From: Siniperca chuatsi
Lineage: Eukaryota > Chordata > Actinopteri > Centrarchiformes > Sinipercidae
NCBI RefSeq assembly: GCF_020085105.1
Contig: NC_058055.1
Span: 16,749,822 to 16,813,821 of the forward strand
DNA: 64,000 nt
Direction of reading: 5' to 3'
Both the position numbers and the translations under genes were made by a program. The notes under the pieces were generated by a model. The model was given only the letters and a program-made list of their open reading frames with translations. It ran no database searches and was not told the DNA's origin. Positions 1 to 64,000 of this stretch are shown here, piece by piece. The stretch's first letter is position 1. Every line of letters starts with the position of its first letter.

Positions 1-766
1 GAAATTTCTGGATGTGTCGAGCTGCTCTCCAGCAGCAGTGGATGTGTTGTGTGTTGGGGGGCGTGTACCTACAGAGAGCTCAAGCTGCCTGCAAAAAGTC
101 AGCGCTGGGCATTGCACTGGCACTGAGGCTTTTCCTACCACAAACACACTTCTGTACAGTTTAATAAGGTTCTACCAGACGATCAATGACACGTTAAATA
201 GCTGTACGTATATTGTAAGAGGTGCAGCATGATTTTGACAGTTAAAAAGTAGAGTACAAGCCAATCTTCTTACATAAGTGCAGCTTTTAACTACCCTGAC
301 CCCGAGTTAGACGTGTACCCCCACTTCTGAAGACACTGACCAATTAATTGTACGAGAACACATTTAACAAAATCAGCAGGATGTTATTTTTGGACAGGTT
401 TCGCGATGAGTGACATTTAAGAAATTTATCTCAGCTCATCATAAAGCGTTAGCTAGCGACATTTCTGCAGTTAAACGCTTCCTGCACAAGGTCAAAAAAT
501 GCAATGCACAATGTGCGACACGTCTAACGCGTGTTTTTTGCCCCAAACTGTGTATTTGAATGCGGAACTAACGAGTCTTGCTTCCTTTTCACCCGCAGCT
601 CACAGACAGTATGGCCTCCGTCCGCCCCCTTCCTCATCCCAGCTGAAGCCCGATATACAACAACAACCTCCCGTTAGCTTCACAGCTAATCCTCCGCTGC
701 GGCGAAAACAACGATACACTGCTCAGTAAAGTTCCCCCAAAACCGACCAATAACGGTCTTACTCAC

Positions 767-960
767 TTTTAGGACGTCCACGCATACGTCTCGCTTCGTG
801 TCGGTTCCCCTGTTGGAGATAATAAGGCCCCCTTTTCAATGGAGTCCACACGCTGTTACAGCTCTCTCGGGTTTGTTTTGTTTTTCTTCTTCCTGACGGG
901 TTCCTGGAAAGCGCGTGACTGCCCGACCACGTGGTGCGGCGCTGGGCCAATAGGAGCAGA
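767..960 (-). promoter_or_regulatory. Possible promoter and first (noncoding) exon of a leftward gene
   Basis: On the minus strand a good splice donor (CCTAAAA, then GTGAGTAAG) ends a possible exon at 767. Upstream there is GC-rich sequence with an E-box (CACGTG, near 930) and an inverted CCAAT box (GCCAAT on the plus strand, near 947). No convincing coding start is visible, so the exon would be 5' UTR of a gene continuing beyond the left edge. In human the PCYOX1L neighbours are GRPEL2 and IL17B, but nothing here identifies either. Confidence 0.3.
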
Positions 961-3268
961 GTCAGAGGCTGGGTGAAAACATTTCTGTAACATTTCTCTC
1001 AATATACTGTAATGCTGTAGTAGAGAGTTATGGGGAAAAGAAAGTCTCAAAAAGTTTGTAATTTTTCACATTTTACTGATTCAGTAATGTTTTCTGTAAA
1101 TTTTATTTCCCTATATGGAGGTACGAATGCCGTTTCAAAGCCTTTTTGACTCTGCCATTAATTAAATTCTGGTGAGGAAATACAAAATCACTATTTGTTG
1201 AGTTCACTTTATTGCATTTTTTAAACGTTTAACGGTACCCTGTGGAGTTTTTGACCACTAGTAGTGTCCTGGAGAAATGTTTTTGCGAGTTGGTTCCCTT
1301 TTCGCACGAGGTCACACGTGCATGTGGGTGACGTGATACATATTTCTGCAAATGATTTTGCACATAGCAATACAAAGCAATGGCAGGGAAGAAGAACACT
1401 TCTAGCAAGTGAACATGGTTGTAACAAGAGTGCAGGGTTCAACATTTTCCACAAAAAAAACATTTTGCAAATGTTTTATGAGGAGGGAAATGTCTTCAGC
1501 AGGTCTGTCGAGCCTCATGGATACACAAAATGCATTTTGGCGAGTAACAGTGAAAATAAAGAGAAATGTATCATAACATTCTTGTAATTTCTCATTGTGC
1601 ATTTGTGAATTTATTTTGACCATGTTCTACTTTACAGTAACTTTAGTTATAACATTATGATAACATTTCCCTTTATTATATTGTAAAATATAGCAGGAAT
1701 GTAACTAGACTGCACTGGTTTCCAGGGTGAGGATAAATGCTAGTGTGCAATCAGGCAGAGCACAGGAGATGGATCCTCTTGACAGTTTATTGCAAGGTTT
1801 GAACAGTGATGATGATAAGGTGACGTAAGATGACTGGTTGTATCTGAATAAAAAGACAACTTACATTCCACTAACAAAATCAAATCAACATGCAGAGCTG
1901 TGAATAAAAATCACAGAGGAATAAAAGTAATTAGCAAACATCCTAATTATTTAACAAAGAATCTATAAGAGTATAAACCAACATAAACAGCATGGATAAA
2001 GAACAAAGGAACTCCCACTTGCACACTGTCAAACAACTATCAAGGCTTGTGATTATCTATTACTACTAACTATATCATTAAGTCTGTTACATTAGGCTCC
2101 AGGTTTTGACGAGGAAGAAGAATGCATGGAATAAAAACTGGTATCTGAAAATGGTGTTAGCCAATCTCCTACCCATAACCTGAACTAAAACTAAAAAGAT
2201 AAACCCACAATCCCCCAAAAGAACACAAGTGAAACCTAAACTAAATCTCTCTACATATCCCAAACTCAGTAACTCAGAATTAATTTGGTCAAATAGATGA
2301 TTAAGCACACGGCCTCACTTAGGAGGTTTTCCTTATACTTACAACTTTGCAAGGACATTCAGCCTTCACAAATATAGAGCAGCACACGTACAACAACACC
2401 AAAGGTTGCATTAATTTCACTCATATCAATTACAAACTATTAATTTAGTTATTTATTATTTATTTTTCTTTCTTCCCTTATTATTACCTGTTTATTATTA
2501 ATTGCTGTCTTTTATTACCTTTTTAATTTTTGATTGTTATTGTATGGTGTGCTTAGAATAATAATGGTTATATAGATTGAATGTAATAATAACAATAAGA
2601 AAAATTAGGAATAATGTTTTGTTATTTTCTATCATATCATTATTACTGGTATATCATTCTTGTATTTTAGCGTTTGCCTTACTTTCTGCATGACATTCGG
2701 TCCCACCAGTGGAAAACTGTGAAAAGATAAGTTAAAAGCAATCAACTGCCTGATTCCCATAAACTGACTAACATAGTAAAAGTCTCCATTGAAGTCAGTT
2801 CAAAAGAAACTCCCTAGGGAGGTGTATAAGCAGCTGTTCCAGGCAGCCCCCCGCCTGCCTTTCACTGGAAAGAAAACTATGACTTCAGTCATGACTAAGT
2901 TGTAAGTCATGCCAAGTTTTACAATATAGGCAAAGACCAATAACAAATAAACAAATTAAAAAAAATAATTATTTGAATAAGCTTTTAGAGGAATAAAGTT
3001 CACAGAGAAAGAGAGAGATGCTGAAACATATTTATTCTTTCTGTTTCAGTATTACTCAGGAACAATACATGACTAACACAGTAGTCAGTCTGAAAGCTGC
3101 CTTGTTTCGGGCCAAACAGCCACAGCAGAGCCAGTGAACAAAATAACATCACAAGATGCAGGGGAACTAACAGAGTAACCTACGACCTCCATCCTGCAGC
3201 TGACTGAGAGCGAGGAGCTGGATCTTCCTCTAAAACTTTCATTTGAGGTAAGGAAAAGGAGTAAACTA

Positions 3269-3324
<56 letters not shown>
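3269..3324 (+). repeat. (TCTG)n microsatellite
   Basis: About 14 uninterrupted copies of TCTG. It also creates a spurious minus-strand open frame of repeated DRQT. Confidence 0.97.
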
Positions 3325-5882
3325 GAGGGCATTGTCTTGTGCAGTCACTCAGGTCAGTAGAAGCTGGCAGCAGCAGGAACAGAGCAGCCCTAGAGGCTTC
3401 CAATGCGTTGATCTAACAGTCTTTGAGTACACAGATCACAAACACATCAAACGGCCCGCAGGGAGCTCTGCCAGGCTGGCAAGGATGGGACAGGATCAGA
3501 TAGAAGACAATGGGATGAAATATGGAGTGTGTGTGTGAGTTCTGGGGAATTTGTGAGCTTCTATTGAATTCAGTGCACCTCCAAATATCTTGTGTTTTTC
3601 CATTCAACAGTATTGTTATTATTAAAACACATTTTTTGATGTGTTATGGGTTAACTATCTGGAGTCTAGGTTCATCCTGGTAAATGTTTTGCAGACTTTC
3701 TATGCATTCAGTTTTTGTCTTTGTTTAGCACCTTTTAAAACTGTCCTTACCCCACATGCACAAGTCTGACTAATCCTAGTATCAAGTATAAAGCTCCCAA
3801 AAACCCAGAATACAAGAAAATTACAAAAATTCACTAATTTTAAGTGATAATCACTCAAAATATTACTATCGAACAGTTCAATGTTGAAAAAAAGTTTCAC
3901 TTTTTATACACACATACTGATACAAAGTCTTGTTTTTAGTAACAATATTTGCATCTCTGCTGCTGTTGTGTGAATGTTGCTGTGATCGCCTCTTTAGTTC
4001 AGAGAATTCATGTAATAAACAGTGATTTATTTACCATCAAAAACTGTCACATTTACACATGCATGTGATTAAATAATTAACAGAGAGCTGCTTTTAAGAA
4101 TAAAAAGTATATATATCTGTTTTGATATCAGGGATCCTGGCCCACTTCTGAGAAAAGGACCTATCTGGTAAATGCTCACATCTTATGAACTCCATGAACA
4201 CAGTTTGTGTTACAAACCCCAATAATATCAGTAGAACATGGAAACTGACCTTTCAATTCACTGAATAAAGACAGTGAGATGTGGTTGAAAGCTCTGAAAG
4301 TTAGCAAGTGAGCCTTTGAGTTTAGATTCTTTGTTACATATCATCACAGTTGTTTTCTCAGACTTTAGATTGCCTCCTCCAGAGCAACAGACGACATTAT
4401 ACTAGTTTTCACCAGATGAGGACTCCTTGTGATGAATAAACTGAGCTTCATTGCCTCTTAAAAACATTTTTTTTAACGTTGCTTCTGATGGTTTTAAAGC
4501 TACTTAAACAATATGAAGTAGAAAAGTGTTCCTTGATCTTGTTTCAGGAAGGAGGTTTATCAGGTTATCTGGATAACTTTGTTGAACTGATGTCATAAGA
4601 CTGGGTTTTACTCAGATAAGTCATTAAACCTGCTTCGTGAAAAGGGTTAAGATCTCTGTGGCATTAAAACAAAAAGCAGCCTCTCCAAAGTTTCTTTTCC
4701 TTTACATTGGGAATGTTTATCAGCGTTAATTGATTTCTGAGCTTCACAGAAATACAACGCCATTTAGTACCTTAACTATGATTTCTTACAAAAGTTAGAC
4801 TTACTTGACTGTGTGATAGCTCATCAACAGGAATAAGTGACCCATGTTGCACCAAATTGCATCATATGTTTGAGTCTTAGGACACTTTGTTTTGAATTTT
4901 CTCTTTTGATTCTATTATCAGCATTGTGATTGTGTTCTTGCTGCTAGGAAGCCGAGGAGGAGACAGAGAACCCATTATACACTTCATTATAGTAAACAGA
5001 CTAATTGAAGAAGACATGCTTTGTTGTCGGCCTCTTGATGTTTTTCATTTCCTTGAAAGTTTTACATTCTTGATTATGAATAAAGCATCACCCTGGAATT
5101 GCTCCTTTTCACATACTTTACAGGAGGTCCCCTGGGAAATACAGACTATATATTCATAGTATTTAAATCATTAGATGATGAAACAATCTCTCTCTCGGGT
5201 GATTTTCTTGAGATATGGCCACTTCTTCAGGTTCAGGACATAAAGACTTCAATGAAAAAAACAAATAAATACTGAAGTGTGTAAGTAAGTACTTTCACTG
5301 CCAGGCAGATTTAAAATTCTCAAAGTTAGAGCCTAGTATGAAAACTTACATCACAGTGACAAAGCTACAGCATGTTGTCAGTTAAACTGCATAAATCTGA
5401 TTTATAAACCAAGATTTTAAAATGATCCTTTGCAACAACTGTGGCAGGAGTTTATGGGCAGAGTCAACCACCAACACTAGACGCCCCGTTAGTGACATAT
5501 TACTTCATAACTTTCCCTTTTCTTCCCATTCCTGTAAAAGAAAATGAAACTTCAAATGACTGAACACCAGCAGAAAGAAATCAAGAGAGAGAATAGATTT
5601 TGTTCAGTGCTCAGAGGTAGTTTTTCAACAAGTACATTTTCTTCTGTGCAATTATTAATAAAACCTGAATTCCCGAGGTAAATCAGAGGCTGGATTTTTA
5701 GTATATTTTTAAAAAACAAATATTCATGGCAAACCAATCCTTTTATTCTGTCAATAGTCTGAATAATTAATGCACATCATCCATTATAATAAACTGCATT
5801 ATTCTGTTCATCATGCAGATTCATCTTGATACATGCTGCACGTGGAATAAGTTTGCCTTGAGGGCTTTCTGCCTTTCTTTTT

Positions 5883-5935
5883 TCCTAAACCTAACCAAGT
5901 GGTTTTGGTGCCTAAACCTAACCAAGTTGTAAGGC
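5883..5935 (+). repeat. Dispersed repeat with CCTAAACCTAACCAAG phrase
   Basis: The phrase CCTAAACCTAACCAAG occurs twice here, about 28 bp apart, and a related copy is seen at 44595-44655 inside clint1 intron 6. The shared sequence at two distant sites shows a dispersed repeat. I cannot assign its class. Confidence 0.5.
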
Positions 5936-7099
5936 TTTCTGGCAGAAAAGTCTTTCTGGTTGAAGCCCTGAGGGCAAACTTCTCCCGTTACTTAGCAAGA
6001 CAGTTTGTAGAGCAAAAGTGAATAGATGTGAACAGTCCCACGGAATCTGTTGTTTGACAAAATTATCTAACTCTACCTACTCGCTTTTGTCGTAACTTTT
6101 AATCGCATCTCACGATCTTCATCAGTAGATGGAGTTTGCTCAGTTAGTCTGTTTATCTGAAAGAAAAAGCTAGTAAGTGGACCTTGAATCAAGATTATTT
6201 GTCAAACTACTATTCCAAGTCGGCTGTTCAGAACCAAAGATAAACAGCCTTCATTGCAGCTCGATCACTGTCATGGGGTTTTGAAACAATTTCATCAGAT
6301 TAAAGGGTTGTGGCGTTTTCTTATCACATGACACATTATCCATCAACTGAAGCCCTTTGGAGTCACAAGGTTTTCAGTTGACAAAGTTTTTCTGAATCCA
6401 GAAATCCACTGTTATAAATTAGAAATGAATTAAATAAGGCATTTCTCATAATCAACAGTCAATGGTTTCTTATCAGATCATCACACCATCTATTTAGCAC
6501 TTGCCATTTCTGGAAGTGAATGTCCAACTCTTTTTTCATGCGTGTTTTTCCAAGATTACAGTGCTTATTAAAAATGCAGGATCTCAACAAGGCTTACAAG
6601 AAAAGGGAAGAAAAGTATCATCATCTCTCCCACCAGCAGCAGCTCCACAGATCTGTCCTCTGCTTTTTATTTGGTCCAATGTGAAAGCTTGTTGGCTCCA
6701 TTCCCTGAAAAAAATTCTTTCCGCTGGATTATGCAACAAAAGCAGCAGGAAGGGGAGATAATGAAATAGTCTGATGAAAGGGGCAATAGAGCACAGCACC
6801 AGTGGTCACTACCATGAGTCACGGAATAATGATTTCATTAATTTACAAATGAGATCTCCTTGGTGCAGTTCACACCAACAGCAAGTACACTAACTGTCCT
6901 TAAATGTATAGACAGTAATAGCAGTGCTGCAGTTGTTTTTGATTATATGACAGAGGGCTGGTTTATGCGCCTGAAGGTTAAATCAGTGACTGCAATGATC
7001 TGTCTCGTATCTCACAGCTGTTACAGTGCAGACAAAAAGCAGCCATTTAAAAGTGTCTCATTCATGGTCTCAAGCTTGATTTCATGAGCGTCAAAGTGT

Positions 7100-7105
7100 T
7101 TTATT
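7100..7105 (-). terminator. Likely poly(A) signal of pcyox1l
   Basis: TTTATT on the plus strand is AATAAA on the minus strand, about 730 bp after the stop at 7831. I saw no nearer AATAAA, so a 3' UTR of about 0.7 kb is inferred. Confidence 0.45.
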
Positions 7106-7830
7106 GACTTGGACACAGGATCATTAATTTACACAGCACAGTACCAGTGACCTTAGACTGGTACTCATATTAACTGATCATTCACACCACCAGCAACTCT
7201 CTAAACAGTCCATTCACTTTCTACTGAGACAAATATTAGATGGTGTTTTCCATGGTTGCTTGGTTTCCCTATTTCTTGGCAAAGAAGAGCTGCCTGCAGC
7301 TGAATTTTTGGATGAAACCACTAATTAACAATCAATCTCCAACCAATACTGCAAAATGTCTAATATAGCTGCAATGTCATTGGCAGAGAATGAAGCAATC
7401 AGCAAAATCAAACTGGCCTTTGGACAATAGCGCAGGACCACAGTCGTCTTTAGTGGCGAGATTAAAATTAGTTTTCGACTTGATTTGACTTTGATACTTG
7501 TTTTTCTGTTTAAAAAATCAGATTATAACATAACAAATGATATCATTTCAGTGTATTAGATGTATGTACTGGATCTAATTTTAATAACTTGGATGTGTCT
7601 GTAAATACACTTTGCCACTTCTCACAAGACCAACTGTAAAAAATTTGTACCCTAATACAGACACTTTCCGGCTCAAAATTCAGCAGGAGATACACTCGAT
7701 GTGTAGTCAAGACTTTGCACGTGTGCACATCAGCTTTGTGATGCTATAGGAGTTACAATTACCCAGAAACACTTTCTCTGCTTCCCTACATAAACACGTT
7801 CGCTGAAGCATTGGCTTTCAGTTGACCACG

Positions 7831-10800
7831 TCATAGTTCAGTCTTGATCCTGTGCATCAGATCTTTCTGGTCCACCATGTCCGTCTGTCTGTTCCAGCGG
7901 TGGTAAGCCAGCAGGGCGATGTTCTTGGCCGCCACTGAGCTCATCTCCATAGCACTGCCGGCCAACTCAATGCCATTAAGGTAGTAGAGATTGGGGTGGA
8001 GCTCCACAGGCGGTAGTCCCTGGCTGCTGCCGTAACAAGGGTAGGCCTGCCACTCTGTCACCTGCACTGAGTAGTACGACCTAAGATTGAGAGGTACAAT
8101 AAAGGTGGAAAGTTGTTATTCTGCTTTTAAAATGTTCTCATCATGGAAGGGCATTGCCTTCAAGTTTAATAACCGTTGCATGGCTGTTGTTGGATGAGTA
8201 AACATCATCTTTTTAGCCACACTAACGGCGTTGCTCTATACATGGCAACGTCGGTCTGTCCACTACTTTGGTCCAGACTGAAACAGCTTGACAACTATTA
8301 CGTGGATTGCAGTGAAATGTACAAAAATTCATGGTCCCCAGAGGATGAACCCTACCGACTTTTGGTGATCCCGACTTTTCCTCTAGCACCACCACGAGGT
8401 TGTAATTTGTGTTTTTTTGTGAATATATTGACAAATATTTGATGGATTGCCATGACATTTGGCACACATTCACGTCCCCATTGGGATGAACTGTAACAAC
8501 TCTGGTGTCTTTTCATCTTCAGGTCAAAATGACACTTTGTCCAATATTTTGGTTAATGACTGAATACTAATGACATTCCAATCAGCTTCAGCTGTACTTG
8601 CAGCTGATTAGCAAATGTTAGCATGCTAACACACTAAATAAGCTGGTGAAGAAGGTAAACATAACTATTTTTACATTACATTATGACTTTCTAAACATCA
8701 GCATGTTAGCATGTTGACATTAGCATTTAGCTCAAAGCACTGCTGTGGTTCACAGAGCACCTAGAGTGGCTGTAGATGTATGATGTTACATATCAATTTA
8801 CTGTCTTATCTCACAAAATGACCAGAATGTATGTAGAGGAATTGGTTCCAACTACTCGAATGTGAATATTTGCAGGTTTTTTGGTCATATATGATAATAA
8901 ATTGAAGATCTTTGGAGTTTGCACAGTTGGTCAGACAAAACAAGCAATCTGAATATGTCAACTTGGACTTTAGGAAATTATGAGGAACATTTTTCACTAG
9001 TTGCTGGACCAAATGATTATCATCAAATTATGCTGTAATGAAAATAATAGTTAGTTGCAGCCCTAGTCAATAATACCACGATTAGGCCAGGAAGGAAGTA
9101 GCTGACCTGAAGAGTGTTTTCAGCTGAGCCTTGTCCAGAGGTTGTGGCGAGAACACTTTATAGACTCCGGCCTCTTGTGGCTGCTTACGCCGGAAGCCCG
9201 CCGAGATGTTGACGGGACAAACGCTAGCCACGCTATTGAAAAACACATCGGGTGTCTCAGTTGTCAAGACGCTGGCAAAGGGGAACAGGCGGGGGTCCGG
9301 GAAACCAAAGAAAGAAGTGTTGAGGTAACCATGGACAATGGTTGCTACAGTGCTGTGGTAGTTGCCGGGGAGCTGGTCAAAGGGAGGGGTGAAACCTTGG
9401 AATTGGACTCCAGACCTGACACTGGCCTGGAGCGGCGTCGCCAACACTACAATGTCATACAGCTCTGATCCCGTCCCTGCTGCTGTGGTGAAGCTCAGCT
9501 GGTACTGGGGCGACTCCCCTGTAGGGAAAATACATAAAATCAATGTCAACACCGTACTACATGATTCAGATACAAATTCATCCACATCAGTCCACTGGCA
9601 TCTACTGGCAGGTATAATCTGGAAACATCCAGCACATTTCACATGTCTCAAGATGTCCGTGCCAACAGGCAAGTGTTGACAACAGTGGAATGATAAATAT
9701 GCATTTCGATGACAGAACAAAAGGCAAAGAAAAATCTCTTTCATACACATGTAAAGATGACAACATAAGATGTGTTTTTAAGTCGATACAGATCCATCGC
9801 GTACATTTGAGACATAGTGATTTTTCATACATAAGCCATTATGCAACTGCTGTAATTCACACAAAAGATCAGTCTGGGATCCTGAATCCATTACAGAAGT
9901 TCTTTAGAGATTAATTACTTCCTTCCCTCAAGTCAATTAAAAAAACCAGGTTGCTCAGATTGGATTGGTGAAATTCAAACACCAAAATTAAAAATTAAAA
10001 CATCAAACGTTAACATTTGGCTATTTGAGTAGTCAAGCCTGAATGGAATCGATCTGTCCGATCAGATAATGTCCTGCCAGTCATATGATCCAAGAGAGAG
10101 AAGTTCAGATGAGCAAAAGGGAACCCTGCACCCTTGAATTTTCATTAAAAGTCTTTTTTGGGCATTATTATGCTTTTATTAGACATTCTTTTACAATAGA
10201 GAGATGACGGGAAATGGGAGAGAGACAGGGAATGACATTCAACAAAGGCCCCCAGAAAGAAAGGCAAAAACAAACCAAAACAAAAAATCAAGTTTTTGAA
10301 ATTGCAACTCAGAAATTTTAAAGAGGGGGATTCAAAACAAATACTGTCAGATACTGCAGATGGTTTTCAAAGAAAAATATTTCAGTGCTACAACTTCAGT
10401 GGTGTTTAAATTTCTACAGTAAGCATTCATTTTCAGTAGTGGTTAAATTTCACTACCAGGTATTCAGTTGCTATAAAAGTCAAATAATCATGGCCTTTCT
10501 TTACTTCCATACTTGTGAGGCCCCAGTAGTGTTGCTTTTTGATGTACATTCAAAACATCCCAGTTTGTAAAATACTGTGGAAGTACAAGGAAGAAAGGGT
10601 ACGAGCTATTAAATTCCTGCTGTGCAAAAAGGCTAATATTCTGCTTAGTGCCAGCCGTGTGGACTGTATTATTGCTGTCACTTCATGAGGCACACTAACC
10701 TAAATCCTTTAAAATCCTTATAAAACTGAATTAATGATGTGATCCCATTCAGCCACCATCATGGTAAAGTACCTGAGTAGACTGGGGAGATGGAGTTGAC

Positions 10801-10915
10801 TTGTGCTTGCAGCAGGTTAGCGTTGGCAATCTTCAGCAGGCCTGAACACACCAGCTTGTTGCCTCCTTCCACCGCCCACAGGTTGTTCTGGGCACCAGCT
10901 AAAGACACAGCGCCT

Positions 10916-10977
<62 letters not shown>

Positions 10978-13553
10978 TATTTACAACAGCGCTATTAACC
11001 AATTATCAGCTGCCCACACACTTTCCTGTTCTCTCGCTCCCAACAGCCACCCCCTCCTTTCACCTCGCTTTTCTATTCTCGACTTCCCGCTCCTCCCTTC
11101 CTCGTCTCCTGTATCTCTTTTCTTTTCCTTCCTCTTCCTTTCCTCTCTCTTGACCTACATCAGCAGGGAAGTAGATGTTCAGCTTATAACTGGCCCTAAT
11201 TTCAGCACCACAGCCTTCCACCTCCCTGTCTCTTTCCTACTCATCACCCTCCCCCCCTTCTTCTTCTACTGCTCATTTCTTCACACTCGTCTGACCTACA
11301 AAGGCGGGGATGCTGACGTTCTGTCCATAGTTGACCCTCATGATGGGTGCGATGACCTCGTCGATGAAGCGCTGCGACACACCCAGCTCCAGCAGCGAAT
11401 CAGAGAGCGGCCTCCGGGTCATGTTGATGAAGCCACTCCCCCCGAGAGAGTCCAGCAGTTCCTCCACCGAGCTGAAGGCATAGCCGTGGGCCTGGTACTT
11501 GTAGATCCTGTATTATACATGCACACACAACAAATAGTTAATTATTAAAATATAGAAGTCAATCAGTAGACTGATTTATATTCCTCATTCCTATCTGAAA
11601 GTTGGGGTTATCACAAACTTTTATCCGTGCATAACAAAAAAGACAGAGACAGACAGAGGGATATACAGGCTCACTGTTGTTGATTTAGAGAGAAGGCAAG
11701 AAAGACAAAATGATGCAGAGATAAATCATTTCCTGAGGGAGGAAATAGAGGTCAGTGACTGGTGATGGTAGAGGGGTAGAGTGCAAATATGAGCCTGGTT
11801 CATGTTTCAGAAGTCATAGATAACATACTTGCAGCAAAAGATGTGATGTGTGATTTTGTGCACCACCTGACATCTGAAACAGGACTGGCTGATCGAAAAC
11901 ATCAATTCTGTTGTTTTTATACTGTGTTATTTTGTTGTTGGAGGATGAAGAGGGTTGAATTTTCATTACAGTGGCACTTAGATTTCTGGATAGTTGTCGC
12001 TATTTATAAAGACCTCATGCTTGGAAAGTCACACGCTGAGTCAAGGTTTTTCAGTTATTACGCCTGCAGGCATAGGAATTAATAAATAGCTCAGCATAGG
12101 CTTTACCCATTGAGTGCAACACTGGGAGGCAGTGTTGTGCATTAATTCTATACCTGAAGTAATAGTTTATACAGTCTGTCATTCACTTTGTGATACAGTG
12201 AAAACAATAAGGGACAACAAGAAGGTTTAAACTAGAAATGGCAATTAATACAAATTTGTTTGGCATCATTAAAAGGTGAAGGATACTTATACCTCTATGT
12301 TATCTTCACTATCAAGTAACACTAGTGACACCAGAAACAGGAAAAATATGAAGCAGACCAGGCAGACCAAGCATGTATCATTTTGAAGAGGTGCAGGTAT
12401 ACGTAAGCTAAAGTGGGGTCCCTCCACGCACCTCCAGAGACATGTCAGACATCTACAACAAAGGAATGATGCCTTGACACAAGAGCATAAATCAGGGTTC
12501 GGCTGCACCACAGCTACATCCTATCAACTACCCAGCATGCCAAGCAGCTGCCATGAGACTAAACAGCAAACAGGGCATGAATATTTATGGCTTACCTCAT
12601 GAATTTCTCCATAATTTCCTCTACCCACATCTGCAGGCGTATGAAGCTGATGCCGTAGCGCCACCACAGCCGGAACAGGTCCAGCAGGTACCAGTCTGTC
12701 TCCTCCAGAATCACCTCCTCGCCGTTAAACACAGCCGTCTTACCCGCCACACTGCGCCGATACTTTAAACCTTGAGGGTGGTGGACACAGGACGACACAA
12801 AGGACAAACGCACACACAGATACACACAGGGAGGAATTTAATATTGAGGATTATATGAATTTGTCTCTTAAAGTAGTCAGTTGAAATGTACATATCAATT
12901 TTTACTGTGGAAATCAAAGGAATAATGAACAGAAAATGTTCAAATAAAAATATAAATACTTTTTGACTGATTCATTTCTTTTTCTATGAAACTTTCTGTA
13001 CTTTAGCATCTAACTAAAATGCACCATAAGATGTAAACATGTGGTCATGTGGTCTGATTACGCTGGCAGGGCACTGAATACTGGATGCAGAACCACAATG
13101 ATCTGACTTCCAGTTAGAGAGCCACACGTGGGGCTGCTTATTAAACTCAAACCATCAACCTTTCCTGACTAATGACCGCTCTTCCTGTTCACCTTAATCT
13201 GCTGGAGGCACAAAATAAATCTGATCAAGTTTCATACTTATCTTCATTGCCGTTACACAGGATCTCTATATTCTACAAAAAACGTTCCTCATTTCCACCA
13301 GGAAACCCATTTCTTTGCTTGTAACCCTGAACAGATGTTTGCAGGTTCCACTGGGAGTCACCTCTGTTGCTGTTTTGTAAGTACTGAAAACCTTTTTGAA
13401 GCCCAGCTCTTTTTTTAACTCACTTTTGAGTATTTAATATGCAACCATGCATCCTTTCTGTTAAAAATAACTAGAAAAGGACAGACAGTGACTAAATTAA
13501 TCCTACGCAGTCACGTACACTTATTTTCCTCCTGGTCTTTTAAGCCTTGTGTG

Positions 13554-13589
<36 letters not shown>

Positions 13590-15359
13590 TGTGTAAACCA
13601 ACCTAACTGTCTGACAAACTCCTGCATGTGTAGGTTGAGAGAGTGAATGATGGAACCTCCAGACTCGTAGTCATTATGATTGACGGTTACAGTGGCGAGA
13701 CGGCCTCCGACATAACCCTTCTCAAACACGTCCACCTGGACCTCAGGGCCAAAGTGCTGCCGCAGGAAGTTGGCCGTGGCACTGCCTCCAATCCCAGCCC
13801 CCACCACCGCTGGAGCACAGAGGATCAGAGCCAACGACAGAGACAAAAGTGTGAAATCAGAGTGTGGTTTGGAAGTGAAAAGTGTTAAACAAATGACCAT
13901 CAATCATACAGAAATATTTATATTATTGTGTGGCATCCAGGTGTTTAAAGACATGGCCTTACTACAAATGTATGTGTCTCAAATTGATGAAGAACTAATC
14001 ATAATAAGCAGTTAAGAAGTAATAATTGTGTCCTGTTATTTTGCAGCTTTTAGTGGTCAGTCTGTCGTCATACCTACAGCTGGACAGAGGAATGTAGATG
14101 AGAAACAATGGTGCCATTGATAGAGTGTTGGGGTCATGTTGTAGTGGGAAGTAGGCAGAGCCGCAGGTTTTGGGAGTATTTTTTTTTTCCCCACAGGTAA
14201 TTTCCATTGCAGAGTTTACCTTTAACGGGACCCTTAATATGATTCAATACAGAATCACTGGAGTCTCCTCCTTCAAGCTAACTTCACTGATGCAGGCAAT
14301 AGACTGATTGGTTAACTTCTTATTCTACCCCTTTTTTTGGATTTTGGACTTAAATAATTACTTGTTATGATTCATCGATGAACACAAAATGAATCTACAA
14401 CTGTTTTGATAATCGATTAAGAACATTCCCGTGCTTCAGCTTCTCAAATATGAGATTTGCTGCTTCTTTCTGTCGTTTACATCTACTTAATATCTTGGAC
14501 TGTTGGTTGGACAAGATAATGAAAGTAATTGTTAGTTGCAGCCTCAGTCCACATTTGTGTTGCACATCTGATTTTTAACCATACCTTGAAAACTGTACTG
14601 CCCTTTTGTTACTTTAGGACTTGACCTGACTTTAATTTGCTACACATAAAATCTTGTACCTTTGTCAAACTGATGATCCACCAAAAAAATGCTCATAGTA
14701 GTTGCAAAGTGTACATGTGCTGTCCCTATGAATAAGCTTTAACTTTCAGTCATCTAACACTCTCTATGGGTGGGTATGTGTTGGTGAGCTGTTAACAGGT
14801 GGGCTCAGATGTTGTCAGGTAAAAATAAGGTTGTGTGAGGGAGAGAGGAAAGAGGAGGGCCCTTACCTCACAGGGCCCAGAAATTCTAGCTGACTGCCTT
14901 TAAGACACAATGCCATGTGCTTTTATCTTTATTACATGGTTAATATATTTGGATAAATTAGACAACACTGGGACCCTTGTTAAGTCTAAAAAAAAGGAAC
15001 AAAATAAATATCACATCTATACTTAGCTTACAAATTATTAGCTACCTAGCCACCTGCTGCTATAGCTGCAATAGCTCACAGGAATACATGTATATAATAA
15101 CCTAAAGGAATTAGGTAATTAAAACAGGATACCCAGGAGCTAATGAACTGTAAACATTATCTCTCAGTCAGACTAGCTTGTAACCCTCTGAATGCGGATT
15201 CGCTAAATTTAACGGCGGGCTATAATGTTTTAACACACTGCTTTCCTTGCCTATTTTAGACGGCGGAGCTCCGTCGACGTGAGCGGATCCCGCCGTGTCT
15301 CCGACAGCCGACCAGGATGACAGCACGACGACGAGCAGCGGAAGCAGAGAGCCGCCCAT
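7831..15359 (-). CDS. pcyox1l: Prenylcysteine oxidase 1-like, FAD-dependent; 7 exons, 501 aa
   Basis: Exons, 5' to 3' on the minus strand: 15359-15251, 13809-13603, 12770-12596, 11507-11296, 10913-10773, 9518-9107 and 8080-7831 (stop at 7831). Phases join throughout to give 501 residues, near the family's usual 490-505. Residues 1-24 form a hydrophobic signal peptide ([16 protein letters not shown]). The Rossmann motif AVVGAGIGG spans the exon 1/2 junction and binds [14 protein letters not shown] follows. Other family blocks are [49 protein letters not shown] and the C-terminal [13 protein letters not shown]. The paralogue PCYOX1 oxidatively cleaves the thioether of prenylcysteines in lysosomes, releasing H2O2; the substrate of the -like member is less certain. 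The residue pattern ([23 protein letters not shown]) and the neighbouring tcerg1 favour PCYOX1L. The start is the only ATG in frame with the signal peptide. Intron 1 has a GC donor. (TG)n abuts the exon 5 acceptor, and (CA)n lies just downstream of the exon 2 donor. Confidence 0.93.
8270..8780 (+). repeat. Degenerate tandem teleost repeat (GGATTGC / TTAGCATGCTAAC family)
   Basis: This lies in the last intron of pcyox1l. Two diverged units share the order GGATTGC(A/C)(A/T)TGA, TTCA(T/C)G, GGATGAAC, TCTGGTG or TTTGGTG, and TTTTC. They are followed by the TTAGCATGCTAACAC and CAGCATGTTAGCATG block. I recall this combination as a common interspersed repeat of percomorph fish. Confidence 0.65.
8800..9067 (+). 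repeat. Dispersed repeat ending GTTAGTTGCAGCCCTAG
   Basis: The block in pcyox1l intron 6 ends TAATAGTTAGTTGCAGCCCTAG. A second copy at about 14345-14547 ends TAATTGTTAGTTGCAGCCTCAG. Both also hold a TTGGACTxT...GACAA-type core. It is a non-autonomous element of the CTGCAACTAA-end type common in teleosts; the exact family is unassigned. Confidence 0.55.
10918..10974 (-). repeat. (TG)27 microsatellite abutting the pcyox1l exon 5 acceptor
   Basis: On the transcribed strand about 27 TG units run straight into TTACAG and exon 5 at 10913, taking the place of a normal polypyrimidine tract. Confidence 0.95.
13555..13586 (-). repeat. (CA)n microsatellite just inside pcyox1l intron 2
   Basis: In the transcript (CA)16 starts about 17 nt after the exon 2 donor at 13602. 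Confidence 0.95.
14345..14547 (+). repeat. Second copy of the GTTGCAGCC-end dispersed repeat
   Basis: It lies in pcyox1l intron 1 and contains TTTTGATAATCGATTAAG and the end GTTAGTTGCAGCCTCAG, matching the copy ending at 9067 and related to the one near 45890. Confidence 0.55.
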
Positions 15360-15760
15360 AGCGGCAACAGAGCAGAGATCACCGGGAAGAGAGGAGGCGA
15401 GCTAGTGCGGTGCAACGACAGTTAGCTACGTTAGCTCCTCTCTTTCTCTTTCCTTTACACGAATAGTTTGTTCAGAACAAAGCAATTTACATGTCGGTTG
15501 CCTCTGTCGCTGTAAATCGATATGGTTACGTTTAAAGTGGGTTCGGGAAACTGTACAAAGGATGGCTTGATAATGGTCACGATGATGCCGACAAATTCAC
15601 CAATGAACGGTCGTTCACACCCACGTCCGGCAACATCACGTGATCTGAAGAATTGGCTTGTTTCGACCAATCACCGCCATCTGACCAGGTCCGCGGCAGA
15701 CAACGAATGAGATTACGTACTTTACGCACTTTACGCACTACTGCAATTCTCAGTTTCATT
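15360..15760 (-). promoter_or_regulatory. pcyox1l 5' UTR and proximal promoter
   Basis: The stretch upstream of the pcyox1l ATG is CpG-rich, with inverted CCAAT boxes near 15652 (ATTGGC) and a CACGTGAT E-box near 15638. There is no TATA box near the start. Transcription starts are inferred, not seen. Confidence 0.45.
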
Positions 15761-15993
15761 AGTTCATCAGTTGAAAGTGGCCAAATACGTTGGCTAATTT
15801 AAACATGATACATCCCAATTGTATTGTTCTCCACAAACAAAACATGTCACCCTCAGTGAAAACTATGAGGGGGTTAGGGTTATTTTCTCCATATGACTAG
15901 TTCTACTAGATGAGAGTGTAAAGTGTATATGAAATGTTAATGTATAAAAAAAAAATCCACAGGATGACATATTGAAAAACAGTGGAAGTTGCT

Positions 15994-15999
15994 TTTATT
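15994..15999 (-). terminator. Poly(A) signal of tcerg1
   Basis: TTTATT on the plus strand reads AATAAA in the tcerg1 transcript, about 560 bp past the stop codon, giving a 3' UTR of that length. The UTR also holds an impure CA/GC-rich repeat (16121-16186). Confidence 0.6.
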
Positions 16000-16464
16000 T
16001 CATTCAACAGAGAAACTGCTGCGACATCGGAGTAAACCACTGAGCAGAAACTAACATTCACACTGAGCCGCTGAAACAATGACTGGCACAGTGGAGCAGT
16101 AAGGCTTAAGGACGCCTCAGACACATACACACACACGCACGCGCACACACATACACACGCACACAGACGCATTCTCACACACACTCAACTTCATTTACAT
16201 CAGCTATCTTACACCTCTGTGGCTGCTCAAGCAGCAGCCTTATCACTATCCCTCTCCCTCTAATGTGATCAGTCAGAGGTGAGGGGTCAAAGGTCACCTT
16301 AAGAGATCAGGTAACCTCCGTTCCCTGCTGTTGCCTTAAATGCAGGGCTATCTCAGGGCTAGGAGGCGACATAACACAGAGACCTTAACCGTTCATCTCT
16401 ATGGTACATCTCTAAGCAACATGACCCCCAGCAATAACACTGCGAGGCCAGCCGTGGGCCTGGA

Positions 16465-16490
16465 GGGCGGGGTTCGGGGGGTGTTGGGGG
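16465..16490 (+). other. G-quadruplex-type motif on the template strand of the tcerg1 3' UTR
   Basis: Four G-runs (3, 4, 6 and 5 Gs) are separated by loops of 1, 3 and 4 nt on the plus strand, about 70-95 bp beyond the stop codon. The motif fits the canonical G3+N1-7 rule. Folding is not shown. Confidence 0.6.
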
Positions 16491-16558
16491 AGGTCATGCT
16501 CTGGCCAAAGGGAGGGCAAGGAGGAGAAGGGCACCGGCCGAGACGATGATGTGTTTGG

Positions 16559-19500
16559 TCACTTGGTAGACCGTCGGGTGGGCTCAGAGGCGGTGGGGGG
16601 AGGCGGTGGACCACGGCGGTCTAGGTCTTCGATGTAGAACATGATAAGCTTTCTGCGCTCCTCGGGGACACACTCCAGAACGAGGTACCGCTTGTCGTTC
16701 TGAAGGATCTTCTCCACATCCTTCAGATGCTGCTCTGACTCCTGGATCAGCTTTCTCGACCTGGTGGAAGGGAGGATGTGAGACAGGCAGAAGGCACTCA
16801 GAAGCAGGATGGTAATACTATGAACAGTCTGGGAGAGATTTAAGTACAACAGCTGCTGTTCAGATTTTGGTTCATGCCTGTTCATTAGATACTATTGTCT
16901 ACTCTCAGACTTTTCTTTGCAACAAAGAAAAGTCACTTTATAACTCAAATATTTTGACTGGTCAGGGGTTCTGGGCTGCAGTTGTATCAGGTTATGTATA
17001 TTGAATATATGTGCAACAAAACAATTAGATTTTTTTTGTTGCTATTAGTGTCACTTGTTTTGATTATGCCCATCTAGTATGTGGAAGTGAGTGTACAGAC
17101 CTGTATGTGATGAACTTTGTCTCCTTAAGCAGAGTTCTGAAGTCAGCTTTGGCTGTGATGTACTTGTCTTTGATGTAGTCTTCAAACTCCCGCTGTCTCT
17201 TCTGCAAACACAGATTAACACATCAGACACCGAAACGCAGATAAAATGGATGTGCATTTCACATGAAACTGTTACAGCCTAATTAAACTCACACCATAAT
17301 ACCTTTAGGACAGATATAAAATATCAACACCATCTTGATCAGTTCAGAACTGGGGTTTGGATTTCATTCAAGAAGCTGATGTTGATTAGTAGATTGATGA
17401 GTTCAGTCAAATTCTGTTTGGGTTGACTGAAGACATTTCTGTGGAATAGTGTATTTTATGTTTAACTGAATCACCTGGAACCACGTACAGATGTTGTTTA
17501 AGGTCAAGACTGTTTATGCTTGAGATGAGGTATTGAAAAATAACAGTGACTGTACTGAGTTGGAAATTGATTTAACTTCACAAGAAAAGGTTGAGGACTG
17601 CTGTCATTTTGACTAACAGATGACGAATGCTTTGTGTTTTTGCTTGAGAATCTTGCAACGTAACTACAGTATGTCTTAACCCGTCACCAGAGTCACAAAA
17701 CTCTTGTAAATTATTGTCAGAAAGTGACTGTAAGCTTTTATCATTTTAGAATTATACAAGCAAAATAACATATGCGGGAGGTTATCAATTAAAAGTCTTA
17801 CTCTGTCACTGGAGGAGAACTTAATACAGCGAGGGTCCTCTTTGATAACCTTCTTCACCTCCTTCCATGTAGTTGTCAGAGTGATCTACAACAAACAAAA
17901 CATCTGTCAGTTAGCTTATAAAATCCATCAGGGATCAAGTTGAAGCAAGTCAATCAAAATAATTGATAAAGCACATAAATGGACATGACATTAAAAACTG
18001 CAGAGTATTGCTTCCTTCACCACACTGGTTATATGTGCCCATGTATGCACACAGAAGGAAAAAGCAAACAGAGACATTAGCTTATTACAAATGACTGGCA
18101 ACTTTTCGTGCTGTTGGCACTGCTCACCATGCTGGTCTCGTCCAGTAGCTGCCTGAAATGTTCTTTCTTCTTCTTGGCCAGTGCTTCTACGTGTTCGTTG
18201 AACAGTTTCTCCTTCTCCTCTCTCTCTAGCAGTGACGCTGACTCCCAGCGGTGGTCCTTCCGCAGGTTACGACGTGTGTCTGACCAATTTGCATCTGAAG
18301 ACCGTACCTGAGGAATGAATAAACAAAAAACAAAACACTTTGAATGCAGAGGAAATGTAAATATCATTTAATGCTCCATGGGATCAAAGTTTCTGACAAA
18401 AAGTCAAACTATAATGGCACTACTTAGGTCTTGTGCTTCTGCCAAACTACTTACATTTCTCAAATGTTTAGAAAGTGCTTTAAAACATCCTATATGATTA
18501 TCCCTGCAGTCACAATCACGGCTGTAAAATCGGACTTGTTTCTGCTGGGGCTCAGAATGGAGATACAACTATGCCTTGTCCGAATGGCTTGAATCCGCTG
18601 TTACGTCCCAATTTTTCTTATCAAATCTTGTGAAAAGGTGAAAAGTGATTGGCGATGACGCAAACAGATTGAGACTTGAAATGAAAACTAAAATATGATA
18701 CATTTGTTTTATTACATTACAGAAAGTTTCATGAGGGAATAAAAGAGCTGCAGAGCATCTCACCATGTCAGACATTAGAGCTTTGAAATGCTGGATGGCC
18801 TCCTCCCTCTTGTGCTGCTCCCTTTCTCGGTCGATCTCTTTGGTCTGTTCTGATCGGGCCTTCTGCACCTCCCGTTCCCTCTCTCGGAGACTGGCCTCGA
18901 TACGAGCCTGCCTCTCCAGCTCTCGCTCCTTATCGATGTCCATGCTCTGTGGAGGATGACAAACGTGGTCTGCGTGAGTTTCATTTTGTTATATGATGCT
19001 GATAATGAGCTGTGCTCAAAATCAGCCATAAATCATGGTTAGTCAGGAACAACAAAGTTATCAATGGGCTGGAATGAACTATACAATGCTTCTCTTGATC
19101 TTTAATGTAAATCAATCACAAGAATTACACACACACATCATCTGTGACACCGGCAATTCTTAGTAGTTTGACAGATGATTTGTTTCATTTCCGCAGTTAA
19201 CATCTTTTACTCGTTTTTACTCATCAGGAATTTATTGCCTCTATGGCAATAAAACACGTTACACCAGCCGTCAGAAACTCTCGTAGGTTGAACTGGGCTT
19301 CATTAACACTTTTAGGGACACTATAATTGGACTTGAAGAAACTTGTTAGCCTAGCAACAATAAGGCTACAACCAACCCATAATGCAACACTGTCTGTATG
19401 AGGCACTCTTCCCATTCAAAAAGAATATTGGATGTTGTTAATAATATGTCTTTGTTTAGTCTTTGGATATAACTCAACTTCCACTCTTTCAAACATAATT

Positions 19501-22500
19501 TCCAGGAAAAAAAATATTGTCTCATATTCGGGCCAATACAATATTTTTAGAATGCCATCTTGGCCATGCGACACCATGTTATTTTCATACTGTACGTACA
19601 TGTTAATGCTATCATCTTTCATACAAAGAACTGCTCCTACCTTGGCTTGTTTTTCCATGTACTGTTTGAAAAGTTCTTCTCTGAGTGCAGAGCTCTCCAC
19701 AGCCTTGTAACGTGGGTCAGTCTCTAGCCTCTCTTTCACTTTGCTCCACCGCTGGCCTCCCTCTATGTGCTGCTCACTTAGGAGATCAAAGAAGTCTTGC
19801 TTCACCTGGTAGCAAACACACGCACATCAAAATTAATTAGAAATCTATCCAAAAACCAGGAGAGCAGGACCCCTGCAGATGGTAGAACCTCAGTAACTTG
19901 CTCAAAAGAATGTCAATTCCAGGGCAATAAAAGCCTGCAGAGGTCCTGACTCATGGTCAGCTAACCTCTTTAACCTAAACCCCCCCACCACCACATTCTT
20001 GTTCTAGAGAAATTCGGTGTACATTGATATTTGAGTGATACCTTCTCTCCTCTGGATTTGGAATCTTCTTTCTCTCTCTTCCTCATAGCAGTGATGAATT
20101 CAATGAAGATAGCCTCCCTGTCCTTCATCTTCTCTATGGTCTTAAATCGCGGGTCTCGGCCGTGCTTCACTGCAAATTCACTAAACGTTGTTCTGTTAAA
20201 GAAAACAAACAAAAAACACCATTTTAACATTTTACAAAGCAAAGCGAACAGTTACAAACATCTCATGAAATGATCTCTTCACCACAACGAGAAAGTAAAA
20301 AAATACCCCAATTTCTTACTATGTTAAATACTAATAAAATATTATGATATTAAATATTGCGAGTCAAGGCACAAACTGAGAAGGGGATTGTAAAATAACT
20401 GTTGTACGGTATCTGTTATATTCTTTCACCTGTGCTCATGAACAAAACAAAAAAGCCAGAAAACCTACTCTAGCGGAATAGCAATGTAATAAGAATTAAG
20501 TAACTGATATAACTGGCTATTAATTCACATCTGTCTCACTGAATATTGGCACACAATATAGAATATTGTGTTTCAAGCCCAAGATATAAATTGGCCTTTA
20601 ACACTAATCACAAACTACAGTAGAAAAACTGGCCTGTCCCTTTACCTCGCCGTGAGTTTCGCCTCCTCCATCATCCTCCTAAACTCGTCTTTGGCCTGCA
20701 TCAGCTTGTTCTTTTTCTCCTTCCTCTCCTCCTCCGCTCGCGTCTTCACATACTGATCAAACACCTGAGGTGGACATGATCACAAAACTATGACTGAAGG
20801 ATTTAAAAAAAAAAAAATGGCCAGTACATGGCACAATACTGGAGAAAGTGAGAATGATTAACAGTGAGGGAAGAGAGAGGAACATATGAGAAAGGGAGAT
20901 AAACTGAACCTGTTTCCTCTCTTTTGGGTTGAGCAGAAGGTAACGTGGGTCAAACACAATCTTATGAAGCTCTTTGTCCCAAGTTGAGAATGCAGACACC
21001 TACATGTAAGACAGACAACACTGGCATTAGACACACAGGTAAGCTGTGTGTCCACAAACGTCCACGATAAACTTGTATATATTAAAAGATTAAACATTTT
21101 TGTCTATATCCAGTGGAAAAAAAAAAAAAAAAAAAACTTAACAAAAAACTCATCATTATGGGAAATTTCTGAATTTTGTCTTTGATAATATAATCCCAAG
21201 AACCAAGAAGTTAAGTGACAAGGGACTAAGTAACAGTGTACATAAAAACCTTCAGGAAAACTCAAAGAATTAATAATAGGTGTTTCCTGTCTATCTTAGG
21301 TCTACCTAAGTGCCTAAAAGCACAGTTCTGTGACAGGGTGTCCGCAAACAAGAGATTGACAAACTCTGTATTAACATATAGTAATTTCAGCATAAAATTT
21401 GCATTACCCCTCTCTCCAGCAGCATTTCTCTGAACTGGGTCATCCGGGCCTCTAGCGGCACTATAGCTCGTTCCCTGGCAGCTCTGAGCTCTGCCTCCAT
21501 TGCTGCTTCCTTCTCAGAGTCTGCCTCCTTCACCTCCTCCTTCCTGTGAGGGTGAAACAACAAAGGTCAGGAGAGAATTATAAATGAGAATGGAGATAAA
21601 GTAGAAAATTGACAAGAAGATTGTAAATATATTTTTAAAGAGAAAAGGTGACTCCTTAAAGTTTTGCAGTACTATAGCATTAAGTAAGGGAGACAAGCAT
21701 GACTTACTTCCTCTTTTTGGCTTTGGTTGGCTCCTCATCCTGATTCTCTTCAGTTGCAATGGCTAATTCTGGCTCCTCCTTATTGACACCTGTGTATGAA
21801 CACAAACAGACAAAATAAATACTGCACACACTGTAGCGGACAGCGTCTACTGTGGCCATGATTACATAAAACACTGAACTCAGTATAAAACCCCATTAGT
21901 GCACCTGTGGTTCTCTGGCTACCGGTTTTGTGACTTCAAATTATCAACGCTACTAAACAAGCAATTAACTTAAATTCTATTATTCACAATCATCAAAAGT
22001 ACTGTTTGTCCACACCTGTCTTTTTGCTGTCCTCCAGGCCTCTCTTGTGCGGTGGCTCCTGGATGTGCTTGTCAACGTCAGCTCGACCGACCAACTCCTC
22101 GGGCCTGTCCCACATGGACAGCCGTGTTGTCGGGTTGTAGAAGAACACGCGATCATCACCCGTCCATACCACACACCTGATATAAGACATACATGGCCGC
22201 ACATATACAGAGATTAAAAGAGAGAAAAATAAAGCAATAAAGTGGAGTGGAGAGATAGTGTGGGCTGTGATGTGGTGTGCGTACCATGGCGTGCCAGGAA
22301 TAGGGTTGGTGGCTATAGGCCTCGCTTTCTGAGCTGCTTTTTCCTCCTCTGTCATCTCTTCTTCTTTAGGTTCCTTGATAAAGAAAGAGATAAAAAAAAA
22401 AATCAGTTCTCTTCATTACCATTACATTCATACTTAAACTATATTTTATCATCTATATTCTTTTAGGATTTATTTGCAGAAATGTGTGCCCTTCATTTAA

Positions 22501-25500
22501 TATCATTATACTACATATACTATGTAGTATAGTCTGTGTTGTGCAGTGTATAGCATTTCTTGCATTCTGAAATATTATAAATAATGTAACCATTGTACAA
22601 CATGCTTTGACAATACTGTACTTAATTATGGTCATAGCAACAAAGCACACGATATTCAAAATTTAGGACAGAAAAATGTTGTTCAACCAGGTAATTGTAC
22701 TCTTCACATACCTCTTTCTCATTATTAGTGTTTTCTGCTTTGTTCTCTTCATCCTCCATCTCCATTGCCTCAGCTTCCTCCTGGGCCAGACGCTCCTTGA
22801 GCTTTTCTGCTTCTTTTTCTGAAGACAGAGAGGAGAAAAAGGCACAAACACACACAAACTGTGAGGTGTAGTGTAGCTCAGCAAATGCAGCTTGTCATCA
22901 ATTCTGCCAGGTCAGGTCAATGCCTATAAAGGGTGGGCTTAAACCTGCTAATTATCAGTTATACCTGCAAGGGCCACTGGTAAATATAAGGACAACTAAT
23001 GCAGGATCAGGGTTCTTGTGTGTTTGGCTGTGCGTCTGTCTGACAAGTGAAGTGTTGTTGGTGAGCAGAAAATCAAAGCGGGTAAAGCTTTTGAGATTGG
23101 TAATACTGGAAACCAGCCCGAGCACAGTGGATCATCTCACCATGTTAGGCCCGACAAACGCTTGTGTGTGTGCCCTAGTAAGCAGTGCCTACCTTTCTCC
23201 ACCAGGGCCTGTGGTTTCTCCCAGGTGGACTCCAGTGTTCGGTTGTTGTAGTAGTACGTTTTCCCATCAGCTGTTTTGTACTCTGACCACTCAGGGAGCT
23301 GCAATGATCCGGCCATGGAGGCAGGGGCTGCTGAGAGAGCCAGCTGTGGGTGCATCATGGAAACTAAAGGTGGGCCCATACCAGGAAGCATGCCTGTCAT
23401 AGTCAGAGAGGAAAGAGACAGACCATGATTGGCTGAGAGTCATCTTTCTGTCTGAGCCACTAATAGCAGTTGCAGTGGACTATACTCTAGAAAAGGCATT
23501 AGTTAATACATCAATTTGCCCATTTGTAATCAAATACATGTATTAGCAAAACCAGAGGTAATACAGAGAGCTCCACAAGCAGAATAAGACTGATTCACTG
23601 CAACTTAAAAAGGGCTGTCCCTGTAAGTATTTGCTTGGTCATCTAGAGGAGTAGCTTATTAGATGAGTGAATGAATAAAAAAGAATATAATTTTGTGGAA
23701 GAAAATGCTCAAGTCTAAAGAAGCCTTCAAGAAACATAACTGACTGACAACAAACACAGGCCACATACACAAACAAACAAAGCAGTGACCACACACACAC
23801 ACAACCATGCCACAAAAGAAAACAACAACATGACCACAACATGTAGCCCTAACTGTTATACTACTGAATCACTACAAAGCAACAACAGCTAGCGTTATGG
23901 GAACTGTCCTAACAGAGAAGCTCTCAACTTGTTCAGTCACCAACCACACACCTCAAAATGATTCTAAAAAAAACAACTTGGCCCAATCTAACAATTTAGA
24001 TGTTGATTTTCAAGTGTTCTCTTATTTACCAAAGCAAAACAATTAGTCTTACACTGTACCTACCAGTTCCTGAGGACAACACGCAAACAAAGTGCATTCA
24101 TCATTTAGTGAAAGCTGAATACTCTAACGTTTGCACCAGGGAATATTTTTGTTTCCTGTATTAGGACAAGGGAATGCTGGAAATTAGACTTTAGCAAGTT
24201 GTGCAGTAAAACATCTTAAACATATGCTGGTGATGAAATGTTGCATTAAGAGTAAATACAGTAAACTGAACAAGTCTGCAAGTATCATCACAAATGAGTC
24301 AACAATCGAGCTGTAAATTCTTATTCTGTCTGTTGGAATGGAAAAAATTTCACTACTGTACACCGGATGGATCATGTTCACAGCATTCACCACCATGCCA
24401 CTGTTTGAGGGTAGACATCATTCACTACCATGCCATCTACTGTAGATCTGAGAGGCGAGCGGCTGGGTGTTTACCGTTGGGGTTGGGGCCTGCCTTTACA
24501 CAGGGAGCACCTACTATCTGCATCATTGCTACACCTGCAAGAACAACGGACAAGCAAGAATCTGGTTGAACACAGCAGGACACTAGACATCAGCTCCCAT
24601 GGTGTGTAAGAGTTTGTGTGTGTGGCCCCACTCAGACAAACACACGCCCAAATTTTGGATTGTGCTGTTGTAACAACAGTTACTCAGTCTCTGTTGACAT
24701 TTATGTGCCTGTAATGTATTTAGAGATGTTAGGAATGAGCACAGTGTGCATTGGGTTTACAAAAAGATTTTTTTGGAAGCCATTAACATTTATGATAAAA
24801 ACAAAAGAAAGGAAAATGTTAAAAAGCAAAATCTGAAAGAGTGAATGCATAATGTTGGAACACCACAAATCTCAAAGTCAATCAATCAGGAAGCTCTCAG
24901 GCTGATATTTGTCAGCTGAATAACCATCACCCCTAATCTAGACCTAGCCCCATCTGGTTGTAATTCTGATTTTGCCAATCACATCGTCCACAAAGAACAC
25001 AATAAAATGAGAAAATTACCTACGCGAATGATCTTTTTGGATCAAATTATGTCAAATGAGGGACAGAGAGAAAAAATAAGGAATCAAAGACACATAACAG
25101 AGGAGAAGAGAAAGCAAAACAAAAGACCTTGAAAGCAAACACAGAGGACTAACAGGAGCATTTACATTAGCCTACATTTATAAACATTATTTAAGCCACT
25201 GCACTCAAGACTTGTTCTGTGACTTAAACAAAATGTAGCCTGACAAATCTGTGCTGACTGAACTAAACAGTTATCCAAGACCAGAAAATATCTAGTGGGA
25301 AGTCTTTTAGACACACCTGTGACATTTACATGTATAACCTTTGAGTGAGTGTTCCTATTGCCACAAAATAATCCATACCCTCCTGTGGTGTTCCAATGAC
25401 AGCTAGAGTTGGAGTCCACTGGCTACCCTCATTTTTTGTTATTAACAAACATACACTCATAATGCTGAGTCTGATTCTCCACAGAGACTGTCAGTTGTCA

Positions 25501-27155
25501 CAAAACATCTACATAGCTAAGTAGCTCATTAGCATCAGAGTGAAGCTGGGCTCACACTACAGGAGTTTTAAAATCCTAACCAACTGTGACATCGGGTTGC
25601 ATCACGGACATAAGGAGGAACTTCACAGATGATCTCAAACATGCTGGATGTTAAGATTATCGTGCCAGAGGGACCAATACACCACCTCACGTGATCTCGT
25701 GATCTCACGTGATCTCATGGGGAAGCAGATGTAAACAAAAAATGGAGACAGAGGTGGTGCAACACCTTGCTTTGGTAATATTAATGATTTGCAGTGAGAA
25801 GAAACAAAATCAGAAGGATGAGTCTGGGTGAGGAAATGGTTGGGGAGATGCGGTCAACATGGGTTGTCGAGTCTTAGAGAGAACTGGAGGTGAGATTTTA
25901 ACTGTCAGTAATATATGTCAACAGTAGCTAGTATGCTAGCTAACGTTAGCCTCAAGGGCTAGAATGTTTACCGTTGCTTGGCGTACCGTTACTGACGTAA
26001 TCATCCAGATTTTAACTCCTAAATATCAAGCATGTTTAAAAACCCATCACATTACCAGATAATCTGGGCTGAACATCGGTACCGACCACGGCCCCAGACC
26101 AGATTTCTCCTCCGATTGTCGGGAGGGGTGAATCGGGGATAAATCAGCCCAGAACTCCTGTAGTGTGAGGCCAGCTTAATCGAGCAATCTTAACTGGTTA
26201 ACTTACTAGCCACAATATACCTACTTGGGTAGTCCCGATCAAGTTTTTTTGGCCCTGATCAGAGTCCTTTGATATTAGATATCTGGCAATACAGTCTGAT
26301 CCGATACTTATATTTACATAGCAGCAGGAGATAGGCCTATGCAATGTTGATCAAATATGTATCTGGCACATTGAAATAACACCTAATTTTTCACAAGCTA
26401 TTTAATACAAATACCAAAGGCCCTGGTTCAAAACTATTAAATTAATAAGCTTGAATTATCGATCTGATAGGAATTAAGTTTCTTCCCTCACAAATGATCT
26501 TTGGCTGAGTACAGACACACAAACCCCACAGAAAGTTTCATTTTGTTTTGTCATCAAGTTACTCACAGAATTAACGTTAAACAGCGACAGCTGATATGAC
26601 CTGCTGATGGCCACGCTTGTCATTTTAAACAGCAAAAGTGATGGCTAGCGTTGGCTAAAAATGAGAAGCTGCTACCTGAATGTTTTGTACACTTCTGCCC
26701 TTTGCTAATGAGAAAGAGAGAGTTAGAGTCAGACTTTAGCGAATCCTTGTATTTTGCTAACCTGGATGTCAGAATTCAATATCAGGCTTACCAGTGCGCC
26801 TAAATTATTTTTTGCATTCACACACTGTACAAAACACAGTAGAGTACAGTAAAGTAAAGGACTGCTATTTGATCAGCTTTATTTAATCCAATATCAATAC
26901 ATAAAAATATGTCTGGATATGCACTATAGCTTATTGCAGTATTTATTGTAGTATTGTCTATTTGACTGAATTCCAATACTTTGTACAGCTGTTCCTATTA
27001 TTGTGTCAACCCCTTGTTCTTTCCAGTGGAAAACCCATAATAGCAATTCCAAGGGTATGAATGTAAAATCTGCTAAATTCAACAACAATTCTGTTGTAGC
27101 TCAAAGGTTTGTCAACTCTAACAGCAGCAAATCTACCATCATATAGAGGTCCTAT

Positions 27156-27221
<66 letters not shown>

Positions 27222-30200
27222 ACTGGTTTGTAGCATAGTGACAGTGACTTAGTTTCTTGCTCTTAGTCTTTAGTTCTTACCTGGTAGAGGGATGTGCATG
27301 CCTGGCAAGGGCACCCTGAAAGGTGGCACCATGACAGGTGGGAAGGCAGGTAAGGCTGCGGTGGGCTGGGCCACACTGTGAGGCAGGGCTGCAGGCAGCA
27401 GTGGCATCGTCTGCACCGCCGTAACAGGTGATGGCATCGTGGAAACAGTTACTACAGTGACTGGAGACACAGCAACAGTTGAGGTCACTGTGGCAACAGG
27501 GGTTAGGTCAGCTACAACAGTGCCTTTTGGGAAACAAAAAGACAAAAAATTTGATTTTTAGTTTTGCTTTTGTGTGTGTACATGTGTCTATGCTTGATAT
27601 AAGACCGTGTACTTACCTGCAATGGTCACAGAGGGGGAGGAGGTGGCAGTGGCGTCTGGACTGGAGGTGAGTGTGCGGGAGGGGGTTGTGGATGGGGCTT
27701 GAGTGGGGGAGGCTGCTGCTGCTGTGCTGGCTGTAGTGTTGACACTGCTTGAGCTGGCAGCTGCAGTCACCCCCACACTTGCACCCGTCCCCCCGGCCCC
27801 CGCTACAAGTAGAGGGTTGAGTTCAGACTGCTGGATGATCTTCACACCATCCGGTTTACTCCACGATGACTCTCTGGTCCTGGCGTTGTAGTAATATGCC
27901 TGTGGAAGGGATAACAGACAGGAAAACACTTGTAACTTGGGGACAAACAGTACCTACAATATAAAGCTAGGCAACAAATTGATATTTATCAACTACCCCT
28001 GCAATCACACCACAGGTTTGTTGATTATATTGACACTTACTAAGATTCTGCCAAAAGGACTTATCTTAGAATGCCAGCCCAATTTTCAGTCCAATGTTAA
28101 AGGTATTAATTAGACGATTTACAATGGGATTTTCAGGTTCAGTGTGGGGGTGTGTGCAAAGCTGTTTATATGCAATCAAGTGATTAGCCCAATTAGATCG
28201 GTCGTGTATCTGATTTTTTACTAAAGTCTAATATCAGCACAATATTTCACTCTTAGACTAAAAATTCCACACCATCAGACAACCTCATGTAATACTGACG
28301 CTGTCTAGAAGAGGCTGTTGAAAACCGGGACCTAATGGTTATACTTTTTTAAATTTTAAAAGACTGTGAAATCAATTAATTCTCCATGCTTTCTGTGCTT
28401 ACATATGACTTCCAGCTTACCTTTCCCTCTGGCGTCTTGTTCTCTACCCAGATCTCCTCTGTAGGGTTGAGTGCAGGGTTTCCAGATGCAGGAACGGGGG
28501 GCATCCCAGGAGGAAACAGCATCCCTGGAGGAGGCGGCAGGTTCCCCATGGGAGGGGGAAGGAATGGAGGTCTCTGCAGCAAAAGATAGAGACCCAGCAT
28601 TAAATTATCAGACTGTAAGGAGTAGGGCTAGGAATGTAAATTCCCCAATAAGAGTCCTCCCTCCTCCAACAAAATGTGGCTTAATTGGGTATAAAAAAGT
28701 GGCCAGTCAGATAAGCAGTCAACTATTTAGCCAGCAGCCAGTGCTTATTGAAACCTCTGAAATTCAAATTAGGTTTGTGCATCAATATTGTATAATTCAA
28801 GAGAGAATCACACTTCATATAAGAATCAAATAAGAAGAAGATGGTAGCCAAAGACATTACAAAACAGTGTTAGTCATATTCTTCCTTGATTCTGTTTTGA
28901 GTCTTGTTCTAAGAGCTAATACTGCTGCTATTCATGCCAGGAAGGACTCACGCTTTCTCTGGGGTCAGTTTCTTTGCAGACTGACTTCCAGATGGCTGCA
29001 CCACTGATCAATATGAATTCAAAAATGAACTGTGGATCATGTCTATGCTTAATTTACCCTTTTCTTTGGACTTATTCACACACACACGCACATTTACCCT
29101 AAAGATATTTAACCAATACGCTTGACCAGAGAACTTTGAATATGAAGAGTAGAAGAACAATGACGCAAATAACAGTTAGTGTACTGACATTATCCATGTG
29201 ACATTACAATGACTGCGGGCAACAAATGCAATAACGCAGAGTAAACAGGTAAGTAGCACCCTTGTCCCCTTTCATACAAGAGCTGCACGTATGACGCTGG
29301 TCTACTCAACGTGTGTTGGACCTGCGCTGGACCAATTCATATTCTTTTCTCTCTCTCTTTTTTCGGGGAGTCATTTAAATGTTGTTTAAACATTGGTATC
29401 ATTAAATTAATTTCCAATTCCATCCTTGATAGAAAGGCCAGTTCACCAAAGCCTCCATCACCAAAACAGCCTCTTGCCAACATCAAACCCTGATAAAGAG
29501 GAGGGTTGTGAAGGAGGGTCGACTGACGACATACGTTAACCCATTCATATAGACTGTTAATGTGTCGGCCTGAGTGGGGTATAGATAAAGGTGTGCTAAT
29601 CAGTGAAATCTGAGTACCTGGTATTTTGGCTTCTATGGTCTATTACAATATATGTAATCGTATTAATATGTACTATGATACTGTACATTTTACAAACAAG
29701 TGCTTCATGCTACTGATGTGAAAACCATCACAAAAATGTAATGTTGCCATAAAGCAGTCCTGCTCATTGATTTGCAGAATTGGTCTCAATGGCCTATTAC
29801 ACCCAGACATATTAAAGGGATAGCTAACACATAGGGCTGCACGATATGGTTAAAAAAATAATAAAAAAATCACATTGCAATTATTTTGACAGAGATTGCG
29901 ATATGATTTACAATTTGTGGAAATGATTTTTGGATCACAATTTTCATTTTCACTGAAAAATCTTGATGATGTGACATTTATTGGAGTCTGTACCAAACAA
30001 ACATGTCTTACATCTGGAGAACAAGATTTGTAGGCCACGGCATTTCTGCAGCACTACACTACATTATAATAATGTTTTGTCACACATTTTACGTTTATAA
30101 AAAAAATTGCAGCTTCTGTGATTTGTATATTGCGATTTCGATAATATTTCGATTAATCGTGCAGCCCTACTACCACGGTAGAAAAGGTACTGCTGACTCA

Positions 30201-32200
30201 TAGTGATCCACATCACCTAATCGTTAAAAGAATGGAGCTTAAAACAGAAATATGATAAATAAGAACTATTGCAAATTGAACTGACCTGCTGATGAAAGAA
30301 ACTCTCTGAAGTCATTCTCCACTAGCATATATGATTTTCCTTTTACTTGGTCAAGGAGAAGCTTACACACAACTTGCATTATCTGAAGTCACTAGACAGC
30401 TAGAATTTTCTGACCTGTCAATGTTAAAATATGGTTAGTGGAGTGTCTATTTTGAACAGATGGCTCATACTATAACAGGCTTCTTTAGTCTTTGACTCTA
30501 TAAATGCTGTTTAGAACATCACTGGAGGCAAAGTTAAAATAGTTCAGCCCTACACTTCCATAAAGAAAAACATGCATGTATAAGAATAGGAAACAGTCAC
30601 CTGTAGATGGGGCGGTCCAATGGGTGGTGGCATGCCTCCTGGTGGTGGGATGGGGGGCATGTTGGGGTCAAAGGGTGGACGTGCAAATGGGGGTCGCGGC
30701 GGGGGTCCCCTCATCATCCCAAAAGGAGGTGGTGGTGGCCTTAGGAGTGGTGGTGGGCCTCGTAACACTGGGGTCTGAGCAGGCGCAGGTGCAGGCGCAG
30801 GGCTGCGAAACCGCACTGCCTGCTGCACCATTCTAGGACACCAAAATAATACCAAGTTACAACGGCTGATCACTAAGTAGCATTAACAAAAACCTTCTGA
30901 TATCACCACTTTGATCAATACTTACATGCTAATTTGCTATCAAACCACTCTACAACACTGCAGGTAATTCTAATGCTTGAAAGGAACTGTAACTATAGGT
31001 GAGGCTGAGCAACATAAAAAAAGGATATATCACACTAACCATAAGATGTTTTCCTGAATATCACAATATCTACTTAGGTGAGACAAATTTAAAATTGTCA
31101 AGTTGTTGCTCATAACATCTGAGTGCAATATGAAGTCACACTGGAGCCAGCTCTTTCAGCTACCATTCTCAACTAATTGAGAAATCATTCTGGGAGACAT
31201 TCGGCTTAGTAATTACTCTATAGTGTTGGTTAAGGCAACAAAATTCACAATATCACATAATGTAAGAACATCTATATATTGCAGGTCATGCAAAATAACA
31301 TTGTGTGGTACTTGCTTAACAATCCAGACAGATAGTACTGAAGATGTAGTGTAAGCTTGGATTGTTTAGCAGATTACTACAAAAACTATGTAAATTTCTG
31401 TTGTCTGTGTGTAACATAACTATTTCGCATTTATGGTTTTGTAATAGGGTTCTGCTGATTTGTGTACAGTATACGAGCTGCAGAGATACGAAGATGCAAT
31501 CACACTGACGTGTATTATGTGTTTGCTACGGAGCCTTTGGATGTAGTACTTTATGTAGCTCTGAAGTGTTTATTATTCCACGTTTAAATGTTGAATTCTT
31601 CAGCGTGGTATCCTGTTGGCCGTATAAGAGTAACTACATACTTTGAACCTAAATAAAATTAAACATTCAATCAGTGAATCTCGTCTATTACTAACTAGGC
31701 TAACAGAAAGCTAGTCCATTCAAAACACTGAATGAACGGAGTTATGTGCCCCTGCTTACTAATGACTGTAGCATATCTTAGCTAGCTGGCTATTATACAT
31801 TGACATTTGTGCACAGAACGCATACTTAAGGCAGGAGCTGTGTTTGAACACAAACTTGAGGCCCGGTGAGACAGGCAGCCCAGTGAAAGAGGAAAACATC
31901 TGGCTGTGTTTGAACTGACTGCCTGTGTTTACCGCGTGCCACGAGCGGAGAGCAGAGAAGAGCCGCTTGGCAACACAGGCTAGTTAGCTAGAAGCTAGTT
32001 AGCTAGCGTGGTTACATTCACAAGGAAAACCACTGTTTATCGCAACCTCTCGACCAAAAACAACGCTGACCAACTTCGTATAGAATATCGGCTTGTGCTT
32101 AATAGCACACTGTTCTGATATTCATTTTAACACCTTATTTGCTATTATCTGACCTGTTGTCGCTGAACCCGATAGTCTCGCTCTCTGCCTGGTCCGCCAT
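16559..32200 (-). CDS. tcerg1: Transcription elongation regulator 1 (CA150): 3 WW and 6 FF domains; 21 coding exons, 1022 aa
   Basis: Coding exons: 32200-32154, 30832-30601, 28573-28421, 27899-27617, 27523-27281, 24534-24475, 23393-23193, 22818-22712, 22373-22285, 22176-22016, 21789-21708, 21543-21408, 20999-20910, 20764-20646, 20192-20042, 19805-19641, 18946-18764, 18307-18128, 17885-17802, 17201-17101 and 16760-16559. All phases agree. After [16 protein letters not shown] comes a Pro/Arg-rich region (about 20-130). WW1 is at about 136-165, WW2 at 375-402 and WW3 at 470-500. A Glu/Lys-rich NLS-like stretch ending KAKKRK follows, then FF domains from about 580 to 1000 and the conserved tail ending [10 protein letters not shown]. 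In mammals this nuclear protein couples elongation and splicing: WW domains bind proline-rich splicing factors such as SF1, and FF domains bind the phosphorylated RNA polymerase II tail. The Gln-Ala repeat of the human protein is absent; Ser/Thr/Ala-rich sequence lies between WW1 and WW2. I cannot say whether this is a tcerg1a or tcerg1b copy. Confidence 0.96.
25543..26177. mobile_element. Non-autonomous DNA transposon with CTCACACTACAGGAGTT inverted ends
   Basis: The left end AAGCTGGGCTCACACTACAG is mirrored by the right end, which reads AAGCTGGCCTCACACTACAG on the other strand: about 24 bp of nearly perfect terminal inverted repeat around 635 bp. No transposase frame is visible. A CACGTGATCT-type short tandem lies near 25687-25720. 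The element sits in tcerg1 intron 5. A target duplication was not resolved, so the superfamily is open. Confidence 0.8.
27159..27221. repeat. (AT)n(AC)n compound microsatellite
   Basis: About 23 AT units are followed by 8-9 AC units, in tcerg1 intron 5, about 60 nt downstream of the exon 5 donor in the transcript. Confidence 0.95.
29832..30169. mobile_element. hAT-like MITE with TAGGGCTGCACGAT inverted ends
   Basis: The left end TAGGGCTGCACGATAT mirrors the right end ATTAATCGTGCAGCCCTA. The flanks CTAACACA and CTACCACG agree at 6 of 8 positions, fitting an aged 8-bp hAT target duplication. The element is 338 bp, noncoding, and lies in tcerg1 intron 2. Confidence 0.8.
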
Positions 32201-32330
32201 TACAGGAAAATGTAACCACTCTCTTCCTGGAAACGCCCATAAGCGATTTCTACTTTTCGTATTCGCTAAACGTTGATGTCAATCATAGCGCAGTCCGAGC
32301 TGTGTGAGCTCTGATTGGATGATGATTTTC
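32201..32330 (-). promoter_or_regulatory. tcerg1 proximal promoter
   Basis: Immediately upstream of the ATG the minus strand carries a CCAAT box in the context ATCCAATCAG (about 32313-32322) and ETS-like TTCC/GGAA sites near 32204-32230. There is no TATA box. This fits a broadly expressed housekeeping-type promoter. Confidence 0.4.
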
Positions 32331-32679
32331 TCACGGAGGTTTGGCCAAGCATTCATTGGTCCGTTTCGGTCCCATTTTTTTTGTGATGTCTTTGTTCAGT
32401 AAGTGTGCTGAGCGTTATTGATAATAAGTTGGCCTCTAATTGCTACTACTTTTTTACATACATCATTAGCTGTTACCACTTCTCTCTATGTTAACTATGG
32501 TGGTAGGTATTTTGCATGCTATGGGTATTTAGTGTGCTCACTGTTGTGAGCAATGGTGGAAAATGAATTGAAGTCTATTTAAAAAGAAGCAATAGTCTAC
32601 CACAGTGGAAAAAACGGTGGATGTCTTATATTATAAGATATATATATATATACCTAAAAGTCAAATATTTAATCAAATC
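32331..32679. other. tcerg1 upstream intergenic segment, nothing recognised
   Basis: AT-rich unique-looking sequence with a short (TA)n run near 32638-32652. There is no coding or repeat signal I can name. Confidence 0.5.
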
Positions 32680-33381
32680 TGCACGATGTCATCTTAAAAA
32701 TTTAACACTGATTTCCAGCAGGTTGGACCACTGTGTTACTACACAGGTCTCCCCGCCCCCAAAAAGTTCTCAGCAGCTTCAGCTTATTCAGAGAGCTTCT
32801 GCTAGAGGCCTCACATAGATGCTGAACACATCACATCAATCATCAGGTCTCTGCACAGGCCTCCATTGTGTCGTAGAATACAGTGAAAAAGTACTACTGC
32901 TTGTCAATAAATGTCTGTGGTTTTGGGACCAACTGTCTTTTGGCCTCTCGGGTCATCTGGTAGTGGTCTGCTAACTGTTCTGAGTCCACAATAAACACAG
33001 TGAAACAGTTTAAATAATCCATACACAAGGTCCACTTACTAGTTTTTTGTGTGCTAAGATCATTTTGTAAAACTATTTCCAGTCACAGTCTCTATTCTGG
33101 CCCCACAGTGGTGGAATAAACTCTCCACTGAAGTCAGAACAGCAGAGTCACCGCACATCTTCTGCTGCAGGAGGACTACACCTGGTCACCTCATTACTTA
33201 AAGTTCTTTACTTAAAAAAAAGAAAAACCCTAAGCTCTACGAGCACACCTCTAGCTGTTTATTTGGCAGAGCTGCACTTAGTTTTTGAGAACATCTAGCT
33301 TTTATTCCTATTGAGTTTGAACGTGCTTATTCTAAGTCCCTTATTTGGACAAAAGCGCCTGCCAAATGAATGTAATGTAAT
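32680..33381 (+). mobile_element. Decayed LINE 3' end (reverse-transcriptase C-terminus plus tail)
   Basis: A plus-strand frame reads LISSRLDHC and later QLQLIQRASARGLT, matching the conserved SRLDYC...LQLIQNAAARVLT block of teleost LINE ORF2 C-termini. About 250 bp on, another frame reads LAPQWWNKLSTEVRTAES, the downstream conserved block. The end GGACAAAAGCGCCTGCCAAATGAATGTAATGTAATG is the typical fish LINE tail. Frames are broken, so it is inactive. L2/Rex-type is likely, but the clade is not certain. Confidence 0.8.
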
Positions 33382-33730
33382 GATTTTTGATCTGTTTGCA
33401 GTTGAATAGATGGAGGCGATGGAAGAGTACAATATTGTGTTCTGTGGCAGACAAACTACTCGTGTTAAGTGCCTGTACATCAGATTTGTACTTAAGGAAA
33501 GTATGTTTGCTTTTTCATCTTTGCTGGTGGGAGGATGAAACTATGCACAAGTATAAGATCTGAATATAATTACAGCTGACAATCAGGTATGTCTGTAGTC
33601 AACATATATCGAGCGTTCCTTGCATGAACACTACAAATTATGTAATCCATACAAAGACAGGACATTTTATTTTGTAGTGGGACATTTAAAATATATAATA
33701 AAAGCAGACCAACAGGTAAAGTCACAGAAC

Positions 33731-33740
33731 ATTTTATTTA
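33731..33740 (-). terminator. Poly(A) signal of sox30
   Basis: TTTATTTATT on the plus strand gives overlapping AATAAATAAA on the minus strand, about 235 bp beyond the stop codon. The intervening 3' UTR is mostly (TA)n. Confidence 0.6.
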
Positions 33741-33770
33741 TTTGACTATAAAATCAAATGTAGATCCTGC

Positions 33771-33966
<196 letters not shown>

Positions 33967-33971
33967 ATCTC

Positions 33972-36506
33972 CTAAAGCAGTCCAACAACATCAACATCAT
34001 CCTCACATTTACACTCCACTTTGTTGTTGGCCGAAAACTGCTGACTGTTGACAATATCTGGCTGCTCAAGGCTCTCTGATGTTGTGGTAGAGCCAATGAG
34101 GACTTCACGACTAACATCAGCTGGATGATGCTCCTGCTGCATGATTTCTCTGGCGAGGGCGACCAGAGCGGTCTCGTACCTCTGCAGGTGAGTGTTGTGG
34201 TAATTCCTCACTTCATCCATGGAGCTGCTGGCGTTTTGGTATCTGTATAAAACCCTGATGTAAGCACACAGCAAGTCAATTAGAAAATGCTCCATTGAAC
34301 ACTTGTGTCCTGAAACCAAATCACTCTCTGCTTGCTGCTGCTGAAAAGAAATCTAACGGAAACTGTGTTTTTGCTTTTCTGCGCAATACTGTGGGTTGAT
34401 AGTTAAAAAGCCAATTGAAATTCAATCAAAATGAATATTAGCTATAATTTATCAGTTGTTAGAATCAGTTCATAACACGGGCAGTGGAGAGAGCATTGTA
34501 GCAAATAAACCAGCTCTTACATGTTGGTTAGCTGAAATATTTCATTGAAGATGCCTAACCTTGAAGAGTTGATCTGGACCCTGGAGTAGAGGCCCATTGG
34601 ATGATATGGGCTAAAAGATGGGCAGGGATAGAAGCCCACTGTGTAGGGGGTCATGGCGGGACATGGGTAAATGCTGGGGGCCAGCAACTTGGACTGAGCT
34701 GGAGGCATGGCCTGTGAGACAAAGACGGAAACGCCAGGGTCCTGCCCTGCTCCCTGCCCTGCTCCCTGTCCTGCTCCCTGCCCTGCTCCCTGCCCTGCTC
34801 CCTGCCCTGCTCCCTGCCCTGCTCCCTGCCCTGAGGGCAAACACACTCTACCTTTCTTTTTCTGGGGGCGATACTCATAATCTGGCAAGATATAACAGAG
34901 CAGAGACCCAGGATAAGTGAAAGTCAGAAGTTCACCATCAATACCAGAACAGATTTCAAACTGAAAATATATCCTACTATATATCTGCATACAAAAGATG
35001 GCAGTAACCTTGCAGTATTCATAATCCTCTAGTCACTATATCAGCTGCTGCCATTTAGCTGTGTAATTGTCCATACCAGGGAATTGCTGCTTATGCATGT
35101 GTTTCAGTTTGTGAGCCACTTCATAGTAAGGCCTCTTCTGTTCCTCACTGAGCTTGGACCACTCACAGCCCAGCTGAATACTGGTGTCTATCATGTTAGC
35201 TCCGGGGTAGGCTTTGCGCAGGGCATATCGGTGGATGTGAGACCATACCATAAAGGCATTCATCGGCCGTTTAATGTATCCATTCTTGTCTTGGCTAGAC
35301 TGCATCTGCTTCAGATCTGAGGGAGACATTTTGGGGACTGATTACTTTGCTTCCAGTTGTAGGAAAAACCCCCAACAACATTCAAAATAACACAGGTAAG
35401 GTATAAGTATGTTAGTACATTATTGATCATTTAGACAAAGATTCCCTTAGAAATCTATAAGACAACAAACACATTTTACAGCAAAAATAAATGGATAGAC
35501 AAACAACTAATGACAAAATGCCCATAAATACTGTCCATTATTTTCCCTTTTGTTCATAAATACATTTTGGAGTTCTATATATGTGAAGTGAAGCTCACAT
35601 ATAGTAAATATAGTAAATGCTGATTGCTAGACACTAATCACAGATTGGAGGAAACCAATTTCCACCAGGAAAAGAAAAACAGATGAAATATTAGAGATGA
35701 CAAAATTAAAAATACTCATATTATGTCAAACTTATGATATACTTAGTCAAAGAAGTCAGAATTCTGAATGGATATATTTTAATGTTGACTTACTATATCA
35801 AAATGATTGACACAGAAAGTAAAAATGTATCTCATAATTTTGATTTTCAAAGAATATATATATATATATATATTATCAATCATCTTTATTTCCCTGCTTC
35901 CATACACACCCCACGGATCATCACACACAGCCCCTATAGGGATACTGTACCTTCCTCCGTTGGCGGGATGGTAAAGCAGGTGACTGGACTGTCACCTCCG
36001 AGTCTGGGTGACTTTGGGGTCAGGGGGACAGGATCTGGATTCAGGGGTTCTCTAGCTGCAATGGCCTGTGGCGTATCCAGCCTCTCAGTAAACCGGAGCG
36101 GGACAATTTGTTCACCAGGTGGAGGCAGCTCCACTGCACTGAGCTGGGAACCTGCTGCCGCTGGACATGAACCTGAAGGGACAGTTTCTGGCCGGACCCC
36201 GCCATCACCACCGCTACTTCTCACCTTCGCTGACACGCCATGGTAAAGTGGTAGTTTGTTAAAAAGGGTCGATATGGGTGGTAGCTTTCCGTCTTCAAAT
36301 TGATAACTTGCTCCAACCGAGGCAACGTAGTTTTCCCAAGTCTTTGACCCATTTCCGGACCAGTCCAGAGGCTGAACCTGATCCGCCTCTCCGGTTTGGA
36401 AGAACTGAGAGGCGGGCCTCGCTGGGTCCTGGTCTTGGCCCGTGTGTCTGGTTGGAGCCGGACTCCTTTCACGTTTTCTTTCTTGAGGGTGCCTGTCCAT
36501 TGTCAC
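33972..36506 (-). CDS. sox30: SOX30-type HMG-box transcription factor; 4 exons, about 466 aa
   Basis: Exons: 36506-35951, 35316-35077, 34881-34560 (or 34521) and 34254-33972 (stop). Phases are consistent. Exon 1 encodes a disordered Pro/Ser/Arg-rich N-terminus with [20 protein letters not shown]. Exon 2 holds most of the HMG box (about residues 198-266): [16 protein letters not shown], then [19 protein letters not shown]. It continues into exon 3 with [18 protein letters not shown] boxes bind the DNA minor groove at AACAAT-type sites and bend DNA. The [10 protein letters not shown] variant and the neighbour clint1 (human SOX30 and CLINT1 are both at 5q33) point to SOX30, a regulator of male germ-cell development in mammals. 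Exon 3 carries a 12-bp minisatellite encoding GAGQ repeats. The protein is shorter than the human one (about 750 aa). ATG 36506 is used; a second in-frame ATG is at 36500. Two in-phase donors end exon 3. Confidence 0.85.
34741..34833 (-). repeat. 12-bp coding minisatellite (GAGQ repeats) in sox30 exon 3
   Basis: The plus-strand unit CCCTGCCCTGCT repeats about 7.5 times with one internal base change (CCCTGTCCTGCT). In the sox30 frame it encodes seven GAGQ units between SGQ and DPG. All three minus-strand frames stay open across it. Confidence 0.93.
35854..35873. repeat. Short (AT)n in sox30 intron 1
   Basis: Ten AT units, 80 nt downstream of the exon 1 donor in the transcript. Confidence 0.9.
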
Positions 36507-36795
36507 GACTGTCGCTGTAGTTTCAGGTTGGGTCCGGGTTTCAATGTTTCATCTGAATTGTGATGAATTAAAAACCGACAAACAACAGAGATCGTTTTCG
36601 GACGTTAAAAATTCTTAACGGTGTTCCACAGGGTCTGAATGTTCCAGCTAGCGGTTAGCCATGTAGCTGTTAGCTATTTAGCAACGTTTGGCAAAATGGG
36701 GTTTTAAGACATATAATACGTATAACATTTACAAGACTTTGGCTGCCTTTGATGGACTGAAAATATACACAAATAAATAAACATACATACTTAAA

Positions 36796-37110
36796 AGGGA
36801 CAGGTCACCCCCCCAAAAAATACATATTTTCACTATTATCCATCTAGATTTGTTGTGAGCAGTTTCATGTAGGAACTATTTTCTTTCTACCGATAATTCC
36901 TACATGAATGACTGCTCAAAACAAGGTGTGTGGATTATCTTGAGTAACCGGGTCATGATTTCTGGAAAGAGACATTGCTGTTTCGTTTTTCAAATGTGTT
37001 TTTTTTTTGGCGTGCCATATAGTCCCTTTATATTCAAAAAATGCAGACATCTCTACGGCTGATATCTCCAAGAGTCGGCAACTCACACCAAAACAATCTA
37101 GATGGATAAG
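36796..37110. repeat. Dispersed repeat copy A (GGGACA... / CATCTAGATTGTTTTGGTG family)
   Basis: Much of 36880-37105 is the reverse complement of 54290-54525, for example GTGTGGATTATCTTGAGTAA and AGTAACCGGGTCATGATTTC. The copy also has an internal imperfect hairpin in which TGTAGGAACT (about 36870) faces TTCCTACATGAA (about 36896). It lies between sox30 and clint1. It is non-autonomous and its family is not assigned. Confidence 0.75.
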
Positions 37111-37960
37111 GTCAAGTCTCTTCTCCCCCAGAAAATATTTACCACACACCAAAAGTAAAGTTTTTATTTTTTATTCGTTCTGTTAACCGTTTAATAATAT
37201 TGTCTGTATACATTTTATTTCCCAACAAAAATTTTAAAGCCTTCTGTGCACCACCAGGAATAAAACTCTGGTGGGAAAATAATACATTTCCTTCATTTAT
37301 TTATTTGATTTGATTATTTTAAAAGTTGTCGAAATAAAATTTTATCGAGACTAAAAAATACTGGAAATGTTAGTTTTTAATGTCAGAATATAACCTTGTC
37401 TAAAGTTGCTAAAACCTCCAAATTACCCCCCAAAATACAGAGGACATGACCTCAGTGTCCTTAATAGTAGCTAGTATGGCCCTGTTCTGGATCAAATGTA
37501 ATGCAAATATCATGCCTTAAGACCATGAAGACAAAGAAAAAAGGAGGAAACTGAATCTTTAATGTTATAATTTAATTTAATGTCGAATGAAGTACAGAAA
37601 ATATAGAGTACAATCAAATTAAACTAGCTGTACCGAAAAAGAAAGAAAAAACGTGATTCCTGTCAACTAAATTATATTATTAATAGCTCTCCCATATGAA
37701 CATAACCATACAAGTAAACTAATAAAATATTAAACTAATAGCTATGGAATCATCCTTCTGAGAGTAACAAAATAAAGATTTGGTCATTTGGAGTGCAGTG
37801 CCTCAGAAAATGACAAGAGGCTCTGCTTAGCTGTGTTTGCACATCAAACAGAGAAAACTATACCCATACACAAAATCACACACACTCGTTCACTCTTTTC
37901 TCACACGTTCACTTCACTCGAGACCCCAAAACCCTTTAGACTGATCTCAGCTAGCCACAG
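37111..37960. other. Intergenic segment between sox30 and clint1, nothing recognised
   Basis: AT-rich, no splice-supported frame on either strand, no long repeat. Confidence 0.5.
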
Positions 37961-37966
37961 AAATCA

Positions 37967-39402
37967 TTTATTAAAACTCAGCTGATGAAAACATTCCTCC
38001 AATTTATCTAATCCACATGTAACATCCGTCAAATGTAAAGGTGGTTATTTTCTAGTACACGGTTTGTGAGGCGCAGATATGAGACCCTTGCACCATACGA
38101 CCACCAAGTGAGTTGCAGGGTGAAAAATGTTTTCTGGCAAAAATACTTTGTAATTAAAGGTACATTGCTGGGTTGTCCCAAAAATTCTGCGGTGTGCCAC
38201 TGCCTTAAACATGGAAGGAATTTAGAGAATTGTGATGTTCAGTCTTGTAGATGGTGACCATCATTTTACCCTCCTCTCCCACAGCCAGTTGGAAAATACT
38301 CTTTAAAAAAAACAACATTATTCTGTACCTCTATTCATACACAGTGTCTGTATGCAAAAGTAGAATAGACAGAATATACATGTGGGTCAGAAAGCAATGC
38401 TTACATAATGTCAAGTGCCCTACAACAGCATGTCTGAGATAGACATAAAGAGAAAATATCAGTGAATAAAATACTGACTGACCCTTTCATCAGGCATTAA
38501 TCTGACAGAGGCATCCAAAATGGAAAGTAGATTATTGTAATATAAAGAGCCCAACAGTATTTTAGGGATCTTTGTTCTGAGCAGTTCAAGGCTTCACTCA
38601 TGTTGTCTTTTAAAACAGCAATAAAACTTTAGCTGTCCTACTGTACATTGAGTTATTGTGAACTGCCTGATAAGAGGAGAGGGGAGACAAAGAGGATCTA
38701 ATATGCAATTCATCCGCCCTAATATGGCTCAAGAATAAGCATGACCATACACTGTTATCTCAATGCATACACCCACCCTGCCCTCTGCTGGAGGACCAGA
38801 GTATTGATTCAGTATATTCCAGATACTGTAACTGTTATATATTTGCACAGGGAGCGAGAGACCGTAATAGAGTCAGCCCCTGGCTATAATATAATGGCTT
38901 AAATTTTACAACTGAATTTGGTTGAAATTATATATAAAACATGATATCTCAGGCTACAATGCAAAATTAAGGCAGCAATGCCATTTTAATTTGAGTCAGT
39001 CAACTCTACTGATTGAATTTTCTGTGCAGTTACAGCGAAAATCTTTTTTGCAGTGATTTTTTGCAATAAAGGGGGAAATACTATAGTTCATAAAAAAAAA
39101 CTGGTAAAGACGAGGATCCTTTCCCCGCAGGAAAATAACGACTAGAGGCTGTGGGCTGTCACCTTCCCTGCTCTTCAGGTGTCCTCCGTGTGACGTAATT
39201 TCTTCACACATCAGATTACCCCTGTGCACCAGTGGGCACTCTCCCCGACCTACAAGATCGTGGTGAACGATCACTGGTGCCAGCTTGCCAATGAGAGCAG
39301 AAACAGAAAGAGAAACATGCAAGGTTGTCTTCAAGTACAGCAGTCCTTCTGTAGTTCACACTCTCATAATGTCAGACATGCAGACTCACACACACACTCG
39401 CA

Positions 39403-39443
<41 letters not shown>

Positions 39444-39455
39444 ATTTGCACTCCT
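37967..39455 (-). other. Likely clint1 3' UTR
   Basis: The sequence after the clint1 stop has no intron signals and reaches AATAAA on the minus strand (TTTATT at 37967-37972), in the context TTTTAATAAATG. That gives a UTR of about 1.5 kb. The end point is inferred; other AATAAA-like sites exist further left. A (TG)n run starts 15 nt after the stop. Confidence 0.4.
39404..39441. repeat. (CA)n microsatellite next to the clint1 stop codon
   Basis: About 19 CA units, plus an impure lead-in from 39386. In the transcript it is (UG)n beginning 15 nt after the stop. Confidence 0.95.
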
Positions 39456-42400
39456 TCATTTCCCAAAACTGCCAAAGTTAGCAAAGGCATCTTGTTTGGG
39501 TGGAACCACGGCTGGGGTGATGGAGTGTGCAAGGCCCATCCCTACTCCTGGCACTCCCATGCCAGCCATACCACTCATCATCACTGGAGCAGCCATGCCC
39601 ATATTCATGCTCATGTTCATTCCCATCATGCCTTGGTTTACAGGAATTCCCCCCATCCCCATGGTACCCGTGGTCATTGAAGGGGGCATGCCCATCGTCA
39701 TGGCACTGCCTGCCATCATGGGATTGGCTGGTGGTCTAATGGGTGTCATGTGTGGCGGGGAGCTGAGGTTCAGTCCTCCAAAGTTCTGGGCCAACAGGTT
39801 GACGGGAGGCACTCCTGCACAGACACACATGGGCAGGGAGGAGTTAATCCACTCTGTTTTACCACTTGGTTAAAAAGGCTTATGAAATGTGTAATAGGTT
39901 GATCATTTTTGTCAGATAATTACACTAACCAGTTTAATCTAAACAATGTACATTTAAAATGTTTACTGACCAACTGATCAACCTGTCCACTTTATTAATT
40001 CAAATCTTCACTTTGAGATGTTGTGACACAGCATGAACCCTGTAACTGGGTTTCTGCAGGGTTCACCAAGTTAAATGTGACTATTTATTTACATTTTCAG
40101 ACATTTTATAGACATTATTTTAGTCAGTACTTCCCAGCTGTATATAACAGTAAATCCTAATAATATCATTAATTAATTATTAACTGGAACAATTGTACTG
40201 GGGATTTTCCAGCCAGTTTTTGCTGAAATCACATACAAAAACATTTTATGAAAAAATATTTAAGACTTTCAAATGGAATTCAAGAGCTGTAGATATCCTG
40301 CATAATGATGATTCTTACTTACATCCACATTCTATGTAAAATGCACACAGAAAATGAACATGATACCTTGTTGCTGGATGATATTGTTGAGTGTGGGCGG
40401 TGTCTTAGTGGGGTTGAGGCCCGCTGATAGGAAGTCCAGGCTGATGTTGACGGAGGGGTCAGACCAGGTCGACCCTAACGATCCTTGACCAACGCCAACC
40501 TTCTGCTGTTGTCCTATAGGCTGCTGAGATGTCATGCCCCCCAAGCTCTGAAATAAATTACAAATATTTTACACTTAAATACACAAAGAATATAGTTATG
40601 TACATCATACACATCAAACGATCACTGAACTAGAAAAATAAGAACAATTTCTGACATACAGGTAAAAAAAAAAAAAAAACACACTGTCAAGTGTCACTTG
40701 GCATATTCTAAAATGTTTACCCAAAATCACAAACTGAAAGCAATTAACAGCCTCAAACTGGATTCTAACACTTTTAGATTCTAACTCTTTAAGGGTGCAC
40801 TGACTTACAATTTTGATTAAGTTGGCAGTGTTTGTGTCATCACCTTTCACATTTTTATTGCACTATTAATTAGACTGTGTAATACATATGGGAAGTTTCT
40901 GGGTTATTGGATTATTAATTTCAGTGGAATTCATTATTTACATAATTTTCAGGTTTTCTTGCAGTTTGAGACAAACTAGGCCTTCCTGTGATGTGTGCCG
41001 TACCTACCTGTTGAGAGCGAGAAAGGGGCATGGTGGGCATAGCAACAGATGCTCCTGGCGTTGCCCCTCCTAGAGAGAAAGTCATGCTCTGAGACGCGCT
41101 CAGTGTTGTATGTGGATTGGTTAGTTGATGGTTAACTCCACCCATCAGGTCAAAGAGCTCGGCAGATGGTGGGACGGGGGTGGGATTAGAGGCAGGGGTT
41201 GTTGGTGACTGGACGCTGCCAAACAGGTCAGTGATGGGCTGGGAGGGACCAGAGCTAGATGAAGCTGGTGGATTGACTGAGAAGGCATTCCAGTCTCCAA
41301 ATTCTCCATTTCCATTGGCTGATGCAGCAGCTGGCCACAAGAGAGTAGTGATTTGTTTAGTTGTGATTGTAAAAGTCATCTTGGATTTTGACAGGAACTG
41401 CCTCACTCCTTCACTGTGTCTTAAATTTACATTCATGATGCAGAATGACAGTCGCCAAAACTCCAATCAATGAGCTACATGTCAGTCTGTATAACTTCAT
41501 GTTTACCCCTCTTGGTTCATTTGTAAAAAGCCAGTGTGAACATGAACCGGACCAGAACTAAAATACGAAAATGTGTAATTTTTTCCCTTGATCTGGAGCA
41601 CAGACTGTATATAAAGATGGACGACACGACAGCTCCCCAAAAGTGAAGCCAAATCATTTCAATTGCACCCAATTTTGATGGTTTCTGTCATTTTAGGTAG
41701 TTCTTATCACACTGATGTGTTCAAGTGTTTGTTTTTTCTGATAAGTTTGGTACTAATTAGTTATTTGATGCTATAAAAAGGGGGTTTTACGTCATGATTG
41801 ACAGCTGAGGCCGTCTTGCGATTGAGTGAGCCTGGTGTATGGGTGGGACCGCGATCGGCTCCAACTCCAAACGCTACTGCGCAGCAGCTCCAAATGACAT
41901 CACCAGCGCAAGATGGCAGCTCCCGTATCCGGGATATTTTGGCTTAATTTTTGTACAGTGGGAGGAAATGGAGACGCACCATCCATCTATATATACAGTC
42001 TATGGTCTGGAGCAAATGAACCGAACTACAGATGTGAAAGTACCCAAAGTTTACTACAGGAAGAGCTGAGAAAGGCAAGAACAAGTTTACCAGTGGAGGC
42101 TGGGAGGCTGGCAGAGGCCGCAGGAGAGGAGAAGTCAGCAAAGCCACCAATGAGGTCTGAACTGCCACCTGGATGGATGGACACACACATGCATTCATAC
42201 AAAAAGCAAAGGACTAAGAACTGTCACAACTCGTACACCACATACCCAAATTTTAAAACCACCTTTGTGGCCTTCATTTCTTCCTTATCTTTGTGTGTAT
42301 AAAAGTTTGTAGTTACCTGTGCTCTGATTGGATGAAGGGTCAATCACTAGCAGGTCAGCTAGACCGCTACTGGAAGACTGCCTGATCGATGACTAAAGAC

Positions 42401-45400
42401 AGAAGCAGAGAAAGACACGGTGATTAAACCTGTACTATTGAAAATGTAAGTCACATTTGGAAAAGCGTGAGTGTTTGTGTGAGTACCTTCTCCTCTGGGC
42501 TGTTGTCTCCAGTGTAGTGGGCTGCAGCCCCCAGGTCCAGAGTCTTGCTGCTTGTTGCTCCACTCCGTTTCCGTGTGGTAGTGGTTGTGGTTTCTGTTGC
42601 TTGTGTGATCTGGATGCTCTTCGTTGTGACAGTTTCCTCCTCATCTTTGAACTCAAGGGTTTCCTGCCTTCCATTTCTGGATGCTCTGTCCTCCTCGTTG
42701 TCACTATGGCAACCAGACGAAGGATGTATGAGAAGCAGATTTTGCTATTGACCATTTTGTTGCTTTGCAATTTGTGTGTGTTTGCTTGTGTAATGGATAA
42801 TCCAAGACACAATGATTTAAAGATGTTAACCACATGAAAGGGATGCCAAGAACCATCTGATGTGCAACAACTGGGTGGCACTTTGCATTATTTTATTTTT
42901 GTTGAATGTTTAAAAAGGCAGCTCAGTGTCCGAAATTAACTTTTTGACTCACCGGCCAAGGGGACTGGTAGATGAAAAAAATCCACCGGCCAAGCGTATT
43001 TTTTACCGGCCAAAATTATAAATTGCCTTTTTGTGTCACATATACATTTGTTTAAGTACATTTCATTGAGATAATAAGGTATTATGTTGAATACAAACTT
43101 AAAGATGCCAGAGCAAAATTTTAAGCTAAATTATTTTAATATATTAATCCAGTGTTTCCCATTAATTACCTAGGCTGTGGTGGCTCGCCACAGTCTAATT
43201 TTTCCCGCCAGTTTCATAATGAACTGAAAATATATTACACTTCTCATAATAACATAAAAGATCTTTAATGTTGTGTTTTGCGCCATTGCTTCAGCAAAGC
43301 ATCTCTCACTGCCAGTCACTGCCCTCTACCCCTGCTGTACACACACACACACACACACACACACACTGGACAGCAGAGCAGAGAGGCTGTGGTAGAGACA
43401 CCAGGTGTAGTGAAGGCAACATTTTACTTTTTCCTCGAGTTGTCGTCAACTCGAGGAAAAAGTAGAAAAGCGACATTACCACCTGCTTTGTCCGCAGTTG
43501 TTGTTGTTGTTACAACCACAGCACACGTCTTAAGCTAATAGCTAATTGTTACGAACAAGCTAAAACAAAAGCTATCTAATCTTAAAATTTGGCACATTCT
43601 AGTAAATGTACTGCTGGCTGAGACAAACCTGCCCCTCTCTCTCTCTCTACAAGTGTGATCACAGCAGCAGCAGAGGGAGGAGGACAGGAGGAAGGACTGA
43701 TACTGACTGTCTGTTCTTCATTCTTACTAAACTTCACTCAGTATTTTGATTGTCAGGAATATTAGGCTATTTATTTTACTGACATTTTTGGTTTATTTTC
43801 AGTGAGATATTGACTTTATATAGTGACTTTGCTGTTGTAAACTTTACTGTTGCTGCTCTAGAAACAATATTTTGTTATATTTAAAATATAAATCAATTCT
43901 AATCCTGTTCTAAATGTATTATTTTTTTATAAAAAAAAAAATTAAGATACAATCCTAATGATCCCTACCCCTACAGCTGATTAGTGGCTTCACCCTGACT
44001 TTGGGAGGATGAGCAAATTGCAGTTCAAATCCCTTCACTATAAGCTTTGTTTAATTAATGTTATTTTGTGATTATTATTTTGTAATGCACACAGTGCAAT
44101 CACTCACAAAAATATGAAGGATTACTTCAGGACATTGCTTACTTCATCAGTTTCACTTTTTTCTTGCAAATGAGTGTAATGTGAAAAACTACAACCTGTG
44201 TTTTTTTTAAATAAATATTGTAATGACAATAGTCTAAAATGATGTAAAATGCATAGTTTTTAATCAAATAACATAACATTTTCTTGGGGGAGGAACCTCA
44301 AACCCCACGACCACATGACTTTGGACCCCCCTAGAGGGTCCGAGGTCCACCCACCACAGTCTCACAAAATCATGTGGGAAACATTGTTTTGATCAAAGGT
44401 TAATCAATTCAAGCCTGAATGCAACTCAAGAAGTGTTGATCTCAAGATTTTACTAAAGTATTGGCTATTAAATGTACTTAAGGATCAAAAAATAATGGGT
44501 CAAACACAGGACCTTCAGACAGGAGATTGGGTTCATTTCCCGTGTGAAACCAATAGTCAACATTGATTGTTTTAAGGAAGTAGTTATTCTAACCCAAACC
44601 ATGATTTTTCCTAAACTTAACCACATAGTTTTGTTGCCTAAACCTAACCAAACTGCGACAGTCACCTGAAATCTTTCTCAGCAAGCTTTATTTCAATAGT
44701 CTACCTGGACGTTGCATATTTTCGCCGTCACCATACCTGCTGACTGCGGACTGAGAACGTGTTGAAATGTGACACTGCCATGATGGACACAAAGTGTATT
44801 ACACACTTTGCCGTGATACCGGGGGTTGCAGCAGCAGACCGGCGTAGTTTAGTGGAATATCTTATGTCCCGTACGTTAAATAGTCTGTTTAGACTCACGT
44901 AAAAACATGTGATAGTGTGTGTGTGTGTGTGTGCGTTTGTCTGACACAGACAGCAGAGGACAGAAGCAGTGCGCCCATAAATGACACCAATGACACACGG
45001 TAGAGACTCTCAGCATAGTTTGTTATTACATGACTATTTTGGTACAAACACACCTGCCAGTGTGGCGGACAGCCTTCCAAGATTTACTCGTCAAACGGAA
45101 AATCTACCTGCATTTGGCGCTAGGCGTGTGTTAATTTCGGACCCTGAGGCAGCTATTAAAAAGGAAGCCAATTAGCTACTGCGATAACAACACGACTATG
45201 CACAACCAAGGAAGCATGTAGTAACTTTAGTATACACCCTCAGATCATTTAAAAACAACATTCGTTCAGACGTTTTATAAAACATGTATATCTGTGTGCG
45301 CCCCGGTAGCTCACCTGGTAGAGAGCGCACCACGTATCAAGGTTGCAGCGGCCTGGGTTCGAGTCCGGCCCAGGCCCTTTGCTGCATGTCATCCCCTCTC

Positions 45401-46647
45401 TCTCCCCTGTCTTTCCTGTCTCTCTCTACTGTCACTATGAAATAAAGTGGAAACGCCCAAAAAAATAATCTAACATGTATATGTGTGCATGTGGACATCG
45501 TCAGTGTGTACGTTTACCTGATTCTGTCGGGTGAGTCATCTCGCTCCTTCTTTCTGAACTTGTTGAGTGTGTCATCGATGGTGCTGCCTATCTTGTCACT
45601 GATCTCTCCGAGCTTCTCACTAAAGGGGAAAGCTCCTCTGCTCTTATCCCAGTCCTCATCCCACTTACTCCGATCCAACTCATTAGCTAAAAAGAAGAAA
45701 ACAGAAAAGAACAGTGAGAGAGAAAGAGAGAGACTTTATTAACTCGCGCAGTTTCACATTCATCCACCAAAGGACATATACTGTCTCTCATTCTAGTGGT
45801 ATAAACCTCCTAATTTCAGCTGTACAATGTTGTGTAACAATTGATGATCTATAATAAATATAAGACACTAAAAGCAACAATAAGATTAGAGCTGCTGCAA
45901 ATTATTATCTAAATATTTTATCGATTAATTGTTTGGTCTATAAAATGTCTCTTTCCGATAAACAGTCCAAAATCAAAAGATGTACAATTTACAATGAATA
46001 ATGAACAAATCAATTAATTTCTAGCGATCGACTAATCGATTAATCTACTAATGGTTTCAGAATTAAATAATATCCTCTTATCAATAAAGGACTTGGTAAA
46101 ATCATAACACTAATTAAAACATTTTTTTTTACAAGTAAATGGGAAAACTCTAATGCTGAAATAAAACATCATTTAGCATGAGTCCATGACTGTTTTTTTG
46201 TGTGACATTTATAGACTTTATAGAGATTAATCAACTAATCAGTAAACCAATATTTCAACTTCCTTGTTAGTGCAGGAAATTAAAGTTTAACTTTTAATAC
46301 CCATTTAAAAAGTCACACACTTGCTTTACATGATATCCTTCCTCCAATGCATTTTAATGGGTTTGGATCGGGGAAGATACAGTATCATTTTAATCCACAT
46401 GTGACTCGAGCTGTTAAAGAAGATGCAGTGAATTACTTACCATTCTTAATGCTTCCTCCTCCTCCTCCTCCTCCTCCCATACTGTCAGAGGAGACTCCAA
46501 TGTATTTATCTTTGTTCTTCTTGGCTTTCTTCCTCTCCTCTCTCAGTCTGTCATCGTCCTGGACGAACTCCACCATCTCCTTCACCTTCTGACGCACATT
46601 GATGCCCTGATCCTTCCCATTCTCATCTGGACAGACACAAGTGCATG

Positions 46648-46704
<57 letters not shown>

Positions 46705-49700
46705 AGAAAACTAAAGCCAGAGGACTACATACTGTATTCATGCCCCCTAGAGAATGAACCCTTTATATTTTGGACACTTGGTGATCTTTCTGATTGTTTC
46801 TAATTTGCACACAAGATATCTCGAATTTAGATCAAAATAAAGAAGAATAAGAAGAAAAAGATGAACCAATAAGGACGGAGCTAATTTTAATTTAGAGACT
46901 CACCGATGAAGTGGTAGTTTTCTAGAGATCGCAGGTCGTAGATGTGTTCTCTGGCACTGGTGACGACTCTTTCAGACCCATTCCTGATCAGATAGGCCAG
47001 CAGCAGTAAAGCCTTGCAGAGTAAGATAGTGATAAAGAGAAATGGAGTGAGAAACATGATGAGACTTAAATATGGGGGGGTGTAGTCAGCATTTTCATGT
47101 CCCCTCTCTTAAACTCTGCCTAACTGCTCTCTAAAAAATCCAAACTAATTTATCCTTGACTCTTGCATAATTTATAATCTTTGCAAATCAGTCTTATATG
47201 ATTATGCAGGCAGGACACAAGAATGTAGTTGAGATGTACTGTTCTGATCTCTGCACTATACATATACAGGATTCAGGGAGGAACCAAGAAACTGCTTCAA
47301 CATAGCCGAGAATCAAACTTATACGCTGCTCCTTCTGAAATCCCTGCACCTCACATGTACAATCATACAGGCACAAAGAAGCACTGAGACTCAGCTTTAA
47401 TAAATCCTGACAACATACAGAACTGAGCTGCACAACACAACACAGGCACACCTGGAAAACAACCAACTAGCCTGCCAATTAGAGTGTAACCATACCTTGT
47501 AGACTCGTCTCCAGTTCTTCTTGTTGTCTTTCAGCATCCTGGTCCACAGCATGTTCATCACCTCTGGGAACTGCTCATACATAAAGGTAGATCTACACAC
47601 ACAATAAAAAATATTATAGTACTAGGAAAACTCATGCAAGTAAACCAAAGCAGAATCAGGTCCAGTGAATAGAGCCTGTGGAGAATTAGCCTTACTTTTC
47701 TTTCTAACAGAACTCTTATTTCTCCTTAATAAAACACCTTGTGTGAATGTGTGTAATGACATAATACAGTTTATCTGCTACTTTAGTGATGAGATGCATA
47801 CATTTACTTGCACATACAGTGCACATATGTATGTGTGTTTTGCACATACTTGGCTATTTCTCCCATCAGTTGTCCGGAGGGTCCCCAGGGGTCATCATTC
47901 GTGGCCTCTCTCACCTTGGACTCGATCTCTGAGTAGTTCATCACCACATTGGTGCTGTTGACACAAACATATATTTTCTTCATAAATTACACCAATAAAA
48001 TATTCATATTACTATCAATATTTCAGACATGTAAAGGTGAAACTCTGTGGCTTTCCTTTCTTGTCTTTCTGTTCACTTATTGCGAACACAGTGCTAATTA
48101 TTGTCAGTCTTTCAGTCAGTCAGTCAGCCTTGCTGCAAATGTTCAAATCAACAAACATTCTGCCCTGATTCCCTTCACACTCCACTCATCACATTTCTAG
48201 AGGTCAGGCAGACCAAAATACAGACAATTAAAGACACACACAATGACACATTTACACAGTAGAACACAAAAATGCATGCAAATACAGTAATGTCAACTAT
48301 TAAATGACAAACGATGTCTCAGGCTAGCAGAGCGTTGTTATTATATCTAACTTCTACACACACATTCTCTACACATCACAGATATCTACCTACTGCTACA
48401 CATGGCACCCTCTCATTCATGCGGCACACACACTCAACGCACACACAACAAATAGAAATATTCGTGCATGTGTCAAAACACAATAAAATTGAGTTAGACA
48501 AGGAGAATCTCAGTTCACTGAATAATGCATCCTCTGTCCTGACCACTGCACTTCAGAGGACAGACATGCATGTGTGCACAGATACACACACAAGCATAGT
48601 GTGTAAGAAAATATTCAGCTGTCTGGTGAACAAAGGGAGATGAGTCAGTGTGTGTGTGGAAGTGAGGTGAGCAGGGTGCATGTATCCATCTGTCTGTGTC
48701 TGTGTAAAACAGTGAGGTAAACACAGCCAAACTTCCCCATAAGCAGGGAAGGCTTCTTGCCCTCTTTGTTTTTGTGGGCTCACCTGCTGCTGTGTTTGTT
48801 TTCCTGTGTGTGTGTGTGTGTGTACTGCATCTCTTGAAGGGCATGGCTTGCTCTACAGACCCCTTGCAAAAAACAGCCAAAGCACTGCAAATTGAAACAC
48901 ACCTCTCCCTCTCCACCACGACTTCTTATCTACTGCTTCTTCATTTGTCATTCCTCCCTCCTTCTTCAAACTTTTTTTCAAATTTCTATCTCTGTCACTT
49001 AATTTTCTATCCTGTTTTATCTCCTGCTCCTCGCTTCTTCCAATGTTCAATCCTATCATCACTTCTTTATTCCACAGCAATTGCTATCTTTTCCTACCCT
49101 TCCTCTTCATCTCGTTCTCCACGGAGCTCTGCCACCCTCCCAGCTAAAGGAAAATAAGAGGCATCTGTACATTACAGGAGCTGCCTTTGACTGTGTTATT
49201 GTCAGCAGATAAGATAGACACAGACAGTGAGAGCTCCATAATAGCGTGACTTTTAGTCTGCAGGAAAAGCAAAGCTGCCACTGCCAGCTCTGTTGAGGTA
49301 GATCAATAATAGAGGGTATTCTTCATGCCCAGCCAGGCACAACCAACAGCTGATGGGAGCTGCTGTCTATTACACCATCTAAAGCTCTGTTGAGCTCTCT
49401 GTCTGTGCTACTTCGATATATTCTCCTTTATATATTCTTTCTTAGGTCTATTCACTCATCTTTCCTTTATGCAACTTTTTTCAATGTATTTCTTTTTTCC
49501 TTTTCACGTTTTTGATATAAGTGGTCCTTTAAAAGGCGGAGCCAAACAGAGAACGCAGTTTCTGAAACTGTGGGCAGACAGTCAAAGTGAAATTGACATT
49601 TTCATGTTAGCATGTTCACTGTGACTTTTGTTCTCACAATGTTTTTGTTTAAAGGATTGGAAATGCAAATGTGGAAAATAAACATGTGATGAGTAAAATA

Positions 49701-52373
49701 AAAAAACACTTCCTCTTGGAAGCCTTGTTGGCCTTATCAGTGTATATCATCATGAACTATATTTAAAAGGCATACGTAAAAACGTATGTAAGATTTCATC
49801 ACTCTTCCTAAAAATAAAGAAATAAAAAAAAAAAATTTCATTGTTGTTTGGATGCACAGTACAGTACAATGCAAGTGCTAATACAGCACCCACACAGTAT
49901 TTATCTAATAGTAGCCTGCATTTAACCTTGTTTGCAGGATTGCAACAACCCACAGCAGCAACACCTCCAACTTGTAATTACCCACCTCATGTACAAAAGC
50001 ACAGTAAAAGATCAAGACAGTTGAAAGAGATAAGAAAAAATTAAAAAACAAAGAACACAACACATTTAAAAAATGAGATGGTGGCTAGCTGATATGTTTT
50101 GAGTTAGAACCATCTAATAAAGTGGCCAGGGAATATATTTTCTGATATTCTGCCTCCCACATATTTGTAAATTGGGCGGGGAAAACATTAGAAAAGTCCA
50201 GTTCAACCCCACTGCAAACTACAACATCAATAATGAACATTTAGTTAAATTAACACCACTCTGACAGTGTGAATCAAGACTGAACATTATCATCATTGTA
50301 AAAGGTAGAATTTATGCCTGAGCTGTTGTATTGGATTGCATTAGATTCTACAGGTGTACCTAATAAAGTGACCACTAAGTGTATAATTTGGTTCATCATC
50401 ATTACTGTATGCACAAATTGCATTCTGATAACAGGCATGTATACTCCACTGAAATGTATTTAAAATAAGAAATTAAGACTGACAAACTCTACAAACAAAA
50501 TCTTAATGACTTAACCTGCTGTAGTAAAAACCTAAAATGTAACAGTGACAGTGAAATGATAGTGAAAATCAGAAAACGAGAAAAACAGAAACAGCCACAA
50601 CAAAAAACAGATTCTTCTAAAGTCGATGGAGACACTTTTCTAACTGAACTAACACACTTTTCTCTGGTGTAAGGATAATTGCATGAAACAAGGGGTGCAC
50701 TGATCTGTAACACTACACTCAACATCAGTCCAATAATGGCCAAAGCACTGGATCATTTATCAGGAAAAAAACTAATCATACGATAAAAACTAGTTATTAA
50801 CAGCTTAGGTGTTATTTGAGACGGAAAAAAAGATCCTGATTTATAATGTTATTGCAGATTCAAGGCTTTGGTATTGAAAATGAAAGACATTCCCACATGA
50901 AACTGACTGTGAGAGATTAGACGTAGCATATCTATTAAGAGGAGTATCTAAAAAGGTTGACGTGTGACAGCAGATGCACCACTGACATACTGTTGAGACT
51001 AGTATTTCAAACAGAGCAAATTGTTTTTTGGTCAACCTATTAGAAAGATAGTCTGATTCTAAGAGCACTATGTTTATGAAATAAGGTTGTCTTTTAACAT
51101 CAGTCAAGACAATGACTCTAATGTGTATAGTAAGTTCATACACACGTGTCCCTTAACTTGGGATGAGGCTTGTGGACAGCTTGAGATTAGTTTTAATTGA
51201 ACTTTAACTCCATACAGTCATTGAGATCTGTTTTTCACATATCTCATGCTTTTAATATAAATGTGTTGTTGCTCTATGAATCATATGATGACAGTTTCCT
51301 TTGTAAATCTACTTAAAAACTTAATTTTATTTTAGCTACCACAAACCCAGCCCTCAAGATAGTGACATCATCCTCATCAAAAGTTGTTTACTTGGTTATT
51401 AAATAAAAAGGGCCTGTTCCAAGAAGCAGGTTTACTTAATTATCACGACTAACTCTGCTGAGTAAAAGAAAAGTCTCAGAAAAGTCATTCATATATGTCT
51501 GCCTCTTAGAACAGACAGGACAGGAAGCGGCTGTCCTCCTGGGTTACAATAAAAACACTATATACATTATATTGCACATTATACTTGCAACAATAGATAT
51601 CACAAAGATGCACGCACAGTGTTCAGACAAACAACACGATGTAGTAGGCTGCAACAACAGCATTAGCTACTACAGTATGATGTGTTTGGCTAACACGCTC
51701 CGTTGTCTTAACTGTCGGGGATCATGGGGGCATGGGCCTCGTTAGACACTGTGAGACATCGCCAGTAGCTAATTGGCAGGAAATTTACTATCCACGTACA
51801 AATATCTAGCCACTTAGCTTACCATCAGTGATGCTTCGCTTTCTAGTCGGGATATAATGTTAGGTGAATGCATAGCGGAGGCAGCGGGCATCACCATTGT
51901 GGGACAGGGCGTGATTCTGCAGCAGCACTATCAGAAACAGTACACAGAGCCGACCTGGGCTTAGCAATGCTAGCGGAATTAGCTAACTGGATAGCTTTCG
52001 TTCTGGATCGGAAATAAATGAATTAGCAGTTTGCAATATTGTGTTTTTCCTGGCCTATACGAACCAGCGAGGAAAATGGTACAGCGGGAGATGCCATTGT
52101 AAAACACGCATTTCTATTTATGCCACAAGGATGAAGATTGGCAGCTAGCCAGCTAGTCGGAGCTAACAGCTGAGGGGCTATCGCCGTGACGTCACGGCCT
52201 GTATCCTCTCCTCTGCCAGCGACAAAAGCTGCTGATGCTGCCCGGCTAAAGCCGCCTAGCTAGCCGGTTAGCTTAGAAGCCACTTAGCGGTTTAGCTAGT
52301 GCACACAGATCCACCTGCGCCCCGGTACTCACGCTTTGTCCACCAGCTCTCTGACTTTCCACATATTCAGCAT
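39456..52373 (-). CDS. clint1: Clathrin interactor 1 (epsinR, enthoprotin), ENTH-domain adaptor; 12 exons, 642 aa
   Basis: Exons: 52373-52333, 47954-47850, 47592-47496, 47012-46904, 46626-46441, 45686-45518, 42703-42487, 42392-42317, 42156-42091, 41330-41008, 40547-40367 and 39814-39456 (stop). Phases join without a break. Exons 1-5 encode the ENTH domain (about residues 1-150): MLNMWKVRELVDKATNVV, DDPWGPSGQLMGEIAK, then KNWRRVYK and YHFIDENGKDQGINVR. In mammals this domain binds PI4P and SNAREs such as Vti1b. The rest is disordered: a Ser/Asp/Lys linker, IGGFADF and GEFGDWNAF motifs typical of gamma-ear (AP-1/GGA) ligands, an LFDLM clathrin-box-like motif, and a Met/Gly/Pro-rich tail ending NFGSFGK. 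The protein acts in clathrin traffic between the trans-Golgi and endosomes. The length fits the human protein (625). The 4.4-kb intron 1 and the introns between exons 6 and 10 contain transposons. Exon 9 uses the acceptor at 42157-42158, the only one that keeps frame. Confidence 0.95.
41601..42005. mobile_element. MITE with ACTGTATATAAAGATGG inverted ends and a perfect 9-bp target duplication
   Basis: The left end CAGACTGTATATAAAGATGG mirrors the right end, which reads CCATAGACTGTATATATAG on the other strand. The flanks are TCTGGAGCA at 41592-41600 and TCTGGAGCA at 42006-42014, a perfect 9-bp direct repeat. A 9-bp duplication is typical of Mutator-like (MULE) insertions. The element is 405 bp, noncoding, in the clint1 intron between exons 9 and 10. 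Confidence 0.88.
43150..44386. mobile_element. hAT-like element (inner), nested in the outer hAT
   Basis: The left end CAGTGTTTCCCATTAATTAC mirrors the right end CATGTGGGAAACATTG. CACCACAG/CTGTGGTGG blocks follow inside both ends. The flanks TATTAATC (43142-43149) and TTTTGATC (44387-44394) agree at 6 of 8. The interior holds a CA microsatellite (43338-43366) and a perfect hairpin (43425-43464). There is no long open frame. Confidence 0.82.
43425..43464. repeat. Perfect 18-bp inverted repeat (hairpin)
   Basis: TACTTTTTCCTCGAGTTG is followed by TCGT and then its exact reverse complement. It sits inside the inner hAT element. Confidence 0.95.
45281..45487 (+). mobile_element. tRNA-derived SINE with target-site duplication
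   Basis: The body (about 45299-45471) starts GCCCCGGTAGCTCACCTGG with an A-box-like TAGCTCACCTGGTAGAG. A perfect B box, GGTTCGAGTCC, lies at 45356-45366. A tRNA-unrelated part containing TTTGCTGCATGTCATCCCC and an A-rich tail follow. It is bracketed by AACATGTATATCTGTGTG (45281-45298) and AACATGTATATGTGTG (45472-45487), a target duplication with a 2-bp indel. It lies in clint1 intron 6, a few tens of bases from exon 6. Confidence 0.88.
45885..46075. repeat. Dispersed repeat fragment (GATTAATCG / TTGTTTGGTCTATAAAATGTC)
   Basis: It begins GAGCTGCTGCAAATTATTAT and contains CGATTAATTGTTTGGTCTAT and CGACTAATCGATTAATC, the signature of the CTGCAACTAA-end teleost repeat also seen at 8800-9067 and 14345-14547. 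In clint1 intron 5. Confidence 0.6.
46649..46701. repeat. (AC)n microsatellite upstream of the clint1 exon 5 acceptor
   Basis: About 26 AC units. In the transcript it is (UG)n ending about 20 nt before the acceptor of exon 5 (46626). Confidence 0.95.
50095..50390 (+). repeat. Possible LINE tail remnants (CTAATAAAGTGxCC)
   Basis: CTAATAAAGTGGCCAGGG at about 50114 and ACCTAATAAAGTGACCACT at about 50359 resemble the widespread fish LINE 3'-tail phrase. They are about 245 bp apart in clint1 intron 1. No coding remnant is seen. Confidence 0.4.
52183..52198. promoter_or_regulatory. Perfect 16-bp palindrome containing a CRE (TGACGTCA)
   Basis: GCCGTGACGTCACGGC lies about 135 bp inside clint1 intron 1, within the CpG-rich region around exon 1. 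CRE palindromes are bound by CREB/ATF proteins. Regulation of clint1 by it is inference. Confidence 0.6.
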
Positions 52374-52620
52374 CTCCGCACGGAACTGCGGGCTCGCCGC
52401 CTCGATACTGCGTCGCCCCCGTGTCTCTACGCCCCACAAGACAGAGGTGGTATCCGGTTACCGACGACAATTCCCCCCCCTACTCCTCGATGAGCTCCGG
52501 TAGTACAGCGGTCGCTGCGGTTAACGGACCGGCCCCAGTTGCTACGGAAACGTCGTTATCTGTCTACGTCACTGAAACGTCGAGATGTGCCCTCGCTCGC
52601 GGCCCATGTATGTTTATGGA
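52374..52620 (-). promoter_or_regulatory. clint1 5' UTR and CpG-rich promoter
   Basis: Directly upstream of the clint1 ATG the sequence is dense in CpG, with a CRE half-site (TACGTCAC near 52564) and no TATA box. The transcription start cannot be placed. Confidence 0.45.
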
Positions 52621-54228
52621 CAAAGCTCAAAACCAGAATGGCGCAGGAACAATGAGGCAATGAATTTAATCTTTCTGGATTTCTGTAGGAAGATCCTAAG
52701 CTCCGGATGGCGCAGTGCCTTGTACAAGGACACTTCAGCTCAGTGGGTGTTTGGGCCATAGATATGGTTTTGGGAATACTGAAGTCCTTTTTATTTTTAT
52801 TTTATTTTTTACAGTTTATCTTCATGATGCTCTAAAAGCCTCCATGAGTTTCCACCCCTCTGTGTCATCTTCCCTTTAAAAACCACTATGTGTAACCTAC
52901 CTGACTTTAAAATGATATAATGTAAACTTTTGTTAATGGTAGTAGTTCCAGCTGCCTCAGAGCTGTTTCAAACACATTTTACATCATATTTGACTAACAA
53001 CTCTGCTGATCACAAATTGGTTGTACATGAAAATGGTATTCATTTAGAATATATGTTTCATTTTAGATGTTTCAGTATGTTAGAATAAAATATAAGCGAC
53101 CACAGTGACCTGGGTGCCGTATCACTTGTTTTGTGTGTAATAGTGTAGAGTGTGTGTGTTTGTGTAAATACATGTGAATGTTTGAGTGGAAAAATAATTA
53201 TTTGTCCTCACGATTTCTTCATTGTTTGTCTGTGTGTAAGACAGACAAGCTGAGTGCATTCACAAACAGATATATCACACACATATTCATATGTTACATT
53301 TTGCAAACCGGAATACAGCTTGGGTGTCTGTGTCCCCTGTTCTCCAAACGTTATGTTTGCATGCATTGAAACAATGGAGCAAAACTGTGTTAGACATTGT
53401 TTGTGGTTGTATGATTGCACTGGCTGATTTTCAACATCTTGTTGGCTTTTGGTTGGTCACCAGGGCTACTGTGAAACCCCCTTAGCAGCATTACAAAGAG
53501 CATGAGAGCCTCTGTGCTACAGCAAAACAGGAAGCAGTCTTATGGGTGTATATGTGTACAAGAACAGCCAAGGGATTATATATAATGTGGCATAGAGCCA
53601 AAGTGCAGTTTAGGAGTATTTCACACAGTTGTCTCGGAGCTATTGGCAGGAGATGAAATCCACCTGTATCTCCCATCAGGTGTCTTTGACATTTCAAATA
53701 ACCACATCAACTTCCGTGGCTTCCTTCCTTCTTTTTTAAGGATGTTGTATATGTAGAGGTTGCTGTCTGTGTGTGACTTGATCTGTCACAAACCCTGCTG
53801 TCCTTTGGAAAATGCTGATATGTCTCTGCACAGCTGTCTCCAAGACACATTTCTATATATTTACTACCAAATAAGATGATTCTGACTGTGACTTTACTGT
53901 GCTGTTGTAGCACTCTCTATAACATGAAAACAACATTCAAACAAATGAGCAAATTAAAGATTAATTTAAGTTTTTGCATTCTGCTTGTTATCACTGAGTT
54001 TAGGGGTTCATATACTTCCCATAAGATTTGGAATGCACTGATGTCCACATACTGAAACTTTTTGGGTTCAAATCTGGATCACACTGTGTAAGGAATTATT
54101 GATGCAGCACATGAACAACGTTTGGCTTCAGATGGGGCGTGGGCTATTAATGAAGATACAATCTGTGTAAATTAGGTAAAGTTAGGTTTCATGAAGCAAG
54201 ATTCGTAAAACAGGATAAAATTAACTTT

Positions 54229-54530
54229 AAAGGGACAATTCACCCTAAAATCAAAAATTCATATTTTACCTGTAGTGCTATTTATCCATCTAGACTGTTT
54301 TGGTGTGAGTTGTAGAGTTTTGGAGATATCGGTCGTAGAGATGCATTTTTGGAATATAATAGGACTAGATGGCACTCGGCTTGTGGTGCTCAAAGCACCA
54401 AAAAACAACATTTGAAACTCAACAGTAATGTCTCTTTCCAGAAATCATGACCCGGTTACTCAAGATAATCCACACACCTTGTTGTGAGCAGTTTCATGTA
54501 GGAACTATCGGTAGAAAGAAAATTGTTTCT
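54229..54530. repeat. Dispersed repeat copy B, inverted relative to 36796-37110
   Basis: It begins AAAGGGACAATTCACCCTAA and contains TATCCATCTAGACTGTTTTG, AATCATGACCCGGTTACTC and GTTTCATGTAGGAACTATCG. These match the reverse complement of the copy near 37000, 17 kb away. Confidence 0.78.
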
Positions 54531-54543
54531 AACCCTAACCCTA

Positions 54544-54561
54544 GATACGATAGATAGATAA

Positions 54562-54604
<43 letters not shown>
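54544..54604 (+). repeat. (GATA)n microsatellite
   Basis: About 14 GATA units with one AATA interruption, directly after the copy B repeat. Confidence 0.95.
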
Positions 54605-54605
<1 letters not shown>

Positions 54606-56042
54606 CCAGCTTCATGTGCTGTGGGACACAGACAGACTTATTATTACAAATACACACTCCCTTTGGATGCACTCATGGAAACTGCAAATTAAATGCCAGT
54701 TTGTTTGTATAATGCCACTGTTATTTTTTCTGACAAAAAGTGAATTATTTTCCATATACTAAATGCTGACTGGATTTTTTTGGGAGGGGATTATCACAGC
54801 CTGGGACATGTCAATGATTAGCAACAACATTGATTTTTATGCATTATTATTTTTTGTGCAGTGTCAGATAAAAAAAAAAACCTCCCTCTGGTGTTGTTAG
54901 TGGACAAAAATGTCTGCGTTAAAAAACTGCCTAAAATTATTATCTATTAATATCATTTTCCACTTTCACTGAGTTAACTTTTTCAGTCCCGATCATAACT
55001 ATTAAATATTCATTCATTTTCAGGAATTAATATCCTATTACCTTATTTTGTTCTAGAAATAAAACAAAAACACAAGTTTACCTTGAACAAGAACAAGATT
55101 TATTTGCCAAAATTCAAGAACATTCCAAACAGAAATAGTATGTGTGTGTCCTTATGCTCACTTTCAGACTGCATGACTGCATCCAAAGCTTCTCACAATG
55201 TCAAAGATCTTTTCTCCATCTTGCCAGGTATGAAATGACTACCAGGTATGAAATGACTCAGCATACTGTAACTCAAATACAGAAATTTACTACACCTATT
55301 AGGTTTCATTTATTATATTCTATTGTGTATGAAGGATTGCGAGTGCATGTGTGTGCGTGTATGAATGTGTGTCTATGTGAGTTGGTGGCTGGGTGGTGGT
55401 GTGTGCATGTGTGTGAGAGAGACAGAGATGGAGAGAGAGAGGGAGGGAGGAATTGTAACTGCTGTACAATATAATTTCTATTTTTTGGACTTTATTGGTT
55501 CCATTATACAGCAATAGTGCCCCTACAGGAAACCAGGAAAATAGCATGCATTTTGCCTATATACCAAACATAGGAAAATGGCTTCATCTGGTGGAAAATA
55601 GTAAAAACAAATTTGAAGCCAAGACTCCTTGCCTGACATAAGCCTGACATAATGGTATGCATGATTTTATGCTATAATGGCCATGGGATCAAAAATTGCA
55701 GTGTTAATGGGTTTCAATGGGGACATTTTTGTCCTGAACAGCACCAGAGGGAATATTTTGTGTACAGAGTGTATTATAGACTTATTATGGGATGTGAGGT
55801 TGAAATTTCAAAATTCAAACAAAAACTCACATTCTTGCCATTTGTATAGAGAAATTAAAATATTCTATATTATAACATTGTTAAAAAAGACCTAAAGTGA
55901 TTATATCATATAAGCCACGTTGGGGCGATACTTGTGTAACCTGCAGTGGTGCTTTTTGTACTTTTTCAAGCAGAAAGCATACAGTCTGTGGTATAAGGTG
56001 AAAAGGTGGAAGTCTGGCCATGTCACGACAACGAGAACACTG

Positions 56043-56110
56043 TGACGTCATCACGTTCTGAACCCTGCAGTTATGACGTCATGCAGAATGTTCAACAGAA
56101 TGTTCTGTTG
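56043..56110 (+). promoter_or_regulatory. Twin CRE sites and an 18-bp palindrome upstream of the coiled-coil gene
   Basis: Two perfect TGACGTCA octamers lie at 56043-56050 and 56074-56081 (31 bp apart, about three helical turns). The palindrome CAACAGAATGTTCTGTTG follows at 56093-56110; its GAATGTTC halves resemble heat-shock or steroid-receptor half-sites. The cluster is about 215-280 bp before the ATG, fitting a core promoter. Binding by CREB/CREM/ATF is inferred from the motif only. Confidence 0.6.
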
Positions 56111-56324
56111 GGTTAAAACCTCCTGACAAAACTCCAGTTAGTTACAACCTGACCTCCAACAGAGAAACATCTCTCAGTGGAAACAGAGTGACAACTACCG
56201 AAAGTAGAACACTACTACAACCAAACACGACAATACAGCAAGAATACAACTACCAAAAGTGCACTAGAACTACAAGCAAAACTATAACACTACAACACCG
56301 CTACAGTATCTGTGTTCAGCCAAC

Positions 56325-58574
56325 ATGGAGAAAAGCGACAACTCAAGAGACGAGGTAAGACTTTCTAAACAGGAGAGTTTAACGCTTATTTAGGACAGCC
56401 TAGTTTTTATTTTATTTCTTCATTTTTTGAAGCTTCAACAAATACAATCATTATAAATAAGAGAGGGGATGAATTGTCAATACTGCCCTCCCACATTGGT
56501 AGCCTGATATTCAGACATCTTTACCCCTTATTATATTATTACATTATATCATATTAGAGAGATGTGGGAAGCAATTCAGAGGTCTGGAATCAGGCTACCA
56601 CAATGGATGGCTAATGAGCTGATTGAGTTATTTTACATTTTGTTTTTCATTTCCACAATAGTTTCTAATTTACATGAACTTGTTGTACTGAGACATCTGA
56701 ACTGTACAATGTTAAAATGTTTTTAGTGCTTTGAGTTTTACAACATGACTGCTGTAATGTGTTTACTAAGAGTCAGGGACACAAGGTGAAACAGACTTTG
56801 CGTTGCTGTAGTTTACATGACATGAGTTTTTGTGGATATGATGCAGTTGGCTTGAGGATACTTCCATTTGATATTAAGTGACTGTATTTAAGTGAAATAT
56901 GGAAACACAATTTCACTGAAATACCATCACTCAATAGTAAACTGAGAATTTGACTGTTTTGGCTGAAGCAATTGAGGGACATTTCACTTTGCTGGTAGTG
57001 ATGCAGGGCTCTTTTACAACGGATGTAAATGGCTACATTTCATTCAAATGTGTGAAAAACTAAAGATGAAAGACCCCCTCTCTTTCTGTGTGTATCCAAA
57101 GTTAAGATGGGACAGTACTTTTACCTATTGCCTGTATACTTGCGTCTTTCAGTGCTCACAGTGTACTCCCAGCAGAACCCTGCACGCCTTGCGACAAGCC
57201 CTTCTGGACTCCAAAGCAGAAAACAAGCAGCAGGCTGCAGAAAATGCTGCTCTGAGGGAGCAGATAGCCAGCAAGGAGCTCAGCTGTGAGCAAGAAAAAA
57301 AGAAGCTCCTGGATGAAAGGGACAGTTTAGTGTCAACTCTGTTCATGGCCAAAAATGACATGGATGACCTGGTGAAGGCTTTAGAGTCCATAAGAGCCAG
57401 TCAAAAACAGTTTTACACTCAGCGCACTCATTTGGAAAGACAAATGAAAAAAAACGAAGAAGAAGTCCGCTCCTTGAAGGAAAGTCTGCGCTGCCAGCAG
57501 ATGGAGACCGAGGAGGTCAAAAAATCCTGGAAGGCAGAGTGCGACAAGTTCAATGAGATGAAACTTTCCTTTGACAAAACTGTGATACAGATCAATGCAG
57601 ACTGGGAAAGCCGGTGGATTATTAGACAGGAGGAGGTAGCCGCGGAGCTGAAAACTCTGCAGCAGGACTGTGAGAAGAAGGCGAGCCAGGTCATCCAGGA
57701 CAAGGATGATGTGATCACCAGTGTCAGAAAGGAAATGATGGCACTAGTAGAGGGAAATCTGGCCAAGCTGAGAACAGTACAAATGGAGATCCACCAGAGC
57801 GAGACAGAGTGGCAAACAAAACACAAAGCTCTGGAGGATCATCTCAGGTGTGAGCTGGCAGCAAAGGAGGAGAGCTTTAAGAAAACACAGGAGCTGCAGA
57901 AAGACAGCAGAGAGATGGAGGAGAAGTGGCTCGCCAGGGAAGAGGAGTGGCTCAACAAGGAAGAGGAGTGGCTCGCCAAGGAAGAGGAGTGTCTCAACAA
58001 GGAAGAGAAGTGGCTCGCCAAGGAAGAGGAGTGGCTCAACAAGGCGAGCAAGATGGAGGAGGAGATGAAGCTCCTGATCCAGCAAAATGTTGAACTTCAG
58101 GTACGCCAGTCAGTTGATCATTTTGACTGGAATAATAACTTGTTAGATTCTAACAGTTTGTTTCAGATTTAGTCTGTGGAAGAGAAAATACTGAATTATA
58201 TGCTGTCTCTGTCTTTTCAGGAGCTCGCCTCAAAAACTGACAAAGAGAAGGCGAAGATGAAAAAGGAGGAAAAGAAGGCAACAAAGGAGACAGAAAAGAG
58301 ACTGAAGAGGGAGAGAAAAGAGGAGGAGGAGAGAGAGAAGAAAGAGAAAGAAGCAAATGAGAAGAAGGAAAAGGAGCGATTGAAGAGAGAAAAGAAAGAA
58401 AAGGAAGAGAGAGAGAAGAAAGCGAAGAAGGAGAGGAAGGAGAGAGAGAAGAGAGAGAAGAAAGAGAAAGAAGCAAATGAGAAGAAGGAAAAGGAGCGAT
58501 TGAACAGAGAAAAGAAAGAAAAGGAGGAGAGAGAAAAGAAAGCGAAGAAGGAGAGGAAAGAGATCGAGAAGTGA
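56325..58574 (+). CDS. Unrecognised coiled-coil / charged single-helix protein; 3 exons, 443 aa
   Basis: Exons: 56325-56354 (MEKSDNSRDE), 57153-58100 and 58221-58574 (stop TGA). Every junction is GT-AG and phase 0. The ATG has a good context (CAACATGG) and follows a 5' UTR behind two CRE sites. Residues 11-326 form a long heptad-rich coiled coil, starting CSQCTPSRTLHALRQ, with LREQIASKEL and RWIIRQEEVAAELKTLQQD. Residues 267-308 are six 7-residue units of the type EEEWLNK / EEEWLAK. Exon 3 is almost only Glu, Lys, Arg, Asn and Ala, so it resembles a single-alpha-helix domain, and it contains a 40-residue direct duplication running to the stop. There is no signal peptide, membrane segment or enzyme motif. 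I do not recognise the family. The repeats invite spurious matches to trichohyalin or golgin-like proteins. A structural or cytoskeletal role is only a guess. A poly(A) signal (AATAAA) lies near 58948. Confidence 0.75.
57921..58044 (+). repeat. 21-bp coding repeat array (six heptads) in the coiled-coil gene
   Basis: Units of the type GAAGAGGAGTGGCTCAACAA encode EEEWLNK or EEEWLAK, alternating N and A. This suggests a 42-bp higher-order unit. One unit has Cys in place of Trp (EEECLNK). Confidence 0.92.
58332..58571 (+). repeat. 120-bp tandem duplication in the last exon of the coiled-coil gene
   Basis: Units 58332-58451 and 58452-58571 are nearly identical, including KEANEKKEKERL in both. Visible changes include LKR to LNR and KERE to KEIE. 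The second unit ends exactly at the stop codon. Confidence 0.93.
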
Positions 58575-58846
58575 GAGGAGTAACATAATTTTCTCCCTTC
58601 CTAACCCCCTCACCTCTTTCTCCCTTTCACCCCTACCCTCTCAACATGCCTACTCCTCCTACCCTCTTACCCCCCATCTCCCCATCCAGCTTTCCCCCCT
58701 CCCATTCTTCCTCTCCTTCCTCACCCTCCACCCCCTCAACCCTCCTATCACCCCACCCTCTTACCCCTTTACCCCCTCCTCTTACCCTCCACTCCCAGAC
58801 TTCCCTCCTCCCATCATCCTCTCCCACCTTCTCTGTCCTCTTCCAG

Positions 58847-58940
58847 GGCAGCTCAGTGATCAGCACTGCAGCCTCACAGAAACAAGCTGCTGGTTTCCAT
58901 CTGGGCCGGCTTCTTCTTCTTGTGTGGAGTTTACGTTATC
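58847..58940 (+). repeat. SINE-like fragment in the 3' UTR of the coiled-coil gene
   Basis: GGCAGCTCAGTGATCAGCAC, GCCTCACAGAAACAAGCTGC and TGTGTGGAGTTTACGTT follow in the order of a very common fish tRNA-related repeat (GTGG..AGTGGTTAGCACTG..GCCTCACAGCAAGAAGG..GTGTGGAGTTTGCATGTT). It is just before the AATAAA at about 58948, so it may form part of the mRNA end. Confidence 0.6.
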
Positions 58941-59218
58941 GCACTTTAAATAAAAACAGAAATGTAAAAATAATTAAATTATATCTGTATATCTGAATAT
59001 AGTCTTCATATACCCTGCTAAAAAACTTGACAGCAAATGTTTAATTTACCTTATTTGACTTATTTGACATCTTTAAAGATGACCCTTCATTTTCACCTCA
59101 ATATGATATGAAGTAATTTTTGGAGTCTCTATGTTTTACTACAGATGATACATTTCATACAGCTGGAAATACTACCCCCCAGTGAAAAAAGTGAAATACT
59201 GCAAAAAATCCTGCAAGG

Positions 59219-59865
59219 CAGAGTGGTGGAAAGTAACTAAGAACATATACTCAAGTACTGTACTTAAGTACAATTTTGAGGTACTTGTACTTTACTTGAG
59301 TATTTACATTTTCTGCTACTTTATACTTCTATACTACTAAGTTTATTGTACATTTGACTCCATTACGTACTTTTCAGTGGGAGGATGGGCTTGAAGAATT
59401 ATGTACTTGAATCAGATCTTGAGTGAAGATTGGAGATTTCATTCAAATTTTAACTTTTATTCCAAATAACGGTTGGTATACATGAACCTGAATGATGAAA
59501 ACACTATTTTATTGAACAAACCTCCAACACTAGAAAACACTCAGGAGTACTCCTCCAATTTTGTTATTTTTACAACAGAAAATATTAAGATTTGCTTTTT
59601 TTCTACATCTGGATCTACATCAAGATACTGAATTTTTTTAATTTCAAGTGAGTCAGACTCATTAAACCACTGAGTTATGGCCATGTAAATGACTCCTGCT
59701 GCTGCAAGTAGATGCGTGCAGCAAAATTGGTCTCTAATTTAATGTTGTTTTTCAATGCCTATAAAAGTTCTTGCTTTTCTTGTATTCATTGTTTTACAAC
59801 ATTGAATCAATGTGGCTGTTTTACACTGATCAACAGAAAAGATCAGGATACTTCATCCACCACTG
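59219..59865. mobile_element. MITE with CAGTGGTGGA inverted ends (copy 1)
   Basis: The left end CAGAGTGGTGGAAAGTAACTA is followed by ACTCAAGTACTGTACTTAAG. The right end reads GATACTTCATCCACCACTG. This is a common teleost miniature element with TACTT/AAGTA-rich arms. About 650 bp, noncoding. No target duplication was recognised. Confidence 0.75.
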
Positions 59866-60343
59866 TGTCACCCCTCAAAGATATCTCATGTGAAAGTAGA
59901 CAGTGCAAACATTACAATATTAACAGCAGTAGAAGTTACAGTAGCATATTTATCACATTTTTTTAGAAAACATTTTGTCGTTTGCACATTAGAAACCACC
60001 AGTATCTCCCTGCTAATGACAAAATCATTTGTGTGGAACATCTGCACTCTACCCCGCCTCATCACTAGATGGCACTGTAATCCTGCTGTTGCCTCTATTG
60101 GTTGGTGAAACCTCTTATATATAGTAGATATCACAGTTATGTCACATTAGGACCATAATAGGACTGTCTGTTTAAAGTTTAAGTTTGGAAGCCTTGAAAA
60201 ACACAAAATATTTTCACAGTTTCAAACTTGACAGAAAAATGTGCTGTTTTCCTAACTACTGCCATCATGCTGTCAGACCTGTAAATTCCCTATTACATTT
60301 ATTACACATGGTTGAAGCATACTCACTAAATATGGCTTGCAGA

Positions 60344-60797
60344 CAGTGGTGGAAAGCAATTGCAATTTTGAGGTAGTTGTACTTTACTTGAGTAAATGTT
60401 TTACTACACTACATTTATTTGATAACTTAAGTGAATACTTTGCAGATTCAGATTATTAATACAAAATATGATGAAAAAATAAATGTATTATAATACATTA
60501 AACTACCCAGCAGTATATAAAGTTAAAATTGGCTTTACAGCTGCAACATTAAAGTGATGCTTAAATAATTATAATCTAATTACATAATAGATATTATTCT
60601 GAAATGCATCATTCTGCATGATGGGTACTTTTGGTACTTGAAGTATATTTTGATGCTAATTCTTAGTTACTTTTACTTAAGTAAAAGTTTGAATGCAAGA
60701 CTTCTTGTAACATTATTTCTACACTGTGGTATTGCTACTTTTATTGTTAGATTTACACTTAATTATAGACTTGATTAGAGTACCTCTTCCACCACTG
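60344..60797. mobile_element. MITE with CAGTGGTGGAA inverted ends (copy 2)
   Basis: The left end CAGTGGTGGAAAGCAATTGC and right end ACCTCTTCCACCACTG enclose TGTACTTTACTTGAGTAAAT and CTTTTACTTAAGTAAAAG. It is the same family as the copy 500 bp to the left. 454 bp, noncoding. Confidence 0.82.
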
Positions 60798-61357
60798 TAT
60801 TACCATTTCAAATGAATTTGAGTCTTAGTGCAAAGATTGATTTGTGTCATTTATACAGCAACTCATGAAGTTTCTTTGGAAATTCCTTTTTTGCAGGGTG
60901 GAGTACACAGCACAGATCTTGTTATTGATCAATAATATCATTCAGTGTTATTCAATCTTACATTACAGCTATAGCACTCAATCAACCTTGTGGGTGCATT
61001 TGTATTTGCAGTTGTTCCGTCTGTAACTAAATGTGCTCCTGCACTCTCGACCAGGTCTCCCTTGTAAATGAGATCCTTAATCCCAGTGGGATTAACCTGG
61101 ATAAACAAAGCCTTAAAACACCCACAAAGCATGTACAAATGGGTGTATGTGGTACAGAGAGTTCAGCTGGGCCAAGAACACAATACTTGATTTTGAACAC
61201 TGTGTTCTCTGTTTTCCTAAACTATGACTGCAACACAGTTTAAAAGTAATGCAACAATATTGTATGAGTCAACAAGGAGGTGACGACAGAGAGAGATATG
61301 GGATAGGAGCAGAGACAGAGGAGGAAATGGACAGAGCATGTGAAGGCAGGGTCTGTC

Positions 61358-61393
<36 letters not shown>

Positions 61394-61488
61394 CTATTCC
61401 CTGGAGTCCACCCTGGAGATCGCTTGGGAAAAAGACCTCTAGGTCTGCCTGAGGTCTGACTTCCAGCCAAGAAAAGCAAGACTAAAAT

Positions 61489-61558
<70 letters not shown>

Positions 61559-61714
61559 TAAACCTGAGAATCAAAGACGTGGGCATGGAGAGAGAGAGCG
61601 AGAGAGATGGAAGATGGAGAGGGCGTGAGAGGAAGGAGGAGCCAAAGAGTGTGGACAAAGAGCTTTGTATCTGAGGAGAAAATGTATGGAAAATAAAAAC
61701 ATTCACATGGTGTG

Positions 61715-61793
<79 letters not shown>

Positions 61794-62568
61794 TGATTGG
61801 AACCATATGCTGACAGACAGAGAGAATAATGGGAAACTGTGAATTGTTTGATTTGTTTTCCCTCTTTGTTGCGTTGGGATGGGGAGTGGGCGAGATGCCG
61901 GGGGTGGAAGGCATCCGTGACCGTAGATGATGATCAGCCATGGGAAATTCCGGTGAGTATATGTGTCCACCACGCTGCATAGACAGGTTCGGTCCATTAA
62001 CAGCATGCACAATGGGGGGACTTCCACTGTGTGAACTAGGAACTTGAGCAGTGGGGTGCCCCAAAAGTCATGTACTGAGTACAAATGGTGGTTCCGATAC
62101 TGAATGATCACAAGCCAACAATACTGCTGACCAATCAAGTTATTCCTCTGTATCTCTCTTTCCCACAAATAACACACTTTTACTAATCCTGTGCGACAGA
62201 CCCCAAAACCAGCTGTTTTTAATAGCCAGATTTAAATGAACTATTTAATAGAACACAGAGAAAATAAATCAACACCTGTGTAGTTGGCATCAGGACAAAG
62301 ATGTCTCAAGGACACACAAGACAAAGATACTTGATTTGATCAAGGAAAACACAACCATACACAAAAACATAAAGAGTGGGTGACATGGATCACAGCTGTA
62401 TGATGCAATTAAAAGAATTAAGATCTTAAGAGAGCATGGGAAAGGTGTCTAGCAATCAATATTTCTTTGTTCCTTTCCTTTTGAAGTCTTGGGGCAGCAG
62501 TGTGACTGATGAGACAGGACAGGCTGAAGACAAGCACCATGTGCATGACAGCAAACATGCATTATTAA
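60798..62568. other. Intergenic, microsatellite-rich
   Basis: No supported gene. It contains (GT)15 at 61362-61391, (GA)32 at 61492-61555 and (CA)34 at 61722-61790. The long minus-strand frames here are products of these repeats. Confidence 0.6.
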
Positions 62569-63683
62569 GGTCCTGTTTACAACTGGGATTAAGATGCGTC
62601 TTGGGTGATCCGATCACAAGTGGACAGTCAAGTACAGGTGTGAATGCACCCAAGGCGCACTGAGGACGCATTGAGATCCGATCGCTCAGACCACATTCGG
62701 AGGTGGTCTGGACCACATATGGCCACATTCTTTTAGCAGTGTGTACGCGAATGTGTCCTGGGCCACATTGAAGCACCACCAACTCAACTGGCGTCCTCTG
62801 TGTAAGTGGAAGTACGTACTCATTTGGGCACCAACAGCGTTATATTGAAGTGCAAAACAACAACAAGGAAAAGCCACAACAACAAGCAAAATGGATTCTC
62901 ATGGATGGAATACGCAAGAAACACACTGTCTGTGGTCCTCCGGCTACTCTGCCTCAACTCTTGGTGATCAATGAAGTTTCCTGATGGACAGACAGCTTTA
63001 TTTGTTGTTAAGGTAACCGCTACCTGCTGCTAACTGTAGCTGCCGTTAGCTAGTTAACTCAGTTAGCTGTGCAGCTTGCAGTCCTATTAGCTTTAAAGCT
63101 TAAATAAAGCTTTATTAGCTTTATTAAACCTCCTCCTCCTGGTGGTCCAAAGCTCCTGTGCTAGCAGTGTAAACACCAACACTCCCCTGGTGCTCCGAGC
63201 TCCCAGTCCGGGCAGAGTCAGCTAGTGTTAATAGGACTAGGAGGAAACTCCATAAATCACAGAGAGTTGAGGCAGAGCAGCCAAAGGACATCAGAGGGAA
63301 AACCAAAAGATATTTTCTCAATAAAATATGATCCAGTTTCACCAAAAGTAGTGAATAAAGTTATAAAGTTGTGTTTTGTACAGTAGAAACACCAGAAACA
63401 CTCTGCTCTGTTGGTGTCTATTGCTTTTCCAACCTAATTCTTGTCTCATTTATGGTCTGATAAACAGTAAATTCATCAAATTTAGACAATAAACAACAAC
63501 GCATTTGATCTTTGCAAACAGAAATGATGTATGTGTTTTTTTTGGGGAAGTGAGAGACAAGTGGTCACTCGAGACGCATGTGGAGACGCATTCTAATGCC
63601 ATGTGTGAACTGACGTATTTGGAGCTGTCCACTTGTGATCGTATCACCCAAGACGCATGTTAATGCCAGGTGTAAACAGGGCC
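62569..63683. mobile_element. PIF/Harbinger-like non-autonomous transposon, TAA target duplication
   Basis: The left end GGTCCTGTTTACAACTGGGA continues with GCGTCTTGGGTGATCCGATC and ACAAGTGGACAG. The right end is the inverse: CTGTCCACTTGTGATCGTAT, ACCCAAGACGCATGTTAATG, then GTGTAAACAGGGCC. The terminal inverted repeat is over 60 bp with few mismatches. The flanks are TAA (62566-62568) and TAA (63684-63686), a 3-bp duplication typical of PIF/Harbinger. No transposase frame is seen in its 1115 bp. Confidence 0.85.
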
Positions 63684-63686
63684 TAA

Positions 63687-64000
63687 GAGCCAATGAATGT
63701 GTGTTTTGTTTCAGAGATAGGGAAAGGAAGTTTTTGGCCAGTTACGCTTGTTCCTAATAACAGAAAAATGCAAAGAGAGAAAAATGAAGGAAGAGGGGGG
63801 AGCAAGTGTGTGGGAGACAGAGAGAGAAAAGAGGGAGGTAAAGGAAAAGTGAGGCTGATTTGCTACAGATGCTTCAGTCTACTGGGAAAATGACATAAGG
63901 CTGATCTTTTATGGAAATGGGTGTGTTTATATTGGTGTGTGGGTTAGTGAAAAAGACATTGTTTCACATATTTAAAACAAAGTTTGACCAGCTGAGGGGC
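63687..64000. other. Right-edge intergenic sequence, nothing recognised
   Basis: Purine-rich sequence without a splice-supported frame or an identifiable repeat. Confidence 0.4.

Follow-up and report, generated by a model that had tools for sequence, protein, structure and literature searches.

A probable, unplaced three-exon coiled-coil gene with a highly charged tail and its dispersed relatives in the genome of Siniperca chuatsi

Gene structure, coiled-coil core and charged tail

The stretch of DNA analysed here (the window) covers 64 kb of contig 14 of Siniperca chuatsi (C14:16749822-16813821), and the genome searched for relatives comprises 719 Mb. The window gene is called W, two nearby copies on the same contig are B and C, and all other members are named after their contigs (C2, C3, C12a-c and C20a-h). 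W lies on the forward strand. Its first exon (56325..56354) has 30 nt, encodes MEKSDNSRDE and ends in phase 0; it is likewise 30 nt long in the models of C2 and C3. Exon 2 (57153..58100) encodes 316 residues, which comprise the coiled-coil core and a tandem array referred to as repeat slot 1, and exon 3 (58221..58574) encodes a 117-residue Glu/Lys/Arg tail, repeat slot 2, ending with the TGA stop codon at 58572-58574. Splicing and translation reproduced exactly the three phase-0 exons, GT-AG sites and 443 residues given in the initial annotation. For every member of the family, the exon ends and start codons are models derived from sequence.

Whatever the frame, DNA made up of purines alone can encode no residues other than Lys, Glu, Arg and Gly. 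Across exon 3 three reverse frames are open as well, and the openness of this exon alone is therefore little proof of a gene. Both points would suit the explanation that a purine-rich microsatellite with chance open frames mimics a gene, but we regard this as highly improbable, because the same three-exon model also fits two diverged paralogues, C2 (364 aa) and C3 (248 aa), which are 38% and 31% identical to W over exon 2, and because the core alignment with C2 beats heptad-preserving shuffles (z = 16.4). The indels that keep the frame, described below, speak against it too. Furthermore, the heptad signal of residues 11-260 is matched by none of 2000 shuffles, and copy B, located 122 kb from W, stays open throughout despite a coding sequence that is 6 nt longer (1338 vs. 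1332 nt, two in-frame changes), which also places W beyond chance. The proposal of a three-exon coiled-coil gene is thus supported by the layout of two paralogues and by the heptad signal in the core. W is likely a real fish gene without a family name, with a predicted rod-shaped product that carries a highly charged tail.

The 3.5-residue hydrophobic periodicity by which coiled coils are recognised is present in residues 11-260, where the power at 3.5 is 1.65 vs. 0.19 in shuffled sequences and the best period is 3.50. The best a-position equals 2 mod 7 in nine of 12 overlapping windows of the protein, three of which tie with another register; the nine include four windows running from residue 207 through the array to residue 332. 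The register is broken over about residues 151-206. The six heptads EE(E/K)WL(N/A)K reported earlier were found as a tandem repeat at 57917..58044 on the forward strand, with a period of 21/42 bp.

The tail contains 96 Glu, Lys and Arg among its 117 residues (82%) and has a net charge of +17. The remainder consists of 7 Ala, 4 Leu, 3 Thr, 3 Asn and one each of Ser, Asp, Met and Ile, with no Phe, Trp or Tyr; the length stated in the initial annotation holds, and its description as almost only Glu, Lys and Arg is slightly too strong. A 120-bp unit is repeated 2.4 times at 58287-58577 (forward strand). The composition had been likened to that of single alpha-helix (SAH) spacers. Richness in Glu, Lys and Arg, one mark of such helices, is seen at 82% over the 117 residues, and so is the absence of a hydrophobic seam (power at 3.5 of 0.06 vs. 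0.05 shuffled, p 0.30). The order of charges is only slightly above that of shuffled tails by home-made scores (not Waggawagga): E to K/R pairs at i+4 number 27 vs. 18.5, a value reached by four of 2000 shuffles, attraction minus repulsion amounts to 9 (reached by 309/2000), and the charge-pair density is 0.43 of that of EEEEKKK vs. 0.39 shuffled (reached by 122/1000). Hence composition and seam agree with the SAH reading and charge order lends it little, and a single alpha-helix is compatible with the tail but unproven. As characterised in excerpts of work on the SAH (ER/K) domains of myosins and caldesmon (PMC5812594, PMC5347031, PMC5378345, PMC4183817), the likeness is one of composition, namely Glu/Lys/Arg richness over approximately 100 residues with no hydrophobic seam, and the tail of W differs in that it is terminal rather than placed between two domains and in its charge order.

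Flanking elements and neighbouring genes

Two full CRE palindromes (TGACGTCA) are located at 56043-56050 and 56074-56081 on the forward strand, 282 and 251 nt 5' of the ATG, and may be promoter elements; the window has three such palindromes vs. 0.52 expected. Related forms occur in C2 (TGATGTCA at -177) and in C12a (TAACGTCA at -774). Neither C3 nor any of the seven C20 copies examined has one of the forms sought within 1100 nt, and conservation of these elements is therefore weak. A CRE promoter as a feature of the family was accordingly dropped.

Directly 5' of the ATG of W is a G-poor leader rich in CTAC and CAA (56155..56324, forward strand, start approximate). Its last 150 nt contain 14% G, and the corresponding values in ten other members examined range from 9 to 19%. 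C12a and C20a, b, c, e, f and h, but not C2, C3 or C20g, have a leader that has grown into a CTAC minisatellite. Several of these CTAC-rich leaders have open Tyr/Thr-rich frames that enter the gene.

The probable 3' UTR of W (58575..58954, forward strand) has a C-rich tract, a piece resembling a dispersed repeat at about 58847-58935, which we take to be a common fish repeat, and AATAAA at 58949-58954. Near window position 58935, copies B and C hold approximately 80 bp that are absent from W, just 5' of the shared AATAAA; this extra stretch too seems to us to resemble a common fish repeat. A fourth exon at 58847-58949 encoding a hydrophobic tail anchor was considered, given a donor-like GAA/GTGAGA at 58570, a pyrimidine-rich acceptor before 58847 and a frame that, read by hand, ends with approximately 20 mostly hydrophobic residues. 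By the same reading, however, the strongest-looking acceptor allows just three residues before a stop codon, and an acceptor before 58880 is required to reach the hydrophobic frame. A stretch similar to the repeat piece also lies 3' of the intronless C12a and C12b, within an apparent common repeat, and the exon, scarcely credible, was rejected.

Upstream of W, a domain scan of seven stretches, six of which gave matches, identified minus-strand genes with prenylcysteine lyase, WW and FF, HMG box and ENTH domains. These neighbours are presumably PCYOX1L, TCERG1, SOX30 and CLINT1; synteny with them gave no name for W. Beside the SOX-type HMG exon, in an open minus-strand frame, there is a near-perfect 12-bp tandem repeat of 7.8 copies (34741-34833).

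Members of the family and their relationships

The census, for which the W core, exon 2 of C2 and the C12a protein were used as queries, found at least 21 places at E up to 1e-3, together with a single short fragment, spread over seven contigs. These are distributed as two on C2, one on C3, one on C9, three (and the fragment) on C12, three on C14, one on C16 and ten on C20; the counts are lower bounds, and weaker matches on C4, C1 and C5 were left out of them. Described in the initial annotation as unplaced in any named family and possibly specific to a fish lineage, W has stayed without a family name and has to be seen as one of many members. Fifteen of the 21 places were modelled (W, B, C2, C3, C12a-c and C20a-h), copy C, C9, C16, C2:26.72 Mb, C20:18.27 Mb and C20:20.67 Mb being left out. 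A full reading from start to stop is present in 12 (W, B, C2, C3, C12a, C12c and C20a, b, c, e, f and h), and C12c uses the same start codon as C12a. The incomplete models are C20g, which is cut short at 226 residues, C12b, with a 2-nt difference beside the start, and C20d, which can be read only from inside. Six family members, five of them near-identical in the core, form a cluster at C20:1.13-2.56 Mb. The C3 member is on the strand opposite to the exons on either side, perhaps within an intron of that gene, which looks to us like a TRAK gene.

The model of C3 requires a GC donor in intron 2 and is without the end of the coil. In the relatives on contigs 12 and 20 both introns are absent and the exon 2/3 junction is continuous. 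The place of the donor GTAAGA of W, C2 and C3 is occupied by GTTAGATTTG in C12a-c and in C20a, b, c, e, f and g; C20h does not have it. In the members that have this stretch, a scar of intron 1 would thus appear to be translated. In a tree of 15 rows, 14 of them different, the intron-bearing and intronless members are split (100/100). C3, a long branch in this tree, may be falsely placed beside W.

Homology beyond coiled-coil composition was assessed for 11 core pairs with shuffles that keep the heptad position, 300 per pair. In addition to the W-C2 pair, high z values were obtained for W-C3 (10.6), C2-C3 (9.6) and C12a-C20a (19.0), followed by C2-C12a (6.6), W-C20g (6.1), W-C20a (5.4) and C2-C20h (5.3); W-C12a (3.2), C2-C20a (2.6) and C3-C12a (1.5) are weak. 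The tails of C2 and C12a, which hold C-terminal modules (for example GFWSWARKKKSDS in C2 and GFFSWMHKKKCDS in C12a), align as well (z 6.8), and those of C2 and C20h give a z of 5.9. Modules of this type are absent from the tail of W, and in four pairs with other tails it showed no alignment beyond composition (z -0.5 to 1.3).

The tails are basic: the net charge is +17 in both W and C12a and lies between +13 and +34 in the C20 tails, of which seven were counted. This would agree with direct binding of nucleic acid or chromatin by the tail, in the manner of the CAF-1 KER helix, instead of a spacer function; such binding is proposed here by analogy and is, in our opinion, unlikely, and the basic-aromatic modules of C2 and C12 would suit membranes equally. 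The excerpted account of the CAF-1 KER (PMC10335832) presents it as a Lys/Glu/Arg-rich single helix linked to DNA selection. Compared by that description, the two stretches are alike in composition and in being proposed as one long helix, but the tail of W follows a long coiled coil and has recent tandem repeats.

The unit shared with copy C (C14:16673965-16677067, minus strand) extends over 55835..58936 of the window, is approximately 99% identical and ends with an abrupt drop of identity at 58936; the match to copy B (C14:16683367-16686432, minus strand), also approximately 99% identical, begins at 55863. B and C are 122-132 kb from W, and the flanks are only approximately 70-80% identical. 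From 5' to 3', W and B differ at 1/434 sites in the 5' flank, 3/796 in intron 1, 4/764 in exon 2 before the array, 1/184 from the array to the exon end, 0/120 in intron 2, 10/354 in exon 3 and 3/345 in the 3' UTR, and then at 59/214 and 31/167 in the 3' flank. The idea that the 3' flank is unrelated to the copies was rejected, as W remains colinear with B and C, at about 70% identity, over 58938-59609. A recent duplication by itself would not make identity drop abruptly inside homologous DNA, and gene conversion is therefore favoured, as the near-identity of W, B and C suggests; the edge of identity between W and B could also have arisen from a duplicate inserted beside an old homologous repeat. 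The block at 59223 is out of order in B and C, and as both it and the block at 60364 match other nearby places and may be dispersed repeats, they carry little weight. B and C form a recently duplicated pair of like orientation, with 99.3% identity over 4,021 bp. A 72-bp piece of the window (54615-54686) matches at 92% DNA that precedes the shared unit in copy C by approximately 60 bp; in the window, approximately 1.1 kb thus separates two pieces that are nearly adjacent in copy C.

Frameshifts (or a misassembly) affect copy C, and C9 and C16 hold broken copies, which indicates that the family makes dead copies. W might then be a recently dead or dying copy, with working members elsewhere, and the high dN/dS values given below would fit this as well. 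We find it quite unlikely, given that W and B are fully open and that changes of coding length keep the frame. Over the first 270 codons W and B differ by two synonymous and two non-synonymous changes, and four changes are too few to show constraint.

Repeat turnover, frame keeping and interpretation

In several clades the same two slots are filled by in-frame repeats that differ from clade to clade. In slot 1, where the coil ends, the unit is seven residues in W and B, 21 residues (63 bp) in C12a, C12b, C20g and C20h, and 11 residues (33 bp) in C20a-f, at the place that matches the array of W. In the tail (slot 2) it is 40 or 41 residues in W and B, 11 in C20a, b, c, e and f, 25/47 in C20h and 13 in C12a (2.3 copies). 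Arrays are not universal, as the tandem-repeat finder detected none in C2, C3 and C12c, and no slot-2 array in C12b, C20d and C20g. Weak alternative periods that are not multiples of 3 are 22 in W, 22 and 2 in B and 20 in C20g. Units of seven and 21 residues preserve the heptad register; a unit of 11 suits a hendecad, and the C20 slot-1 unit has Gly and little charge and may be neither helical nor part of a coil. Between C20a and C20c, 158 core codons are identical, while the arrays have 9.8 vs. 8.9 copies in slot 1 and 8.3 vs. 7.5 in slot 2. As the flanks of this pair differ by approximately 3% (17/580 and 19/626), repeats outrun point changes in the coding core and not necessarily in the neighbourhood, and the identical core points to either constraint or conversion. 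The fast repeat turnover suspected in the initial annotation is borne out, since clades differ in their arrays and near-identical cores go with different copy numbers.

In three near-identical pairs that share no copy, none of eight coding indels is off frame vs. 16 of 20 non-coding ones (Fisher p 1.6e-4), and in all six near-identical comparisons the counts are 1/16 in coding sequence vs. 39/49 in flanks. The sole off-frame coding indel is the 2-nt difference near the start of C12b. Indels in the C12a-C12b leader are unreliable because the leader aligns badly (43% of sites differ). The arrays account for some of the outcome of this phase test, since the coding repeat units (33 and 63 bp) are multiples of 3. 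Length changes in the C20 leaders, as compared with these coding units, are of 40 bp or multiples thereof, and coding units in multiples of 3 themselves point to selection on frame. The dN/dS ratio is 0.45-0.82 in pairs with dS of 0.28-0.61, which have branches in common and are not independent. C20b-C20e reaches 1.07 at a dS of 0.01, and C20a-C20e and C20c-C20e each have three non-synonymous and no synonymous changes; this pattern may reflect weak constraint.

Searches of Pfam and PDB gave only weak, coiled-coil-like matches, in line with the earlier failure to place W in a named family. In Pfam-A only AAA_27 passes its curated cut-off, with 22.5 vs. 22 bits for the 259-residue W core, and over the whole of exon 2 it falls below it (20.8 bits). 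Across the six members scanned, seven models were matched at E up to 0.01, none of them by more than one member. In PDB, the W core matched seven sequences at E up to 1, namely GINS subunit 4 (best, 0.033) and ribosomal mL38; a three-member profile gave no match, and a six-member profile gave six at E up to 0.1, the best being geminin (0.007). W could also be orthologous to a known vertebrate coiled-coil gene and have diverged too fast for recognition by profiles, which would agree with such marginal matches, including one that just passes, and is possible, if on the unlikely side; on the other hand, models that each occur in one member only form a pattern of compositional noise. Phages, plasmids, viral contigs and prokaryote genomes held no relative of the W core or the C12a protein in scans that detect close relatives only. 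In the open-licence PMC literature, no title or abstract start among the matches listed describes the family.

Taken together, we consider W to code for a protein and to belong to a gene family that is dispersed and evolves fast, with a probability of roughly 0.6. The members have a heptad core, in several cases with a tandem array at its end, and a basic Lys/Glu/Arg-rich tail, which is itself an array in several. The protein would form a coiled-coil rod as a dimer or trimer, whose length may be set in steps by slot 1, steps of seven and 21 residues keeping the heptad phase. The tail may be a stiff, charged and mostly helical extension that either acts as a spacer or anchors the rod to a charged surface (membrane, microtubule, RNA or chromatin). 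A structural scaffold seems to us the most likely role, perhaps in germ cells. New copies would arise by DNA duplication, one clade would have lost both introns, and nearby copies would be kept alike by gene conversion.

More speculatively, and improbably in our judgement, this might be a germ-line family in genomic conflict, in which the coil core stays constant, selection for ever-changing protein length and charge drives two hypervariable slots (one for rod length, the other for tail charge or length) that change even where the cores of two copies are identical, and local gene conversion spreads the winning versions. The resemblance to the rodent Slx/Slxl1/Sly (PMC7743899) and Laidx (PMC7263670) genes, as the excerpted reports present them, lies in their being multicopy, with local copies that are nearly identical.

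If the copies are expressed, they would make up a natural series in which one rod is lengthened by units of seven, 21 or 11 residues at one place and charged tails are built from different repeats. The family thereby offers a way to study the birth of coiled-coil length and of charged helical tails from tandem repeats, and a test case of whether repeat turnover is neutral or driven. Even if it were merely a duplicating family under weak constraint, it would still be an unplaced one. Annotation pipelines, we assume, would probably label its members trichohyalin-like or golgin-like.
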